From NCBI GenBank assembly GCA_026129905.1, contig JAHCHE010000034.1:1-64000 (forward strand): 64,000 bases of DNA, read 5' to 3'. The notes beneath the pieces are model-generated. The model was not told the origin of the DNA and did no database searches. It saw only the letters and a program-made list of their open reading frames with translations. The translations under genes and the position numbers were made by a program. The stretch's first letter is position 1; every line of letters begins with the position of its first letter. Shown piece after piece: positions 1-64,000 of the stretch. Source of the DNA: Bryobacteraceae bacterium. Its GTDB lineage: Bacteria > Acidobacteriota > Terriglobia > Bryobacterales > Bryobacteraceae.

Positions 1-694
1 GTCTCTGGTTCCGTCTCTTGCGATCCGTTAGCACAGTTCGACGAGCCGACGCGTGTGGAATCAGTGGTTCGCAACATGCTGCATATGCAGAAAGAGCGAT
101 CGGAGCGCCGGCGGTGGGCCGCCCACAAGAGTTCGAAACGCGTCCACGATGGGGGAACCAAAGTTCGCATCGGCCCGGCACTCGCGCTTCATACTCCGTT
201 GCAGTTGTTACATGCACGGGTGTCGCTGCGGCTTTCACGGCGACTCGACACGGGAGTGCCGCTGCACCGGCGCGCAGATCCAGCAGTATCTCGGCAAGAT
301 CAGCGGCCCGCTGCTCGATCGAATCGACCTGCACGTGGAGGTGTCGGCCGTGGCGTACAAGGAACTGCGCGGCCGCGGGGATGGGGGCAATTCGGCCGAG
401 ATGCGCCAGCGCGTGGAAACGGCCAGGGCGCTCCAACGGCAGCGGGGCTTCTACAACGCGCATATCCCGCACCGGGCGCCGCGGAAGTTGTGCGCCCTGG
501 ACGAGGCGGGCGAGCGGACGCTCGAGATGGCGGTGCGGCGGATGGGGCTCTCCGCCCGGGCGCACGATCGGATCTTAAGAGTGGCGGGGACGATTGCCGA
601 TCTCGCGGGCAGCGAAGCCGTTTCGGCCAGGCATGTGGCGGAGGCGGTGCAGTACCGGGAACTGGAGCTACTGGACTTGAACCTGAAAGTCTGA
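1..694 (+). pseudogene. comM: ComM/YifB-type Mg-chelatase-like ATPase, decayed 3' part
   Basis: From about position 212 one frame gives the typical ComM C-terminal half: a cysteine-rich loop (CRCGFHGDSTRECRCT), then QIQQYLGKISGPLLDRIDLH and the C-terminal ERTLEMAVRRMGLSARAHDRI region, ending LDLNLKV. ComM is a hexameric helicase that promotes branch migration during natural transformation. Upstream the similarity jumps between frames: one frame at 150-200 resembles the stretch that normally precedes the MNPC loop, and the expected N-P there reads H-G. The Walker A and B motifs are absent because the window begins inside the gene. The call of decay rests on these frame changes; a sequencing error is the alternative. 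Confidence 0.6.
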
Positions 695-730
695 ACCGAT
701 GCATCCGACAGGATTTCCGTCATTAAAGTG

Positions 731-782
731 GCCTAGCCGACACTAAAGAGTCATAAATCCAGCCCCGAATGATCGGCTAGGC
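731..782. repeat. Perfect 10-bp inverted repeat
   Basis: GCCTAGCCGA at 731-740 is matched exactly by its reverse complement TCGGCTAGGC at 773-782, with a 32-nt spacer. It lies 36 bp past the comM stop. It could be a weak transcription terminator or the end of a degraded mobile element. There is no T-run. Confidence 0.4.
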
Positions 783-1071
783 GCTGCAAATCCCATTTCC
801 ACAACCGAAGGCGCCAGCCGTTGCTATCCCCGGCGTCCGCGGTGATCAACATCTGGTCGGTACCCGGACACATGCGGCCCTCAGCTCGCCACCGACGCGG
901 ACCGAAGCCACCGCAAACCCCCGTCTCCTGGTTGCGCGGAGTTCGTGAACTGCAGCCGCCCTGAAGCCACGGTTTTTGCCAGTTTGTTCGGGTAGGACTT
1001 CCAGATTATGACCCATTTCCTCAGCCCGAATACGAACCCCCAACCAGTATGCTCCCAGCCCGCTACCCGTA

Positions 1072-1078
1072 GGCAGCC
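1072..1078. repeat. IS21 target-site duplication, left copy
   Basis: GGCAGCC lies immediately outside the left inverted repeat and is repeated in direct orientation at 4455-4461. An exact duplication implies a fairly recent insertion. Confidence 0.85.
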
Positions 1079-1112
1079 TGTGGATTCCTGCCCAAGTGAA
1101 TAATCGTTCCGG
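1079..1112 (+). repeat. IS21 left terminal inverted repeat
   Basis: It begins TGTGGATTCC and continues through AAGTGAATAATCGTTCCGG at 1094-1112. It matches the right terminus at 4422-4454 on the opposite strand with a few mismatches and one 1-nt gap. Confidence 0.85.
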
Positions 1113-1287
1113 AGCGATGTGAATAAGGATTCCGGGCTGAAGTGGATGAGGAATCCAGCCGGCCCGGAATGAATATTCACATCCCCGGAATGCTTCCCTG
1201 CGGCGCGAGCGGCGCTGGACAACAAACAAGGTGATCTGATTCTGTTTCAAACAAGGAGGATCAGATTTGCCGGCAAGGAGGTTGTCC

Positions 1288-2835
1288 ATGCGCAAGATCA
1301 AGGAAGTCCTACGCCTGCGGTTCGGCCTGGGACTACAACAGCAACAGATCGCCCGCAGTTGCTCGATCGGTCAGGCGACCGTTCATCGGTACCTGGAACG
1401 AGCAGCTGCGATCGGATTGGGTTGGCCGCTGCCCGAGGACTGCGATGACCGTCGGCTCGACGAACTTTTGTTTCCGTTGAAGCCAGGCCGCCCCAGCCTG
1501 CGGCAGCGCGACGGCGTCGACTTTCAAGAAATCCGCCGTCAGCTTCAGACCCACAAGCGCCTGACGCTGCAACTGGTCTGGGAAGAGTACCGCGAGACGC
1601 ATCCGGGTGGATACAGCTACAGCCGGTTTTGCGAGTTGTACCAGCGCTGGAGCCGGAACCAGGATGTGGTTCTGCGGCAGGAGCACCGGGCCGGCGAGAA
1701 GACGTTCGTGGACTGGGCCGGGGATACGGTCCCCATCTACGACCGCATCAGCGGCCAAGCGGCGCCGGCGTCCATCTTCATCGCCACGCTTGGCGCCAGC
1801 AGTTACACCTTCGCCCATGCCGCGCCCGGCCAGGGGCTGGCGCAGTGGATCGATTGTCACGTGCGCGCCTTCGATTTTTTCCAGGGCACAACCAAGCTGC
1901 TGGTCCCGGATAATCCGCGCACCGGCGTCAGTCGCGCCTGTCGCTACGAGCCGGATCTCAACCGCACCTACCACGAGATGGCGCAGCATTACGGCGTCGC
2001 GGTCATTCCGGCCAGGCCGCGAGAACCTCGCGATAAAGCGAAGGTCGAAAATGCCGTCGCGGTGGTGGAACGCTGGGTCCTGGCCGCACTCCGGCATCGA
2101 AAGTTCTTCTCGATTGCGGAACTCAATGAAGCCATCGAGGAGTTGCTGGACCGCCTCAACAACCGGCGCTTCCGCAAACGCGAAGGCACCCGCGCCAGCT
2201 TTTTCGCCGAGGTCGACCGTCCGGCGCTGCAGCCGCTGCCCGCCGAGCGCTACGTGCAGGCGGAATGGAAAACGGTCCGCGCCAGCATCGACTACCACGT
2301 CGAGGTCGACCGGCACTACTACAGCGTTCCCTATCTACTTGCCGGACAGCAGATGGAAGCCCGCTACACCGCCAGCACCGTCGAACTGTTCCAGAGCGGC
2401 CGGCGCGTAGCCTCCCATGCCAGGAGTTTTGCGGCCTACCGCCACACGACCATCTCCGAGCACATGCCCAAGAGCCACCAGGCGCACCTGGAGTGGACGC
2501 CCTCACGACTAATCCACTGGGCCGAGACCATTGGCATGGCGACCGCGGAAGTCGTCCGCACCATCCTCCAAAGCCGGCCTCATCCGGAGATGGGCTATCG
2601 CGCCTGCCTCGGTATCATGCGGCTGGCCAAGACCTACTCCAACGAGCGGCTGGAGGCCGCCAGCCAGCGCGCGCTGCAACTCCAGGCCTGCTCGTACACC
2701 AGTCTGCGCTCCATCCTGAAGCGCTCGCTCGACCGCCAACTGACCCTCGAGCCGGAAAACAGCAAGCCCGGCCCGCGGCACGCAAACGTTCGGGGCGCTT
2801 CTTACTACGACCCGCCCACCACCCTGTTGCAGTAA
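1288..2835 (+). CDS. istA: IS21-family transposase IstA
   Basis: This 515-residue DDE transposase cuts and joins the element ends. The N-terminus carries a helix-turn-helix (IKEVLRLRFGLGLQQQQIAR, then a VHRYL recognition segment). An rve-type core follows, with likely catalytic residues in TFVDWAGDTV (first Asp), LLVPDNPRTG (second Asp) and KAKVENAV (Glu). The C-terminal part resembles the usual IstA beta-rich region. I chose ATG 1288 because AAGGAGG lies at 1275-1281; an in-frame TTG at 1267 lacks such a site. The istB gene follows after 30 bp. The reading frame is intact. Confidence 0.95.
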   Translation: MRKIKEVLRLRFGLGLQQQQIARSCSIGQATVHRYLERAAAIGLGWPLPEDCDDRRLDELLFPLKPGRPSLRQRDGVDFQEIRRQLQTHKRLTLQLVWEEYRETHPGGYSYSRFCELYQRWSRNQDVVLRQEHRAGEKTFVDWAGDTVPIYDRISGQAAPASIFIATLGASSYTFAHAAPGQGLAQWIDCHVRAFDFFQGTTKLLVPDNPRTGVSRACRYEPDLNRTYHEMAQHYGVAVIPARPREPRDKAKVENAVAVVERWVLAALRHRKFFSIAELNEAIEELLDRLNNRRFRKREGTRASFFAEVDRPALQPLPAERYVQAEWKTVRASIDYHVEVDRHYYSVPYLLAGQQMEARYTASTVELFQSGRRVASHARSFAAYRHTTISEHMPKSHQAHLEWTPSRLIHWAETIGMATAEVVRTILQSRPHPEMGYRACLGIMRLAKTYSNERLEAASQRALQLQACSYTSLRSILKRSLDRQLTLEPENSKPGPRHANVRGASYYDPPTTLLQ

Positions 2836-2865
2836 CCACGAAAACCGTCAGGCAAGGAGCCAAAT

Positions 2866-3621
2866 ATGTTGAATCAACCGACCATCGAGAAACTGCACAC
2901 CATGAAATTGCTCGGCATGGCCGACGCCTTCCGCGAGCAACTGGAAACCGCCGCCATGTGCCAGCTCAGCTTCGAGGAACGCTTTGCCCTGCTCGTCGAT
3001 CAGCAGTGGTTATGGAAGGAAAATCGCGCGCTGGCGCGACGGTTGCGGCAAGCCAGGCTGAAAGAGCGCGGCGTGATCGAAGACGTCGACTATCAGCATC
3101 CGCGCGGCCTGGACCGCAAACTCCTGCGCACTCTAGCGAGCAGCGAATGGGTGCGCCAGAATCAGAACGTTTTGCTGATCGGGCCAACCGGCATCGGCAA
3201 AAGCTGGTTGGCCTGCGCGCTGGCGCAGAAGGCGTGCCGGGATGGCTTCTCGGTGCTGCACAAAAGAACGACCGAGCTGTTTCGTGAACTCGCCGTGGCG
3301 CATGTGGACGGCAGCATCGGGCGAGTACTGCTCAAACTCTCCCGGATCGATGTGCTGCTGCTGGATGACTTCGCCATGGCGCCGTTGAAGGACAGCGAGC
3401 GCCGCGACTTTCTGGAGATCTGCGATGACCGTTATCAGCGCCGCTCGCTGATTCTGACCTCGCAGATGCCGATCGCGCACTGGCACGAACAGATCGGCGA
3501 TCCCACCATCGCCGACAGCATCCTGGATCGGCTGGTTCACAACGCCTATCGCATCGAACTGCAGGGCGAATCCCTGCGCAAGAAGCGCGGCCGGAAACCG
3601 GGCGAGCAGGACAACCAATGA
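2866..3621 (+). CDS. istB: IS21-family helper ATPase IstB
   Basis: This 251-residue AAA+ ATPase selects target DNA and assists IstA. Walker A is GPTGIGKS (about residues 101-108) and Walker B is IDVLLLDDFAM (about 161-171). The N-terminal helical domain starts TIEKLHTMKLLGMADAF, typical of IstB, and length is normal. The start has AAGGAG upstream. The stop overlaps the next gene as ATGA at 3618-3621, so translation of the third gene is probably coupled to istB. Confidence 0.95.
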   Translation: MLNQPTIEKLHTMKLLGMADAFREQLETAAMCQLSFEERFALLVDQQWLWKENRALARRLRQARLKERGVIEDVDYQHPRGLDRKLLRTLASSEWVRQNQNVLLIGPTGIGKSWLACALAQKACRDGFSVLHKRTTELFRELAVAHVDGSIGRVLLKLSRIDVLLLDDFAMAPLKDSERRDFLEICDDRYQRRSLILTSQMPIAHWHEQIGDPTIADSILDRLVHNAYRIELQGESLRKKRGRKPGEQDNQ

Positions 3622-4304
3622 GTGCGGCGCATCGGTTTCAGCTCAAACGGTCTTCGGGTTGGTTCGCCGCCGGCCGCGAAGTCGAGGCGGCGCTGGCGCT
3701 GCTTTCCGATGCGGCGTTCAAGCTGTTTGTCTGGCTCTGCTTGCATGCCGGGCGGAGCTGCGGCTCGATCCGTGCGGGATCGGCCGAACTGGCGAGCGCC
3801 ATCGGCAAAACGGAAGGCGCGATCAGAACCTGTCTCGAAGAACTGTTCCACCACGGCGTGTGCGTGCCGCGCGATTGCGATGTCATCGAGATCACGGATC
3901 GTTTCTGGCCCTACGAACGGGCAAGCCATCCTGGGGCAAGTGATGATCCCTCTGTCTACATTGACCGCGTGAAGCGCTGTTTTCTCCAACGCTGCTGCGT
4001 CCGGAGCGTGTTCACGGCGGCTGACGAGAAACTCGCCGCCCAGCTTCATCGGGATGGGGTTCCCGTCGTCGACGTCGAACGCGCCATTTTACTCGGCTCT
4101 CTCCGCAAGTACGTCGCTCTGGTCAACAACGGACGCGGCGCGCCGATCACCAGCTTGTACTACTTCGTCGCTTTGTTCGCCGAAGTCCGGCAAGAGATCT
4201 CGGTCGGCTACTGGCATTACGTCGCCCAGAAGGTACGCACCTTGGAAGAGAGGTTCCGTCAATCCCCGGCGTTGCTGACGGAGACGAAGGCAGAGACGAA
4301 ATAA
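3618..4304 (+). CDS. IS21 passenger protein with winged-helix-like N-terminus, unknown function
   Basis: This 228-residue protein overlaps istB by ATGA and ends inside the element, before the right inverted repeat, so it moves with the IS. Residues about 28-100 look like a winged-helix domain of the plasmid replication-protein kind (DAAFKLFVWLCLHA, SAELASAIGKTEGAIRTCLE). The C-terminal half is helical with VDVERAILLGSLRKYVALV and GYWHYVAQKVRTLEERF. It may be a DNA-binding regulator or targeting factor. No catalytic motif is visible. Typical IS21 elements carry only istA and istB. The intact frame argues that the gene is kept under selection. Confidence 0.8.
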   Translation: MSAAHRFQLKRSSGWFAAGREVEAALALLSDAAFKLFVWLCLHAGRSCGSIRAGSAELASAIGKTEGAIRTCLEELFHHGVCVPRDCDVIEITDRFWPYERASHPGASDDPSVYIDRVKRCFLQRCCVRSVFTAADEKLAAQLHRDGVPVVDVERAILLGSLRKYVALVNNGRGAPITSLYYFVALFAEVRQEISVGYWHYVAQKVRTLEERFRQSPALLTETKAETK

Positions 4305-4421
4305 TGCTGCCATGCCTTTCTTCGCTGCGAATCCGACCGCCCCCGGTTGACGGATGTGAATACGGTCAGGCATGATGGCAGGTGCCAGCGTCGCTCCGCT
4401 CCGATTTTATTCACATCACGT

Positions 4422-4454
4422 CGGAACGGGCTATTCACTTCGCCGGAATGCACA
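4422..4454 (-). repeat. IS21 right terminal inverted repeat
   Basis: Read on the minus strand from 4454 it starts TGTGCATTCC, continues AAGTGAATAG and reaches CGTTCCG, matching the left terminus at 1079-1112. Confidence 0.85.
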
Positions 4455-4461
4455 GGCAGCC
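4455..4461. repeat. IS21 target-site duplication, right copy
   Basis: GGCAGCC lies immediately outside the right inverted repeat and is identical to 1072-1078. Confidence 0.85.
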
Positions 4462-4643
4462 CAACGTGGCAGAGTAGCTTGGATACCAGCGTCGAACTGC
4501 GCCCGCTAGCGGGTGCTCGATATCCGGGCGATGTGGGCAAGCTGGCGCTCGTACCGTACACATCCGACTACTGCTTCTTCCGCGGAAGCCAATAGCAAGA
4601 GTCGAGGTCCGCCGCTTTCGAAACAGCAAGCTCGACGCAGACG

Positions 4644-4664
4644 TCCCGGGAGGCCCACCCGGGA
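4644..4664 (-). terminator. Hairpin downstream of the integrase gene
   Basis: TCCCGGG (4644-4650) pairs with CCCGGGA (4658-4664) around a 7-nt loop, 54 bp past the stop of the minus-strand recombinase gene. No T-run follows, so terminator function is tentative. Confidence 0.35.
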
Positions 4665-4717
4665 GCATGTCCAAGCGGGGCGATTCTGAGGGTCCGTCCG
4701 TCCGGCAGGGTGAAGAG

Positions 4718-5908
4718 TCAACCTGCGTCGGAGGACACGCCAGCGGCCGGGACTTCTGCTGTTTCGACCCAGCTCATGAGCGTCTCGGCGACCAGTCTCT
4801 CAAGCCGCCGCTTCCGACCGAGCGTCCACTTCGCGTAATATCGTTCGGTCATCTGGACGCTGGAATGCCCGAGCAGCCGCGAGACGTCTTCCAACGCCAT
4901 GCCGTTGAGCAGCGCACGGACAGCGAACGTATCCCGGAGCCGATGCGGCCGGCAATCGTGGATGCCTTCACTCTTGCCGATCGCCTGCATGATTTTGCCT
5001 ACATTCACCGCAACGCTTCGGACGCCCCAACCGGCCGGGCGGAACGGGAACTCGCGCGAGAGCCAGCAGCATTCGTCGATCGCTTGCTTGAGATCGTCGG
5101 AAATGAACGACTCGACGACCTTCGGCTGAGCCGTACGTTTGTGCTTCTTCTGATGGTGGGGATAGATCCAAAGCATTTCGCCACGTTCCAGCGCCGCCGG
5201 CCGGAACATGATCGCGTCGCTGATCCTCATGCCTGTTTCGAGCATGAGCCGCATCAACAGTTGGAACGTCGCCGGGCTCTTGCTGACAACGGTCCCGTTC
5301 GTGATCTTGAGGGCACCGGCCAGGAGCTTCTCGACATCGGCGTCCGAGAAGGGGTCTTTCTGATCGTAAACGACGCGAAACGGGGCGAGCTTCTCAACAA
5401 TCGGAACCGTGATCCAATCGCGCCGATAGGCGTGACGAAGGAAACAACGCAGTTGCTTGAGGGACGTCGCCTTTGTGGTATCGGCCAGGCCCACCAGACC
5501 TTCGACCTTGTACGTCTCGATCATGTCAACCGTGACGTCCTGAATGTGAAAGACGCCCCGCGTCTCGCTGTACTTCCTGAACCGGGCGAGGATAGTGGCG
5601 TCCTGCGCTTGCGTGTTCTCGCTCCGTTCATGCTGGCGAGACGCCAGGTACTTCTCGACGCATTCGCTTATCGTCGGGCCGTAGACCGCCTTGTCCTTAC
5701 CTTCGGCGATCAGGGACGCCTTGATGGCTTCCGCCGTCTTGAGATCCGTCGTCCCTGTGCTCTGCCTGGGAACAAGTTCATTGTCCGTCCGGCCGTAGAC
5801 CCAGATCGGACACTCGCAACCCATGTACCGCCGCTTCGCCTTCGCCGGGAGCTTCAGCTTATGGACCGCGCATTTCGCCGTGTGGCGCCTGTAGAGTACG
5901 ATTGCCAT
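4718..5908 (-). CDS. Tyrosine recombinase / phage-type integrase
   Basis: This 396-residue site-specific recombinase has the full catalytic set: Arg in LMLETGMRISDA, a Lys in the beta-hairpin region near KKHKRTAQPK, His-x-x-Arg in RPHRLRDTFA, His in LLGHSSVQMT and the nucleophile Tyr in ERYYAKW. A SAM-like core-binding domain precedes it (TISECVEKYLASR to LRCFLRHAYRRDWI). ATG at 5908 is preferred because GGAGG lies at 5917-5921; an in-frame GTG at 5923 has none. A promoter lies directly upstream. I found no tRNA or other phage or island genes beside it, so it may be a remnant of a lost element or a solitary recombinase. Confidence 0.9.
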   Translation of the reverse strand: MAIVLYRRHTAKCAVHKLKLPAKAKRRYMGCECPIWVYGRTDNELVPRQSTGTTDLKTAEAIKASLIAEGKDKAVYGPTISECVEKYLASRQHERSENTQAQDATILARFRKYSETRGVFHIQDVTVDMIETYKVEGLVGLADTTKATSLKQLRCFLRHAYRRDWITVPIVEKLAPFRVVYDQKDPFSDADVEKLLAGALKITNGTVVSKSPATFQLLMRLMLETGMRISDAIMFRPAALERGEMLWIYPHHQKKHKRTAQPKVVESFISDDLKQAIDECCWLSREFPFRPAGWGVRSVAVNVGKIMQAIGKSEGIHDCRPHRLRDTFAVRALLNGMALEDVSRLLGHSSVQMTERYYAKWTLGRKRRLERLVAETLMSWVETAEVPAAGVSSDAG

Positions 5909-5927
5909 GTTCGGAACCTCCACGGCA

Positions 5928-5957
5928 ATTGTACAAACGCCTTGTACGCTAAGTCAA
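5928..5957 (-). promoter_or_regulatory. Sigma-70-like promoter of the recombinase gene
   Basis: On the minus strand TTGACT (5957-5952), an 18-nt spacer and TACAAT (5933-5928) lie 20 nt upstream of the ATG. A TTGTAC direct repeat (5929-5934 and 5942-5947) overlaps the -10 box and the spacer and could be an operator for self-regulation. Confidence 0.55.
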
Positions 5958-6006
5958 GCGGTTCTCCGCAACATATTGATAAAAAAGAAGTAACATAGTA
6001 TATCGC

Positions 6007-9000
6007 TCAGAATATGTACTTCAGCGCAAACTGTAGTTGGCGCATGTTGCCCCGGGTACCGGTGATGCGCCCGAAGGCTGCGCTGGAGACGTTCGCGTCC
6101 GGATTGCCCCAGTTCGGGTGGTTCGGGAAGTTGAACGCCTCGAACCGGAACTGCAGCTTGTGCGGATTGTCCGCCAGGCTGAACAGTTCGAAGTCCTTCA
6201 GCACAGAGAAGTCCCAGCCGATGATGCCGGGGCTGGTCAGCGTGTTGCGGCCGACGTTGCCGTGCGTGCCTCGCGGCTGCAGAACAAACGCCGACGTGTC
6301 GAAGAAGCGCTGCGGGTCCTGCTGACCGCGCGGAAGCGCGGCATTACTTCCGGTCGAATTGGGCCGGTCGAAGAACGCTCCCGTAACCGACTGGTCCACG
6401 CCCGAGGCCATGGTAATGGGGAAGCCGGTTTGCAGCGTCAGGATGGAACCGACTTGCCAACCGCCGGCGATCAGGTCCGCCGCGCGGTTCTGGATGTGGT
6501 ACTTGCGGCCCCGGCCGAAAGGCATGTCCCACAGCGCCGAGGTGACAAAGCGATGGCGCACGTCGTGGCTGGACCGCGCGCGCTCGCAGCTCCGGCAATA
6601 GCTGTTCTGCGGGAACAGCGTGTCGCCGCCCTGGTTGCGAATCGCCGTGGCCGTATCGATCGACTTGGACCACGTGTAGCTGAACAGGTAGGTCATGCCG
6701 TTGGAGTAGCGCTTGGTCAGTTTCGTTCCCAGCGAGTTGTAGTTGCCGCTTCCGCCGTTGTCGACAAGCTGAATACGGCCGAAGTTGGGGAACGGCGAGC
6801 GCATCGGAATGTTGGGCTCCGAGGGCATCTGCGAAAGCGGGATGGTCTCGTTGACGGCCCGAAGCGACTCGAGCCGGTGGCTGACACTGCCCAGGTAGCC
6901 GATCTCAAGTACCGTATTCTGGGGCAGCTCCCGCTGAATGTTCATCAGGTACTGAATTGTGTACGGAGTTCGGCGGTCGTACGGATTCGCGAACGTGTAG
7001 GGCCGCGGCACCTGGACCGTGGCGCCGGCCAGGCCCGCAAGCCCGTTTTCCCACGTCTTGTCGGGAATCACCGTGCTGGAATTGTCGCGGAAACGGCCGG
7101 CGAGGTTGCGCGCCATGTCAAATCGCGGATTACCCGTGTCCTGCGAGTAGAAAACACCAGCGCCCGTGCGGAATACCCACTTCGACGTCGGCGCCCACGT
7201 CAAGCCTAATCGGGGAGCGATGTCGTTCCTGTCAACGCCCACCAGCCGGTTGCCGAGGCTGCCGTCCTGCCGGACTTCAATGAAGGGCCAGCGCAGCGGG
7301 ATGCCGGCGTACGGATCGTTGGAGGGATCGCCCTGGCGCATGAAGAACGGATAGTTGCCCATTGCGCTCGCCGGAGCGTTGGGGTTGGGTACAATCTGGT
7401 TGTTCGGTCCCAGCATGAAGGCGCCGCCTACGTTGGCGCCGCGCAGATCGTCCCGGACGATACCGTTGAACAGCCTGCCGGTCTGGTCCTCCCACGGAGG
7501 CGTCAACTCATACCGCAGCCCCCAGTTCAGCGTGAACTTCGGCGTCACCTTCCAGACGTCGTCCACGTAGAGGGCAAAGCCCGTGGCGCGGAACTGCGCC
7601 GTCGCAATCGCCGCTGCCGCCTCCGGCTGGTACACTTCGCCCAGCAGGTAGTCCGCAAACGCGTCGCCCGTTACGCCGGAGCGCGCCGGGTTATTGGTGG
7701 CGTTGCGCTGGAATGTGAAGGAGCCGCGGGCGAACTGGTTGCCAACCTGGTTGTAGTTGTCGCGGCGCGCTTCGCCACCGAATTTGAGCGAGTGCTTGCC
7801 GCGCACCCACGAGAAGTTGTTGATGAACTGGATGGCGCTGTTGTCGTTCTCGTAGGGGCCTTCCGAATCGTTGCCGAAACCGCTATACGTGCCGGAAAAG
7901 CCGACCGATGGAATTCCCCACTGCACCGGCGGCCCGCCCGGAAGTCCCGGTATGCCCAGCTCGCCAACCACGTCGCGGCTGAATGCCAGCTCGGTCCCGG
8001 CCGAATTGTAGAATTTCGTGTAGCCGAAGCGAGCCTCATTCACCATTGTGGGGGAGAACACGCGGGTGTTCGATACCATCCACTGCTTGGTCTGGGTGAT
8101 GATCGCCGTTCCGTTGAGCCGGAGGGCTTCGTTCTGCTCGACCTCATCCCCCCACGTGTAGCGTCCCGACCAGTTCGAACTCGCGGACTCGATGAAGTCG
8201 AACCTCTGGATGAACTGGTCGCGGTCGATTGGACGCCCCTGGCCAATCACGTGGTTGTTCCGCAACTGCGGATTCGGCAGGTTCGGCGCCGGGAAGAACT
8301 CCAGCAGGCTCGCGGAAACGGGATGGATCCGCGACGCGGGAATCGTGTTGCCGGGGAACATCTCGGCCGACGCAACCGCGCCGCCCTGGACCACCCTCGT
8401 CAACGGGTCGTAGATGCCCTGGGTCCCCAACGGCAGCTCGCTGAAGTTGCCGCTTCGCATGGCGGTGCTGGGCAGGCTGAAGACCGACTGCACCTGGCGC
8501 CGCTGCCGGAACCACTCGTAGTTGCTCATGAAGAACAGCCGGTTGCGGCCGTCGAACAGCTTCGGAATGCGGACCGGTCCTCCGAGGACGAAGCCGAACT
8601 GGTTCCACTTGAAGGGATCCTTCGGCGGCCGGGCGGAGGTGAAAGCGTAATTCTTGGCGTCGAACCGGTCGTTGCGCAGAAACTCGAATACCGCGCCGTG
8701 GAATTCATTGGAGCCGCTTTTGGTCGAAACGTTGATCTGCGTCACGCCTCGCCCGAACTCCGCCGGGTAGACGCCGGATTGCACCTTGAATTCCTGTAAT
8801 GCGTCGATCGACGGCCGGACCACGTAAGAGTTGAAGTTCGGGTCGGTGTTCTCGACGCCATCCAGCGTAAAGCGGTTGAAGTTGCTGCGCTGGCCGGCGA
8901 CGGAGATATTCTGCTGGGAGCGCTCGCCGCCCTGCCGCGAACCGGCTTGCCCCGCGCTGGGAAAGCCGAAGCTCACGTTAGGCGCCAGCGCCACCAATTG

Positions 9001-9450
9001 GAGGTAGTTGCGCCCGTTGATCGGCAGTTCGACGATCCGTTTATTCTCGATCACCGTTCCCACTGTCGCGTTCTCGCTCGACAGCAGCGCCGCCTGGGCC
9101 GACACTTCGATCGTCTCGGTCACCTGCCCGATTGCCATCTCGATGTCGATGCGCGCGCTCTGCTGCACCTGCAGCTCGATGTTCGACCGAGCGAACGTCT
9201 TGAAGCCTGCTTTCTCCGCTCGCAGCGTGTAGGTCCCCGGCGGCAGCGCCGGAAAAACGTACACGCCCGCGGCGTTGCTGACCGTGTTCCGGGTGGCATT
9301 CGTGGCGACATTCGTCACGCTGACGTTCACCGCCGGAACGACCGCTCCGGATTCGTCCAGCACGGTCCCTGTGATTTCCCCGAAGGTCTGGCCGAAAGCG
9401 GCCAGCCCGAAGAGCATGCACCAGACGGCGCACCCCACTATGCGTTTCAT
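6007..9450 (-). CDS. Oar-like TonB-dependent receptor with carboxypeptidase-regulatory-like domain
   Basis: This outer-membrane protein of about 1147 residues starts with a signal peptide (MKRIVGCAVWCMLFGLAAFG). A CarboxypepD_reg-like domain (EITGTVLDESGAVVPAVNVS to about residue 105) follows, then a plug domain (VIENKRIVELPINGRNY, AEFGRGVTQINVSTKSG) and a long barrel ending LQFALKYIF with the terminal aromatic residue expected of barrels. Such receptors are abundant in acidobacteria and are thought to import large or polymeric substrates. No substrate can be assigned. ATG 9450 with GGGG ahead is preferred over TTG 9465. A weak candidate promoter (TTGCAG 9520-9515, TAACAT 9499-9494, 15-nt spacer) lies upstream. 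Confidence 0.92.
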   Translation of the reverse strand: MKRIVGCAVWCMLFGLAAFGQTFGEITGTVLDESGAVVPAVNVSVTNVATNATRNTVSNAAGVYVFPALPPGTYTLRAEKAGFKTFARSNIELQVQQSARIDIEMAIGQVTETIEVSAQAALLSSENATVGTVIENKRIVELPINGRNYLQLVALAPNVSFGFPSAGQAGSRQGGERSQQNISVAGQRSNFNRFTLDGVENTDPNFNSYVVRPSIDALQEFKVQSGVYPAEFGRGVTQINVSTKSGSNEFHGAVFEFLRNDRFDAKNYAFTSARPPKDPFKWNQFGFVLGGPVRIPKLFDGRNRLFFMSNYEWFRQRRQVQSVFSLPSTAMRSGNFSELPLGTQGIYDPLTRVVQGGAVASAEMFPGNTIPASRIHPVSASLLEFFPAPNLPNPQLRNNHVIGQGRPIDRDQFIQRFDFIESASSNWSGRYTWGDEVEQNEALRLNGTAIITQTKQWMVSNTRVFSPTMVNEARFGYTKFYNSAGTELAFSRDVVGELGIPGLPGGPPVQWGIPSVGFSGTYSGFGNDSEGPYENDNSAIQFINNFSWVRGKHSLKFGGEARRDNYNQVGNQFARGSFTFQRNATNNPARSGVTGDAFADYLLGEVYQPEAAAAIATAQFRATGFALYVDDVWKVTPKFTLNWGLRYELTPPWEDQTGRLFNGIVRDDLRGANVGGAFMLGPNNQIVPNPNAPASAMGNYPFFMRQGDPSNDPYAGIPLRWPFIEVRQDGSLGNRLVGVDRNDIAPRLGLTWAPTSKWVFRTGAGVFYSQDTGNPRFDMARNLAGRFRDNSSTVIPDKTWENGLAGLAGATVQVPRPYTFANPYDRRTPYTIQYLMNIQRELPQNTVLEIGYLGSVSHRLESLRAVNETIPLSQMPSEPNIPMRSPFPNFGRIQLVDNGGSGNYNSLGTKLTKRYSNGMTYLFSYTWSKSIDTATAIRNQGGDTLFPQNSYCRSCERARSSHDVRHRFVTSALWDMPFGRGRKYHIQNRAADLIAGGWQVGSILTLQTGFPITMASGVDQSVTGAFFDRPNSTGSNAALPRGQQDPQRFFDTSAFVLQPRGTHGNVGRNTLTSPGIIGWDFSVLKDFELFSLADNPHKLQFRFEAFNFPNHPNWGNPDANVSSAAFGRITGTRGNMRQLQFALKYIF

Positions 9451-9812
9451 AGTCACCCCTTGCAACGTGTTTTCTTAGTTAGCAGACCAGTCGATGTTAT
9501 GCTCTCGGGAGTCCCTGCAATTCGCGCCGCCCTGGCTAAACACCGCCGCCCGGACGAACAGAAAGCTGCCCAGCCGTGAACGTCAGGACCCCTTCCCCAG
9601 ATCCTCGCTATTTAGTTCAACCATCATACTATGTCCCGGCAATCGCCGCCAGCCTTTTTTGATGCCCCATGGCAGTTCCGCTCGGGCTGCCACAGCATGC
9701 TCCGTCCGCTCCGGACGAGTCCTGCCAGGTTTCCGGCGGCGGCGAGCGCCGATGTCTTCCGAAAGGTGAGACGGTCCATCCGAGTCCCATCCTATGGAAC
9801 TCGGTCTTTATC
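9451..9812. other. Upstream region of the receptor gene, no gene recognised
   Basis: These 362 bp lie between the receptor start and the metallohydrolase stop. Both neighbours are on the minus strand. The part next to the receptor is its leader and possible promoter. I see no convincing coding frame in the rest. Confidence 0.5.
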
Positions 9813-10748
9813 TTATAAGTGGAATTCGCGCCCGATGGAATCGATGGCGATGCGGCTCGCGTGGGAGTTGGCGGCGGCCCGGAAGCGCTCGATCGGCTCC
9901 CGCACCGGCTCGCTGCTCAGGCTGAACGTCTGGTGGTGCACCGGGATGAAGAACTCCCCGCCCGCCTCGTTGCCCATTCGCCAGGCCTGCTCCGGCGTGC
10001 AGTGGTAATGAATCCAGGGATTGTACGCCCCGATCGGCAGTATGGCGAGGTCGATCGCGCGCGAAGACTTCAGATCGCGGAAATAGTGCGTATCCGCCGT
10101 ATCGCCGGCGAACAGCATGCGGTAGCGCCCTACGTTGATGAGGTAACCGTTGTAACCCCGCCATGTGTCCGAACGCACCCGCGCGCCCCAGTGGTTCACC
10201 GGAAAGGCTTGGATTTCCGCCGGCCCCACCCGGCGGCGTTCGCCCCAGCGAAGCTCGTCCACCGCCCGATAACGCGCCGGTCGCAGCAGGTCCGAAGTCG
10301 CCCACGCGGTCACCACGCTGGTCTCGTTGTCCTCCAGTTTGCGCAGCGACGGGATGTCGAAATGGTCCATGTGGGCATGCGATAGCAGGATCAGGTCCGG
10401 CTTCGGAAGGTCCCCGAGGCGAACGGCAGGGGCCACCAGCCGCTTCAGCCCCAGGGTCACCGGTCCCAGGTGAATGCCGGCCCGGTCGCTGAACACCGGA
10501 TCGGTCACGATGAGGAAACCGTCCGCCTTGATCAACGCCGTGCTATGCCCCAGCCACGCCGCGTGGAGCCCCTTGTCGGGCCACGCCGCGGGATTCGGGC
10601 GCTCCTCCGGAGCAAGGATCGGCCGGTCCCATTCGCGCACAAACTGGTTCCAGAAGCGTGGCGCGGCGCGGTAAACCATCGTCGCCGTCCCGGCCATTCC
10701 CGCGGCCCCCAGCCCGCCGAGACACGCCCGGCGCGTCCACCTCTTCAT
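9813..10748 (-). CDS. Tat-exported metallo-beta-lactamase-fold hydrolase (UlaG/NAPE-PLD-like)
   Basis: This 311-residue protein carries the zinc motif HAHMDH at residues 124-129, an upstream LGHST strand (67-71), TDPVFSDR, FAGDTADTHYF (Asp bridging the two metals) and PVHHQTF near the C-terminus. That order fits the NAPE-PLD/UlaG-like beta-lactamase-fold family, which hydrolyses phosphodiester or lactone substrates. The N-terminus MKRWTRRACLGGLGAAGMAG has a twin-arginine motif, so it is probably exported folded. It stands alone between two unrelated minus-strand genes. The substrate is unknown. Confidence 0.88.
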   Translation of the reverse strand: MKRWTRRACLGGLGAAGMAGTATMVYRAAPRFWNQFVREWDRPILAPEERPNPAAWPDKGLHAAWLGHSTALIKADGFLIVTDPVFSDRAGIHLGPVTLGLKRLVAPAVRLGDLPKPDLILLSHAHMDHFDIPSLRKLEDNETSVVTAWATSDLLRPARYRAVDELRWGERRRVGPAEIQAFPVNHWGARVRSDTWRGYNGYLINVGRYRMLFAGDTADTHYFRDLKSSRAIDLAILPIGAYNPWIHYHCTPEQAWRMGNEAGGEFFIPVHHQTFSLSSEPVREPIERFRAAANSHASRIAIDSIGREFHL

Positions 10749-10796
10749 AATTCTCAGGCTAGCAGACCGGCTGCCGCGTTCGCCGCCGGACGCCGT

Positions 10797-11867
10797 CTAC
10801 CGCTGCTCGAACGAGAACTTCAGACCGGTAGTAATCAACAGGTCGTTCTTCTTATTCCCACCGATCGGGTTGCTCAAGAACCGGTCGCTGGCGACGAACG
10901 TCCAGGAAATGAAGCTATTCAGTTTCAGGTCGGTTCCGGCGTCCAGGCTCAGGCGGTACTCACCCGTCTGGCTCAGGTTCGGCAACACCGTCATGCCCTG
11001 AAACACCTTCAAGAGCCGGCTGATCTGGTGCTCCGACTTCTCGCCCAGCGCGAGTTCTCCCGAGTTGCGAACCAAGCCAGTGGAGAATTTCTCGCGGTTC
11101 CAGTTGCCGCCCGCCGTGAAGTCCCACCAATGCCGGTCGCGCGCAATGATGTGCCACCCGAGGCCCGCGCCAAGCACGCTGCGCAGGTCCAGGTCCTGAA
11201 ACTCGTCGAAGTCGAACGCCGTGCCGCCGTAAGCGAATGCTCGGCTGCCGAAATCGCGGTCGTATCGCGCGCCGCCGCTGATGCGATTGGCCGTCTTGCC
11301 GAACGGCTCTCGAGTACGTTGGGTCGAATAGATCTGCGCGAACGCCAGCGAGATCTTGTCGAATCCGGTTCGCCTCACCACGTCGGCGCCCGTCGAGACG
11401 GTCGTCGTGTCCGCGTTGCCCTGCGCCGTCGCGAGCCCCAGGTCGATTGTGCCGCGCCAGAAGTCCAGCAGGCCAGGGTTGGTTTGCCGCTGCCGCTCCC
11501 GTTCCCACTTCCGTTGGAACTCCTCGGTCCGCACGGCCTCCAAAGTATCCAATGGAGCCATGGTCTCGCTACGGTCCGCCTTTCGTACACGCACCTGCGA
11601 GCCTTCGGTCGTCACCACGCCCTCCACTTTCTCGCCGCTCTCCAGCGTCACGATGAGAGGCTGGTCCGCCGTTATCGAGACGATGCCTTTCCGATCGATC
11701 GTCACCTCGCCCAGGAATTCCGTCTTTACCGTGATCTTGTCTTTCGTCGTGTCGAGGATGGCGCCGCTGATCCTGTCTCCGTTGGAGAGCACTACTTGAT
11801 CCGCCTGAAGCAGGACAACGGGAAGCGCCGCGTAAGCACTGATAACCGTAAGAAGCCGCTTATTCAT
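10797..11867 (-). CDS. DUF481 outer-membrane beta-barrel protein
   Basis: This protein of about 356 residues has a signal peptide (MNKRLLTVISAYAALPVVLL). An N-terminal beta-rich module follows (DQVVLSNGDRISGAILDTTK, repeated as VTLESGEKVEGVVTTEGS). The C-terminal barrel of the DUF481/YdiY type (FWRGTIDLGLATAQGNADTT onward) ends LLITTGLKFSFEQR. The family is of unknown function; some members respond to salt or acid stress. ATG 11867 is preferred over an upstream in-frame codon at 11951 because the signal peptide begins there. It is divergent from the metallophosphoesterase gene that starts at 12006. Confidence 0.82.
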   Translation of the reverse strand: MNKRLLTVISAYAALPVVLLQADQVVLSNGDRISGAILDTTKDKITVKTEFLGEVTIDRKGIVSITADQPLIVTLESGEKVEGVVTTEGSQVRVRKADRSETMAPLDTLEAVRTEEFQRKWERERQRQTNPGLLDFWRGTIDLGLATAQGNADTTTVSTGADVVRRTGFDKISLAFAQIYSTQRTREPFGKTANRISGGARYDRDFGSRAFAYGGTAFDFDEFQDLDLRSVLGAGLGWHIIARDRHWWDFTAGGNWNREKFSTGLVRNSGELALGEKSEHQISRLLKVFQGMTVLPNLSQTGEYRLSLDAGTDLKLNSFISWTFVASDRFLSNPIGGNKKNDLLITTGLKFSFEQR

Positions 11868-12005
11868 ATCCGAAATTCGTCTCCGAGGTTCATCATGCAC
11901 GCTGCTCCGCCTTCGGCGCAAGAACTCGGTCCTGGCTATCCGGAGCGCCACAAGCCCGCGTGAAAGGCGGCTTTCCGGCAGGCTGTAGAATGAAGTGAGC
12001 GGTAC

Positions 12006-13160
12006 ATGGGATTCTCCCTCCGGCTTCTTCCGGAACTCGTCTGTCTCGCGTTCGCCAATTGGTGCCAGTGGCGGCTCGGCGATTGGGCCCTCGCGGCGCC
12101 ATCGTTCCGGACTTCCGCGCGGTTCCGCCGCGCCATCCGCGTGACGAGGCTGTTCGCCACCGCCTGGCTGGGAATGTCTTTCGTCTACCTGATCCCGGTG
12201 CTCGATTACCGGCTCAGTTCGATCGGCTGGCTGGAGTGGGTGAAAGGCTTCTCGATCGCCTGGGGCATTTCCGTGGTCGGCATCTGGTGCATCGCCGCCC
12301 TATACAAGCGCGCACCGGTGTTCGATCCGCGCCGCCGCCAGTTGCTCCAGACCGCGAGCGCCGCTTTGTTCGCCGCGCCGCTGGGCGTGGCCGGCTACGG
12401 GGTTGTCGTAGGCCGCAGCCATATTGGGATCCGCGAAGTGAATGTTCATCTGCCGGGGCTTCCGCCCGACCTTGAGGGCCTCCGCCTGGTGCAGCTTAGC
12501 GACATACACCTCAGTCCGTTCCTGGAGCGCATGGAGGTGGAACGCGCCGTCGCCATGGCCAACGAAACCAAGCCTCATCTGGCGCTGGTGACCGGCGACC
12601 TGATCACCGCGCGCGACGAACTGCTCACCGATTGCCTCGAATGTCTGGGAAAACTGCGCGCTGAAGCCGGAGTGCTCGGCTGCCTCGGCAACCACGAAGT
12701 CGTTGCCGACTGCGAGCAACGCGCCAAGCGCGAGGGCGCCCGGTTGGGTATCGACTTTTTGCGCGGCGAAGCGCGGCTCCTGCGCTTCGGGCAGGCGGCC
12801 ATCAACGTGGCCGGCGTCGATTACCAGGCCAAGTTTCAACCGTACCTCGCCGGCGCCGAGAAACTCGTGCGCCCGGAGTGGATCAATATTCTGCTGTCGC
12901 ACAATCCGGACGTGTTTCCCGTGGCGGCGCGGCAGGGATACGACCTCACGCTGGCGGGCCACACCCATGGCGGCCAGATCACGCTCGCCCCGTTCGAGCA
13001 ATACCTCAACCTGGCTCGCCTTTTCACACCGTACGTCTATGGACTCTACCGCGAAGGGCGCGCATCAATATATGTGACCCGTGGAATCGGGACCGTGGGG
13101 GTCCCCGCCCGCATCGGCGCGCCCCCGGAAATTGCATTGATACGCCTGTGCGCTACTTGA
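12006..13160 (+). CDS. Membrane-anchored metallophosphoesterase (YkuE/YaeI-like)
   Basis: This 384-residue protein has N-terminal hydrophobic segments (about residues 8-20, 48-65, 82-99 and 115-135) before a calcineurin-like phosphoesterase domain. Metal ligands are visible in order: LSDIHL (164-169), VTGDLIT (195-201), LGNHE (227-231), LLSHNPD and GHTHGGQ. This is the YkuE/YaeI lineage, some of whose members hydrolyse lipid-linked phosphodiesters such as UDP-2,3-diacylglucosamine. Its 3' end overlaps the next phosphoesterase gene by 13 bp, so the two are probably co-translated. Confidence 0.9.
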   Translation: MGFSLRLLPELVCLAFANWCQWRLGDWALAAPSFRTSARFRRAIRVTRLFATAWLGMSFVYLIPVLDYRLSSIGWLEWVKGFSIAWGISVVGIWCIAALYKRAPVFDPRRRQLLQTASAALFAAPLGVAGYGVVVGRSHIGIREVNVHLPGLPPDLEGLRLVQLSDIHLSPFLERMEVERAVAMANETKPHLALVTGDLITARDELLTDCLECLGKLRAEAGVLGCLGNHEVVADCEQRAKREGARLGIDFLRGEARLLRFGQAAINVAGVDYQAKFQPYLAGAEKLVRPEWINILLSHNPDVFPVAARQGYDLTLAGHTHGGQITLAPFEQYLNLARLFTPYVYGLYREGRASIYVTRGIGTVGVPARIGAPPEIALIRLCAT

Positions 13161-13888
13161 TTACGAGTGACCTTCACGCCAACTGGGAGGCCCTTGAAGC
13201 CGTCCTGGAGCACGCCCGCGGCGCCTACGACCAGATCCTCTGCTGCGGCGACGTTGTCGGCTACGCCGCCGATCCGAACCGCGCCGTCGATTGGGTCCGC
13301 GACAACGTGCGCTTAATCGTCCGGGGCAACCACGATAAGGCGGTAGCGGGTATGGACGACCTGGAGTGGTTTAACCCGGTGGCCCAGCAAGCCACTCTCT
13401 GGACGCGCGAGGCCTTAACGCCCGCCAACCTCGATTACCTACGCGGCCTGCCTCGGGGGCCGCTCGAGGTGGACGGATTCCAGATCATGCACGGTTCGCC
13501 TCTGGATGAAGACGACTACATTATCAGTAGCGGCCAGGCGATGATGGCGCTTGGATTTGTGGACACCGCGGTCTCCTTCTTCGGGCACACGCACCTTCAG
13601 GGAGGCTTTTTCATGAGGCGCAACGGCAGCCGCCAGATCGACCAGGTCCACCCGGCCGCCGACCGCTCCGAATTGGTCCTGTCGGAGAACGAAGCCAGTC
13701 TGATCAACCCGGGCTCGGTAGGACAGCCCAGGGACGGCGATCCTCGCGCGGCCTACTGCATCTACTCGCCCGAGGAGCGGATGGTAACGCTGTTCCGCGT
13801 GCCCTACGACGTTCGCGCGGCGCAACGGAAGATCGTCGAAGCGGGCCTGCCGGAAGTGCTGGCGCAACGGCTCGGGGTGGGGGCTTAG
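13148..13888 (+). CDS. Metallophosphoesterase (YfcE/MJ0936-type)
   Basis: This 246-residue soluble phosphoesterase begins RYLITSDLHANWEALEAV. Motifs are SDLHAN, CCGDVVGYAADP, VRGNHDKA, MHGSPLDEDDY, FGHTHLQG and NPGSVGQPRD, the full set for the YfcE-like family of binuclear metal phosphodiesterases. The start is GTG 13148 inside the preceding phosphoesterase gene, giving a 13-bp overlap. The 3' end meets the convergent GGDEF-EAL gene with a 4-bp overlap. It is predicted cytoplasmic. Confidence 0.9.
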   Translation: MRYLITSDLHANWEALEAVLEHARGAYDQILCCGDVVGYAADPNRAVDWVRDNVRLIVRGNHDKAVAGMDDLEWFNPVAQQATLWTREALTPANLDYLRGLPRGPLEVDGFQIMHGSPLDEDDYIISSGQAMMALGFVDTAVSFFGHTHLQGGFFMRRNGSRQIDQVHPAADRSELVLSENEASLINPGSVGQPRDGDPRAAYCIYSPEERMVTLFRVPYDVRAAQRKIVEAGLPEVLAQRLGVGA

Positions 13889-16032
13889 CAGGCGTCCGGC
13901 GCCACCCGGGAGCACGCGTCGGCCAGATAGGTCTCGGCGTCTTTCTCGGCCATCGGGCGGGCAATGTAGTATCCCTGGCCAAAGTGGCAGCCGAAATCGT
14001 TCAGGTACTCCCGTTGCTCGGCCGTCTCAATCCCCTCCGCGACAATCTCCAGATTCATCGACCTGCCTAGCGACAGGATCGCCTTCACTACTTCGGCGCT
14101 GTTCTGGTCCTGGCCGATGCGCATGACAAACGAACGGTCAATCTTGAGAGCGTCGAAGGAATAATTCTGGAGGTACTTCAGCGAGGAATACCCCGTTCCG
14201 AAATCATCGATCTTCAAACCGACGCCGAGCGCCTTGATCTGCGCCAGGATCGCCACGGTCGCCTCGGTGTCCACCAGAACGACGCTTTCGGTGACTTCCA
14301 GCTGAAGGCTGGAAGGCGGCAGGCCCGATTCTTCAAGCGCCGCCCTCACCGTCTCCACGAAATCCGCCTGCCGCAATTGCCGAGCCGAGACATTAACACT
14401 GATTTCCAAAGGTGGGCAAGCGCTATACTCGCTCCGCCAACGACTCATCGTTTGGCAAGCCTGTTTCAGAACCCACGTCCCGATAGGGATGATCAGACCG
14501 CACTCTTCTGCCACCGGAATGAACTCCGCCGGAGGGACCAGTCCGCGCACCGGGTGCCGCCACCGTGCGAGCGCTTCAAAGCCCGCCAGCGCTCCGTCCG
14601 GCAAATGAACCTTTGGCTGATAGAAAATGGAGAGCTGGTCTTGATCCAGCGCCCTTCGCAAATCCTGTTCCAGTTCGAGCCGCTCCAGCGCCCGCAGGCG
14701 CATCTCGCCGTCGAAAACTGCGTAACGGTCCTTGCCAAGAGTCTTGGCGCGATACATCGCGGTGTCCGCGTCACGAAGAAGCTCCGCCGGGGAGTCATAG
14801 TGAGGACTCCCGAGCGCGATGCCGACGCTGATGCTGGCGAACACTTCTTTGCCGTCCAAATCGAACGGCTTTCGAATTCCCTCCAGCAGCCTGGCGGCGA
14901 CAACCTCCGCGTCCTCCGCGCTCTCGATACCATCAACCAGAATCGCGAACTCATCGCCTCCGAATCTCGCGACTAGGTCCGCTCCGCGGCCGGTCTCCCG
15001 GTTCCGTACTGCGTGTTGGAGCCGGCGTGCGACTCCGACCAACAACTGGTCGCCGACCAGATGCCCCAGGCTGTCGTTGATAATTTTGAACTGGTCGATA
15101 TCCATAAATATCATCGCGAAGTTCCACGCTGCGTTGGTCCTGGCGAGCGCCAGTCGGCGTTCCATCGCATCGACCAGCCAAAGGCGATTGGCGAGCCCCG
15201 TCAGCGGATCGAGGGTCTTGTTGCTGGTGATGTCGGTTAGCGAGCCGGACATCCGTTCCGCTGTCCCATTGTGCCCGAATTGAATCCCCGCCCGCGCCAG
15301 CACCCACCGGAACGATCCGTTCCTGTGCTGCACCCGGTGCTCACTGACGAACGTACCATCCTTGCTCTCGGCTAGGGCGGCGCCCAGTTGCGTCTCCACC
15401 GCGGCCCGGTCCTGCGGGTGGACCCGCGCCAGCCATTCCTCCGGACTATCGCCGATTTCTCCATCCGCGTAGCCCAGTAACTCTCTCCATCTCGGCGAAT
15501 AATAGATCCGATTATCCTGAAGGTCCCAGTGCCAAAGACCGTCGTTGGCCCCTTGCGCCGCTAGCGCGTAGCGCTCTTCGCTTCGGCGGAGCTCCCGCTC
15601 CGCCTTCTTGCGCCGCAATTGCGAATCGATGCGCGCCCGTACTACCGGAAAGTCGATCGGCTTCACGACGTAATCGTTCGCGCCTTGTTGCAGCGCCTCG
15701 GCCACTCCGTCCCGCTCGCTGACCGCGGTCACCATGATCACCGGCAATTCCTCCGGACTGTGAGTGGCGCGGACAATTTTCAGCAACTCGATGCCGCTCA
15801 TGCCCGGCATCATGATGTCGAGCAGCATCAGCTCGATTTCCCCCTCCCGGATTCGTTCGAGGGCTTCCCGGCCTCCCTCGGCCACTTCGACCGCGTAGCC
15901 CACCCGTTGCAGACGCCGCGACAGCATGTCGCGGTTCGGTTCTTCATCGTCCACCACCAGTAGCGGCGGACCAGCCGCGCCAGCGTGTTCTCGCAACGTG
16001 AGGGGTAACCGCGCGTCTCCGCACACGGACAT
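13885..16032 (-). CDS. Response regulator with PAS, GGDEF and EAL domains (cyclic-di-GMP turnover)
   Basis: This 715-residue protein has REC (about 23-140; Asp pair 28-29, acceptor D72 in LLDIMMPG), PAS (about 150-270; NDGLWHWD), GGDEF (about 275-445) and EAL (about 455-705). The diguanylate cyclase signature is intact (RFGGDEFAIL, GGDEF 358-362) and an inhibitory-site RxxD lies at 349-352. The EAL domain keeps EAL at 486-488, NVSARQL and DDFGTGYSSL, so both activities are possible. It is the last gene of the co-directional set that starts with the TonB receptor at 21328. A gap of 113 bp separates it from the CheY-like gene. It is the likely output of the sensor kinase upstream. Confidence 0.92.
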   Translation of the reverse strand: MSVCGDARLPLTLREHAGAAGPPLLVVDDEEPNRDMLSRRLQRVGYAVEVAEGGREALERIREGEIELMLLDIMMPGMSGIELLKIVRATHSPEELPVIMVTAVSERDGVAEALQQGANDYVVKPIDFPVVRARIDSQLRRKKAERELRRSEERYALAAQGANDGLWHWDLQDNRIYYSPRWRELLGYADGEIGDSPEEWLARVHPQDRAAVETQLGAALAESKDGTFVSEHRVQHRNGSFRWVLARAGIQFGHNGTAERMSGSLTDITSNKTLDPLTGLANRLWLVDAMERRLALARTNAAWNFAMIFMDIDQFKIINDSLGHLVGDQLLVGVARRLQHAVRNRETGRGADLVARFGGDEFAILVDGIESAEDAEVVAARLLEGIRKPFDLDGKEVFASISVGIALGSPHYDSPAELLRDADTAMYRAKTLGKDRYAVFDGEMRLRALERLELEQDLRRALDQDQLSIFYQPKVHLPDGALAGFEALARWRHPVRGLVPPAEFIPVAEECGLIIPIGTWVLKQACQTMSRWRSEYSACPPLEISVNVSARQLRQADFVETVRAALEESGLPPSSLQLEVTESVVLVDTEATVAILAQIKALGVGLKIDDFGTGYSSLKYLQNYSFDALKIDRSFVMRIGQDQNSAEVVKAILSLGRSMNLEIVAEGIETAEQREYLNDFGCHFGQGYYIARPMAEKDAETYLADACSRVAPDAC

Positions 16033-16145
16033 GTTTTGAGTGGCCTTTCCGGGAGTCCCCGCGAGGCGCTGCCAACGGGGCGCCGTCGCCCCTAGCCGCC
16101 CGCGGATAGCTCCCAGTCTCCTTATCGGCGGAAATCCCGCGAGCT

Positions 16146-16538
16146 TTAGGCCGTTCCCGGCCCAGCCGTTACCCCCTTCGACAACAGCTCCTCAATCTTG
16201 GAAACAAGCCGTTGGAACTCCACCGGTTTTGTATCGACATCGTCGCAGCCTGCTTCAGTCGCCCGCTCCAGAAACACCGGCAACGCGTGCGCCGTCAGCG
16301 CCAACACCGGAATCGCGCGGGTCGCCGGATCCGCCTTCAAACGTCGCGTCGCTTCCCACCCGTCCATGCGGGGAAGACTCAAGTCCATTAGAATCACATC
16401 TGGACAGCATGCACCCGCCATGCGCAGGCACTCAAAGCCGTCGGCCGCCGTCGCCACTTCATAACCTCGCTTGGTCAAACGCCGCGACAGCATATCCCGG
16501 TTCATTTCGTTGTCTTCAACCAGCAGCAGTCTGGCCAT
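16146..16538 (-). CDS. CheY-like single-domain response regulator
   Basis: This protein of about 130 residues is a receiver domain only: [17 protein letters not shown] (acidic pocket), [13 protein letters not shown] (phospho-acceptor Asp), ALTAHAL (Thr/Ala switch) and DTKPVE (Lys). ATG 16538 follows GGAGG; an in-frame codon at 16562 is less likely. Its start overlaps the end of the kinase gene by 23 bp, so it is almost certainly the kinase partner. The [10 protein letters not shown] stretch is shared with the receiver of the GGDEF-EAL protein, suggesting both can be phosphorylated by the same kinase. Confidence 0.9.
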
Positions 16539-18183
16539 CGGGATGCGCCTCCCTCCGCTCACTGTCGCGGCTCGCCGGAGGACTGCTGTCAGGCAGCGCT
16601 GTGACCGGTACGCGTATTGTGAATGTCGATCCGGCCCCCACTTCGCTCTCCACTTGGATGTCGCCTCCCATCATCTGGCACAGCTTCCTACTGATCGCCA
16701 ACCCGAGGCCGCTGCCTTCGTACCTTCTCGAGTAGGAGGAATCCACCTGCGAAAACGATTGAAACAGCTTCGTCTGGTTCTCCGGCGCGATCCCAATCCC
16801 CGTGTCCCGCACTCGCCATACCAGCCAGTCTTCGCTGTCCCGGTCAACTTCCAGCGTCACGGTGCCCTTCTTCGTGAATTTGCACGCGTTGCTCAGCAGG
16901 TTTAGAAGGCTTTGGCGGAACCGGATGACGTCCGCGTACATCAGGGTGGCCGACTCGTCGCGCCGCACGACGAGGGTGTTCCCGTTCTTCGCCGCGAGCG
17001 GTTCCACGGTCATCATCGTGTCGCGGATCATGTCGCCGATCGCGAAAACTTCCGGACGCAGTTCCAGCCGGCCCGCTTCAATCTTCGACAGGTCGAGCAC
17101 GTCGTTGATCAATGCCAACAGGTGCCGCGCCGATGCTTGAATCTTCCGCAAGTCCGGAACAAGGTCGCCTTGCCCGCGCTCCTGGGCTTCTTCCTCCAGC
17201 ATTTCGCTGTAACCGATCACCGCGTTCAGGGGCGTCCGCAATTCGTGACTCATGTTCGCCAGAAAGGCGCTCTTGGCGCGGTTCGCCGCTTCCGCCTGGT
17301 CCTTGGCGGCCGTGAGCCTCTCGTTGGCCTCCAACAGGTCCGCTGTGCGCTCGGCGACTTCTTCCTCCAGATGTTCCCGGTGGCCCCGCAGTTCGGCGTC
17401 CCGCTCGCGTATCTGCGCCACCATCTCATTGAACGCCATCGTCACCTGGCCGACCTCGTCGTGCTCCGCCACCGGCGCGTCCGCTCGGAAGTCGCCCTCG
17501 CCGACCAGTTTTGTGTACCGTATCAAGCTCCGCAAGGGGCGGAGGAGCCGGACTTGCAGCAGGTACTGAAACGTGACTACCAGCGCCAGCGCAAGGACAG
17601 CCACGCTCAGCGCATTGATCAGGGAACGGCGGATCAGGGCCGCTTGGCTCTCCGTCGATAGACCCAGTTGCACCAGGCCCAGCATCGACGGCTTGGCCGC
17701 CCTCCAATCCACGGGCCCACCGCTATTCGCCGACATCACCGGCTGGCAACTGTCGATGAAACCGGCTCGGCCGCTCCCGTCGCCGCCGGCTCCGGATTCG
17801 CAGATCCCGGTTGTGACGTTGGCCGCTACGGGGAGCGCGGGGACCGGTGCGCTGGCGTGGCTCGCCTCCGCGAGAACGTCTCCTCTGGCATTCAGTATCC
17901 GTACGTACAACACGTCGTCGGCGCTCAGCACGCTGGTGGCAAGCCGCTGCAGATCTTCGCTGTCCTCGACTAACAGGGCAAACTCGCTTTGACCCGCAAG
18001 AAACTTCGCCAGCGCGGCCGAGCGAATCTCCAGCTGTTGCCGCAATTCGGCCCGTTGCGCCACGATAAACATGCAGGTCAGGCAAATCACCGTTGCGGAT
18101 ACCAACAACAGGTTGCCCGCGAGGATCTGTCGGATCAGGCTTCTCTTCCAGACCGGCGTCTTCGGCTTCACTGACCACTCCAT
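16516..18183 (-). CDS. Membrane sensor histidine kinase with HAMP domain
   Basis: This 555-residue kinase has transmembrane segments at about residues 17-42 and 188-210 flanking a periplasmic domain of about 145 residues. HAMP (about 210-262) and a coiled coil follow, then a HisKA H-box [10 protein letters not shown] (phosphorylated His 313). The ATPase has an N-box [13 protein letters not shown]1 [10 protein letters not shown]-box [11 protein letters not shown] and G2 GSGLGLAI. The gene starts with no gap after the binding-protein gene (TGA directly followed by ATG) and overlaps the CheY-like gene, so the three are tightly coupled. The periplasmic domain is placed to sense the binding protein encoded just upstream. 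Confidence 0.93.
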
Positions 18184-19173
18184 TCACTTCAATACCAGCA
18201 GCGTCTCCGGCTCTCGATTCGCAACTTCCGCCCGCAGCCCGAGAATCCGCAGCACCCGCTGGTTCACCGCGACCATGGTCTTGCGCGGCGTTTCCCAACT
18301 CTGTCTCTGGCGGCTCGCGACGTATCGGCGCGCCATCTTGGCCGTTTGCACTCCCACATCGGCGTAATCCGGATAGAACGCGATCGCCGCGCCGGCTCTG
18401 GCAAAACTCGCCGAAAACCCGATCAGCGGCAGCCGGCTTCGAAGGGAAGCCATGAGCAGGGGCTTCACGGTCGCCGCCGTGTAGAGCGCTTCGTCAGGCA
18501 GACACCACACGAAATCCACGTCTCCCTCCAGCGTGTGAAACGCCTCCAGCAGCGCCGCCGGACCGGCGGCTCGCGCAACCCTCAAGGTGAAACCGGCCCG
18601 CTGGGCCTCGGCGCGCAGTTCTGGCTCGCGCCGGATACCGCTTTCCGGACCCAACAGGATGCCGAGCCGCTTCATGTCCGGGAATAGTGCGGCCAGGTTT
18701 AGCGCGATCGTCGAGATCGCCGTTTCCAGGGTCACGGCACCGACGAGTCGTTCCCTCCCGGCAGATTGCTCGTTTGCGATCGTCATCCCTCCCAGGATCA
18801 TGGTGGTGATGAAGGGGGCGGCCGCTCCCGCGCGGCTGGCGATTCGGTGCGCGTCCGAGCCGATACAAATAACCAGCGCGTTGGAGCGCTCGCGGAGCGT
18901 TTCCTCGAACGTATCCCGGATTCCCTCCCGATCCAGATCCAACAGCTCGATGCTCGCCGAAAGATCCTCCAGTCCTTTCTTGAGACCCTCCAGAGCCTCG
19001 GCATAGGCCGGAACCGACGAGGAGGTTACTACCGCAATCCGGGCCGGGACGGTGGTCGCGGTCTGCCCGAGCGCGATCGTGACGTGAATTCCAAGGATCA
19101 GGACCATGAAAGCGACCCAGATAACGAGCCGCACCCGACGGACCTCTCTTCGAGCGGGGGACCAGTTCGTCAT
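18184..19173 (-). CDS. ABC-type periplasmic binding protein of the COG2984 kind (orphan)
   Basis: This 329-residue protein has an N-terminal membrane or signal segment (about 14-35; LVIWVAFMVLILGIHVTIAL) and a periplasmic-binding fold like the ABC_sub_bind family (ARIAVVTSSSVPAYAEALEG, ALVICIGSDAH, PFITTMILGG, LGILLGPESG, AIAFYPDYADVGVQTAKMA). No ABC permease or ATPase lies nearby. It is followed without gap by the histidine kinase gene and preceded by a TonB receptor. A sensory rather than transport role is therefore likely, presenting a ligand to the kinase. The start has GGAG 8 nt ahead. Confidence 0.85.
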   Translation of the reverse strand: MTNWSPARREVRRVRLVIWVAFMVLILGIHVTIALGQTATTVPARIAVVTSSSVPAYAEALEGLKKGLEDLSASIELLDLDREGIRDTFEETLRERSNALVICIGSDAHRIASRAGAAAPFITTMILGGMTIANEQSAGRERLVGAVTLETAISTIALNLAALFPDMKRLGILLGPESGIRREPELRAEAQRAGFTLRVARAAGPAALLEAFHTLEGDVDFVWCLPDEALYTAATVKPLLMASLRSRLPLIGFSASFARAGAAIAFYPDYADVGVQTAKMARRYVASRQRQSWETPRKTMVAVNQRVLRILGLRAEVANREPETLLVLK

Positions 19174-19330
19174 GACTCACTCCGGTGGCAGCCACGTTCC
19201 CGGCGGGCCGCACGGCGCGCGGCGGCCTGCGGCGTGCCCGGCCGGCGGCGTCGTTTCCATAACCGGGACCGGGCCGAGCCAAGGCTGGAGCAGCGACAGG
19301 AGCGGTGGCCGGGCATGCTCCCCCCCCCGC

Positions 19331-21328
19331 CTATTCCTCATACCGCCACATGAGGGCGATGAAAAAGGTCCTGCCTTTCTGAAGCAGGCGGTCCGTGACG
19401 TTCTCGCTCCCGACCGGATCGTGATACGAGCGATTGAGGAGATTATGGATCCCGAACCGCATGTCGAAGCTGCGGTGAAGCTGGCGCGTAGAGTAAATCA
19501 GATCGAACAGCGGCGCGGGCGGCAGTTCGCCGCCGGAAAGTGTGCGCCGCGAGCTGAGGTAGCGGAACGCGCCGGCCAGATCCAGTCTGTTTTGAATCAA
19601 TGGCGTCGCGAATCGGAACTTGGCTACGCTTCGCGGGGAATTCACGGTTGCCGGGCCGAACATTGAGTCGTCTACTTTTTGGAACGCGTAGCTGCCGGCG
19701 ATTTCCAACCGCTCGTGCGGGCGGCCGGACAGTTCTGCTTCCGCGCCCCGCGCGCCGACAGCGGCGCCATTCTGGAACTGAAACAAGTCCTCAGCGACCG
19801 GAACCCCCTGAATGAGGTTTCTTAGCCAGTACTGATACACGCTCGCCGCCGCCGTCAGGCGGGCGCCCAGCTTTTTCTCCACGGCCGCCTCCACCGTCGC
19901 CATCGATTCGGGCTTCAGGAACGGATTGTCAACGTTGAGCAGAACCGTCTTGTAGAACGCCTCGTAGGCGTTTGGATTCCTGAAGGCCCGGCCGCCAAGC
20001 AACTTCCACGTCGTTCGCGGAGACTGCTGGTAGATGAGAGCGACGCGTGGTGAAAAGAAGCCGCCGTAGTTCTTGGATCGGTCAAGTCGGCCTCCAAAGT
20101 AACCCGTCCAGCGCGGCGTCAGTTTCCATTGCGCCTGCGCAAAGGCGCCCACCGTCCGGTCGGGCGCATCGACATCGGCATACTCGGTGTGGATGGGAGC
20201 GACGTCGCCGTTCCACAATGCTTTCCGGACGTCCGCGTTGATCTCCCCGCCCAACGTCAGCGTTGCGGACCGCCGTAGCGGCAAACTGTAACTGAGCCGA
20301 GACCCCGCCCAATCCCCAGATACCCGATCCCGGTTTTCCCAGACGGTGCCGTCCCCGTAGTAGTCGATATCGAACCTTCCCGAATAACGGTAGCTGTCGT
20401 AGTGGACCCGCCACTGGATCTGACTGGCAGACCCTATGGGGCGACTGTACGAAGCCTCGACGTATCCTCGCCGGTCGCGGTTCCAATTGCCCGAATCGTT
20501 GAATACCGTCCCCCACGCTCCCTGAGGCGCTAGCACTCGCCGGTCCCCAGCTAAAGCCGTGAAGGTCCAGTCGCGCCAAAGCGTTTGGACAAAGACATGC
20601 TGCCCTTGCTCACCTCCGATGCCTTCGGCCAGGCCTCCGTTGGCAACCGAGTCGGCGAGTTCCGGGAAATAGACGCTCCGCCCGGCGGCGTGGAACGCCG
20701 ACGTCGAAAGCAGCAGATTAACGCCGCGGCCCAGGTAGGACGCTGTGGATAGCTGGAGCTTCTTTTCTCCATAGCTGCCAAGCTCGAGGTTGGCCCTGCC
20801 GAGAGGATGATCCACCGGTGACTTGGTCACGATATTAATCGTGGCGAAGACCCCATTGGAACCATACAGAGCGGACGAGGGCCCTCGTACCACTTCGATC
20901 CGTTCCACCAGGTCCAGGTCCAGGGGAAAGTCCTGGCCCAGGTATCCATTGCTGCTGTAAACGTTGTCCGTCATGTAATGCCCGTTGAGCATCACCAGAA
21001 TTCGCGTACTGTAATCGCCGGGCAGCGAAAATCCTCGCAGGCCGATGTACTGATAGGCGTAGTCGTCGGTAATGTAAACGCCACGCACGTTCTGCAACGC
21101 TTCTCCCAACGTCCGGTAACCGTACTTCCGTATTTCCTCCTTAGTTATCACCGAAACAGTGGCGGGCGCCTCTTCGAGACTCTGTACGTGCAGCGATGCC
21201 GCCTCGACGATCGGAAGTTCTTCAAATAGAACGGATTCTGGGCTTGCTCCGGAGTCACAATATGCGCGCGCACACAATGCTGCGAACACAATGACGTTCC
21301 GCGCCAAAGTGGCTGAACAGAATGACAT
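19331..21328 (-). CDS. TonB-dependent receptor (BtuB/FepA-like) heading a signalling set
   Basis: This 665-residue outer-membrane receptor has a signal peptide (about 1-25), a plug (APATVSVITKEEIRKYGYRT, LGEALQNVRGVY, VERIEVVRGPSSALYGSNG, INIVTKS) and a 22-strand-type barrel. It belongs to the small-ligand class and is not related to the Oar-like receptors in this window. The product ends FFIALMWRYEE. Three nucleotides past the stop is a run of nine G on the coding strand (C in the given strand, 19320-19328). The gene leads the run of binding protein, kinase and regulators, so it probably admits the ligand they sense. Confidence 0.92.
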   Translation of the reverse strand: MSFCSATLARNVIVFAALCARAYCDSGASPESVLFEELPIVEAASLHVQSLEEAPATVSVITKEEIRKYGYRTLGEALQNVRGVYITDDYAYQYIGLRGFSLPGDYSTRILVMLNGHYMTDNVYSSNGYLGQDFPLDLDLVERIEVVRGPSSALYGSNGVFATINIVTKSPVDHPLGRANLELGSYGEKKLQLSTASYLGRGVNLLLSTSAFHAAGRSVYFPELADSVANGGLAEGIGGEQGQHVFVQTLWRDWTFTALAGDRRVLAPQGAWGTVFNDSGNWNRDRRGYVEASYSRPIGSASQIQWRVHYDSYRYSGRFDIDYYGDGTVWENRDRVSGDWAGSRLSYSLPLRRSATLTLGGEINADVRKALWNGDVAPIHTEYADVDAPDRTVGAFAQAQWKLTPRWTGYFGGRLDRSKNYGGFFSPRVALIYQQSPRTTWKLLGGRAFRNPNAYEAFYKTVLLNVDNPFLKPESMATVEAAVEKKLGARLTAAASVYQYWLRNLIQGVPVAEDLFQFQNGAAVGARGAEAELSGRPHERLEIAGSYAFQKVDDSMFGPATVNSPRSVAKFRFATPLIQNRLDLAGAFRYLSSRRTLSGGELPPAPLFDLIYSTRQLHRSFDMRFGIHNLLNRSYHDPVGSENVTDRLLQKGRTFFIALMWRYEE

Positions 21329-21369
21329 GGCGCAATGTATGCCTCCACCCTCACCTATCGGCGGAAAAC

Positions 21370-21612
21370 TTAGAGAACTTGAATGATTAACCGCACCGGC
21401 GAACCGTCGAATCCCCGACCGCCGTAGTACCCCTGGATCTTCCTGGCCATGGCTTTGTCCTGAGCCGCGGTAGTATTGGGGCTCGAACGCGCCGTCGTCA
21501 TGGCGAACGAGACCAGCCCACGTCCCGCATTGATATCAAGGGCGAAGCCCTGCCCGGTGCGGTAGTCCGACCCGGTGTAAGGTGAGAGCGACCGGGCGTC
21601 CGCGCGGCCCAA
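21370..21612 (-). CDS. Small hypothetical protein
   Basis: An 80-residue frame lies 37 bp downstream of the Dabb-domain gene and just upstream of the TonB receptor, on the same strand. Its C-terminus (GFDGSPVRLIIQVL) looks like a beta-strand end but I recognise no family, signal peptide or catalytic motif. It could be the tail of a degraded gene. Confidence 0.3.
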   Translation of the reverse strand: MGRADARSLSPYTGSDYRTGQGFALDINAGRGLVSFAMTTARSSPNTTAAQDKAMARKIQGYYGGRGFDGSPVRLIIQVL

Positions 21613-21649
21613 CGGGACCGCCCCACGAGCGTGGTTCTTGTGCCGGGTC

Positions 21650-21955
21650 TCAGGGGACCTCGAAGTCGAAGGCGACGATGTCGTCGACCAGGGGGAGGAC
21701 TTTGGCCTTCACGCGGTCGTGCTCGGGGTGAAAGATGTAGGAATCGCGCGATTCGGCGTGGGCGAAGGTCAGAATGAAGGCGTAGTTGTAGCCTTTATTC
21801 AGGCCCTCGGGACTGGAATAGGAGCCGCCGATGAATTCCTGGTAGCCGGGAATGATCGATTGCAGGTCCTTGATTTCGCCGAACAGGTTCTGCACCTGGC
21901 TGTCCGAAACGCTGTCCTTAAACTTGAACAACACGACGTGCTTGATGGTGGCCAT
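21650..21955 (-). CDS. Stress-responsive alpha/beta-barrel (Dabb) domain protein
   Basis: This 101-residue protein is one Dabb domain: IKHVVLFKFKDSVSD, LQSIIPGYQEFIGG, YAFILTFAHAESRDSYIFHP, EHDRVKAKVLPLVDDIVAFD. The family forms small ferredoxin-fold dimers; some members act as cyclases or in stress response, but most are uncharacterised. The gene lies 33 bp downstream of the PEP-hydrolase-like gene on the same strand and may belong to that operon. Confidence 0.88.
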   Translation of the reverse strand: MATIKHVVLFKFKDSVSDSQVQNLFGEIKDLQSIIPGYQEFIGGSYSSPEGLNKGYNYAFILTFAHAESRDSYIFHPEHDRVKAKVLPLVDDIVAFDFEVP

Positions 21956-21988
21956 AGGCTGCCAGCGTAACAGCCGGGCCGGCGGGCG

Positions 21989-22816
21989 TCAAGCCGGCAG
22001 CGGGAGGTCTTTGAAGCGGCGCACCTGGCCGGTAATTGCGGCTTCCGTGGGCAGTCGCTCCATGCTGCTGGCCCCGAAAAAGCCTACCACGCCGCGCGTG
22101 CGCTCGATGATGTAGCGGGCGTCGTCCGGCTCGCTGATGGGACCGCCGTGACAGATGACGAGGATGTCGTCGCGGACGGCGCGGGCGGCGTCGTGGATGG
22201 CCTGGATTTCCGCCACGCACTGGTCGAGCGTGCGGGCCGTTTGCGCTCCGATCAGCCCCTTGGTGGTCAATCCCATGTGGGCCACCAGGACGTCGGCGCC
22301 GGCGCGGGTCATCCGCGCGGCGTCGGAAGGGTTGAAGACATAGGGCGTCGTCAGCAGGTCCAGTTCGCGGGCGAGGGCGATCATGTCCACCTCGAGCGAA
22401 TAACTCATGCCGGTTTCTTCCAGGTTTTGGCGAAAAATGCCGTCGATTAAACCTACCGTGGGGAAGTTCTGGACGCCGGAGAATCCCATCGCCTTCAGCT
22501 CCCGGAGGAAGACGTCCATGAGGCGGAAGGGGTCGGTGCCGCAGACGCCGGCAAGCACCGGCGTCTTGCGGACCACGGGCAGGACCTCGCGGCCCATCTC
22601 GACCACGATGGAGTTGGCGTCGCCGTAAGGCATCAATCCGGCCATCGAGCCGCGGCCGGCCATGCGGTAGCGGCCGGAGTTGTAGATCACGATGAGGTCG
22701 GCGCCCCCGGCTTCGGCGCACTTGCCGGAAAGGCCAGTCCCGGCTCCGGCGCCGATGACAGGCCGGCCGGAGGCGACCTGCCGGCGGAGGTTCGTCAATA
22801 TTTCCGATCGAGTCAT
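21989..22816 (-). CDS. PEP-hydrolase-like TIM-barrel protein
   Basis: This 275-residue protein starts [20 protein letters not shown] and contains [74 protein letters not shown] and [17 protein letters not shown]. This matches the PEP_hydrolase (PF09370) TIM-barrel family. ATG 22816 overlaps the UPF0261 stop as ATGA. In plants and fungi the two domains occur fused (Tm-1-like proteins), which supports joint function. The chemistry is not established. The frame stays open upstream through the UPF0261 gene, but that part is a shadow. Confidence 0.88.
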
Positions 22817-24033
22817 GTTGCGTTCACCGTTTGGCGCACCAGCCGCAGCAGGCCGTTCGCCACGGCTTCGGCGAACGCCGCGTCGTTGATGTTGGCGTCG
22901 ATTTCGTGAAGTTCGATATCCTGCCGAAGGCCGCGGCGGATGGCGTCGAAGAGGGCGGCGTCGGCTTCCGGCCAGTGAAAAGGACCGCCCTCGGCCGCGA
23001 CGACGGAGATGCCCCGCAGCGGGAGGTAGACGGCGGCCGGTCCGGTGGAGAGATTGACCTTTTCGGCAAGGATTCGGCCTAGCTCGGCGCACTCGGCCGG
23101 CGTGGTCCGCATGAGGGTAACGTTCGGGTTGTGGCGGTAGAACAGGCGTCCGGAGAAGCGCGCGGGCACGGTTTCCGGCGCCCAGAAGTTGACCATGTCG
23201 AGGCAACCCGGCGCGATGAGGGCGGGGAAGCCGCCTCGCGCGGCCGCCTCCAGGCGGGCGGGTCCCGCGGCCATGACGCCTCCGACGAGTTGGTCCGCCC
23301 ACTCTGTCGTGGTAACGTCGAGAACGCCCGCGGCGTAGCCGGCTTCGATGAGGCTCTCCATCGCCTGCCCGCCGGCGCCGGTCGCGTGGAAGACGAGCAC
23401 TTCGTAGCCCGCGGCTTCGAGGATGGCTCGCGCGCGTTCGACGCAAGGCGTGGTGTTGCCGAACATGGAAGCGCAGATCAGGGGGCGGTCCTCGGCCGGC
23501 GGGACGCGGGTCTCCACCATGCCGCATACGGCGCCGGCGGCCTGGGCGAACACCCGGCGGCTGATGCGGTTGACGCCGCTGACGTCGACGATGGCCGGCA
23601 TCATGACGATGTCCTTGACGCCGACGAAACCCCGGACGTCGCCCGAGGCCACGGTGGAAACCATCAGCTTTGGTACGCCGAGTGGAAGCGCGCGCATGGC
23701 GGCGGTGGCGATCGCGGTTCCGGAGCCTCCGCCAAGACCGAGCACGCCGGCGATGCGGCCTTCATCGAAAAGACGGCGGGCGAGGACCTCGGCGCCGCGG
23801 GCCATCGCAGCGACAGCCTTCCCGCGATCCGCTTCGGCGGCCAGATCGGCGAGTTCGACGCCCGCGGCGCGAGCCACTTCCTCGCGCGACACCGAGGCGG
23901 GAATGGCCGGGGCGCCGAGCACGCCGGCGTCCAGGATGACGGCGCTGTGGCCACGGCTCTCGATCTGGTCTCTCAGAAAGGCCACTTCTCTGCCCTTGGT
24001 ATCCAGCGTGGCGATGATCAAAATGGAGGCCAT
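22813..24033 (-). CDS. UPF0261 / Tm-1-like ATP-binding-domain protein
   Basis: This 406-residue protein begins [20 protein letters not shown] and contains [88 protein letters not shown] and [20 protein letters not shown]. These are signatures of the UPF0261 family related to the tomato Tm-1 resistance protein N-terminal domain. ATG 24033 is chosen because family similarity starts there. The stop overlaps the PEP-hydrolase-like gene by 4 bp. It is divergent from the oxidoreductase gene at 24143. Its biochemical role in bacteria is not known. Confidence 0.9.
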
Positions 24034-24142
24034 GGCGTTTCCGGCGCGCGCTTGCAGGAGTCCGTCTCGCCGCGATAAACCATAACATTGCCGCGCGGAT
24101 CTCAGCAACTTTCATGGGAACGCCGGAGGAGGGAGCCGTAAC

Positions 24143-25264
24143 GTGAACAGGGAAAGGCAAGCCGCCGGCCGGACATTGAACGTCGCGCTGATCGGCCAGG
24201 GCTTCATGGGACGGGCGCACTCGAACGCGTACCTCCAGGCGGGAAGGTTTTTCGACCTTGGGGCGCAGCTTCGCCGAAAGGTGATCTGCGGGCGCGACGC
24301 AGCCCGGCTGGAGGACATGGCCGCGCGATGGGAGTGGGAGGAGATCTCGACCGACTGGCGCGCGGTGGTCGAGCGGCCTGACATCGACATCGTCGACGTC
24401 GCCGCGCCGAATGCGCTGCACGCCCCGATCGCGATCGCGGCGGCCGGCGCCGGCAAGATCGTCCTTTGCGAGAAGCCGCTCGCCATGTCGGCGGAGGAGG
24501 GCGCGCGGATGGTGGAAGCGGCTAAGGGGCTGCCGACCATGGTCTGGTTCAACTATCGGCGGGTTCCGGCCGTGGCGTTCGCTCGGCGGTTGATCGAAGA
24601 AGGGCGCATCGGACGGGTTTTCCATTATCGCGCGGCCTACCTGCAGCAATCGGGGAACGATCCGACAAGGCCTCCGACGTGGAAGACGGAGAAGGCGCAA
24701 GCGGGTTCGGGCGTGTTGGGCGACCTGTTGTCGCACGTGGTGGACCTGGCGCTTTACCTGAACGGCGCGATTACGGAGACCCAGGCGCTTCAGAAGACGT
24801 TTCGAGAGGGCAGAGACGTGGACGACGCGACGCTGGCGCTGGTGCGGTTCGCCAACGGCAGCGTGGGGACGCTGGAGGCGAGCCGGTTCGGCGTGGGGTG
24901 CAGGAACCGCAATACCTTCGAGATCCACGGGGAGCGCGGGATGATCCGCTTCAACCTCGAGGATCTGAACCGGCTGGAGTTTCTGGACTCGAGCGAACCG
25001 GGGAACGTGCAAGGCGCGAGGTCGGTGCTGGTGACCGGGCCGGATCATCCGTACGCGGGGAATTTCTGGAAGCCGGGCCACATTATCGGCTACGAGCACA
25101 CGTTTGTGGCGGCCCTGGCGGACTTTGTGCAATCGCTGGAGACGGGCGTGGCGTTCCATCCCGACTTCGAAGACGGGCAGAGGGTGCAGCTCGTGTTGGC
25201 GGCGATGGAAAAGGCCGCCGGCAGCGGGCGCTGCGTGCGGGTTGACGCGGCGGGATTAGGATAG
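24143..25264 (+). CDS. Gfo/Idh/MocA-family NAD(P)-dependent oxidoreductase
   Basis: This 373-residue protein has an N-terminal Rossmann domain (NVALIGQGFMGRAHSNAY), DIDIVDVAAPNALHAPIA, then the EKPLAMSAEEGARM motif with the catalytic-loop Lys. The C-terminal alpha/beta domain holds SGVLGDLLSHVVDLALYLNG, with the expected Asp and His. The family oxidises or reduces sugars, inositols and related polyols. The start is GTG 24143 with GGAGG ahead. It is divergently arranged with the UPF0261/PEP-hydrolase pair across about 109 bp, hinting at a shared sugar-acid pathway. Confidence 0.92.
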   Translation: MNRERQAAGRTLNVALIGQGFMGRAHSNAYLQAGRFFDLGAQLRRKVICGRDAARLEDMAARWEWEEISTDWRAVVERPDIDIVDVAAPNALHAPIAIAAAGAGKIVLCEKPLAMSAEEGARMVEAAKGLPTMVWFNYRRVPAVAFARRLIEEGRIGRVFHYRAAYLQQSGNDPTRPPTWKTEKAQAGSGVLGDLLSHVVDLALYLNGAITETQALQKTFREGRDVDDATLALVRFANGSVGTLEASRFGVGCRNRNTFEIHGERGMIRFNLEDLNRLEFLDSSEPGNVQGARSVLVTGPDHPYAGNFWKPGHIIGYEHTFVAALADFVQSLETGVAFHPDFEDGQRVQLVLAAMEKAAGSGRCVRVDAAGLG

Positions 25265-25277
25265 AGGTAAGGAAATC

Positions 25278-26006
25278 ATGTTCACCTGGATCTGTCCCCA
25301 GTGCGGCAAGGAGGTGCCGCCGCACGAAACGGAGTGTCCGCGTTGCGCGGAGGCGGCAAAGTCCGGCGGAGCGGCCGCCGCTGCTCCGGCCGGCGCGACG
25401 CCTCCGCCCCCTCCCGCAGCCGCGGTGAAGGAGGCGCCGTATGTGGCCCAGGCGCCGCCGGTTGCTCCCGCCGGACCGCCGGCCGCAGCCGCGGGTCCAC
25501 CCGTGTATTACGTTGGCGGCCAGCGTGGCACGCCCGGCTGGGTGGTGGCGTTGCTGGTCGCTGTGGGTTTGTGCGCGGCCGGCGCGGGGTTTTATTATTT
25601 CACCCAGCGATCAAAGGCCGCCACGCAGGCCCAGTCGCAGGCGGCGCCCTTTGAGAAAGTGCCCGCGGCGGGACAGGGCGCGGCCTCCAAGATCGTCAGG
25701 TTAATCGAGGTGACCGGGTTTCGCATCACCGAAGACGCCAGGCAACGGCTCCAGGTTCAATTTCTGGTGGTGAACCATTCCGCGGCGGACCTTGGCGACC
25801 TGGCAGGGATCGTTCACCTGCGAACCACGGAATCCAAGCCGGGGGAGAAGCCGCTGGCGAGCGTCGAGTTCAAGACCACGCGCCTTGGCCCGTACGAGTC
25901 GGTGGAATTCAGAACGACGACAACCACCGGACTAAGGGCCTACGAACTGCCCGACTGGCAGTTTCTGACCGCCGACGTGGAAATCACTTCGCCGTCGGAT
26001 CTTTAG
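25278..26006 (+). CDS. Zinc-ribbon membrane protein with an extracytoplasmic domain
   Basis: This 242-residue protein starts with a zinc ribbon (CPQCGKEVPPHETECPRC, residues about 6-23). An Ala/Pro-rich linker (about 27-75) and one transmembrane helix (WVVALLVAVGLCAAGAGFYY, about 88-107) follow. The extracytoplasmic domain of about 110 residues resembles FxLYD-like folds (IEVTGFRITEDARQRLQVQF, LGPYESVEFRTT). Function is unknown. It is 13 bp past the oxidoreductase stop with GAGG at its start. Its 3' end overlaps the convergent SRPBCC gene by 23 bp. Confidence 0.8.
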   Translation: MFTWICPQCGKEVPPHETECPRCAEAAKSGGAAAAAPAGATPPPPPAAAVKEAPYVAQAPPVAPAGPPAAAAGPPVYYVGGQRGTPGWVVALLVAVGLCAAGAGFYYFTQRSKAATQAQSQAAPFEKVPAAGQGAASKIVRLIEVTGFRITEDARQRLQVQFLVVNHSAADLGDLAGIVHLRTTESKPGEKPLASVEFKTTRLGPYESVEFRTTTTTGLRAYELPDWQFLTADVEITSPSDL

Positions 26007-26505
26007 AGTCGGCGATCCACAGACTGGAGAAGTGAGGCGGCCCGGCGCCGAGAAGGCGCTCCAGCGCGTGTTGACGGTAGCGAAAGATCCGCAATAGTTG
26101 TGAGGAGACGGCCAAGCGGTGGGCCAGGCGACCCACTGCGCCGAGAGGCAAGGCATAGTCGACTCGATCCGCCACGAGCGTGCCTCCCTCGACGCGGCGG
26201 AACGAGTGGGTGTGGCGCCAGAACCGGTAGGGACCGCGCAACTGGACATCGACGAAGCGGATTGGCGGGGCGTATTCGGCTATGCGAGTCCGCCACGAAA
26301 GCGGCAGGCCAAGCCACCGGATTGTGTAATCGAACAGGGCTCCAGTCTTCATCACAACAGGCTCCGGCGAAGTTAACGAGAAGGCAAGCCACGGTGGTGT
26401 GATGAGGGAAAGATTGCGTGGGTCTTCGAAAAAGGCGAAGCTCTCCTCGATGCTCGTCGGGACCACCAACTGGCTTCGCAGTATGAAAGTGCTCGGATTA
26501 GCCAT
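25984..26505 (-). CDS. SRPBCC-fold (cyclase/dehydrase-like) protein
   Basis: This 173-residue protein starts ANPSTFILRSQLVVPTSIEE and shows the START/SRPBCC pattern: a first strand, then SFAFFEDPRNLSLITPPWL, later PIRFVDVQLRGPYRFWRHTH and GGTLVADRVDYALPLG. Such proteins bind hydrophobic ligands; family members of this length are often annotated as cyclase/dehydrase or ligand-binding proteins. ATG 26505 is preferred; an in-frame extension to 26631 does not resemble the family. It is convergent with the zinc-ribbon gene. Confidence 0.82.
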   Translation of the reverse strand: MANPSTFILRSQLVVPTSIEESFAFFEDPRNLSLITPPWLAFSLTSPEPVVMKTGALFDYTIRWLGLPLSWRTRIAEYAPPIRFVDVQLRGPYRFWRHTHSFRRVEGGTLVADRVDYALPLGAVGRLAHRLAVSSQLLRIFRYRQHALERLLGAGPPHFSSLWIADSKDPTAK

Positions 26506-26642
26506 CTCCTGTCTATCTGGATGGCGCGTAGGGCGGCGGCGGCGCAAAATCGTCGCGGCGGCTGGAAGGCGATGACAAAAAAGTACTGTTTGGCGCCGAA
26601 GAAGTACCAGTACCCCGTCCCGACCGGGCAACGCAAATCGGG

Positions 26643-26671
26643 TTGCGATATCCGATATTTCGTTCTATACT
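26643..26671 (+). promoter_or_regulatory. Sigma-70-like promoter of the PEP-CTERM gene
   Basis: TTGCGA (26643-26648), a 17-nt spacer and TATACT (26666-26671) lie 57 bp before the start codon of the PEP-CTERM protein gene. Confidence 0.6.
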
Positions 26672-26728
26672 CGTTCCAAGGTTTGTAGCGTCTGGTGGCG
26701 CTGCGGCCTGCTTTAGAGGTGGAGGTAA

Positions 26729-27340
26729 ATGGTTCAGAAGCTTCTGATCACCTTAACGTTAGTGTGTGTTTTCGCGTCGGGCGTCATGGCCGGACCGATC
26801 GTCAGTGGGGATCTGGCGCTGCTCAGCATGCCGGGTTCGGTACTGACGGGGGCTCTGACCAGCGACACTACGGCGTATCTTCTCCCCGAGGCGCTTAAGT
26901 TAACGGTGACCTCCGGGCTCTCGAGCCTGTGGGGCATCGCGACGGGAACTCTCGTGGACGTGTGGCTCATCCACTCGGATCCGGTCAGTTCCCGGGGAGA
27001 GTACAGTGGTTCGGTAGAATTCGGCAAGGACATTCTCCATGTGGACACGCTTGCCAGCTCGATATCCGCGGCCGATCCATTGTTGGCGTCAAGCACAGGG
27101 ACCGCTTATCCGACCGGTGACGGTTGGAGAGGAATCGGACCGAAGGATTCGCTGACCGTCAGCGGCGCCCGGACGGCCGATTTCAGCTTCATCACGATCA
27201 CCGGCGTCGACCAAGCGCGAATCATCACCGAGGCCGAGACCCCGGAACCGGCGACCCTCAGTCTGGTGGGCGCCGGGGCCGTTCTGCTCGGTCTGGCGAG
27301 ACGCCGCGCGAGACGTAAAGCCTCGTCCCTTTCCGTTTAG
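26729..27340 (+). CDS. PEP-CTERM sorting-domain protein
   Basis: This 203-residue secreted protein has a signal peptide (VQKLLITLTLVCVFASGVMA), a Ser/Thr-rich middle and a PEP-CTERM tail: PEPATLSLVGAGAVLLGLAR followed by RRRARR. The tail directs processing by an exosortase/archaeosortase-type enzyme, usually for export of envelope or exopolysaccharide-associated proteins. No exosortase gene is in this window. GGAGG lies 4 bp before the ATG, a promoter is upstream and a terminator-like hairpin downstream, so it is a single-gene unit. Confidence 0.88.
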   Translation: MVQKLLITLTLVCVFASGVMAGPIVSGDLALLSMPGSVLTGALTSDTTAYLLPEALKLTVTSGLSSLWGIATGTLVDVWLIHSDPVSSRGEYSGSVEFGKDILHVDTLASSISAADPLLASSTGTAYPTGDGWRGIGPKDSLTVSGARTADFSFITITGVDQARIITEAETPEPATLSLVGAGAVLLGLARRRARRKASSLSV

Positions 27341-27360
27341 TTCAGTGGAGTGTCTCCAGC

Positions 27361-27400
27361 GGGCGCCTGGTCCTTAGCGGGCTCAGGCGCCCGTGGTTTT
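27361..27400 (+). terminator. Rho-independent-type terminator
   Basis: GGGCGCCTG (27361-27369) pairs with CAGGCGCCC (27384-27392), followed by GTGGTTTT. It lies 20 bp after the PEP-CTERM gene. Confidence 0.65.
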
Positions 27401-27502
27401 CGAGGGGCGCGTCGCGCTTAGTATCATGGTGTGGATGGCGGCGGCACCAACATCGATGAGCGGGGACTTCGAGCGAACCCTGCTCCACGCCTGAACTGGA
27501 CG

Positions 27503-28594
27503 ATGCCGAATCTACGCTCCGCCTATCACTTCCTTCAGGGCGAATGGCTCCGCGCGACGCGCCTTTGGGCGTGGCCCACGCACAGACGCGAGATCGAAGA
27601 GCGGATGGATGTGGTGCGGGAGGAATCCTCGACGGAGAAGGGGCCGGACCGCCTAGTGGTGGTCTGCCTGGTGAGGGACGGAGCGGATCACGTCGAGACG
27701 TTTGTGGATCACCACCTGCGGCTTGGCGCGTCCCACATCGTGCTGTTTGATAACGGGTCGAGCGACGGGACGGTCGAGCGTGCGAAGCGGCTCAGCCGCG
27801 TCACCACGCTGAGGTGCGAACTGCCGTACAAGAGCCACTCCTACGCTTACAAGCGGCTCCTGGTGGAACGCTGGGGAGATGGCTGCTGGTGCCTGCTGGC
27901 GGACATTGACGAACGCTTCGAGTATCCCGGGGCAGACCGGCTGCCGCTGGAGGGCTTCCTGCGGTATATGAACGAGCGGCGCTACACGGCAGTGCTGGCG
28001 CAGATGCTGGACCTGTTTCCCGACGGCCCGCCGTCGACGTGGCCCGGCGGGGGCGCGGACCTGATCGAGTCGAGCGTCTGGTACGACCTGAGCAAGGCCT
28101 ACAAGTCGCGGCCGTGGCGTCCGATGCGGGCCAACCGGTTCGCCGATCCGGAGATGGTTCTGTATCGGGGCGGCATCCGGAGAATGGCCTTTGGGGCGTC
28201 GCCGGTGCTGAGCAAGTTCGCCATGCTGTGCCGGGCTGTGGCGGACGCTCCGGTGCTCGAGAGCGCGCATTTCTGCCGGGGGGCGCGGGTGGCGGACGTT
28301 TCGGGCGTCCTGCTGCACTACAAGTACGAACGAGCGTTCCGCGAACGGTGCGTGGAAGCGGTGATGCGGGGGAATTTCTACTCGAAATCGGGGGCTTACA
28401 AGGTCTACCTGGATGCGCTCGACAGGAATCCGGAACTCCGGCTGAAAGGCCCGACGGCGCGGCGGCTAGGGCATGTGAACGAACTGGTTGACGCGGGGTT
28501 CTTGCGGGCCTCGCGGACGTATTGGGAGCACGTGGGGCGGGAGGCCGACGCGGCGCGGGCGGCCCAGGCCGGAAGGACGAAGGAGGCAACGTGA
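27503..28594 (+). CDS. Glycosyltransferase family 2-like protein (Glyco_tranf_2_4 type)
   Basis: This protein of about 363 residues has a GT-A-like core: RLVVVCLVRDGADHVETFVD, HHLRLGASHIVLFDNGSSDG and LLADIDERFEYPG, whose DID is the likely metal-binding DxD motif. The C-terminal half has aromatic and basic residues typical of this class. It probably transfers a sugar in envelope or exopolysaccharide synthesis. ATG 27503 is chosen; an in-frame GTG at 27431 would add 24 residues without similarity. The stop overlaps the sulfotransferase start (GTGA), so the two are translationally coupled and may decorate one glycan. Confidence 0.82.
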   Translation: MPNLRSAYHFLQGEWLRATRLWAWPTHRREIEERMDVVREESSTEKGPDRLVVVCLVRDGADHVETFVDHHLRLGASHIVLFDNGSSDGTVERAKRLSRVTTLRCELPYKSHSYAYKRLLVERWGDGCWCLLADIDERFEYPGADRLPLEGFLRYMNERRYTAVLAQMLDLFPDGPPSTWPGGGADLIESSVWYDLSKAYKSRPWRPMRANRFADPEMVLYRGGIRRMAFGASPVLSKFAMLCRAVADAPVLESAHFCRGARVADVSGVLLHYKYERAFRERCVEAVMRGNFYSKSGAYKVYLDALDRNPELRLKGPTARRLGHVNELVDAGFLRASRTYWEHVGREADAARAAQAGRTKEAT

Positions 28595-29211
28595 AGATAT
28601 TCGGGGTAGGGTTATCGCGCACCGGCACCACGAGCCTGACGGCGGCGCTGCGGATGCTCGGCTACCGTACCGTACATTTCCCGACCAACATGGACCAGAT
28701 CGTGCGGTGCGACGCGGCGACGGATTCCTCGGTCGCCTACCGGTTCGAGGAACTGGACCAGCGGTTCCCGGGCTCGAAGTTCATCCTGACCGAGCGGGAC
28801 GAGCAGGGCTGGCTCAAGTCGTACGAGCAGTTTCGGACGCAGCAGATCGGGGTGGGCGACAACCTGCCAATGATGCAGGAGGCCAGGCGCTCCCGCGAAG
28901 TGGTATACGGCACGCAGGAGTTCGATCCGGACATCTGGCTGGCGGGCTACCGGCGCCACAACCAGCGGGTGAAAGAGTACTTCGCCGATCGTCCGCGGGA
29001 TTTCATCGTGATGAACATTCCCGGCGGGGACGGTTGGGAAAAGCTGTGCGCATTTCTGGGCAAGCCCATTCCCAAAGAGCCGTTCCCCAATACCAACAAG
29101 AGCAGCCAGTTTCTGCGCAGTATGCCGCCCTGGCTTTCGCGCACGGTCCGTATACCCTACGTGCTGGGAGTCCAGGCCTACGGATCGCTCCGCTACCGCT
29201 GGAAACGCTGA
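28591..29211 (+). CDS. Sulfotransferase-family protein
   Basis: This 206-residue P-loop protein starts KIFGVGLSRTGTTSLTAALR, with the LSRTGTTS loop that binds the 5' phosphate of PAPS. KFILTERDEQGWLKSY and a C-terminal DFIVMNIPGGDGWEKLCAFL segment match the Sulfotransfer_4-like family. It likely transfers sulfate to a carbohydrate or small-molecule hydroxyl. The start is GTG 28591 with AGGAGG at 28581-28586, overlapping the glycosyltransferase stop. The pair suggests synthesis of a sulfated surface glycan. Confidence 0.85.
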   Translation: MKIFGVGLSRTGTTSLTAALRMLGYRTVHFPTNMDQIVRCDAATDSSVAYRFEELDQRFPGSKFILTERDEQGWLKSYEQFRTQQIGVGDNLPMMQEARRSREVVYGTQEFDPDIWLAGYRRHNQRVKEYFADRPRDFIVMNIPGGDGWEKLCAFLGKPIPKEPFPNTNKSSQFLRSMPPWLSRTVRIPYVLGVQAYGSLRYRWKR

Positions 29212-29230
29212 GCCGTTATCCTGAAAGTGC

Positions 29231-29983
29231 GTGCAGTACCCGAGGATCTATGCGGGCCGGCAGAGGCCAAAGGCGCGTCTCGCGCTGCTGGCGGCGCTGA
29301 TCGTTCTCCCGTTGATCGGTGCGCCGTTCTGGGAAACCAAGGATGCCGCCGAATGGACGGACGGCCAGGTCTACGCGCTCCTCACGGCCTCGCCGTGGGC
29401 GAAGCAAACCAAGGTTGAACTCAACCTCGAGAAACCCCAAGCGGCCGGCGCCCCGACGTGGAAGGAACTGAAGATCCCCGGGAGCGGACCGGGGCGGCCG
29501 GAGCAGCCGGTGGGGAGTCCGGTGGGCGGTATTGGCGGCGGGAAACCGAAAATACCCCGGGATGCCCAACTGCTGATCCGGTGGTCGAGCGCGCCTGTGG
29601 TAGGGCAGGCGCTGGCGCGCTACAAGGCGAGCAGGAACGGCGCCGAGAGCGAGTCGAAGCCCGCGGAGGGCAGCGAGTCGCTGTACCACATCGAGGTGCT
29701 GGGCGTGCCGGCCATCGCCGCATTTGCCGGCATCCCGGTGTTGCAGGACGAACTCTACCGCTCGGCAAGCCTCACCACGAAGTCCGGCCGCGTCATCCGG
29801 CCGGAAAGCGTGTACGCCACGCCGCAGGGTGAAGTGCTGGGGATCTCGATCCGCTTCCTGAAAGACAAGCCGCTGACGCTGGATGACAGGTATGTGGAGC
29901 TGGCCGGCAAGACCTCGGTCTTCGAGTTCCGCAAGCGGTTTGAGCTCCGCGCGATGCGATCCAGGGGCAAGCTGGAGCTGTAG
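29231..29983 (+). CDS. Hypothetical protein with one membrane anchor
   Basis: This 250-residue protein has an N-terminal hydrophobic helix (about 17-31), then a motif EWTDGQVYALLTASPWAK that I have seen as a conserved opening in acidobacterial hypothetical proteins. A Gly/Pro-rich linker and a beta-rich C-terminal half follow. No enzyme motif is visible. It starts at GTG 29231, 19 bp after the sulfotransferase gene, and may be in the same transcript. It is probably extracytoplasmic. Confidence 0.65.
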   Translation: MQYPRIYAGRQRPKARLALLAALIVLPLIGAPFWETKDAAEWTDGQVYALLTASPWAKQTKVELNLEKPQAAGAPTWKELKIPGSGPGRPEQPVGSPVGGIGGGKPKIPRDAQLLIRWSSAPVVGQALARYKASRNGAESESKPAEGSESLYHIEVLGVPAIAAFAGIPVLQDELYRSASLTTKSGRVIRPESVYATPQGEVLGISIRFLKDKPLTLDDRYVELAGKTSVFEFRKRFELRAMRSRGKLEL

Positions 29984-30173
29984 CGGGAAACCGGCGCCGT
30001 CGAAACCGGCCCGCTCGAGGAGCGGATCACCAGGGATTCTCGCCTAGCCCCGCAAAGGATGTGCCGGCGATGTTCGCCTGACGGCCATCGCCGCCGCCTT
30101 GAGAATCCCGGCGGCGAGCCAGTTGCATTTTGGGCGCCGATTGAGGCAAGCTAATGGGTTTTCCGTTGCTTTC

Positions 30174-31133
30174 ATGCGGGTCAGAGTCCTCTACCACGAT
30201 CACTGCTTCGACGGCGCCGCGTCGGCCGCTTACTTCACGCGGTTTTTGCGCGAAACCTTTCACCCCGAGGCCGAATTCTGCTATACGGGCATGGCGCACC
30301 GGGCCTCGCAGATCTTTGAGGAATCGCTGTTCGACGGGGACGTGAACGCGATCGTCGATTTCAAGTACTCCTCCAGCCCGAAGCTGACGTGGTGGTTCGA
30401 TCACCACCAGAGCGCCTTTTTGAGCCCGGAGGACGAGGAACACTTCCGCCAGGACGGCAGCGGGCGGAAGATGTACGATCCCGAGTTCAAGTCCTGCACA
30501 GGCTACATCGCGGCAAAGGCAGCCGAGAAGTTCGATTACCGGGCGCCGGACCTGGAAGAGCTGGTGAAATGGGCCGACATCGTGGACGGGGCGCAGTACG
30601 CCAGCGCCGCCGAAGCGGTGGAGTTGCGGAACGCGGCCACGCAACTGGTGCTGGTGATCGAGGGCGTCAACGGCTCGGAGACCGTGCAGCAGATCATCCG
30701 CTGGATGTGCCGGCGATCGCTGGACGAGATCATCGGCGATCCAGCGATTCAGGAGGCGTACCGGCCTCTGTACGACAAGCACCTGGCGTCGATCGACATC
30801 ATCCGCAAGGAATCGACCGACGACGGCACGGTGGTGTTTTTCGACCTGACGGGCTACCCGATCGAGGGGTACAGCAAATTCATTCCGTACTACCTGTTCC
30901 CGGAGTCGCTGTACACGGTGTCGGTGTTGATTTCAAGCTTTCGCACCAAGGTGTCGGTGGGCTCGAACCCGTGGGCGGCGCGCCCGCTGAAGCATAACCT
31001 GGCGACGATCTGTGAGCGGTACGGCGGCGGAGGGCACGCGCGGGTAGGCGCCATCAGCTTTCCGAATAACGCGGTGGAACAGGCGCGGCAGGCGGCCCGG
31101 GAAATCGTGGAGGCGCTCCGGCGCGAGCCGTAG
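30174..31133 (+). CDS. DHH/DHHA1-type phosphoesterase
   Basis: This 319-residue protein shows the DHH superfamily metal motifs: YHDHCFDGAASA (residues 7-18), VDFKYS (61-66), WWFDHHQ with Asp-His-His at 76-78, and WADIVDGA. A C-terminal DHHA1 substrate loop, GGGGHARVGA (284-293), follows. Relatives include oligoribonucleases/pAp phosphatases (NrnA), cyclic-dinucleotide phosphodiesterases and exopolyphosphatases; the substrate cannot be told from sequence alone. ATG 30174 is used; an in-frame extension to 30099 is unlikely. It is convergent with the riboflavin operon. Confidence 0.85.
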   Translation: MRVRVLYHDHCFDGAASAAYFTRFLRETFHPEAEFCYTGMAHRASQIFEESLFDGDVNAIVDFKYSSSPKLTWWFDHHQSAFLSPEDEEHFRQDGSGRKMYDPEFKSCTGYIAAKAAEKFDYRAPDLEELVKWADIVDGAQYASAAEAVELRNAATQLVLVIEGVNGSETVQQIIRWMCRRSLDEIIGDPAIQEAYRPLYDKHLASIDIIRKESTDDGTVVFFDLTGYPIEGYSKFIPYYLFPESLYTVSVLISSFRTKVSVGSNPWAARPLKHNLATICERYGGGGHARVGAISFPNNAVEQARQAAREIVEALRREP

Positions 31134-31140
31134 CGACGCT

Positions 31141-31788
31141 CTAATAGCCGAGGTCGAGCAGCCGCTCGGTGGTAATGCCGGAGGGGCGGCTTTCGCGTTC
31201 GCGGCCCAAGAGTTTGGCGACGTACTTGGCGATGATGTCGCACTCCAGGTTTACGACATGGCCCGAGCGGGCCACCCGCAAGGCGGTGTTCTGGTACGTG
31301 TGGGGCACAATCGTGGCCGACAGCACGTCGCCTTCGAGGGCGGCGATGGTAAGGCTGATGCCGTCGATGGCGACTGAGCCCTTCTCCACCAGGTAGCTGT
31401 CAAGGTCCGGCGGGAATTGAACGCTGAGCCACCAGTTGCCGTCGCCGAGGGCGTCGAGCGAAACGAGTTCGCCCGTTCCGTCGACGTGTCCCTGGACGAT
31501 GTGGCCGCCCATCCGGCTGGAAGGCGAGAGGGGACGTTCGAGGTTAACCAAAGCGCCCGGCCGCAGGCCGCCGAGGTTACTGCGCCGCGCCGTCTCCGGC
31601 GAAACGTCGGCGGAGAATGAATCCGGCGCTACCGAGGCGGCCGTAAGGCAGACGCCGCCGACGGAGATGCTCGAGCCGATTTCGGCATCCTCGAGCACTT
31701 TGCGGCAGCGTACCGCGAGGCGCAGGCCCGCGGCCCGGGGTTCGACGCGATCGACGATGCCCAATTCCTCGATGATTCCGGTAAACAT
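31141..31788 (-). CDS. ribE: Riboflavin synthase
   Basis: This 215-residue enzyme converts two 6,7-dimethyl-8-ribityllumazine molecules to riboflavin. It has the tandem lumazine-binding repeats: MFTGIIEELGIVDRVE at the N-terminus with DVSPETARRSNLG, and repeat two from GGHIVQGHVDGTGELVSLDA with GSVAIDGISLTI. Length is typical. The gene starts 3 bp after the ribD stop, in the ftsY-ribD-ribE set. No FMN riboswitch is apparent directly upstream, consistent with transcription from ftsY. The rest of the riboflavin pathway is outside this window. Confidence 0.95.
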   Translation of the reverse strand: MFTGIIEELGIVDRVEPRAAGLRLAVRCRKVLEDAEIGSSISVGGVCLTAASVAPDSFSADVSPETARRSNLGGLRPGALVNLERPLSPSSRMGGHIVQGHVDGTGELVSLDALGDGNWWLSVQFPPDLDSYLVEKGSVAIDGISLTIAALEGDVLSATIVPHTYQNTALRVARSGHVVNLECDIIAKYVAKLLGRERESRPSGITTERLLDLGY

Positions 31789-31791
31789 CGG

Positions 31792-32892
31792 CTAATCCTT
31801 CACGAGATAGGCTTCCAGCATGAACTCGACGGGCGGAATCGGCGTAATCGCGATGTCGCGGAATAGGATCGCATCGACGCGCCTGTTACGCCCCTTGCCA
31901 CCGACGACCGGCAGGGACTTGAGGCCGCCAAGTATTTTCGGCGCGTAATAGAAGAGAATTTTGTCCACGGCGGCGGCTTCGAGAAAGGCCCAATTCAGTT
32001 TGCTTCCGGCCTCGACCATCAGGGAAAGGTACTGCTCCGAAGCCAGCCAGTCGACAACGCCGCGGAGATCCACGCGTCCGTCCGCCCCATCGCAGACCAG
32101 CACCCGGGCGCCCTGGTCTTCCACCGCGGCCCTGCGCTCGGGGACGGCGGCGGACGTGGTTACCACGACGAGGTCCTCGGGGGACGTTGCCAGCATCTTG
32201 GAATTCAAGGGGATGCGCAATTGGGAATCGACAACGATCCGCAGCAGCGGACGGGAGCGGGGCTTGCCGGTCCGATCGGTCAGGCGGCAGTCGTCGGCCA
32301 GGACGGTGCCGATGCCCGTCAGGATCGCGTCGTGCGCGTGACGGACCTCCTGCACCTGCGCGCGCGCCGTTTCCGACGTAATCCAGCCGTAATTGTCTTC
32401 CGGAGCCGAGATTTTTCCGTCCAACGTTAGCGCGGCCTTCAACGTAACCAACGGCCTGTGATGCCGCATGAAGTACCGAAATGCCTCGTTTAATTTCTCT
32501 GCTTCGGATGTGAATTCCGAAGCAATTTCGACCGCGACCCCGGCTTCGCGTAGACGCCGGAAGCCTTCGCCGGAGACTTGCGGATTCGGGTCCTCCATCG
32601 CCGCCACCACCCGCTTCACGCCCGCCGCGATGAGGCGGTCGGCGCAGGGAGGAGTGCGGCCGTAATGGCAGCAGGGCTCGAGGTTGATGTAGAGGGTGGC
32701 CCCGCGGGCACGCTCGCCCGCCTGCTCCACGGCCAGGATCTCGGCGTGTAGCTTTCCCGCATAGGTGTGACAGCCGCGGCCCACGACTTCGCCGTCGCGA
32801 ACCAGCACTGCGCCGACCGCGGGGTTGGGGCTGGTGGCGCCGATGCCCTGCCGCGCCAGCGCGAGAGCTTCCCGGATGAAGTCCGCCATCAT
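31792..32892 (-). CDS. ribD: Bifunctional riboflavin deaminase/reductase
   Basis: This 366-residue enzyme performs deamination then reduction of the pyrimidine intermediate in riboflavin synthesis. The N-terminal deaminase has zinc motifs LHAEILAVE and NLEPCCHYGRTPPC. The C-terminal reductase has LVTLKAALTLDGKISAPED and ARVLVCDGADG through VVGGKGRNRR. The start overlaps the ftsY stop as ATGA; two in-frame ATG codons are adjacent. It is followed 3 bp later by ribE. Confidence 0.95.
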   Translation of the reverse strand: MMADFIREALALARQGIGATSPNPAVGAVLVRDGEVVGRGCHTYAGKLHAEILAVEQAGERARGATLYINLEPCCHYGRTPPCADRLIAAGVKRVVAAMEDPNPQVSGEGFRRLREAGVAVEIASEFTSEAEKLNEAFRYFMRHHRPLVTLKAALTLDGKISAPEDNYGWITSETARAQVQEVRHAHDAILTGIGTVLADDCRLTDRTGKPRSRPLLRIVVDSQLRIPLNSKMLATSPEDLVVVTTSAAVPERRAAVEDQGARVLVCDGADGRVDLRGVVDWLASEQYLSLMVEAGSKLNWAFLEAAAVDKILFYYAPKILGGLKSLPVVGGKGRNRRVDAILFRDIAITPIPPVEFMLEAYLVKD

Positions 32893-33839
32893 TCCTCGAA
32901 AAGCGAAGCGACGAAGCTCGGCGCGTCGAAGGGGAGCAGGTCGTCGATCGATTCTCCCACGCCGACGTAGCGGATCGGCAGGTTGAGGTCCCGCGCGATG
33001 GCGATCACGACGCCGCCCTTGGCGGTGCCATCGAGCTTGGTGAGGACAATGCCCGTCACGCCGCTGGACTCGGTGAACTTTCGGGCCTGCTCGAGGCCGT
33101 TCTGGCCGGTGGTGGCGTCCATCACAAGTAGAACTTCGTGCGGGGCGCCGGCAACCAGCCGCGCGGCGGTGCGGCGCATCTTTTCGAGTTCGGCCATCAG
33201 GTTCGACTTGGTGTGCAGGCGGCCGGCGGTGTCGACGATGACGTAATCGGCCCTGCGAGCCTTGGCAGCCTGAATGGCATCGAAGAGGACCGCGCTCGGG
33301 TCGGCGCCCGACTTCTGCCGGACGACTTCGGTGCCGGTGCGCTGGCCCCAGACTTCAAGCTGCTCGATGGCCGCGGCGCGAAAAGTGTCGGCGGCGCACA
33401 GGAGCACGGCGCGGCCGTCCCTTTTGTACCTGGCCGCCAGCTTCCCGATGGTGGTGGTCTTGCCCGTGCCGTTGACGCCGACGACGAGAACCACGGCCGG
33501 CGGTTCGGAGACGCGCGGGAGGGGGCTGTCGCTGGCCTCGAGCACCTCCACCAAGTGCTCGCGAATGAGCCGCTTCAACTCTTGGGGGTTGTCGAGTTCG
33601 CTGCGATCGGTCTTCTCTCGGATCAGCTCGAGGATCTCGCCGGAGGTCGTGACGCCGATGTCGGCCGTGATCAGCGCGTACTCGAGTTCTTCGAGGAGGT
33701 CCGCGTCGATGCGCTTCTCTCCGGAGAAGACGTCTTCGAGCCGGTCGAGGAAGCCCTGGCGGGTTTTCTCGATCCCGCTTTTCAGTCGTTCGAAGAGGTT
33801 CGGCTCTTGCTCAACGCTGCCGAATAAGGTTTGGATCAT
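32889..33839 (-). CDS. ftsY: Signal recognition particle receptor FtsY
   Basis: This 316-residue GTPase receives SRP-ribosome complexes at the inner membrane. The helical N domain precedes the G domain: G1 VVGVNGTGKTTTIGK, insertion/G2 region LLCAADTFRAAAIEQL, G3 VIVDTAGRL and G4 LTKLDGTAKGG. The N-terminus lacks a long acidic A domain, so this is a short FtsY. It leads an overlapping operon with ribD and ribE. Confidence 0.96.
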   Translation of the reverse strand: MIQTLFGSVEQEPNLFERLKSGIEKTRQGFLDRLEDVFSGEKRIDADLLEELEYALITADIGVTTSGEILELIREKTDRSELDNPQELKRLIREHLVEVLEASDSPLPRVSEPPAVVLVVGVNGTGKTTTIGKLAARYKRDGRAVLLCAADTFRAAAIEQLEVWGQRTGTEVVRQKSGADPSAVLFDAIQAAKARRADYVIVDTAGRLHTKSNLMAELEKMRRTAARLVAGAPHEVLLVMDATTGQNGLEQARKFTESSGVTGIVLTKLDGTAKGGVVIAIARDLNLPIRYVGVGESIDDLLPFDAPSFVASLFEE

Positions 33840-33992
33840 GCCCGGTTCTCAACTTCGATTGTACTCGCGGTCAGGTTGTAGCGATGAGCGCCGGCGTTTC
33901 GAATCAGCCTTCATGAATGAGCGCGGTGAGCATGCGTTTCAGCTCGGTGGCGCGCTGCGACGGTTCTGCTTGGTCTTTGGGTTTGGCCAGCT

Positions 33993-34643
33993 TCACTGCG
34001 GCGACGCCGGAGGCGCGGTCCGGCCGCAGCAGCGCTTGTACTTGAGGCCGGAACCACACGGGCAGGGCGCATTGCGGGGCGTTGGGGCGGGGGGCGTTGG
34101 GGCGTGCGGCGCCGAGGCAGCGGGGACAGTGGCCGCGGCGGTTGGCGTGGCGCCGGCTTTGTCGAGCGCATCGGACATCCGCATCATCTTGTAATCCGCC
34201 GCCAGAAGGGCCATTTCGTCGGCATAGCGCTGCCTGGCCGGCGATTCGACGGGCGCAGGCAGATTCCAATCGCGATCGGGAAAACGCGGGCGGTGGAGGA
34301 TCGCCAGAGCGGTCTTCAAGCGCACGGCGGGCGGCGTTTGCGAGTCCTCCAGCAAACCGCGGAGGGTGGCGAGGGCGGCCGAGGCCAACTCGGTGAGTTC
34401 GTCGGCGAGCTGGTTCTTATAGTCGGCGCGGGCCTGCTCGACCGAGCGGGTGAATTCGGGCAGCGTTCGAAGCCAGTGATGGACAGTGGTGCGATGCAAG
34501 CCTGCGTCACGCGCGGCGGCGGAGACGGTTTTACCCTCGGCGAGGGCGGCGGCGACCTGAGCCTGGACCGGCGTCAGGCCGTCGAGCGACGAAATTGGAG
34601 GAGGTGATGAAAGTGATGAATTCTGATGAATGGCGGGTGACAT
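33993..34643 (-). CDS. HTH and SEC-C motif protein
   Basis: This protein of about 216 residues combines a terminase-small-subunit-like helix-turn-helix (LTPVQAQVAAALAEGKTVSA, GLHRTTVHHWLRTLPEF, about residues 22-63) and a middle helical region. A Pro/Ala-rich linker leads to a C-terminal SEC-C zinc motif (APCPCGSGLKYKRCCG). SEC-C motifs bind zinc and often join otherwise unrelated domains. ATG 34643 with GGAAAGG ahead is preferred; an upstream in-frame TTG is at 34688. The DNA-binding fold implies interaction with DNA, but the role is unknown. Confidence 0.78.
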   Translation of the reverse strand: MSPAIHQNSSLSSPPPISSLDGLTPVQAQVAAALAEGKTVSAAARDAGLHRTTVHHWLRTLPEFTRSVEQARADYKNQLADELTELASAALATLRGLLEDSQTPPAVRLKTALAILHRPRFPDRDWNLPAPVESPARQRYADEMALLAADYKMMRMSDALDKAGATPTAAATVPAASAPHAPTPPAPTPRNAPCPCGSGLKYKRCCGRTAPPASPQ

Positions 34644-34902
34644 GAGCGGTTTACGCCTTTCCGGTTCCAGAATAGCAGGCGACGCCAAGGAATCCGGTCG
34701 ATTTCCGGATGATTTCCTAATCTTTTCATAGGATTACGAACCACCAATCGGTTGTGACCGGCACATTGGGGTTGCAACAACACGGAGGAGCGTATGTCGG
34801 CCGGGTGATGGTTTGACTGCGGCGGCGCGCGTTCGAGCGGGCTCGTTGGGCCATCCGCCGGCCCCACGCTGCGATACGATCGTCAGGAGGTCACAAAAGC
34901 AC

Positions 34903-35628
34903 ATGAGACGAATAGCGGTTTTGGCGTTGGCGGGAGGGCTGATTGCGCTTATCGGCGATCAAGCGGCGAACGGGTTTCAGGCTCCGGAGTTCAAGGACCT
35001 GTTCAACGGGAGGGACCTGACCGGGTGGGTTAATGTCAACACGGCCGAGGACACGTGGAAGGTGAAGGACGGGGTTCTTGTGTGCTCGGGCCAGCCGATC
35101 GGCGTGATGCGCAGCGAGAAGCAGTACGAGAATTTCATCCTGCACATCGAGTGGATGCACATGGAGCCGGGCGGGAACTCGGGCGTGTTTCTGTGGAGCG
35201 GCGCGCGGCCCGATCCGCGGAACCGGCTGCCGGACGGGGTCGAGGTGCAGATGCTGGAGCTGGAATGGCCCAACCTGCACAAAGTGGACGGGAAGACGCC
35301 GCCGCTGGCGTACGTGCACGGGGAGTTGTTCGGGGTGGGCGGGGTCAAAACGATTCCGGACAATCCGCGCGGCGAGCGCAGCATGTCGATCGAGAACCGG
35401 TGCAAGGGACGGGGCGAGTGGAATACCTACGACGTCGTCGCGGTGGACGGCGTGATAAAGCTTGCGGTTAACGGCAAATTCGTCAATGGGATCCGCGGTT
35501 CCACCCAGAAGAAGGGGTATTTATGCCTGGAATCGGAAGGCGCCGAAATTCACTTCCGGAACATTCGGATACTGGAGTTGCCGCCGGGCGTGACGTCGCC
35601 GGATCAGGCCGCGCCGCCGCTGGATTGA
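34903..35628 (+). CDS. DUF1080 (3-keto-disaccharide hydrolase-like) secreted protein
   Basis: This 241-residue protein has a signal peptide ([20 protein letters not shown]) and a DUF1080 domain: [68 protein letters not shown] and [19 protein letters not shown]. The lectin-like jelly-roll fold is known from 3-keto-glucoside hydrolases and other saccharide-acting proteins abundant in acidobacteria. ATG 34903 is preceded by GGAGG with a rather long spacing. A hairpin follows the stop directly. Confidence 0.9.
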
Positions 35629-35629
35629 C

Positions 35630-35647
35630 GCTTGTCGGCTGACAAGC
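35630..35647 (+). terminator. Hairpin after the DUF1080 gene
   Basis: GCTTGTC (35630-35636), loop GGCT, GACAAGC (35641-35647): a 7-bp stem with a tetraloop starting one base after the stop codon. There is no clear T-run. Confidence 0.5.
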
Positions 35648-35985
35648 TGCGTGCCTTCGTACAAGCCGCAAGTTATCCACTAGCCCCAAAGAAATCGTCC
35701 CGATCAGATCGAGCTTGATATGACTCCCACGCGGATCGCGACGAGGGCCGCCCAGAGCGATGTGACGTTGCGATGCAGGCGTCGACGAACCCGATCGGTA
35801 CGCCCTTGAATGGGTCTGAGCCTCCGCGCTGGTTAATCTACACGCGCCAGATCAGCCGAGACTCGCAAAGTAACGGCCTCATTAACCTCAATTCACGGCA
35901 AGGGCGACGATGAAGTCCGATCGAGTGAGCCGAGAGCGCCATGTCGGACTTGAGTATTTCAGTGAGCATGCTCCAGCGGTGGCGC
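35648..35985. other. Intergenic stretch, no gene recognised
   Basis: These 338 bp separate the DUF1080 hairpin from the HNH nuclease stop. Base composition is less G+C-rich than the neighbours. I see no convincing coding frame, RNA gene or repeat. It may be part of the imported restriction locus. Confidence 0.5.
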
Positions 35986-36816
35986 CTACTGGCCTCTGTA
36001 AATTCGATTTCGGTGGTAGTCGAGGAACTCAGTGTCCGGCGGGAAACGATCAGGGTGAAGGAGTGGGTGACCTTCGCGCCGCAGAAACTCCGATTCAATC
36101 GCTGGAGTCGAAAGGTATTGTTTTAGAACTGGGCTAATCACCAGCCGCATACGGCTGTCGAACGTAATCAAACCGCGATCAAACGCTCTATCAAAGTGCG
36201 CTGCTAGGCAGAGTCCATTCGTAGGATTGAGTCGGTGTTTCGGGAACTGACTCCAAGGCAAGATGTGGCTGGCGACGAGCAGGTCTTCAACCGGGTTTTC
36301 AGTGATGCAGCACCTGGAATTATACGCTGCGAGCAGGACTTTGCGGAAAAAGCTTTGCATTGTCCGCACTGTTACAGTGGCTGCAGCTTCCGTCGGACCA
36401 TCCGACATCATGGGACTAACATTTGAATGTGATGTGCCCGCGTGTGTTTTCGGCGTCTCCGCCATCGCTGCTTGTAGAGTCTGAAGCCTGCCCTCGCTGA
36501 GGACACTCATCTTATCCCAATCCTCTTGAAACTCATTCCAGATCTGCTCATCACTCCGACTGTGGCCAGGTAACCCCATAACGCCGCGGGCTCGGTGAGC
36601 AGGATCCATTGACGCGAAGTTCACCAGCTTCATTGCCACACTCGAGGCTGTTCGCCCCAGCAGCCGGGCGACCTCGACTATTTTTGGGTTTCTGGCGTGC
36701 ATCTGCCCGAACGGCAGAGTGAAGTACAGACCGCAAGCGACGATAAGCTCGTCATGTGACCACGGAATCCTCCTGGCTGAGGAACTCACACCACACCTCG
36801 CCGAAATATCGCGCAA
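35986..36816 (-). CDS. HNH endonuclease, probable restriction enzyme partner
   Basis: This protein of about 276 residues has an N-terminal helical domain (IPWSHDELIVACGLYFTLPF, VARLLGRTASSVAMKLVNFA). The C-terminal HNH_2-type nuclease domain is at about residues 150-245: RCCITENPVEDLLVASHIL (first His), NPTNGLCLAAHFDRAFD (Asn and second His). Such proteins often pair with cytosine-5 methyltransferases. The exact start is uncertain because the 5' end is joined to the decayed methyltransferase gene; similarity starts near IPWSHDEL. Codon use is less GC-rich than neighbours, which suggests transfer. Confidence 0.85.
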   Translation of the reverse strand: MRDISARCGVSSSARRIPWSHDELIVACGLYFTLPFGQMHARNPKIVEVARLLGRTASSVAMKLVNFASMDPAHRARGVMGLPGHSRSDEQIWNEFQEDWDKMSVLSEGRLQTLQAAMAETPKTHAGTSHSNVSPMMSDGPTEAAATVTVRTMQSFFRKVLLAAYNSRCCITENPVEDLLVASHILPWSQFPKHRLNPTNGLCLAAHFDRAFDRGLITFDSRMRLVISPVLKQYLSTPAIESEFLRREGHPLLHPDRFPPDTEFLDYHRNRIYRGQ

Positions 36817-37666
36817 CTCCGCGCCAGACTCCGAATGACATGCTCAAGGATTCCCCCGCGATTCTCAAACTCCAGCCAGTTTCTGGTGAGACGGCCGTAC
36901 AGGGAGGGGCGGGCATCATGGGGATAAGGGGTCAACTTGTTGAGGCGGCGAGTGCGGCGCCGCAGCTTGCCTACAAGAGCTATGGACGGAAGGTTACCAA
37001 GGACCTGCTCCGAGGTTATTGCTGCAGGCTGGCGGCGGTTTACCTGAGGCGGTTCCGTGTAGAAGAACAGACCATTTGGGGAAAGGTCGCGGGCTAGCAA
37101 TCGGAGGGCAACTTGCCGCATGCTTTCATATCCTTTGGCCAGATCTCAACGAGCAGTGCAAGAGGCTGCTCCACGTAGTCGAGATATCTGAGGTACAGGT
37201 TCGCCTGCGGATCGTGCCGATAGGCTTCGGGATGTGTGGCGACCTCTCGGAGCTTCGCGCGGCCGACCCTGGCGAAGGCTTGACAGGGCGGCCCGCCGAC
37301 TACGACGTCCACGCTGACGGCAACGTCCGTCCCAAACCCGAGTGCGGAAACAAGGCCCTCGGGGTCCGTAACCTGGATGTCTCGCGCTTGAGCATGTGCT
37401 TGGTGCTTGCGCGGCGATAAGTGACTGTGGAAATTCAGAGCATGGGTTTTCGCCGCAATCGGATCGCTCTCCACTGGGGCGGCGATTTCGAAACCGGCGG
37501 CCTGGAATCCAAGCGAGAGGCCTCCGCACCCGGCGAAGAGGTCGAGCACTCTTGGGATGCCTTCGTGCCAAAGGCGCTTGAGTTTGGCTGTGCGGGCAAG
37601 TGAATTCCAACGCCTGCGGTCACCCATTTTGCTCGCAATCCGACCCAATGCCGGGCCCTGGCGCAT
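36786..37666 (-). pseudogene. DNA (cytosine-5) methyltransferase, broken
   Basis: The 5' part (37666 to about 37140) encodes motif I DLFAGCGGLSLGFQAAGFE and motif IV VVVGGPPCQAFARVGR, then LYLRYLDYVEQPLALLVE just where the motif VI ENV should appear. It runs into a premature stop at 37094. A second frame from about 37130 to 36786 continues with GYESMRQVALRLLARDL, VNRRQPAAITSEQVLGNLP and FENRGGILEHVIRSLA, which match the region after the catalytic core. Roughly 60 residues and the frame were therefore lost at about 37140. The C-terminus is also cut where the HNH gene begins. Motif VI and the final motifs are missing, so methylation activity is very unlikely. Confidence 0.82.
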
Positions 37667-37927
37667 CGCCCCGCTCCGGCGAACTCTTTGTAACCCTTAC
37701 AACCTGAACCGCTCATTCTATCTCTTTTTGAACCTCGGCGTGCGGTCGGGCTTGCAGTTTCGAGGACGGGAGCTGTGCTGGCGCTCCCGGGTCTGCTAGG
37801 AGTCTACGCAACGAAGGCCCGGCGGGAAAGCCTGGACCATGAGCCCCACTATCCGCCAAGAAGCTCGGGTGGGATACGTCTCCCAAATCGGCGCCCAAGA
37901 AATCTGTTCAAAATTCGTTTCCAGCGA
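37667..37927. other. Intergenic stretch upstream of the second Oar-like receptor
   Basis: These bases hold no convincing gene; the composition is mixed and less GC-rich. A near-perfect promoter for the receptor starts at 37928. Confidence 0.45.
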
Positions 37928-37956
37928 TTGACATTCTTATTGGGCCGAAATATAAT
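37928..37956 (+). promoter_or_regulatory. Consensus sigma-70 promoter of an Oar-like receptor gene
   Basis: TTGACA (37928-37933), a 17-nt spacer and TATAAT (37951-37956): a perfect consensus match, 48 bp before the ATG at 38005. In a genome of this G+C content such a match is unlikely by chance. Confidence 0.85.
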
Positions 37957-38004
37957 CCTTCCCACGGGGTAGTTTACCTTTTAGTCAAGAAAGGGAGAAG
38001 AAGC

Positions 38005-41000
38005 ATGCGTGGTAGGGTATTGGCGCTACTGGTGTGTTTGCTTGCGGGCTTTTCCTGGGCTTTCGGACAGATCGGGACGTCGACCATCACGGGACGGGTA
38101 GTCGATCCAACCGGGGCGGTGATCCCCGGGGTCTCGGTGACGGTGGTCCAACTGGCGACGAACTTTACGTTCACGGCGACAACCAATGACGAGGGTCTGT
38201 ACCGGGTACAGTCGCTCCGGCCGGGAGCGTACCGGGTCACGTTCGAATCCGCGGGGTTCAAGAAGGGCGTGCGCGAGGGGGTGGAGTTGCGAACGGGCGA
38301 CACCCTGGCGGTAGACATGAGCCTGGAGGTCGGCGCGGTGACCGAATTGTTGGAGGTAACCGGGCGGACGCAACTGCTGGAGACGGAGACTTCAGCCACC
38401 GGAACGGTGGTAAGCGGCACGATTTTGTACGACATGCCGCTTTATCAGCGGTATATCAACTCGACGCTGAACCTGGTACCGGGGATGACGACGGGCGGCT
38501 ATGCCTACGGCGGAAGCCTCGGCGCGTACCACCTGGCGGGGCAGCGGAGCGGCGCGATCGGGATTTTCGAGGATGGCGTTAACGCCAACGATCAACTAGG
38601 CGGAACGGAGACGATTAAGCCGATTCAGAACTCGGTGGCCGAGGTGAAGGTATTGACCACGGCGGTGCCGGCCGAGTTCGGCCATTCCGCCGGCGGCGTC
38701 ATCAGCGTGGTGAAGAAGAGCGGGACCAACGACTTCCACGGGATGGCGTCGTGGTACGGCCGGACGCGGCGGATGCAGCACCGGTTGTTTTTCGACAAGT
38801 TCCGGACCTCGCAGCCGTCGCCGGGACGTCCCGACGGCGTTCCGACGTTCTTCATGATGCCGGACGCCAACGTGTCGGGCCCGGTCTATTTCCCGAAGCT
38901 CTACGACGGGCGGAACAAAACGTTCTTCTTTTTCGGGTATCAGCGGCTGCACGAGAAGAAGGTGGCGCAGGTTTCGTCCACCACGCCGACGCCGGAGATG
39001 AAAGCCGGTATTTTCAACTTCCCGGGCGTGGCGAACGCGAACCCGATCTTCGATCCGGCCTCGACGCGGCAAGTGGACGGCGCGTGGGTGCGGGATCCAT
39101 TTCCGAACAACATCGTGCCCGGCGGCCGGATCGATCCGGTGGCGCGGAGAATTTTGGAGTTCGACCCGTGGGCGCCGCCCAACCAACCCGCTACGTTCAA
39201 CGCGAACGGACCGGTGGGCAACCTGCTGGCCGATGAGTTCGCCAAAGTGTTCTTCGACGACTACAACACGCGGCTGGACCACCAGTTCAGCCCGAACTTC
39301 CGGATCTACGGGAGCTACACCGAGAATCGCGGCAGCGGGTTCGGGAGGCCGATCAATATTCGGATGGACCGGCCGGAGTTCGATCACCAGCAGGGAAACT
39401 GGAGTCCTTCCTACAATCGCAACATCTCGGTCGGCAAGACGTGGGTGATGAGTCCCACGATGGTCAACGACGCGCGGGTGGGATACTACCGGCGGTTCAG
39501 CAAGACCGAGGTTCCGTCATACGGGCAAAACTGGGCGGAACGGCTGGGCATCCCGAACGTCACGGGTGAACTGATGCCGGGCTTCGGGGTCAGTTCGGCG
39601 GGCCGGGACAGCCCGGATTCCATGTACGGCATCTTCGGGGCGACGCCGCAGCGGAACGTGTACGAGACGCTCTCGTTCCGCAACGACACGTCGTGGATCC
39701 GCGGAACGCACGCGGTGAAGTTCGGGTACGAAACGCTGCGGTACCGGCTGAACTCGGCGATCTTCGCGCGGCCGGTCCAGTTTTCCTTTCAGAACGTGAC
39801 GGCGGGGTTGCAGCCGAACGGCGCAGTGGTTCCGCGGACGGGCAACACGTTCGCCGGCATGCTGACCGGTTACGTGAGTTCGGCGTTGTTCCAGTCGGAG
39901 CTGACGAGCTGGCTGCCGCGGTCATATATCCACAGCGTGTACATCCAGGACGACTGGAAGGTCCTGCCGACGCTGACGCTGAATTACGGTATCCGCTACT
40001 CGAATGAAAGTCCGTTCACGACCAAGTACGGCATGATGAGCAACTTCGATCCGACGGCGCGGGACGACGTGACGGGGAATTTGGGAGCGATCGTACATCC
40101 GACCGGAGCATTGAACGCGCGGGACAACAACAATTTCCAGCCTCGCATCGGCTTCGCCTGGCACCCGCTGCAGAAGTGGGTCTTCCGGGGAGGCTTCGGG
40201 CTGTACACGGTGGACGTGAAGTTTCCGACGCAGCGCGGCCAATTCGACGAGTACACGGCGGTTGTTAACCAGGAGGCGGCGCCGGGAGATCCGACGCCGA
40301 TCTATCAGATCAGCCGCGGGACCAGACCGCCGGGATTCAACATCCGGCCCAACAACACGGCGCCGTTCGTCGGGTCGAACTTCGGCGCTCGCAACGTGGC
40401 GTGGTGGGACCCGAACCTCCGGAATCCGTACGTGATGAACTGGAACGCCAGCATTCAGCACGAATTCACCGCCGATTACCTGCTGGAATTCAGCTACCAG
40501 GGATCGGGCGGCGTCGGGCTGCTGGAGCGTTGGGAGACCAACACGTTCCCTACTAACTTCGCCGTGAACGACCTGGCGCTGCGGAATCAAGTACTGGCCG
40601 CGCCGCAGAACTACCGGCCGTTCCCGAAGATCGGCAACACGCCGATGCAGTCGAATTTCGGCCATTCGACGTTCCATTCAGGAACGGTGAAGCTCGAGAA
40701 ACGGATGTCGCGGGGCATGTACTTCATGACCTTCTACACGTTCTCGAAGGCGATCAACAGCCAGGACACGGATACGTCCGGCACGGGCGTCTCGCCGATC
40801 CTGAACCGGGCGCTGGAGAAGGCGCGGGCGGGCTACGACCGTAACCACCGCTATATCGGCGTGGTCAATTACGAGCTGCCGTTCGGGCGGGGACAACGAT
40901 GGATGAACGGCGGCGGCTGGAAGCACTGGCTGCTGGGGGGCTATGAGCTTTCCTGGATCCAGACCATCGAGAGCGGCAACCCGCTGAACTTCAGCTTCGC

Positions 41001-41487
41001 CAACAGCCCGTACAACTACTATCCGACGTTCGCCGGCTCACGGCGGCCGGACGTGGTGAGCACGCCGGAGATCGTCGACAACTGGCGCGACATCGGCGGC
41101 GACCGCTTCAACCAGCAGAACCGCAACCCGATCATCGACATCAACCACTTCGCGTATCCGGGCGGCTGTCCGGCATCGAACCCCAGCGCGGACGACCGGG
41201 CGCGGTGTTCGTTCCTGGTGGGGAACGCCGGCCGCAACATACTCACCGGCACGCCGCTGTATTGGAGCCAGATCTCGGCGCAGAAGAACTTCCGGTTCGG
41301 CGAGCGCGTGAACGCGCAATTGCGCTGGGATTTCCAGAACGCGCTGAAGACGTTCAACTTCGATCCGCCGACGACGGCGGTGGATTTCCAGAATCCACGG
41401 ACGTTCGGGAAGCTGGGCTCGGACCCGCGGACCGCGTCGCTGGGCGGGCAGCCATTGATGAACCTCACCTTGATGCTGCAATGGTGA
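38005..41487 (+). CDS. Oar-like TonB-dependent receptor with carboxypeptidase-regulatory-like domain
   Basis: This 1160-residue outer-membrane receptor has a signal peptide (RGRVLALLVCLLAGFSWAFG), a CarboxypepD_reg-like domain (ITGRVVDPTGAVIPGVSVTV to about residue 105) and a plug (LYDMPLYQRYINSTLNLVP, AEFGHSAGGVISVVKKSG). The long barrel ends LMNLTLMLQW. It closely resembles the receptor at 42223 in motif order and wording, so the two are tandem paralogs with a Uma2 gene between. GGGAG lies ahead of the ATG and a consensus promoter is 48 bp upstream. A hairpin follows the stop. Substrate unknown; the neighbourhood points to carbohydrate-derived compounds. Confidence 0.93.
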   Translation: MRGRVLALLVCLLAGFSWAFGQIGTSTITGRVVDPTGAVIPGVSVTVVQLATNFTFTATTNDEGLYRVQSLRPGAYRVTFESAGFKKGVREGVELRTGDTLAVDMSLEVGAVTELLEVTGRTQLLETETSATGTVVSGTILYDMPLYQRYINSTLNLVPGMTTGGYAYGGSLGAYHLAGQRSGAIGIFEDGVNANDQLGGTETIKPIQNSVAEVKVLTTAVPAEFGHSAGGVISVVKKSGTNDFHGMASWYGRTRRMQHRLFFDKFRTSQPSPGRPDGVPTFFMMPDANVSGPVYFPKLYDGRNKTFFFFGYQRLHEKKVAQVSSTTPTPEMKAGIFNFPGVANANPIFDPASTRQVDGAWVRDPFPNNIVPGGRIDPVARRILEFDPWAPPNQPATFNANGPVGNLLADEFAKVFFDDYNTRLDHQFSPNFRIYGSYTENRGSGFGRPINIRMDRPEFDHQQGNWSPSYNRNISVGKTWVMSPTMVNDARVGYYRRFSKTEVPSYGQNWAERLGIPNVTGELMPGFGVSSAGRDSPDSMYGIFGATPQRNVYETLSFRNDTSWIRGTHAVKFGYETLRYRLNSAIFARPVQFSFQNVTAGLQPNGAVVPRTGNTFAGMLTGYVSSALFQSELTSWLPRSYIHSVYIQDDWKVLPTLTLNYGIRYSNESPFTTKYGMMSNFDPTARDDVTGNLGAIVHPTGALNARDNNNFQPRIGFAWHPLQKWVFRGGFGLYTVDVKFPTQRGQFDEYTAVVNQEAAPGDPTPIYQISRGTRPPGFNIRPNNTAPFVGSNFGARNVAWWDPNLRNPYVMNWNASIQHEFTADYLLEFSYQGSGGVGLLERWETNTFPTNFAVNDLALRNQVLAAPQNYRPFPKIGNTPMQSNFGHSTFHSGTVKLEKRMSRGMYFMTFYTFSKAINSQDTDTSGTGVSPILNRALEKARAGYDRNHRYIGVVNYELPFGRGQRWMNGGGWKHWLLGGYELSWIQTIESGNPLNFSFANSPYNYYPTFAGSRRPDVVSTPEIVDNWRDIGGDRFNQQNRNPIIDINHFAYPGGCPASNPSADDRARCSFLVGNAGRNILTGTPLYWSQISAQKNFRFGERVNAQLRWDFQNALKTFNFDPPTTAVDFQNPRTFGKLGSDPRTASLGGQPLMNLTLMLQW

Positions 41488-41513
41488 GGATGACTTAGAC
41501 CGCAGGCGCACGG

Positions 41514-41545
41514 AGGGGACGGCGCATCGGCCGCGCGCGTCCCCT
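41514..41545 (+). terminator. Hairpin after the second Oar-like receptor gene
   Basis: AGGGGACG (41514-41521) pairs with CGTCCCCT (41538-41545), 26 bp past the stop. A short TTCC follows, without a T-run. Confidence 0.45.
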
Positions 41546-41559
41546 TCCAACCGCTTAAA

Positions 41560-42087
41560 ATGCTGAGTATGGGCATCGCGACCGCTGTCTCGGAGCAGGA
41601 GTATCTTCATTCCAGCTATGACCCGGATTGCGAACTCGTCGATGGAAATCTCCTGGACCGGAACGTGGGTGAACGGGAACACAGCATCATCCAAGGTGAG
41701 CTGATCATATACTTCGGAACTCGCCGGAAGGAATGGGGCGTGCAAGACTTCCCGGCGCAGCGGATCCGGCTGGGGCCCGGCCACTATCGGGTTCCGGACG
41801 TTTGCGTCTACCGGGAACCGGCGCCGAGGGAGCAGGTTTTTACCACGCCGCCGTTTCTGGCAATCGAGATTCTGTCGAGCGAGGACAGGATGAGCCGCGT
41901 CCGGCGGAAGATCGACGACTACCTGCATTTCGGCGTGGCGTACGTGTGGGTGATCGACCCGGACACCCGCAAGGCGGATGTCTACACGGCGGCGTCCATT
42001 TACGAGGCGAAGGACCAGCGGCTGCGGACGGAGAATCCCGAAATGGAGATTCCGCTGGCCGAACTGTTCCGCGCGCTTGACGAGTAG
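41560..42087 (+). CDS. Uma2-family PD-(D/E)XK nuclease-fold protein
   Basis: This 175-residue protein belongs to the Uma2/DUF820 family: VSEQEYLHSSYDPDCELVDG, YRVPDVCVYRE with the core Asp, FLAIEILSSEDRMSRVRRKI with the Glu, then YLHFGVAYVWVIDPDTRKAD. The fold is that of restriction-type nucleases, but family function is unresolved and many genomes carry dozens of copies. No clear ribosome binding site precedes ATG 41560; a second in-frame ATG is at 41569. It sits between two paralogous receptors. Confidence 0.88.
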   Translation: MLSMGIATAVSEQEYLHSSYDPDCELVDGNLLDRNVGEREHSIIQGELIIYFGTRRKEWGVQDFPAQRIRLGPGHYRVPDVCVYREPAPREQVFTTPPFLAIEILSSEDRMSRVRRKIDDYLHFGVAYVWVIDPDTRKADVYTAASIYEAKDQRLRTENPEMEIPLAELFRALDE

Positions 42088-42153
42088 CGTCCGCCGCCGA
42101 ACCTTCCAGGGCCCGCTGATTTTAATCGACAGAAATTTCAGGGAAAACAGCCC

Positions 42154-42182
42154 TTGACAACTTTGCCCGCTCGTACTATAGA
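42154..42182 (+). promoter_or_regulatory. Near-consensus sigma-70 promoter of the third Oar-like receptor gene
   Basis: TTGACA (42154-42159), a 17-nt spacer and TATAGA (42177-42182) lie 40 bp before ATG 42223. The leader between promoter and start is A+T-rich and contains AGATCTGTATAGATTG-like sequence. Confidence 0.8.
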
Positions 42183-42222
42183 TAATCAGATCTGTATAGA
42201 TTGTATTGTCAGGGAGGTTGTC

Positions 42223-45200
42223 ATGCGGCGGGCCATATCATTAACGCTGCTTCTAATGTTTGTGTTTCTGACGCCGGCGCTGGCGCAGTTCGGCGCCGCT
42301 ACCATCACCGGGCGGGTGACGGATTCGAGCGGCGCTGTCGTGCCGGGAGTGACGATCACGATCGTCAACAGTCAAACCAATTTCACATCGACCGCGCAGA
42401 CGAACGAGGAGGGGATTTACCGCGCGCCCTCGCTGCGACCGGGGAACTACCGGGTATCGTTCGAGACGCAGGGATTCAAGCGGGTGGTCCGCGAGACCGA
42501 TGTGCGCACGGGCGAAACGCTCGCCGTGGATGCCGTGCTCGAAGTGGGGCAGGTGGCAGAGTCGATCGAGGTGTTGGGCCGCCCGCAGTTGCTGGAGACC
42601 GAGACGTCGGCGACGGGGAGCGTTGTCACCGGCAAGCTGATCTACGATCTGCCCATCTATCAGCGATGGGTGGCGTCGACGTTTCAGCTTGTGCCGAGCA
42701 TCAGCCAGGGCGGCTTCGCGTGGGGCGGCAGTCTCGGCGGGTTTCACGTGGCCGGGCAACGGGCGAGTTCGATCGGCTTTTTCGAGGACGGCGTGGTCGG
42801 GCAGGACCAGGTGGGCGGGATGGACAATATCAATCCCGTCCTGAATGCCGTACAGGAGATCAAGGTTCTGACAACCGCGCTGCCGGCGGAGTACGGGCAT
42901 TCGGCCGGCGGCGTTATCAGTTCGGTGAAGAAGACGGGGACGAACACGTTTCATGGCCTTGCCTCCGCGTTCGGCCGTTCGCGCAGCATGACGCACCGGC
43001 GGTACTTCGACAAGTGCCGTACGTCGCAATCGGATCAGGGCTGTATCGCGCAGGGCTCGTTTTTTCTGCAGCCGGACTTCAATCTCAGCGGTCCTGTTTA
43101 CATCCCTAAGTTGTACGATGGCCGCAACAAGACCTTCTGGTTTGTGGGCTACCAGCACCTGATCGAGAAGAAGACGAACCAGTGGCCCGGTACGGTGCCC
43201 ACGCCGGAGATGTTCAACGGCGATTTCACGTTCGGCGGCAAGGGGAACCCGCTGTACGATCCGACGACGACAAGACAGATGGCCGACGGGACCTGGGTGC
43301 GCGACATTTTCCCGAACAGCACGATTCCCCGGAGCCGCATCAACCCGGTGGCGCAGAAGGTCCTGAGCATCAATCCGTGGAAACCGGCCAACCAGGCGGC
43401 GGGGTTCACGTCCGACGGTCCCGTGGACAACCTGATTTACGATGAGCTTTCGCGGACGTTTTTCAAGGATTGGAGCGCCCGGGCAGACCACCAGTTCAGC
43501 CCGTATTTCAAGATTTACGGCAGCTACACGCGGAACTGGAGAAGCGGTTACGGAAGGCCAACGAACATCACGATCGCCGATTTCGACGCCAACAACGGCA
43601 ATCTGACGCCGGCCGTGTTCCAGAATTCCTCCTTGGGCAAGACCTGGATCGTCAGTCCGACGATGGTCAACGACGCGCGGGTCGGCTACTACCGCTACCG
43701 CCGCGACAGGGCAGTTCCCTCCTACGGCAAGGACTGGCCGTCGCAGTTGGGGATTCCGAACCTCAACGGGACGCTACTGCCTTCGTTCGGCCCGACCGCG
43801 TCATCATCGGACCCGCAAACGAGCGGGAACCAGTTTGCGCCGGGATCCATATACGGGATCACCGTCAGCGGCCCGAGCATCCGAATCGGAGAAACCGCCT
43901 CATTCCGCGACGACTTTTCCGTCATGAAGGGCACGCACGCCTTCAAGATGGGGTATGAGCTGTTGCGGTTCCGCCTGAACTACTCGCAGACCAACCACCC
44001 GAGCGGCGACTTCCGGTTCGACCAAATGACGGCGGGTCTGCAACCGAACGGCGTGTCCGTGCCGCGAACGGGCAACACGTTCGCCGGTTTCCTGCTGGGA
44101 GCCGTGCGGAGCGTCGAGTTCGATTCCGAACTGGCTTCTTGGCTGCCGAGGTCCTCGATTCACAGCTTCTACTTCCAGGACGACTGGAAAGCGACCCCGA
44201 CGTTGACGCTAAATCTTGGCATTCGGTACTCGAACGAAAGCCCGTTCAACACCAAGTACGGACTGCAAACGAATTTCGATCCGACAGCCATCGATGACGC
44301 GTCCGGCAAGGTGGGGGCGTACGTGCATCCGGGGTCGGGGCTGAACGCCCGCGACAATAACAACTTCCAACCGCGGGTCGGAGTAGCGTGGCACCCGCTT
44401 CAAAAATGGGTGTTCCGCGGGGGATTCGCCGTCAACACGGTGGATGTGCGATTCCCGGCCGAACGCGGGCAGTTCGAGGAGTATTTCGCGCTGGCCAACC
44501 TGCAGCGTCCTCCGGGCGATCCGCGGCCGCTGTTTCAGATCGAGCAAGGACCTCCCGCGTTCGCCTTCGACCTGCGCCAGGACGGCACGGCGCGGTACGT
44601 GGGAGCGAACCCGAGCGCGAGGAGCGCCCAGTGGTGGGATCCGAAGCTGCGGAATCCCTACGTCCTGAACTGGAATTTCAGCGTGCAGTACGAATTCAGC
44701 AACAACATGCTGCTGGAGACTTCCTACCAGGGTTCGTCGGGCGTGGGGCTGATCGAGCGGTGGGAGTACAACACGTTCCCCGTCGACTTCGGCGCCAACG
44801 ATCCGGCGCTGCGCGCGGCGGCGTTCGCCAAGCCGCAGGATTACCGGCCGCACACCAATTTCGGCAACGTCCAGTTCCGCTCAAACATGGGCCACTCCAC
44901 CTATCACGGCGGCACGGTGAAACTGGAGAAACGCTACTCGCAAGGTCTGACCTTCATGACCTTCTACACGTTCCAGAAGTCGATCAACAGTCAGGACGAC
45001 GACAATTCCGGCAGCGGCGTGGCGCCGATTCAGAACCGGAGCCTGGAGAAGGCGCGGGCCGGCTACGACCGCAACCATCGCTGGAACAGCACGTTCACGT
45101 ACGAGCTTCCGATCGGCCAGGGCCGGCGGTGGATGAACCGGCGCGGGGCGCTTGACTACGTCTTCGGCGGCTGGCAGGTGGCGTGGGTACAAACGGTGGA

Positions 45201-45672
45201 GAGCGGCAACCCGCTGAACTTCAGCTTCACCAACAGTCCGTACAACTACTATCCGACGTGGGTGGGCTCGCGCCGTCCGGACGTCGTCAGCACGCCCAGC
45301 CTGCGGGACAACTGGGGCGACCTCGGCGGCGACCGGTTCAACTCCGCTCGGATCAATCCGATCATGGACATTAACGCGTTCGCGTATCCGTCGGCGTTCA
45401 CGCCCGGCAACGCGGGGCGGAACATCATGACCGGGACGCGGTTGCTGTGGACCACCGTCTCGGCGCAGAAGAACATCAAGGTGTACGAGCGGCTCACGTT
45501 CCAGGTCCGCTGGGACATGAATAATCCATTTAAGACGTTCAATTTCGACAACCCCACCACGACCGTGGACCTGAAGAACCCGCAAACGTTCGGCAAGGTC
45601 AGCGGCGATCCCCGCACCGCCTCGTGGGGCGGAATGCCCCTGATGAATCTGACGCTGGCGTTGATGTGGTAG
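42223..45672 (+). CDS. Oar-like TonB-dependent receptor with carboxypeptidase-regulatory-like domain
   Basis: This receptor of about 1149 residues has a signal peptide (RRAISLTLLLMFVFLTPALA), a CarboxypepD_reg-like domain (ITGRVTDSSGAVVPGVTITI) and a plug (IYDLPIYQRWVASTFQLVP, AEYGHSAGGVISSVKKTG). The barrel ends LMNLTLALMW. It is a clear paralog of the receptor at 38005. ATG 42223 is chosen because GGGAGG lies 8 bp ahead and the signal peptide starts there; a longer in-frame start would lie over the promoter. A strong hairpin follows. Probably imports an oligomeric substrate processed by the secreted proteins encoded downstream. Confidence 0.93.
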   Translation: MRRAISLTLLLMFVFLTPALAQFGAATITGRVTDSSGAVVPGVTITIVNSQTNFTSTAQTNEEGIYRAPSLRPGNYRVSFETQGFKRVVRETDVRTGETLAVDAVLEVGQVAESIEVLGRPQLLETETSATGSVVTGKLIYDLPIYQRWVASTFQLVPSISQGGFAWGGSLGGFHVAGQRASSIGFFEDGVVGQDQVGGMDNINPVLNAVQEIKVLTTALPAEYGHSAGGVISSVKKTGTNTFHGLASAFGRSRSMTHRRYFDKCRTSQSDQGCIAQGSFFLQPDFNLSGPVYIPKLYDGRNKTFWFVGYQHLIEKKTNQWPGTVPTPEMFNGDFTFGGKGNPLYDPTTTRQMADGTWVRDIFPNSTIPRSRINPVAQKVLSINPWKPANQAAGFTSDGPVDNLIYDELSRTFFKDWSARADHQFSPYFKIYGSYTRNWRSGYGRPTNITIADFDANNGNLTPAVFQNSSLGKTWIVSPTMVNDARVGYYRYRRDRAVPSYGKDWPSQLGIPNLNGTLLPSFGPTASSSDPQTSGNQFAPGSIYGITVSGPSIRIGETASFRDDFSVMKGTHAFKMGYELLRFRLNYSQTNHPSGDFRFDQMTAGLQPNGVSVPRTGNTFAGFLLGAVRSVEFDSELASWLPRSSIHSFYFQDDWKATPTLTLNLGIRYSNESPFNTKYGLQTNFDPTAIDDASGKVGAYVHPGSGLNARDNNNFQPRVGVAWHPLQKWVFRGGFAVNTVDVRFPAERGQFEEYFALANLQRPPGDPRPLFQIEQGPPAFAFDLRQDGTARYVGANPSARSAQWWDPKLRNPYVLNWNFSVQYEFSNNMLLETSYQGSSGVGLIERWEYNTFPVDFGANDPALRAAAFAKPQDYRPHTNFGNVQFRSNMGHSTYHGGTVKLEKRYSQGLTFMTFYTFQKSINSQDDDNSGSGVAPIQNRSLEKARAGYDRNHRWNSTFTYELPIGQGRRWMNRRGALDYVFGGWQVAWVQTVESGNPLNFSFTNSPYNYYPTWVGSRRPDVVSTPSLRDNWGDLGGDRFNSARINPIMDINAFAYPSAFTPGNAGRNIMTGTRLLWTTVSAQKNIKVYERLTFQVRWDMNNPFKTFNFDNPTTTVDLKNPQTFGKVSGDPRTASWGGMPLMNLTLALMW

Positions 45673-45688
45673 ACGGCTGACCTGGCCA

Positions 45689-45717
45689 GGGACCCGCGGC
45701 TCCAGACCGCGGGTCCC
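45689..45717 (+). terminator. Strong hairpin after the third Oar-like receptor gene
   Basis: GGGACCCGCGG (45689-45699) pairs perfectly with CCGCGGGTCCC (45707-45717) around a 7-nt loop, 16 bp past the stop. There is no T-run; it may end transcription or protect the transcript end. Confidence 0.55.
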
Positions 45718-45800
45718 CATCCTCACGCAGCGTAAAGAGAAACAGGTCTAATCCGGTGGTATGCTGGAGCGGGCCGCTGGCTCCAACGGGAATCCAACCA

Positions 45801-47267
45801 ATGAAGATGAGACAGGCGCTTACCTTATCGATGGCCGCGGCGCTCGGCGTCGCTGTCGCGCTGCCGCAGAACCGGACGGTGGTGACGCCGGCCGACACCG
45901 GCGGGGGGCTGACCAACCCCGGCATGGGATGGGTATTCCACCACTACGACAATTCCATCCGCAATTACGGCGTGGACCTCGAGCCGTGGGATACGGTGGA
46001 CGAGTTTCCCGGCGTCGGCGCCATTTACCTGAGGCTCGCATGGTCGCACCTGGAGCCGGAAGAAGGCAAGTTCGTCTGGTCCGTGATCGACACGCCGGCG
46101 CAACGCTGGATTGCGAAAGGCAAGCAGGTGGCCTTCCGGTTCACCACCGCCGAATCCGGACGGGACCAGGCCTACGCTACGCCGGAATGGGTCCGGCGGG
46201 CAGGCGCGAAAGGACGCATGGTGGACCCCAGCAAGGGCATTGCCGAGAACGGCTACATCTGGGAGCCCGATTTCGACGATCCGGTCTACCTGGCGAAGCT
46301 CGACCGCTTTCTGGAAGCGGCCGCGCGGCGGTACGACGGCTGCACGGAGGTGGCGTTTGTCGATGTCGGAACGTTCGGCGTCTGGGGCGAAGGTCACACA
46401 TACAGCGGCTCGCTGCTGCCGTACACGGCCGCCACCATTCGCACGCACATCGATCTTCACCGGAAGCACTTCAAGCGGAGTCTGCTGGCAGCCAACGACG
46501 ACTTCTCGCTTCAGGGACGGGGACTGGAGACGATGGACTACGCGCGCCAGCTTGGGCTCGCGCTCCGCGACGACAGCATCATCGTTCAGCCGGGCGACAA
46601 GGCCTGGCATCACGCGTACCTGGCGGACTGGTTCTGGCCCAACGCACCGGTAATTCTGGAGTCGGCGCACTACGGGTATATGAAGGAACGCGGCTACTGG
46701 GGCGACGGAAGTCTCTACCTGAAGGCGGTCGAGGCGCACCACGCCAGCCTGCTGTCGGTCCACGGTTATCCCAAGGTGTTTCTGGCGGACAACCGCGCGC
46801 TGATCGACAGGATCAACCGCCGGCTGGGCTACCGCCTGCAATTGCTGGAGGCGTCGTGGCCGGCGGAGGTGAAGGCGGGCGGTTCGATGGCGGTTGGATA
46901 CCGGTGGCGGAACGCGGGAGTGGCTCCATGCTATCCCGGAGGCCACCCGGCGATTACGCTGAAGGACTCCAAGGGCGGCATCGCCGGCGTGTTCGTGGAT
47001 GAGGATTTCGACGTGCGTGTCCTGCCAGTGGGCCCACCGGAGCAGGCGCATCCGGTGGGACGCGAGGTGAAGGGCTACTCGCTTGCGAGTCAAGCCTCGC
47101 GACCGCTGATCGAGTTCCGGCTGCCGCCCGATCACATTCTGAAGCCCGGGACTTACGACGTCTATGTTTCCGTCGGCGCCCGCAATGGCGCGCCGAAATT
47201 GGCTCTACCGCTTGCCGGCGAGGACGGCCACCGGCGTTACCTGCTGGGGAAGATCGCAGTCCGTTAG
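45801..47267 (+). CDS. DUF4832-domain secreted protein
   Basis: This protein of about 488 residues has a signal peptide (about 1-22). A TIM-barrel-like glycosidase-related region follows: GLTNPGMGWVFHHYDN, AIYLRLAWSHLEPEEGKFVW, VAFRFTTAESG, YATPEWVRRAG, VAFVDVGTFGVWGEGH (with candidate acidic residues) and a C-terminal Ig-like DUF4832 domain (AEVKAGGSMAVGYRWRNAGV). DUF4832 proteins resemble family-42-type glycosidases but have no proven activity. ATG 45801 is preferred over 45756. It follows the receptor gene and precedes a dipeptidase gene on the same strand. Confidence 0.85.
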   Translation: MKMRQALTLSMAAALGVAVALPQNRTVVTPADTGGGLTNPGMGWVFHHYDNSIRNYGVDLEPWDTVDEFPGVGAIYLRLAWSHLEPEEGKFVWSVIDTPAQRWIAKGKQVAFRFTTAESGRDQAYATPEWVRRAGAKGRMVDPSKGIAENGYIWEPDFDDPVYLAKLDRFLEAAARRYDGCTEVAFVDVGTFGVWGEGHTYSGSLLPYTAATIRTHIDLHRKHFKRSLLAANDDFSLQGRGLETMDYARQLGLALRDDSIIVQPGDKAWHHAYLADWFWPNAPVILESAHYGYMKERGYWGDGSLYLKAVEAHHASLLSVHGYPKVFLADNRALIDRINRRLGYRLQLLEASWPAEVKAGGSMAVGYRWRNAGVAPCYPGGHPAITLKDSKGGIAGVFVDEDFDVRVLPVGPPEQAHPVGREVKGYSLASQASRPLIEFRLPPDHILKPGTYDVYVSVGARNGAPKLALPLAGEDGHRRYLLGKIAVR

Positions 47268-47320
47268 ACTCCGCGGCCGACCTGCACTCAACCGGCCTAC
47301 AATCGACTGTGAAGGTGTAC

Positions 47321-48796
47321 ATGACAAAAGTGTGTGTTTTCGCGGCAGCCGCGTTGGCGGGCGCGCTGTGGCCCATCTCCATTTCAGGCTGCGATACGTG
47401 GGTCGCGCTGCCGGACGCCACGGCGGATGGATCGGTGATCCTGGCGAAGAACAGCGACCGGCCGCCGATGGAGGCGCAGCCGCTGGTGCAGATGCCGGCC
47501 AGGCGACACAAGCCCGGTGAAACGGTGAAGTGCACCTATATTGAGGTCCCGCAGGCGGCGGAGACGTACGAGCACCTCGGGTCGAAGATCTGGTGGGCGT
47601 TCGGCTACGAGCACGGCATGAACGAGCACGGCGTGGCCATCGGGAACGAGGCCGTGTGGTCGAAGGAGCCGTACCAGTGGGGCGACGGGCTGCTGGGGAT
47701 GGACCTGGTCCGGCTTGGGCTGGAGCGCGGCAAGACGGCCCACGAGGCGCTGCGGGTGATCACGGCGCTGCTGGAGAAATACGGCCAGAGCGGCGATGCC
47801 GAGCATGAAGGGGAGTGGGGCAAGGCGAATTACCACAACAGCTTTCTGATCGCGGATCCGAAGGAGGCGTGGGTGCTGGAAACCGCCGGCCGGTACTGGG
47901 TGGCCAAGAGGGTCAAGCATGGCGTGTACTCGATATCGAATATTTACTCGATCGAGCGGGAGTGGGACGAGGCGCATCCGAAGCTGGTGGAGCACGCGAT
48001 CGAGATGGGCTGGACGAAGTCGGCCGAGCAGTTCAATTTCGCGCGCGATTACGGCGATTACTGGACGAAAGGCTCGAAGGACCCCGGCAGCATGCAGATC
48101 CGCCGGAACATGACGCTGAGCTGCCTGCGGAAGGATTTCTCGCGTATCACGCCCGAAAGCATGATGGCAATCAACCGCAGCCACCTGGAAGGGACGATCG
48201 CCGAGCCGCGGTGGGGAGCGTCGGAGCCGTTCTGGGCGACGCCGTGCATGCACGACACGGCGCGGTCCGGCTACCACAGCGCCGCGTCGGTGGTGGCGCA
48301 CCTGCGGGCGGACAAGCCTCCGCTGCTGCGGCAGGTCTACTGGGCGGGCTTTTCGAATCCCTGCTCGAATCTCTTCAAGCCGTTCTACCTGCACGGGGTG
48401 AAGGCGCCGGTCACCTACGCGAGCGGAACCAGTACCTATTCCGAGGACTCGCCGTGGTGGTTGGCCAACCGGGTGAAGCTGCTCACGGACCTGAATCACC
48501 GGTCGCTCGGGCCGGCGGTGCGGGCGGTGTTCGACGGGACCGAGCGCTGGCAACGAGAGCGGCAGCAAACGGTGGAAGCCGAGGCCCTGCGCCTGCTCGA
48601 GGCGGGTAATAAGGATGAGGCGGCGCGGCGATTGCAGCAGTTCGTCGACGAAAATGTCCGGCGCGCGGACCGCGAATACCGGATGCTAAACGAGACGCTG
48701 CCCCGGATGCTGGCGACGGTGGGCATTGAATACCTGTACCGGGATTATGTGCGGGACTGGACTTCAAAAGCGAAAGTGCCGCTTCCGTTGGAGTGA
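47321..48796 (+). CDS. C69-family dipeptidase (secernin/PepD-like)
   Basis: This protein of about 491 residues has a short signal peptide ending before GCDTWVALPDATADGSVILA and KNSDRP. The Cys is the expected N-terminal nucleophile exposed after cleavage, typical of Ntn-hydrolase C69 peptidases and secernins. Further signatures are GYEHGMNEHGVAIGNEAVWS, LLGMDLVRLGLERG and NYHNSFLIADPKEAWVLETA. It likely cleaves dipeptides outside the cytoplasmic membrane. ATG 47321 with AAGGTG ahead is preferred over the in-frame GTG 47309. Confidence 0.88.
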   Translation: MTKVCVFAAAALAGALWPISISGCDTWVALPDATADGSVILAKNSDRPPMEAQPLVQMPARRHKPGETVKCTYIEVPQAAETYEHLGSKIWWAFGYEHGMNEHGVAIGNEAVWSKEPYQWGDGLLGMDLVRLGLERGKTAHEALRVITALLEKYGQSGDAEHEGEWGKANYHNSFLIADPKEAWVLETAGRYWVAKRVKHGVYSISNIYSIEREWDEAHPKLVEHAIEMGWTKSAEQFNFARDYGDYWTKGSKDPGSMQIRRNMTLSCLRKDFSRITPESMMAINRSHLEGTIAEPRWGASEPFWATPCMHDTARSGYHSAASVVAHLRADKPPLLRQVYWAGFSNPCSNLFKPFYLHGVKAPVTYASGTSTYSEDSPWWLANRVKLLTDLNHRSLGPAVRAVFDGTERWQRERQQTVEAEALRLLEAGNKDEAARRLQQFVDENVRRADREYRMLNETLPRMLATVGIEYLYRDYVRDWTSKAKVPLPLE

Positions 48797-48828
48797 CAGC
48801 GCGCGGAATTCGTGAGAGACTTGAGTCC

Positions 48829-49974
48829 ATGACAAAGCCGAGCCGCCGCGGTCTGTTGCGATGCGTAGCTTCCGCGGGGGCCGGAACCGCCGTCGCGGCG
48901 ACGCTCCGGAGCGCCTTGGCGGCGATGCCGGCCTCGGCGGCGACGATGCGCATCAGCCGGTTCGAGGTTTTCCCGACGAAAATACCGATGTACGAGCCGG
49001 TGCGCGAGGCCTGGGAGGAGAGCTATCGGCGGCAGGACCGCTTCCAGACGCATTACGCGCCGACCATGGTGAGGCTGCACACCGATGAAGGTCTCACCGG
49101 CATCGGAAGCGCGGGTATGCCGAAAGGCGAGCGGCTGGACGCGATCCTCAAGCGCGTGACGGGGCGTTCACCATGGGAGTTTGTTCTCGACGACAGCCTC
49201 GGCGGCGTGCTGGTGGCGGTCTACGACCTGTTGGGAAAAGCGGCGGGGTTGCCGGTCTGCCGCCTGTTTTCCAGCAACCCGAAGCCGCGGGTTGTACAGA
49301 CCTGGTGGAGTCACTGCTGGCCCCCAGAACTGATGGCCGCCGAGGCCAAGCGCGGCGAACGCCTCGGCTACAAGGTCCACAAGGTGAAGGCGCGCCCGTG
49401 GCAGGACCCGATCGAGCAGGCCGAGGCGATCTGCGACGCGGTTTCGAAAGATTTTCGCGTCTGGGTGGACGCCAACGCGTGGTGGGGCTCGATCGGGCGG
49501 ACGCAGTTTTTTGCGGAGAAGCTGACGAATTACCGCAACTATTTCGCGATTGAGTCGCCGATTCGTCGGGATATCGAAGGATATCGACAGCTTAAAGGCA
49601 CGGTGGCGTTCCAGTTGGCGGAGCACATGCCGGCCGATCCGATGCCGTTTATCCGGGAAGGGCTGGTGGATGCCTTCGTCATCGGCGGTCCGATCGGCCG
49701 CGGGCTGATGCAGCGCGCGCTGATGGCCGAGGTGACGGGCGTGCCGCTATGGGTGGAGCACAGCATCGACGACGGGGCGAACCAGGTTTTTCAGGCGCAC
49801 CAGGCCGCGGCGTTGCCCGGCATCGAGTATACGATCAGCATCACCCACGTTCTGGAGAACGACCTGGTGAAGGAGCCGTTCACGATGAGGGACGGCTACT
49901 GGGACACGCCGAACAAACCGGGGCTTGGCGTCACGCTCGACGACGAGGCCGTCGATCGCTACCGGTCCGCGTGA
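48829..49974 (+). CDS. Tat-exported enolase-superfamily protein (mandelate racemase/MLE-like), copy A
   Basis: This 381-residue protein has a Tat signal (KPSRRGLLRCVASAGAGTAV). A capping domain follows, then the barrel with a KxK pair at 185/187 (KVHKVKARPW), metal ligands Asp 214 (VWVDANAWW) and Glu 242 (AIESPIRR), then LAEHM and WVEHSIDDG. The arrangement fits the muconate lactonizing enzyme/mandelate racemase branch, which removes a proton next to a carboxylate in sugar acids. Export is unusual for the superfamily. Its 3' end (from 49888) is duplicated at 54550-54636. A convergent relative lies at 54658. Confidence 0.85.
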   Translation: MTKPSRRGLLRCVASAGAGTAVAATLRSALAAMPASAATMRISRFEVFPTKIPMYEPVREAWEESYRRQDRFQTHYAPTMVRLHTDEGLTGIGSAGMPKGERLDAILKRVTGRSPWEFVLDDSLGGVLVAVYDLLGKAAGLPVCRLFSSNPKPRVVQTWWSHCWPPELMAAEAKRGERLGYKVHKVKARPWQDPIEQAEAICDAVSKDFRVWVDANAWWGSIGRTQFFAEKLTNYRNYFAIESPIRRDIEGYRQLKGTVAFQLAEHMPADPMPFIREGLVDAFVIGGPIGRGLMQRALMAEVTGVPLWVEHSIDDGANQVFQAHQAAALPGIEYTISITHVLENDLVKEPFTMRDGYWDTPNKPGLGVTLDDEAVDRYRSA

Positions 49975-50125
49975 AACGCGCGCGGGCGCCGCGTTTCAGC
50001 TCTGGAAGCGGTACTTGCGGACCGCGTCTTCGTCAAGTTCCACGCCGAGGCCGGGACGATCCGGCGCGAGCGCGTAGCTGTTCCGGATCTCGATCGGTTC
50101 GACAATCAGATCGTCTTCGCGCAGG
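49888..50125. repeat. 238-bp direct repeat, left copy (enolase-gene junction)
   Basis: It contains the last 29 codons of enolase-gene copy A, the gap, and the last 43 or so codons of a convergent relative. It is repeated at 54550-54787 without any gap; I count about 24 substitutions, roughly 90% identity, many at third codon positions. Confidence 0.88.
49996..50125 (-). pseudogene. 3' fragment of an enolase-superfamily gene (copy B type)
   Basis: The minus-strand frame ends with LREDDLIVEPIEIRNSY, then APDRPGLGVELDEDAVRKYR, almost identical to the C-terminus of the complete gene at 54658. Similarity stops at 50125, exactly where the 30-bp repeat begins. The frame stays open upstream to 50415 but has no family similarity there. 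Only about the last 43 residues remain. Confidence 0.82.
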
Positions 50126-50154
50126 GTTTTCTGTTCCGTTGCTCCCCAATACCC
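50125..50154. repeat. Exact 30-bp direct repeat, left copy (insert boundary)
   Basis: It starts GGTTTTCTGTTCC and ends CCCCAATACCC, and is identical over 30 bp to 54520-54549. The two copies bound a 4365-bp segment. On this side it directly follows the truncated copy-B fragment. Confidence 0.9.
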
Positions 50155-50225
50155 TATACTGACCAGATACGCGAAGCAAACGCACGAGGCATCGGCTGCT
50201 TCAGAGCGTAGGGGGTGTAACCGCT

Positions 50226-51638
50226 GTGTCCCGAATTGTCGTGTCTTGTCTAGCAACAATTGCGTGCTCCGCTTTTGCCGCGGAGTCTCAGAACTGGTCG
50301 CGGTTTCGAGGCCCAATGGGATCGGGTGTAGCCTCGGCGACCGGGCTCCCGGAGCAATTAAGCATAGAACGCACACTGCTCTGGAAAATCGCGGTGCCCC
50401 CCGGCAAATCGTCACCTGTCATTTCGGGCGACCGGCTGTTCCTAACCGGTTGGCGCGGCGACCTGCGACTCGTCCTCTGCGTTGACCGGAGGACGGGCAA
50501 GCTTGTATGGGAACGTGCGGTCAACCGAAGACATTCGCAAACAATGAACAAGCTGAACGACCCGGCAGCGCCCAGCCCGGCAGTGGATGGAACGAACGTA
50601 TACGCATTCTTCCCCGAGTCTGGGATCGTGTCCTATGACCGAACGGGTAAGGAGCGGTGGCATGTGTCTCTGGGTCCGTTCAGCAGTGTGCATGGAATCG
50701 GAGCTTCGCCTATCGTGGCGAGCGGGGTTGTGGTTCTTGCGATCGAGCAGCAGTCCGGTGGATCTTTCCTGACGGGCTGGGATGCGACGCGGGGTTCGGT
50801 TCGGTGGAAGACGGCACTCGCCGACGTTGGACAGCAGGGATACGGCACACCCTTTGTGCATGCTCCCGGTAACGGAGCACCGCAGATCGTTTATTCCAGA
50901 CCGGGAGAGATCGGCGGCTGGTCACTTGCCACTGGAGAAGCGCTGTGGTGGATTCGAGGCACGGGCACTCAGACCTATTCAACACCAGCCGTCGCTGATG
51001 GTGTAGTGTATGCCGCAGCGGATGGAGACACCGTGGAAGGCGCGATGAAGGCTTGGGAGCAATTTCTGCAAAAGTGGAATCGCACTCCTGAGCGCAGTCT
51101 ACGCGTGAAGGAAGACTGGCATGACGATACGCTTGCACGCGCTGACCGGACCTTCGGCAACAACGATGGAATGCTGGACGAAAATGAGTGGCGCATTCTG
51201 GTGCGGAACAACCGGCCGAGATCTCTGACGGCTGTCCGGCTCGGAGGCAAGGGCGAAGTGACCGACAGTCACGTATTGTGGCAAACGACACGAGCGATTC
51301 CGGCTGTCTCGAGCCCGGTCGCTTTTCAGAATCTGCTCTTCTACATCCGGGATGGGGGAATCTTCACTTCGCTGGATGCATCCACCGGAAAAGTGCTGAA
51401 AGAAGCCCGACTGGAAGGAGCGATCGAGAAATTTTTTGCTTCCCTAGTTGCCGGTGACCACAAAATCTATGTCGCGAGTGAGCAGGGCAAGGTGATTGTC
51501 ATCCGAGCGGCGGCCGATTGGGAGGTGCTCTCTGTGCAAGATCTCGGAGAGGAGATTTATGCCACGCCGGCTGTTAGCGATGACGGCCGCATCTATATAA
51601 GGACTTCAAAGGCGATGTACTGCTTCGAGCGGCGCTGA
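50226..51638 (+). CDS. PQQ-type beta-propeller protein with an EF-hand-like loop
   Basis: This 470-residue secreted protein has a signal peptide (about 1-18). Repeated propeller strands follow: GDRLFLTGWRGDLRLVLCVD, RRTGKLVWERAV, AVDGTNVYAFFPESGIVSYD, GWSLATGEALWWI, AVADGVVYAAADGD, SDDGRIYIRTSKAMYCFE. In the middle, FGNNDGMLDENEW fits an EF-hand calcium loop. The opening NWSRFRGPMGSGVA is typical of PQQ-like proteins in acidobacteria and planctomycetes. True PQQ binding is not shown. The gene starts at GTG, lies inside the 30-bp-repeat-bounded insert, and its third positions are less GC-rich than the surroundings, suggesting transfer. Confidence 0.85.
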   Translation: MSRIVVSCLATIACSAFAAESQNWSRFRGPMGSGVASATGLPEQLSIERTLLWKIAVPPGKSSPVISGDRLFLTGWRGDLRLVLCVDRRTGKLVWERAVNRRHSQTMNKLNDPAAPSPAVDGTNVYAFFPESGIVSYDRTGKERWHVSLGPFSSVHGIGASPIVASGVVVLAIEQQSGGSFLTGWDATRGSVRWKTALADVGQQGYGTPFVHAPGNGAPQIVYSRPGEIGGWSLATGEALWWIRGTGTQTYSTPAVADGVVYAAADGDTVEGAMKAWEQFLQKWNRTPERSLRVKEDWHDDTLARADRTFGNNDGMLDENEWRILVRNNRPRSLTAVRLGGKGEVTDSHVLWQTTRAIPAVSSPVAFQNLLFYIRDGGIFTSLDASTGKVLKEARLEGAIEKFFASLVAGDHKIYVASEQGKVIVIRAAADWEVLSVQDLGEEIYATPAVSDDGRIYIRTSKAMYCFERR

Positions 51639-51814
51639 TCAGCGTGCTGCTCAATGAAAGTCGGCGTAGCAGTTTTATACCGTTGGACTGTTCAAATAGA
51701 GCCGCAGCTTTCAAGAGCCGGACGCGACCACTGAAATTTGGCATACGGTGACTTGTGAAACTGCGCGCGGTCGGTGACCTCCGAGCCCTTAACGTATACT
51801 TTTTTCGTATCTAT

Positions 51815-52699
51815 TTACCGCGTGAAATGGCCGTGTAGCCGTTGCCTGGCATCGCGGACCAGAGGATAGACATAGATGTCTTTGACGGCCTGACCGTGAG
51901 CTTGATGCTCTCGGTCCATCCGGCCGCGCCCAGCCGTCTGTCCGACATGAATCCAGTTGGCTGCGCGGTAACAGGTTCCACGAAAGCGGGTCGGGTCCAC
52001 TAATGTCTCCAACAAGACCGGCCGCTGCCCATATCGGGTTTCCCAGTCGCGGGGCATTTGCCGGGCACTCAGGGCGAGGATCTTGCTCGCCAGTCCTTTG
52101 ACGTGCACCGACGGCAGGATGAGAAACCGGCCGTTATTGACGATCCCTTGCAGGTTACGTTGCCGTTGCTGGTCGCTCCAGCCGATCCAGGCGTCGCGGG
52201 CCTGCATCTTCCAGGCGGGCGAGGTCCACAGCAGACAAGCCAAGTCTCGATGGTGACTCCGCACCCAGTAACGCAGGCTGGCGCCGAACGGCACGCGGCA
52301 TCCCAGATAGTGGTACCGTTCCACATGTTGGCGCCAGCGCCGGCTCTCAGCTTGGCCATCCACCAGAACCAACTCCAGCGGCTCACACTCGCTCACCGCG
52401 CCTTCGATCAGGGTGGGTTCGGAACAGGGTCTGGAGACATCAGGCCGCCGCGGACCTCTGCCTCCTCGCTGCCGCAGTGGCGGAAGCGTCAGCAGTCCCT
52501 CGGCGGCCAGGCGCTCCAGCAGTTGCCGGCACTCGTGGTTCTTCAACCCTCCACTGGGCCGTTTCCAGTCCAGCAACTCGCAGAGAGTACGCGCGATTTC
52601 GGTGACGCCGAGGGCGGAAAACTCCCGCGCGGTCTGGCGCATCAACTCCAGTTCGGAGGCGCCGAACGTGCGTCCGCAAAAGGTCAGAGATTCGGGCAT
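51815..52699 (-). CDS. DUF4338 protein (DruA-like), partner of the IS66-type transposase
   Basis: This protein of about 294 residues starts PESLTFCGRTFGASELELMR. It has LGVTEIARTLCELLDWKRPS and LVLVDGQAESRRWRQHVERY, then HYLGCRVPFGASLRYWVRS, NNGRFLILPSVHVKGLASKI, ILALSARQMPRDWETRYG, VLLETLVDPTRFRGTCYRAA and WIHVGQTAGRG. This is the DUF4338 family named from DruA of the Druantia anti-phage system. It begins 20 bp after the transposase stop and probably belongs to the element rather than to a defence island; no druB-E genes are nearby. Its molecular function is unknown to me. Confidence 0.82.
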   Translation of the reverse strand: MPESLTFCGRTFGASELELMRQTAREFSALGVTEIARTLCELLDWKRPSGGLKNHECRQLLERLAAEGLLTLPPLRQRGGRGPRRPDVSRPCSEPTLIEGAVSECEPLELVLVDGQAESRRWRQHVERYHYLGCRVPFGASLRYWVRSHHRDLACLLWTSPAWKMQARDAWIGWSDQQRQRNLQGIVNNGRFLILPSVHVKGLASKILALSARQMPRDWETRYGQRPVLLETLVDPTRFRGTCYRAANWIHVGQTAGRGRMDREHQAHGQAVKDIYVYPLVRDARQRLHGHFTR

Positions 52700-52719
52700 G
52701 TCATGGCGGGGGGCGCGGG

Positions 52720-54161
52720 TCAGCCCGCGCCGGGCACAATGTCCAGGATCACGGTACGCGGCGCACGCAACAGCCTCACGCAGCGCGGGAAAGCGTCCTT
52801 GCCCTGCTGCCAGCAGGTGCGCAACACGCTCACCAGGATTTGTTGCGTGCGCGCGCCTTCCCAGGTCCGATTCCCGCCCCACACCTTCCGCGCAATCACC
52901 ATCCACCGGATGGCCCGCTCCGCCTCATGGTTGGTCGCATCCAAACCCGGACAGTGGAGAAAGGTGAACAGATAGGGCTGTTCGTGTTCCAGATGGTGTG
53001 CCAGGCGGCGATTCGCCGGATGCCGGTAGGATTTCTCCAACAGCCGGTCCAGTTGCGCCTCCAGCCGTCCGGTGGCGCTGTGCAGGCCATGCTCGGAGAT
53101 CTCGCCTTCCCCGTAGCGGTCCCGCAACTGCAAACTGGCCTGCAGCAGATCTTTCACCGCCAACGGAAAAGCGGCCGCCGCCGGCGAGGCGATGCGTGCC
53201 ATCTCTTTGCACCGGGTCAGCAGATGACGCAGACAGCTCTGATGGAATGCCTTCCGGAAACGATAGTAGGGCGCCCATCCGTCATGCACCAGAAACCCCG
53301 CGTACGCTGCCCCCAGAATCACCACCGATTGGTCGTACCCGCGCCCGGGCAGAATGGCATACACGGTGGCCCGCTCGCTTACGGCCACATGCATCCATTG
53401 CAGGTGTCCCCCTACCTTCCAGCCGGTTTCGTCGGGCACGTTCACCACCGCTTGCCGCGTGGCTTGAACCAGCCCGTCGTAGGTCGGCGTCGCTCGCCGC
53501 GCCATTCGGGCCAGCGCCCGATACAGTCCGCCACAACTGACTTCCAGCCCGAAGCCAGCGGCGAGTACTTGCCGCGTATGCCCCAACGAGAGCCCCATCT
53601 GTTTGTTGAGAATCGCCGCCAGCGCCAACGCCTCGGGCCCCAGTTGGACCGCGCCCACGCCCACGGCAGCGGAGGTCTGCAACCGATGTCGCCCTTGCAC
53701 CCGGCGGCCACAACCGCGGCAGCAGCCCACCGCGATGTCAAAGCGGCGCACCACGGTCCGCCGTACAATCTCTTCCTGATATTGCGGTTCGCTGCGCTGA
53801 AACTCGACCCCACCTCCGCAACGGGGACAGTGTTGCGGCAGCCCAACGCGGATCGTCTCATCGACCCGCGACGGTGTCGGGCGCGGCAGGCGTGCTTGCC
53901 GTAGTCCTGGCCTGGTTTGCGGCCGGGACGCTTCGGACTGTCCTTGGGTTTGCCCCGGGAATGCGGTGCGGCTTGGCGCTTGCCGGCCCGCAGGGCAGCT
54001 TCCAACTCTTTGCGAAGCCGCTCATTTTCCTGCTGGAGACGTTCAATCTCCCGCTGCTGTCGTTCAATCTGTTGTCGGGCCCGGTCCAACTCTTGGGCGC
54101 GAACGAACTCAATCGGATCGGGCTGCCTTCTGCGCTCCCGCTGGTCTCCAGAGGCTCTCAT
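52720..54161 (-). pseudogene. IS66-family transposase, frameshifted
   Basis: The 5' part (from about 54161) encodes a coiled coil (DRARQQIERQQREIERLQQE) and the PKRPGRKPGQDYGKHA linker usual in IS66 transposases. Near 53880 the frame changes: similarity continues in another frame with VDETIRVGLPQHCPRCGGG, a zinc-finger region and VVRRFDIAVGCCRGCGRRVQ. The catalytic domain follows, with DETGWKVGG, VHDGWAPYY and NHEAERAIRWMVIARKVWGG (a DDE-type set). No slippery heptamer is visible at the junction, so this looks like a mutation rather than programmed frameshifting. The 3' end is intact and the DUF4338 gene follows. Confidence 0.8.
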
Positions 54162-54519
54162 CCACTCTACGGTAACGTCCAGCCCTATTTTGCGATGGCC
54201 CTTTCTATTGGGTTCCAACGCGGTAAACAAATACCTTTTTTCCTTTTGGTGCCGGGTGGCCTTGCCGATGGTTGCTGGAGTGCTCAGGTCAATTACGGTG
54301 GCCCACAGGACGCAGGATTTGACTTCGAACTCGCAGCGGTGGTCGTTACGCAGGCGGTACACGAAAGCTGGCTGGGGTGGGTCCAAAGCGTCAAGAACAC
54401 CGGGTTGTTCCCGCCGGTACAGCTGCCCACCTCCCCCCATGTCCTCGGCGAGAGCTTCCAATTGGTTCACAGGGCGGCTCTATAGCGGAACCACACCAAT
54501 CGAGGCACGACCTTATACC
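54162..54519. other. Region upstream of the transposase, unassigned
   Basis: The transposase frame stays open upstream to 54470 but this 103-codon extension has no similarity I recognise. The right half of the candidate inverted repeat is at 54474-54483. No other gene is apparent up to the 30-bp repeat. Confidence 0.4.
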
Positions 54520-54549
54520 GGTTTTCTGTTCCGTTGCTCCCCAATACCC
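54520..54549. repeat. Exact 30-bp direct repeat, right copy (insert boundary)
   Basis: It is identical to 50125-50154 and directly precedes the second copy of the 238-bp enolase-gene junction. Perfect identity contrasts with the 10% divergence of the 238-bp copies. Confidence 0.9.
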
Positions 54550-54636
54550 AGGGACGGCTACTGGGAAGCGCCAAACAAACCGGGGCTGGGCGTCACGCTC
54601 GACGATGAGGCCGTTGAGCGCTATCGGTCTGCGTAG
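54550..54636 (+). pseudogene. 3' fragment of an enolase-superfamily gene (copy A type)
   Basis: The plus-strand frame reads RDGYWEAPNKPGLGVTLDDE and ends AVERYRSA, matching the last 29 codons of the complete gene at 48829-49974. Similarity stops at 54550, at the 30-bp repeat. Only the tail is left. Confidence 0.8.
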
Positions 54637-54787
54637 AACGCCAGCGGGCGCCGCGTTCTAACTCTGGAAACGGTACTTGCGGACCGCGTCTTCGTCCAGT
54701 TCCACGCCCAGGCCGGGCCGGTCCGGCGCGTGCGCGTAGCTGTTCCGGATCTCGATCGGTTCCACTATCAGATCGTCTTCGCGCAGG
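54550..54787. repeat. 238-bp direct repeat, right copy (enolase-gene junction)
   Basis: It is the counterpart of 49888-50125. Here the copy-B gene is complete and copy A is truncated, the mirror of the left side. Confidence 0.88.
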
Positions 54788-55821
54788 AAGCTGAGGATAT
54801 CGCTGGGCAGCGTGCAGTTGGGCGACGCGGCGCAGGAGTGGAGATAGGACGCGTCCACGATGCCGCAGTCGTTGCCGGAACCGTGCCAAACCGGCATGCC
54901 CGCCGCGCCCGCCATGTACGAGTTCGCCACGAAACTCGCCATCCCAGGATTGCCGCCGGTGTTGAGGACGGAACAGGCGTCCTCGCGAATGGCGCGGATC
55001 ATTGCCTTCGGGTCGCCCAGGTGGAGCGCGACGTGTCCGGAAACCTCCTTCCGGAGGCGGCGATAACCTTCGTAGTCGCTCTTGTCGAACGGGTCTTCGT
55101 AAACCAGAACGTTGCCGACCTTGTCGAGCGCCTTGGCGACGGGCAGAAAATCGGCGTAGCTTTTGTAGCGGGTGTTGGGGTCGACGATCACTTTCAGGCC
55201 GGGCGCCGTTTTGGCAATGATCTCCACCGCCTCGACGATGGGGTCGCCCTGCTTGTTCTTAGTCTTGATGGAGGTGAAGCCGCCAGCCACCGCCCGTTCG
55301 GCCACTTTCTTCATTCCGGCGGGCGTGCGGCGGCCGGTCCAGTACCCTACGAGCACCTTGGGCTGCGCTAGGCCGCCAAGCAGCTTGTACACGGGCCAGC
55401 CGAGCGCCTTGCCGACGATGTCGTACAACGCCATTTCGAAAGCCGTATAGCCAGCGCGGGCAGGCAGATTGAGGTCCGTAAGGCTGAAATCGAGGACGTT
55501 CTTCCCCCGCAGGTGTTCGGCGTTTCGTTGCACGGCGGCGAAGTCCTCGCCCCGGCCGGTCTCGCCGATGCCGGCGATGCCGGAGTCGGTGTGGACCTTA
55601 AGGATGGTTTTCGGGACAAGATCGAAACGGCTGGATTCGGCGGTCTCGGGGTCGGTGGTGGAGTCCTCCTTCATCGGGACTACTACCTGGGAGAGGTCGA
55701 CGCGGGTAATTAACAGCCGCTCTTTCTTTCCGGCGGCGCAACCGGGAATCGTCGCGAGACCCGCGATCCCGCCGGAGGCGGCCGCGAGCAGGCCGCGACG
55801 GGTTGGTTTGATGAGTGCCAT
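54658..55821 (-). CDS. Tat-exported enolase-superfamily protein (mandelate racemase/MLE-like), copy B
   Basis: This 387-residue protein has a signal with a twin arginine and a possible lipobox (KPTRRGLLAAASGGIAGLAT then IPGC). The capping domain has FDLVPKTILKVHTDSGIAGI. The barrel has KxK at 186/188 (SIKTKNK), Asp 214 (VIVDPNTR), Glu 242 (VYEDPF) and LHLGD as the probable third metal ligand. Substrate is unknown. It is diverged from copy A outside the common fold but ends with a similar PGLGVELDEDAVRKY motif. Its last 43 codons are duplicated at 49996-50125. Confidence 0.87.
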   Translation of the reverse strand: MALIKPTRRGLLAAASGGIAGLATIPGCAAGKKERLLITRVDLSQVVVPMKEDSTTDPETAESSRFDLVPKTILKVHTDSGIAGIGETGRGEDFAAVQRNAEHLRGKNVLDFSLTDLNLPARAGYTAFEMALYDIVGKALGWPVYKLLGGLAQPKVLVGYWTGRRTPAGMKKVAERAVAGGFTSIKTKNKQGDPIVEAVEIIAKTAPGLKVIVDPNTRYKSYADFLPVAKALDKVGNVLVYEDPFDKSDYEGYRRLRKEVSGHVALHLGDPKAMIRAIREDACSVLNTGGNPGMASFVANSYMAGAAGMPVWHGSGNDCGIVDASYLHSCAASPNCTLPSDILSFLREDDLIVEPIEIRNSYAHAPDRPGLGVELDEDAVRKYRFQS

Positions 55822-55884
55822 AGCGCTTACCTTTCTGCAACAAGAATACGCCCAAGCAGGGGGAAGCGGAAGCGCCTCCGGGCG

Positions 55885-57717
55885 CTACCAGATGTACTGG
55901 GCGGCTTCGGCGCGGCGGGCGTGGCTGTCCAGAACGTGCACGACGCGGATCTTCTTCAGCTTGGACGGCGAGAGCTGGCCGATTGGGATGTAGAGGATGG
56001 AGCGTCCCATCCCGGCGGAGATGGAACGGAATACCGAGCGCGGGGGCCTGGCGGCCACGTAGACGACGAACCGGTGAATGGAGTAATCCAGCGCGGCGAG
56101 CAGCAGGCGTTCCGGCTTGGTCTCGGCGAAGTTGTAATCCGGGTCGCCCCAGACGTCGAACATGCGGCGCGCGGGCAGAGTCATCAGGAAGCCGCCATAC
56201 TCGGCGCGGCCGATGCCTGGCCCGACCATGTGGTCGAAGGGCTGGGTGGAGAAGAAGGCCATGTCGGACTCGTTCTGGTGCTCGCCCAGCCAGGTGGTGA
56301 GATACGGGTAGCGGTCGTCGCGATCCTCGTCGAAGATGACGACCACGGCGCCCACCTCGCCGGCCACCTTCTGGCACTCGCGGACGTAGATCTTGCCTTC
56401 ATGCCAGTTGCGGACCGTCTCGCGAAGATCGATGCCGTCGAGGATTGAAGTGGTGAACGGCTCGACGCGCATACGCTCTTCCGAAAGCATGCTTTTCGCC
56501 TTCTGCTTCAGAAAGCGGCCGTAATCCTCGATGGTTATGTCCTCCGGCGGATAGGAACAGATGGAATTGCCGTCCAACTGCCGGGCCCATTCGCCGGGCG
56601 TTTTTTCTTTTTTTCTCGGCCTTAAGGAAGCGGGACGGAGGCGCCGCTTGGGGCGGGGAAGGCGCCGGCGCAGGCGGAGCCGTCGCGTGTCGAGCCAGAC
56701 CTCCTCGCCGGCAACGTTCGCGGTCTGAATATCGCTCTTCGCCTGTTGCGGCGCGTAGCGGTTGGCGGTCTCCCACACTTCCCAGGCGTAGTTGTCGTCG
56801 ACGACGCTCCGCGCGGCCACGGTCAGGTCGAAGAGCGCCGCGGCCAGATCGGAGTTGATCGTGGCGAGGTTCCGCGCGTAGCGGGCGATCATCCGGCGCT
56901 GCCAGTGCGAGATCCTATCGCCGGTGTTTTTCTCGTACAAGGCTTCGGCTTCGCGAAACAGCGCGAGTTGGGAGCGGAGCCGGTCGATGAGAGCCACGTC
57001 GGCCATCTCAGGTCGAAAGCGCTCATAGCGTTCCTGGAGGAACGGGTATTCCACCAGGATCTCGGCGAGGCAGTCCGGGTGGGGATTGAGCAGGTCGACG
57101 TGCGGCTGGATGCGGCGCCGGGCAGGCGGCTCCTGCGGCTCTTCCATCGCGTCCAGCACCGGGTCGAGCAGGTTCAGCGACAGCACCACGAGTACGTCCG
57201 CTTCCGGGTCGGCGCCCTGGAGTTTCCACGCGATGCCGGCGGCATGGTCGGCCACTTCGCCGGTCCGGGGCATGGGGAAGAGCCGGTAACGCTCGATGTA
57301 CTGCTCGATCCCGATGGCGCGCAACGAAAAAGGATCCGGATAGACGTCGGGCAGGTGGGGACGTTCGCCCGCATCCGGCTCGGCGAAGACGATGCGGGCG
57401 CCGATTTCACCGGCGGTGCGGACCGCCTCGGTGAAAGGGTCGGCCGGCTCGACGGGTATGTATATGCCGCGGTCGTCGTCCTTCTCGTCGGGATAGACGA
57501 GGACGGTGATCTGAGGGAGCCGCTTGACGGCGCGGAAATAGTGCCGTTCGAGCCAGCCGGGGAGTTCGACGACCACGACCTGGGGCTTCTCCGCGAGAAT
57601 CCGCCGCCGGACTTCGATTGCGAACTCCATCCGTCCGGGCGCCACCGGCAGGTACGCGAACCGGCCGCGGCGGAGGCTGCCGACGTCGGGCAGGGCGAAC
57701 TCAGACCCTTGGGACAT
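55885..57717 (-). CDS. Unknown 610-residue protein coupled to a MoxR-type ATPase (possibly DUF5682/ChaN-TraB-like)
   Basis: The gene starts inside the MoxR-like gene (17-bp overlap), so the two are co-translated. The N-terminal 115 residues run RRRILAEKPQVVVVELPGWL, RLPQITVLVYPDE, IYIPVEPADPFTEAVRTAGE, GARIVFAEPD. This order of Lys-Pro-Glu, Tyr-x-Pro and Ala-x-Arg blocks resembles my memory of DUF5682 and ChaN/TraB-like domains found beside MoxR/vWA genes. A helical middle (215-325), an Arg-rich strip (345-372) and a C-terminal alpha/beta region with VVVIFDEDRDDRYPYL and ILYIPIGQLSPSKLKKI follow. No signal peptide is present. The family assignment is tentative. Confidence 0.7.
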   Translation of the reverse strand: MSQGSEFALPDVGSLRRGRFAYLPVAPGRMEFAIEVRRRILAEKPQVVVVELPGWLERHYFRAVKRLPQITVLVYPDEKDDDRGIYIPVEPADPFTEAVRTAGEIGARIVFAEPDAGERPHLPDVYPDPFSLRAIGIEQYIERYRLFPMPRTGEVADHAAGIAWKLQGADPEADVLVVLSLNLLDPVLDAMEEPQEPPARRRIQPHVDLLNPHPDCLAEILVEYPFLQERYERFRPEMADVALIDRLRSQLALFREAEALYEKNTGDRISHWQRRMIARYARNLATINSDLAAALFDLTVAARSVVDDNYAWEVWETANRYAPQQAKSDIQTANVAGEEVWLDTRRLRLRRRLPRPKRRLRPASLRPRKKEKTPGEWARQLDGNSICSYPPEDITIEDYGRFLKQKAKSMLSEERMRVEPFTTSILDGIDLRETVRNWHEGKIYVRECQKVAGEVGAVVVIFDEDRDDRYPYLTTWLGEHQNESDMAFFSTQPFDHMVGPGIGRAEYGGFLMTLPARRMFDVWGDPDYNFAETKPERLLLAALDYSIHRFVVYVAARPPRSVFRSISAGMGRSILYIPIGQLSPSKLKKIRVVHVLDSHARRAEAAQYIW

Positions 57718-58528
57718 AGCGGAGCGCTTCCTGGCCCAGCGTTTCGAGGATGGCCATCTGCAACGCGTCCACCCGATCGAAGCGATTTCCCTCGAGTTGC
57801 AGGAGCTTCATGGCGAAACGGCTGATATTAATCCCGTCTCGCGCGGTGTAACGCTCGTCGGCGGCGTGGGCGTGCTGGAGAAAATCGGTGACGTATTCGA
57901 GGATCTGCTCTTCGCCGAACGGCAGATTTTCGCGGAGAATGGCGTATTCTTCGTCGCGCTCGGGAAAATCGATCAGAATTTGCGGCTGAACGCGGGAGTG
58001 GATGTACTCGGGAAGGTCGAACGTCGAGGCGTCGTCGTTCATCGTGCAGACGATGCGGAACAGGGGATGCGCCTTGATCTTGATGCCGGCGACAATCGAT
58101 TCGACGTACCGCCGGTTGTCGAGCAGCGGGGCGAGGCTGGCCCAGCTTTTCTCGCTCATGCGGTTCCCCTCGTCGAGAATCGCAACGCCGCCGCGCAGCA
58201 TTGCGGTGACCAGGGGAGAGGCTACGTAGCGGAGGCGGCTTTCGCCCTCGATCACCGGCGTGATGAGGAGGTCTTCCGGGCGCGTGTCGACCGTCGCCTG
58301 CATGATGTATACTTCGCGGCCCAGGCGCTTGCCGGCGGCGTAGGCCAGCGTCGTTTTGCCCACGCCGGGCTTGCCGATCAGGCGCGGGTTCATCGGCAGG
58401 TCCTGCGGATCCACCACCAGCCAGGCGGCCAGCAACTGCCGCATCACCTCTTCCTGTCCGACCCAGCGGATGGGGAGTTCGTCGGGATGGGCGAGGTGGA
58501 GCGGTACCCCTTCGACTTCGACAACCAT
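57701..58528 (-). CDS. MoxR-type AAA+ ATPase
   Basis: This 275-residue ATPase has Walker A GKPGVGKT (52-59), Walker B GVAILDEGNR (114-123), sensor 1 CTMNDD (161-166) and an Arg-rich HSRVQPQ segment (177-183) where the arginine finger is expected. The TPVIEGESRLRYVASPL and LLDNRRYVESIV segments are typical of MoxR-like ATPases. These act as chaperones for activating partner proteins, commonly vWA proteins, but no vWA gene is nearby. ATG 58528 is chosen because family similarity starts there. Its partner is the 610-residue protein downstream. Confidence 0.88.
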   Translation of the reverse strand: MVVEVEGVPLHLAHPDELPIRWVGQEEVMRQLLAAWLVVDPQDLPMNPRLIGKPGVGKTTLAYAAGKRLGREVYIMQATVDTRPEDLLITPVIEGESRLRYVASPLVTAMLRGGVAILDEGNRMSEKSWASLAPLLDNRRYVESIVAGIKIKAHPLFRIVCTMNDDASTFDLPEYIHSRVQPQILIDFPERDEEYAILRENLPFGEEQILEYVTDFLQHAHAADERYTARDGINISRFAMKLLQLEGNRFDRVDALQMAILETLGQEALRYVPRV

Positions 58529-58651
58529 ATGTTGTATTGTCCTACAAGGAAATCGCGCAGGCTTCAGGGAAAGTCCGGCGCCGGGTGGTGAACGACGCGC
58601 TTTGGCGAGGAACTTGCCGCGCATCCGGCGGCGTCTAATGCGAATGGACGT

Positions 58652-60679
58652 ATGCGGCTCTTGCTGATTCTGCTGTGCGCTTCCCTTGCGAGCGGCCAAC
58701 CGAGTGGCGGTGATCCGTGGAGCGACCTGCGTTCAAAGAACGCTCCCGACCTTGAGTTTTCGGCTCGGTTTCTGGACGGGGGGCCTTACCGCGAAGGCGA
58801 ACTGATCCGTCTGGAACTGCGGTTTCCCGGAGGTCCGCGCTCCACGGCGGGACACCCGCGCCAGGAGATGTGGCAGTTCGGCGGCTTCCTGCTCGATCCT
58901 CCGCGCGACTGCGGCGCCGTCGAAAGCCCGTGCCTGATGGCAATGGGTTTCAATCTGGACAAGAGCGATCCGATGCTGAGCTTCGGCGAGCGCGAGGGGC
59001 CGGCGGTGTTCTACCTGAACAATTATGTCCCGCCGCCGGCGCCGGGCCGCTATCGCGCGGCCGCCCTGGCGCGCAAACTGTTACTGACCAGCCGCGCGCC
59101 GATGTCTTTCGTGTACGCGTACGCCGATCCTCCGGAGTTCGCCGTTTCGAACGGCATCGAGTTCGAGATCGTCGCGGCGTCGCCGGACTGGATTGCGCGA
59201 ACGGTAGCCGCCAGCTTGGCGACTCTCAAGGGGCCGCAGCCGGCCGGCCCGGAAGGGTACGAAATCCAAAGGGCGGCCGCGCATCAGCTCCGCTTTCTGG
59301 ATCACCCTTCCGCGTGGAGCGCGGCGCTGGAGCTGTTTCCGGTTGGTGAGAACACGCTGCTTCGAGGCCTTGCGGCCTCGCGACAGCCGGCCAGGGTCTG
59401 CGAGCTGATGCAATCGTGCATCACCGCGCCCCGACAGGCGGTCTCTACGTACTACCTCACAACGATGGCGCAGCTATGCGCGAAGCCGCTGATGCCCGCG
59501 CCACCGCCGGGCAAGCCGGACCAGGCGAGCCCCGAATGGAAGGCGTACTGGCGCAACGATCGCCGTCTGCATCAAGAGATGCTGACCGAAGGAAACGCCG
59601 CGCTGGCGGCCGGCCTGAGCGACAAGCAGGGCGAAGCCAAGGCGATCGCCATCGAAACATTGTTGCAGCGCGTCCAGAGCCTGCGGATGAACGAACCGGA
59701 GCGCGCGCAGCCGGAGTGGCTGCCCGCGCTGCGGAGGGAGTTCGTGAAATCGTTCGGGGGGTTGGAGGAATGGAGGCGGCGCAACCTGCTGTCACTCTAC
59801 GCCGCGGTAATCCCCGGCAAGGACCTGGTTCCGATTCTCGAATCGACGCTGGACGGATGGAAGCCCGGCGACTATTACGAACTGCCCCGCGAGGCAATCC
59901 GCGCTCTCCAGCAGGTGGACGCTGCCCGGGCGCAAGCGCGCATCCTGGCGGAGTTGCGCAAGGAGAAGACGTGGTTGGACGCCGCCGATCTCGACCTGCT
60001 GCCGCCATCCGCCGTTCCAACGATGGACGACGAACTCATTGCCCTGGTGGACGCGCACCAGCGCCCGGGAGGCTGGAATCCGGCGCTGCGCATGACCGCG
60101 CTGGCGAAGTACGGCAGCTCCGCGGCGCTGGAGCGGGTCAAGGCGATCTACGAATCGCAGCAGGAGCGGTGTCAACCCGAGCTGATGGCGTATTTCGTGC
60201 GCGTGGATCCGGATTACGCCGATCGCGTGTTTCGCCGCGATCCGTGGGAGATGCAGGCGGACGCGCCGCCGTGCGCGCGGCAGTACTTCGAGCGGACGCC
60301 GCCGCTGGCGATGCACCGGGTACTGGAGCAATATATGAGCGCGCATCTCATGCACCGCGATGCCGGCCTGAAGACGGTAGCGGCTCGCTCACTGGGGCGG
60401 TACGGATCGAAAGCGGCGCTACCGCCGCTGTGGGAGGCGCTGCGGTACTTCCACGTTTACTGGAAGGGGAAAGGCGCGGAACTGGAGCAGAATCGCGCGG
60501 GCGTCGACCTCGAGGTGGCGCTGCGCGACGCGATCGCGCGGGGGCGCAACCGGCTGGCGACGGAGGCCGATCTGCGCACGATCCGCTCGCTGTGCATCTC
60601 CGAGCGGTGCATGTATGAAACCGACCAGGACCTTCGCGCCTGGGAGAAGCCGGCGCCGCGCGTCACGGCCGATCCGTAG
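58652..60679 (+). CDS. Secreted helical-repeat protein of unknown function
   Basis: This 675-residue protein has a signal peptide (RLLLILLCASLASG). A beta-rich N-terminal domain of about 190 residues follows (FSARFLDGGPYREGELIRLE, FGGFLLDPPRDCG). The long alpha-helical remainder looks like HEAT/armadillo-type repeats (for example YELPREAIRALQQVDAARAQ, LKTVAARSLGRYGSKAALPP). I recognise no family. It is divergent from the MoxR gene by about 123 bp. Its stop overlaps the convergent TPR gene by 17 bp. Confidence 0.72.
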   Translation: MRLLLILLCASLASGQPSGGDPWSDLRSKNAPDLEFSARFLDGGPYREGELIRLELRFPGGPRSTAGHPRQEMWQFGGFLLDPPRDCGAVESPCLMAMGFNLDKSDPMLSFGEREGPAVFYLNNYVPPPAPGRYRAAALARKLLLTSRAPMSFVYAYADPPEFAVSNGIEFEIVAASPDWIARTVAASLATLKGPQPAGPEGYEIQRAAAHQLRFLDHPSAWSAALELFPVGENTLLRGLAASRQPARVCELMQSCITAPRQAVSTYYLTTMAQLCAKPLMPAPPPGKPDQASPEWKAYWRNDRRLHQEMLTEGNAALAAGLSDKQGEAKAIAIETLLQRVQSLRMNEPERAQPEWLPALRREFVKSFGGLEEWRRRNLLSLYAAVIPGKDLVPILESTLDGWKPGDYYELPREAIRALQQVDAARAQARILAELRKEKTWLDAADLDLLPPSAVPTMDDELIALVDAHQRPGGWNPALRMTALAKYGSSAALERVKAIYESQQERCQPELMAYFVRVDPDYADRVFRRDPWEMQADAPPCARQYFERTPPLAMHRVLEQYMSAHLMHRDAGLKTVAARSLGRYGSKAALPPLWEALRYFHVYWKGKGAELEQNRAGVDLEVALRDAIARGRNRLATEADLRTIRSLCISERCMYETDQDLRAWEKPAPRVTADP

Positions 60680-62216
60680 ACGGGGGCTGAACTGCGGGCG
60701 ATCCCCGCGCGAGCGTCTGCCGTTGTTCGTCGGAGTAGCGGCACTCGGTGGGCGGTTGGGTGGGGACGCCGAGCTCGTGCAGGTTGAAATGCGCATTGAA
60801 CAGGCACGGATCGAGGGCAAGGGCGCGTTCAAAGTCGCGCCTGGCCGGCTCCCTCTGTCCCAGGCCCAGCAGAGCTACGCCGCGATTGTTCAGCGCCACA
60901 GGGTCGCGGGGCGCGAGCGCCAGTGCCCGGCCCAACTCCGGAAGCGCCTCGGCAGGCCGGCCCATCGCCAGCAACCGGCCTCCGAGCGCGGCGGCGACCG
61001 CCGGGTTGTCGGGAGCGATCCGCTTCGCGTCTTGGAGGAGCCGCAGCGCCTCGGCGTTATCGGAGATGCGCGCAAGCTGAAGCTTGGGACGCAGCTTGCC
61101 GGGCGCACGCTCGACCGCTTCGCGCCACAACAGCCGCTCATCCTGCCAGACCTGAACGCGCGCCACCGTCAAGGCCAGCAACGCGACGCCAGCGAGGGCA
61201 AGCCACTTCGGCCGCAGCCGCTCGATCGCGAGAGCGGCCGCGGCGGCGAAGCCAATCAGCGGGAAGTAGATGCGACGTTCCGCCATCAGCTCGTCGATCG
61301 GAAAGATGGAGGAACTCGGCAGCAGGAGCGCGAGGCCGGCGAGGAACCATAGTCCTTTGGCGCCGGCGCGGAGGCTTCGCAGCGCGAAGGCGGCCGCGAC
61401 GGCGATGACGCACCAGGCGGCCGCAGCCCGCCAGTCCGTGGCGAGTTGCACTTCGGGATCCACGGTGAAGCCGTAAGGAATGATCAGCAGCCGGATGTAC
61501 CGCGCGATGACGATGCCTTGCGTCAGGAAGTACTCGAGCGGGGAAACGTCCGAGCCGAAGCCGGCGCCCGATCCGGCGTGGGCGGCGACGGCGATGACGC
61601 GCAAACCGGCGGCCAGGGCCAGAGCCATCATGGCGGCGATCGGTTTCCACTCCGATTGGCGTCCGCGGCGCGCGAGATGGAACAGCAGCAGGACGACGGG
61701 GAAGGCCGCGCATTCTTCCTTGGCCAGCAGGGCGGCCGCGAACCAGGCCGTCGCCGTCCAGTGACGGCCGGCGAGCCAGTAGCGCCAGGAGACCAGGCAC
61801 AGCGCAGTCGCGAGAAGCGTGGCGCGCTCGAAGATATACGCGACGGGCTCGGTCTGGATAGGATGGAGCGCGAAAATCGCCGCCGCGATCAGGGCGGCTT
61901 TCCGCGGCGCCAGGCGCGAGAGGACGTTGTAAGCGAGGAGTACGGCGACCAGGTGCACGGCGACGTTCACGGCATGGTAACCCCAGGGATTCCGGCCGCC
62001 GGCCATGTGGTTCGCCCAGAACGTGAGATACGTCAGCGGGCGCGTTTGCGAGAACCGCCAGATCTCGCGCCAGCCGGAAGCGGAGGCGACGGCGGGGTCG
62101 GAAAACAGCGAATAGTCGTCGAAGGCGAAGCCGGTAGACAGGCTGAGGCCGAACGCCGCCAGAACCGCAACGGCCAGGCCGAAATAGGGGGACAACGACG
62201 GGCGCAATGCTATCAT
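60663..62216 (-). CDS. Polytopic membrane protein with C-terminal TPR repeats
   Basis: This 517-residue protein has about nine to ten hydrophobic helices in residues 10-350, with the early FAFDDYSLFSDP motif and PLTYLTFWANHMAGG then HAVNVAVHLVAVLL. That pattern is shared by GT-C type O-mannosyltransferase-like/TMTC proteins, whose acidic pair near the first loop binds the lipid donor. TPR-like repeats follow (ALPELGRALALAPRDPVALN then NRGVALLGLGQREPARRDFE). It probably acts in glycosylation at the membrane, but catalysis is unproven. It is divergent from nth by 32 bp. Confidence 0.78.
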   Translation of the reverse strand: MIALRPSLSPYFGLAVAVLAAFGLSLSTGFAFDDYSLFSDPAVASASGWREIWRFSQTRPLTYLTFWANHMAGGRNPWGYHAVNVAVHLVAVLLAYNVLSRLAPRKAALIAAAIFALHPIQTEPVAYIFERATLLATALCLVSWRYWLAGRHWTATAWFAAALLAKEECAAFPVVLLLFHLARRGRQSEWKPIAAMMALALAAGLRVIAVAAHAGSGAGFGSDVSPLEYFLTQGIVIARYIRLLIIPYGFTVDPEVQLATDWRAAAAWCVIAVAAAFALRSLRAGAKGLWFLAGLALLLPSSSIFPIDELMAERRIYFPLIGFAAAAALAIERLRPKWLALAGVALLALTVARVQVWQDERLLWREAVERAPGKLRPKLQLARISDNAEALRLLQDAKRIAPDNPAVAAALGGRLLAMGRPAEALPELGRALALAPRDPVALNNRGVALLGLGQREPARRDFERALALDPCLFNAHFNLHELGVPTQPPTECRYSDEQRQTLARGSPAVQPPSTDRP

Positions 62217-62248
62217 GTTAATTCGTCGCGGTACAATCCTCCGGTCGT

Positions 62249-62926
62249 ATGCCCCCCAAAGTGAGCGTCAAACGCCCCCGAACGGCGAAGGAACGGGCGG
62301 CCAGGACACACAGGATCTTGCTGACGCTGGACGAGATGTTCCCCGGCGCCACGTGCGCGCTGGAACACCGGGACGCGTGGCAACTGCTGGTTGCCACGAT
62401 TCTATCGGCCCAATGCACCGACGAGCGAGTGAACAAGGTTACCCCGGGCCTGTTCGCCAAGTACCCCGCCATCGAGGATTTCGCCCACGCCAACCCGGAG
62501 GAACTGGGGCAGGACATCCGGTCCACCGGGTTCTTCAACAACAAGGCGAAATCCATCATCGGGGCCGCGCGCAAGGTCCTGAGCGATTTCGGGGGAAAGC
62601 TGCCGCGGACGATGGAGGGGATGCTGACCATCCCGGGCGCGGCCAGGAAGACCGCGAACGTGGTGCTTGGAACGGCGTTCGGCATCCCGTCCGGCGTCGT
62701 GGTGGATACGCACGTGCAGCGGATCGCCGCCCGCCTCGATCTCACCCGGGAAACCGACCCGGTGAAGATCGAGAAAGACCTGATGAAGGCGATTCCAAAG
62801 GAACGGTGGATATTGTTTTCGCACCAGATCATCCACCACGGGCGGAACCTGTGCAAGGCGCGGAGGCCGCTGTGCGCGGAGTGTCCGCTGAATCCGGTCT
62901 GCTACGCCAAGGACAAGACGGCATGA
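62249..62926 (+). CDS. nth: Endonuclease III
   Basis: This 225-residue DNA glycosylase/AP lyase removes oxidised pyrimidines. The helix-hairpin-helix is IPGAARKTANVV with catalytic Lys 134. The catalytic Asp is in GVVVDTHVQRIAARL (D153). The [4Fe-4S] cluster ligands are Cys 202, 209, 212 and 218 in a C-x6-C-x2-C-x5-C pattern. The hairpin reads IPGAAR where family members usually have LPGVGR, replacing the second hairpin glycine. The start is ATG 62249 and the stop overlaps the lipoprotein start as ATGA. Confidence 0.95.
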   Translation: MPPKVSVKRPRTAKERAARTHRILLTLDEMFPGATCALEHRDAWQLLVATILSAQCTDERVNKVTPGLFAKYPAIEDFAHANPEELGQDIRSTGFFNNKAKSIIGAARKVLSDFGGKLPRTMEGMLTIPGAARKTANVVLGTAFGIPSGVVVDTHVQRIAARLDLTRETDPVKIEKDLMKAIPKERWILFSHQIIHHGRNLCKARRPLCAECPLNPVCYAKDKTA

Positions 62927-63462
62927 AGGGCGTTGCGGGGCTGGTTTGGGCCGCGGCGGCCGCGGCGGCGCTGGCGGGTTGCGAGCGGGCGCCGGAAAGC
63001 TATCCGCCTCCGTTTCAACGCGGCGCCGCGCAAGGAGGACGCGCTCCGCAGTACCGGCATTTTGTCGCCATGAACGATCCGGACGCCTCGTCGTACTTCG
63101 TGGCGGACATTGGGGCGGGGCTGGAAAACGGCGCATGGAGGTGGACAGGAGCCCGGCCCGAGCTGCGCTTCGTTCTGGAGAAGGTGGAGGATCTGAAATT
63201 CACTATGGATTTCTCCATCGCGGGCGTAACATTCGAGCAAACAGGTCCGGTGACGATCTCATTTTACGTGAATAATCGCCTGCTTGAGACCGTTCGATAC
63301 CCGACGTTCGGCGAAAAACGTTTCGAAAAAGCAGTCGATCCGAGCTGGTTGGAACCCGGCGAGGACACGATCGCCGCGGCCCGTATCAACCCGCCCTGGA
63401 TTTCTCCGAAAGACGGCACGAAGCTGGGGATCATCCTGGTCCAGGCCGGTTTCATCGAGTGA
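62923..63462 (+). CDS. Putative lipoprotein
   Basis: This 179-residue protein starts KGVAGLVWAAAAAAALAGCE, with a lipobox LAGC at about residues 17-20. The mature part has YRHFVAMNDPDASSYFVADI, LRFVLEKVEDLKFTMDFSIA and TFEQTGPVTISFYVNNRLLE, a beta-rich domain of unknown function. It overlaps nth by 4 bp and its stop overlaps the next start by one base, so the three genes form one transcriptional unit. Confidence 0.8.
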   Translation: MKGVAGLVWAAAAAAALAGCERAPESYPPPFQRGAAQGGRAPQYRHFVAMNDPDASSYFVADIGAGLENGAWRWTGARPELRFVLEKVEDLKFTMDFSIAGVTFEQTGPVTISFYVNNRLLETVRYPTFGEKRFEKAVDPSWLEPGEDTIAAARINPPWISPKDGTKLGIILVQAGFIE

Positions 63463-64000
63463 TGGCGCAGGTCGCGACGATCGTTTTCGGAGCGGCGTGG
63501 ACTGTCGCGACGTCGATCGCGCTGGGCCTGCTGCTGCTCCGCCCGGCGGCTCCGGAGCTTCGGCGCGAGGAGCAGATTCCGCTTGCGTTCGTCGCGGGCG
63601 CCGCCTGTCTGAGCCTGGTCGTATTCCTTCTGTCGGTCCTCCAGTTGGTCTACGGGGCCGTTTTCCTGGCGGCGGGCGCTCTTAGCATCGGACTGGCGCT
63701 GTATTTCCGGTGTTTGCCGTTGAATTCCGAGCGGTTCAAGCCGCTGCCGAAAGTCTGGCGCCGCGTGGCCGCGTTAATTTTCACGGTATTCGGGATTTTG
63801 TATCTCAGCCACGCGATGGCGCCCGAGATGAGCCCGGACGGCTCGACGTATCACCTCGGGCTGGTTGGGCGTTTCGCGCGGAACCACGGCTTCGAGCGGA
63901 TCACGACGAACATGTACGCCAATCTGTCGCAGGGGATCGAAATGCTCTACCTGTACGCGTACGCGTTCGGGCGTCACTCGGCGGCGGCGCTGGTTCACGC
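63462..64000 (+). CDS. Polytopic membrane protein, N-terminal part (glycosyltransferase-like), cut by the window end
   Basis: The frame runs from ATG 63462 past the window end, giving about 179 residues. It contains three to four hydrophobic helices and then HAMAPEMSPDGSTYHLGLVG. The acidic MSPDGSTYH motif after a transmembrane helix resembles the first loop of GT-C membrane glycosyltransferases. The start overlaps the lipoprotein stop (TGATG). The family call is tentative because most of the gene is missing. Confidence 0.65.
   Translation, partial: MAQVATIVFGAAWTVATSIALGLLLLRPAAPELRREEQIPLAFVAGAACLSLVVFLLSVLQLVYGAVFLAAGALSIGLALYFRCLPLNSERFKPLPKVWRRVAALIFTVFGILYLSHAMAPEMSPDGSTYHLGLVGRFARNHGFERITTNMYANLSQGIEMLYLYAYAFGRHSAAALVH

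Follow-up and report, generated by a model that had tools for sequence, protein, structure and literature searches.

A probable remnant of Tn3-family transposition between two diverged copies of an enolase-superfamily gene junction in a Bryobacteraceae genome

The window (the whole 64,000-nucleotide stretch of DNA that was analysed) contains an insert bounded by an exact direct repeat, R (50125-50154 and 54520-54549, 30 nt, 100% identity). Sequence comparison identifies R as the outer portion of a Tn3-family terminal repeat of 38 bp, and the insert is probably a transposase-less remnant of Tn3-family transposition. It lies between two copies of the junction of genes A and B, termed C on the left and C' on the right (Table 1). 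The locus appears to be what ordinary mobile elements left behind after rearrangement, and not a new integration system. The case illustrates that a partial transposon end, when it forms a long exact repeat beside an insert, may be mistaken for an attachment site.

Table 1. Features of the insert and its flanks (positions are those of the window).
Feature	Position	Strand	Evidence
Gene A, whole; enolase superfamily (MR_MLE_C), 393 aa	48793..49974	+	ORF list, Pfam
C: tail of A, spacer and tail of truncated B	49888..50124	.	repeat search, codon comparison
Left R: outer 30 bp of the 38-bp Tn3-family terminal repeat	50125..50154	-	repeat search, alignment
PQQ_2/BamB-like beta-propeller gene, 470 aa	50226..51638	+	ORF list, Pfam, GC3
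Target duplication of IS66-family element, 8 bp, CTTTTTTC, left copy	51799..51806	.	
IS66-family element, 2,428 bp, ends GTATCTATTTACC / GGTAAACAAATAC	51807..54234	-	
DruA-family (PF14236) frame within IS66-family element	51815..52906	-	363 aa listed
IS66 transposase gene, broken across two frames	52720..54234	-	ORF list, Pfam
Target duplication of IS66-family element, 8 bp, CTTTTTTC, right copy	54235..54242	.	
Gene remnant, C-terminal stretch	54243..54485	+	ORF list, comparison with relative
Complete 38-bp Tn3-family terminal repeat, including right R (54520-54549)	54512..54549	-	
C': tail of second A (cut at 54550), spacer and tail of B	54550..54787	.	
Gene B, whole; enolase superfamily (MR_MLE_C and MR_MLE_N), 387 aa	54658..55821	-	ORF list, Pfam

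Terminal repeats at the edges of the insert

The exact repeat around the insert that an earlier note had described was re-found (30/30 identical), with both copies in the same orientation. An exact 30-mer repeat is expected by chance in 64 kb with a probability of the order of 1e-9 (hand arithmetic). The conserved block spans 38 bp in the right copy but only 30 bp in the left. At the right edge the tip of the 38-bp repeat abuts C', and at the left edge the inner 8 bp are absent and the tip, at 50154, points into the insert. A search of the 83,854-bp contig for an inverted partner repeat scoring above 12 bits returned none, only the two repeats in the same orientation. Because there is no such partner, a target duplication of 5 bp is not readable at the locus and an ordinary insertion is not proved. 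No sigma-70-like site was present in 50000-50300, which speaks against R contributing to an outward promoter of the beta-propeller gene.

Tn3-family transposons carry a transposase and a resolvase, end in terminal repeats of ~38 bp of the form GGG...TAAG and generate a 5-bp target duplication. Relatives of the source genome were searched with the right copy as reference. The 38-mer (R plus the 8 inner bases) was found at 17 places in 8 relatives with differing outer flanks, exactly in one (G202) and with 3-7 mismatches at the other 16 places; 15 of the 17 end in TAAG. A Pfam scan of repeat neighbourhoods (loci L076, L077 and L067) revealed that DDE_Tnp_Tn3 adjoins the repeat in G066 and G067 (E 1.5e-148 and 1e-57), together with DUF4158 and a resolvase, and that a resolvase adjoins it in G234. 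Among the matches listed for the plasmid collection, the Tn3 transposases closest to that of G066 share 60-64% identity with it. Moreover, diverged forms of the repeat lie inverted at both ends of a ~4.2 kb element on a Sphingomonas plasmid; the element is annotated with a Tn3 transposase and a recombinase and shows a 5-bp target duplication (AATCC). Diverged forms also bound a 1,043-bp cassette in G161, which has a 5-bp target duplication (GGCGC) and is too short to encode a Tn3 transposase. Relatives of the source genome thus carry a documented Tn3-family terminal repeat, with small passenger cassettes.

The earlier note had proposed R as a long target duplication or a recombination site of an integrating element, and had named R being a common dispersed repeat as evidence against this. 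R is dispersed among relatives, occurring in 9 of the 400 genomes searched (own included), but not within its own genome, where only two copies exist on the same strand (≤3 mismatches allowed). Identical copies bounding an insert fit such a site; however, R is part of a Tn3-family end that also lies beside Tn3 genes, the right copy extends to 38 bp, related elements have a 5-bp target duplication where this is readable, and no site-specific recombinase domain was found among the four insert proteins scanned (Pfam). The proposal is accordingly hardly tenable. We infer that R does not delimit an integrative element and that excision at R would not be expected.

The locus resembles the Tn3 family in its 38-bp GGG...TAAG repeat, in the occurrence of this repeat around tnpA/tnpR of relatives and in the diverged form that flanks a complete plasmid element. 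In contrast to that family, it lacks a transposase, a resolvase and a readable target duplication, and has one complete and one truncated repeat in the same orientation. The domain of the Tn3 transposase (PF01526) gave no match in the source assembly in a search that was positive in 2 of 14 control genomes. A length of 38 bp is given for the Tn3-family terminal repeat in passages of PMC4133298. The same paper and PMC13367494 describe TIMEs and TIME-COMPs as Tn3-derived non-autonomous elements, including TIME-COMPs with directly oriented TIMEs. As described there, they share with the locus passenger DNA beside Tn3-type 38-bp repeats and a missing transposase. However, the locus has no complete TIME on either side, its left repeat is 30 bp long with the tip inward, and its passenger does not lie between outward-tipped Tn3 repeats.

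The duplicated gene junction

C and C' form an ungapped direct repeat (49888-50125 and 54550-54787, 238 nt, 90% identity) with 24 differences over 237 aligned positions, base 50125 being common to the C and R alignments. These values agree with the ~24 differences given earlier, as do the coordinates for A whole and B truncated on the left and the reverse on the right. Before the left R only the last 42 codons and stop of B are kept; after the right R only the last 28 codons and stop of A. Third codon positions hold 18 of the 22 coding differences (dN 0.026, dS 0.345, dN/dS ~0.07, values that are rough because the tails comprise only ~70 codons), and both truncated tails are in frame with no sign of decay. 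As the differences are mostly synonymous and the tails undecayed, two complete gene pairs were present until recently. On this codon evidence, both flanking tails derive from two gene pairs, each under selection until recently. An old divergence of two A-B copies followed by a later, recent insertion is thus supported. The earlier suggestion that reduction of the pair preceded the insertion is not, as both truncated tails are still under purifying selection, which makes the truncations recent although the copies are old. Truncations and insertion may have arisen in one series of events.

No uninterrupted A-B junction was found in relatives, and the order of events is consequently inferred. Homologues of A occur in at least 56 of 151 genomes and of B in at least 95 of 151 (E 0.001; many of these matches are short or weak). 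B was not found beside A at loci L006-L024 (covering ~1.5 kb next to A, or less where the contig ended), and on one contig (C106 of G056) homologues of both lie ~1.1 kb apart on the same strand. A search of genome contigs returned 9 loci at 54-63% identity and no close relative.

The second A-B pair might have been incoming DNA from a related species with a Tn3 end already in its A' gene, entering through homology on the B' side and through an illegitimate junction at 50125 on the left. We regard this as possible, though tentatively so. The C/C' dS of ~0.34 with both tails in frame is as in two separately selected lineages, neither A nor B has another close copy in the genome, and homology on one side with a non-homologous junction on the other gives the layout in one event. 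However, the genomes searched included no same-genus member showing the donor haplotype, and the left R would still require the incoming DNA to have carried the repeat twice. This origin is compatible with Tn3-family transposition and differs in where C' came from, which would not be a tandem paralogue. A chimera from assembly or binning, joining two related species, is very unlikely. The assembly is in 71 contigs with 4.38% contamination, and C and C' resemble alleles of two species, but C and R overlap by ≤1 base at the left junction, the 30-bp R is short for an assembly overlap, and the right junction is explicable as a transposon end.

Contents of the insert

Over half of the insert is an IS66-family element that was not seen in the earlier note. 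It entered the older insert later, together with its DruA-family gene, by ordinary transposition. As in the IS66 family, it has a DDE_Tnp_IS66 domain (E 1.2e-27), terminal inverted repeats and an 8-bp target duplication; unlike in that family, it carries a DruA-family gene, and its transposase frame is broken in this copy. The terminal inverted repeats and 8-bp duplication were found both at this locus and in G197. G037 did not show the right end. The transposase is a single frame in G037 (492 aa) and G030 (509 aa). Its longest frame in G197 is only 437 aa, so the broken frame is not peculiar to the present copy. The DruA-family protein matches PF14236 (E 1.6e-45) and PADLOC DruA at 18.6 bits only, and a start at an inner methionine would give ~294 aa. 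The Druantia defence system comprises DruA together with its other genes. Among the papers searched, none mentions both DUF4338 and IS66.

Before the IS66-family element entered, the insert consisted of the beta-propeller gene and the gene remnant. The former has a GC3 of 0.62 against 0.82-0.83 in A and B, and the latter aligns over 164 bp with an open reading frame of a relative (G176) at 72% DNA identity. The insert is probably foreign DNA.

Formation of the locus and solo repeat ends

Under Tn3-family transposition, a transposase supplied in trans or since lost would have set the right end against A', by plain insertion or by adjacent deletion. The left boundary falls 30 bp into another repeat with the same direction and would have been made by illegitimate joining in a deletion that took away the rest of the second element and the 5' part of B. 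Illegitimate joining is suggested because the boundary lies inside the repeat and overlaps C by ≤1 base. Against this origin, two repeats in the same orientation differ from the anatomy of an ordinary Tn3 element.

One-ended Tn3 transposition is known mainly from laboratory assays and predicts a short identical target duplication. From a single complete repeat, a small circle copied once plus 30 bp would give R, donor and R again. This is unlikely here. It would account for one complete tip and a second end within the same repeat in the same orientation, with a period of 4,395 bp, or ~1,959 bp once the IS66-family element and one copy of its duplication are subtracted. However, the flanking repeat is 237 bp long and 10% diverged, and a donor circle of 1.96 kb seems improbable. 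One-ended transposition and solo Tn3-family repeats are both discussed in passages of PMC4133298.

More broadly, solo Tn3 ends in this bacterial order might repeatedly drive one-ended or template-switching rearrangements, leaving duplicated, patchy neighbour DNA beside a single repeat, with the present locus and L072 (G075) as cases. We consider this improbable; were one-ended Tn3 transposition demonstrated at such ends, they would provide a natural example of it. The outer flank of L072 is a three-piece mosaic of a gene ~3 kb away. Six loci, too few to conclude from, have ≥5 kb on the repeat's inner side: a close duplication starts ≤100 bp from the tip at two of them (the present locus and L072), L074 has weaker flank matches >1 kb out, and the remaining three have none. 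A control of 375 random positions, run to see if flank duplications are specific to solo ends, gave 7 matches, three of which fell on the two repeat loci themselves and four at one duplication further along the contig.

Layout of the locus and identity of the repeat

The layout described in the earlier note was borne out: an exact 30-bp direct repeat (R) flanks an insert lying between two diverged copies (C and C′) of the junction of the convergent genes A and B. C can be aligned to C′ gap-free, with mismatches at 24/237 positions, and both genes belong to the enolase superfamily (MR_MLE_C). The contig carrying the locus is 83,854 bp long, in an assembly of 8.57 Mb on 71 contigs (98.2% complete, 4.4% contamination).

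Features of the locus on contig JAHCHE010000034.1
Feature	Positions	Strand	Remark
Gene A	48793-49974	+	whole copy
C	49888-50125		left copy of A-tail/spacer/B-tail junction
R, left	50125-50154	+
IS66-family element	51807-54234		nested in insert
Older insert gene 2	54243-54485		3′ remnant
Complete 38-mer repeat	54512-54549		right copy; tip abuts C′
R, right	54520-54549	+
C′	54550-54787		right copy of A-tail/spacer/B-tail junction
Gene B	54658-55821	-	whole copy

The role proposed there for R, as a target duplication or recombination site, was not upheld, as R is part of a Tn3-family terminal repeat. A whole-genome search allowing 3 mismatches found only the two copies of R in its own genome. R is carried by 9 of 400 genomes, its own included (a reversed-pattern control gave 0). 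Elsewhere, 8 further genomes hold it at a total of 16 places, G234 alone accounting for 9, and a separate search added a 17th place (G061, contig C251). Alignment of the copies revealed that the conserved block extends past R on one side only and that the outer flanks differ. Read inward, this block is a 38-mer starting with GGG in most copies; relative to the right copy in the window, the 17 places in relatives show 0-7 mismatches, and 15 of them end in TAAG. This form is that of Tn3-family terminal repeats. An extra match with 14 mismatches (stretch L063) was taken as chance.

The left copy retains 30 of the 38 bases in the same orientation as the right, and its tip (the outer end of the repeat) points toward the insert, away from the chromosome. 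When the entire contig was scanned with a weight matrix derived from 18 repeats, the right copy among them, these two copies were recovered and no third repeat above 12 bits. Moreover, no Tn3 transposase domain was found in the genome by a search that was positive in 2 of 14 control genomes. Therefore, the segment does not qualify as a complete Tn3 element, its boundaries are not those of a TIME or TIME-COMP, and it is not expected to be self-mobile.

Tn3-type elements at the repeat in other genomes

Pfam searches identified Tn3 genes beside the repeat in three genomes: an 862-aa frame ending next to it is a Tn3 transposase in L077 of G066 (DDE_Tnp_Tn3, E 1.5e-148), a resolvase and a Tn3 transposase with DUF4158 follow it in L076 of G067, and a resolvase follows it in L067 of G234. 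In a plasmid collection, 31 records match at least 80% of the repeat's length (E up to 1). One Sphingomonas plasmid carries a ~4.2-kb element that ends on either side in inverted copies of the repeat (84% identical), is annotated with a Tn3 transposase and a recombinase, and shows the 5-bp duplication AATCC. Genome G161 holds two cassettes between inverted Tn3-type repeats of another form, one of 1,043 bp (L131) with a clear 5-bp target duplication, GGCGC, and one of 927 bp (L136) with a five-base match offset by one base. For a repeat pair ~0.2 kb apart in G273 (L121) no target duplication was found, and for the copies in L144, L146, L127 and L130/L120 (one place) no partner repeat was found within the stretch examined.

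In G234 (L062-L069), tnpA- or tnpR-like frames adjoin 5 of the 9 copies, the Pfam check being limited to the frame in L067. For three of the 9 the contig stops within 119 bp, and the copy at 2443 in L064 has 15 kb on its inner (element) side in which no partner was found. The assembly was probably broken up here by a Tn3 element present in multiple copies. A solo repeat in L072 (G075:C111:25000-42000) has a mosaic in its outer flank (8828-9041), starting 92 bp after the tip. Its three pieces (96, 90 and 31 bp) are 95-97% identical to a gene ~3 kb inside (source 5636-6420); they abut in the mosaic and are separated by 151 and 417 bp in the source, which looks like template switching.

Contents of the insert

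The insert holds an IS66 transposase (DDE_Tnp_IS66, E 1.2e-27) and a DruA-family gene (PF14236, E 1.6e-45). Inverted ends and comparison with relatives place the ends of the IS66-family element, flanked by the 8-bp duplication CTTTTTTC. At the G197 homologue the 8-bp duplication reads GTGCGGTG; in the G037 homologue the right end was not recognised. The transposase here is split over two frames, and it is a single frame in G037 (492 aa) and G030 (509 aa). The G197 copy may be broken too, as its longest frame is 437 aa. Some part of 51640-54549 is matched in 58 of 300 genomes, its own included, and nearly the whole element, with DruA, in four relatives (G037, G197 and G031, 76%; G023, 64%). The label of a Druantia system was withheld because the PADLOC DruA model scores the protein at only 18.6 bits. 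No paper combining DUF4338 and IS66 was found in the literature searched.

Without this element the insert measures ~2 kb and contains two older genes. The first encodes a BamB/PQQ-like beta-propeller, matched in 90 of 151 genomes at E 0.001 (best ~40-44% identity), with a GC3 of 0.62 versus 0.82-0.83 in A and B. The C-terminal stretch of the second, a remnant, partly matches a G176 open frame for which Pfam gave no match.

Origin and age of the arrangement

Of the coding-tail differences between C and C′, stop codons included, 18 of 22 fall at third codon positions (dN 0.026, dS 0.345, ~70 codons). At A residues 371 and 388 the truncated copy agrees with 10/19 and 14/19 outgroups, and intact A with 1/19 and 5/19. 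The valine common at residue 372 is absent from both copies, but the truncated one shares its first base. The B tails differ at a single amino acid: the truncated copy has leucine, a hydrophobic residue as in 11/11 outgroups, and intact B has histidine. Judged from these substitutions, two full A-B pairs were thus present until recently, in this genome or a donor, because a tail truncated long ago would have drifted. C′ may have come from a tandem paralogue or from DNA brought in from a related species; no convergent A-B pair was found among the relatives looked at.

The right junction is as a Tn3 transposase would make it. The left junction falls inside the second copy of the repeat, overlaps C by no more than 1 base, and is not a Tn3 transposase product; we infer an illegitimate join that deleted the other element together with the 5′ portion of B. 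One-ended transposition is possible, and a passage of PMC4133298 mentions this route along with many solo Tn3-family repeats. However, this route should leave a short target duplication with identical copies, and none is present here. For IS801, PMC3189936 suggests that most truncated fragments stem from rearrangement rather than one-ended transposition. Known mobile elements left this locus as a rearranged scar, an explanation that is instructive yet ordinary.

A further direct duplication lies just outside the window, in L078 (G000:C28:64001-83854) at ~3487-3978 and 6292-6785, its copies ~2.8 kb apart and 93-98% identical.
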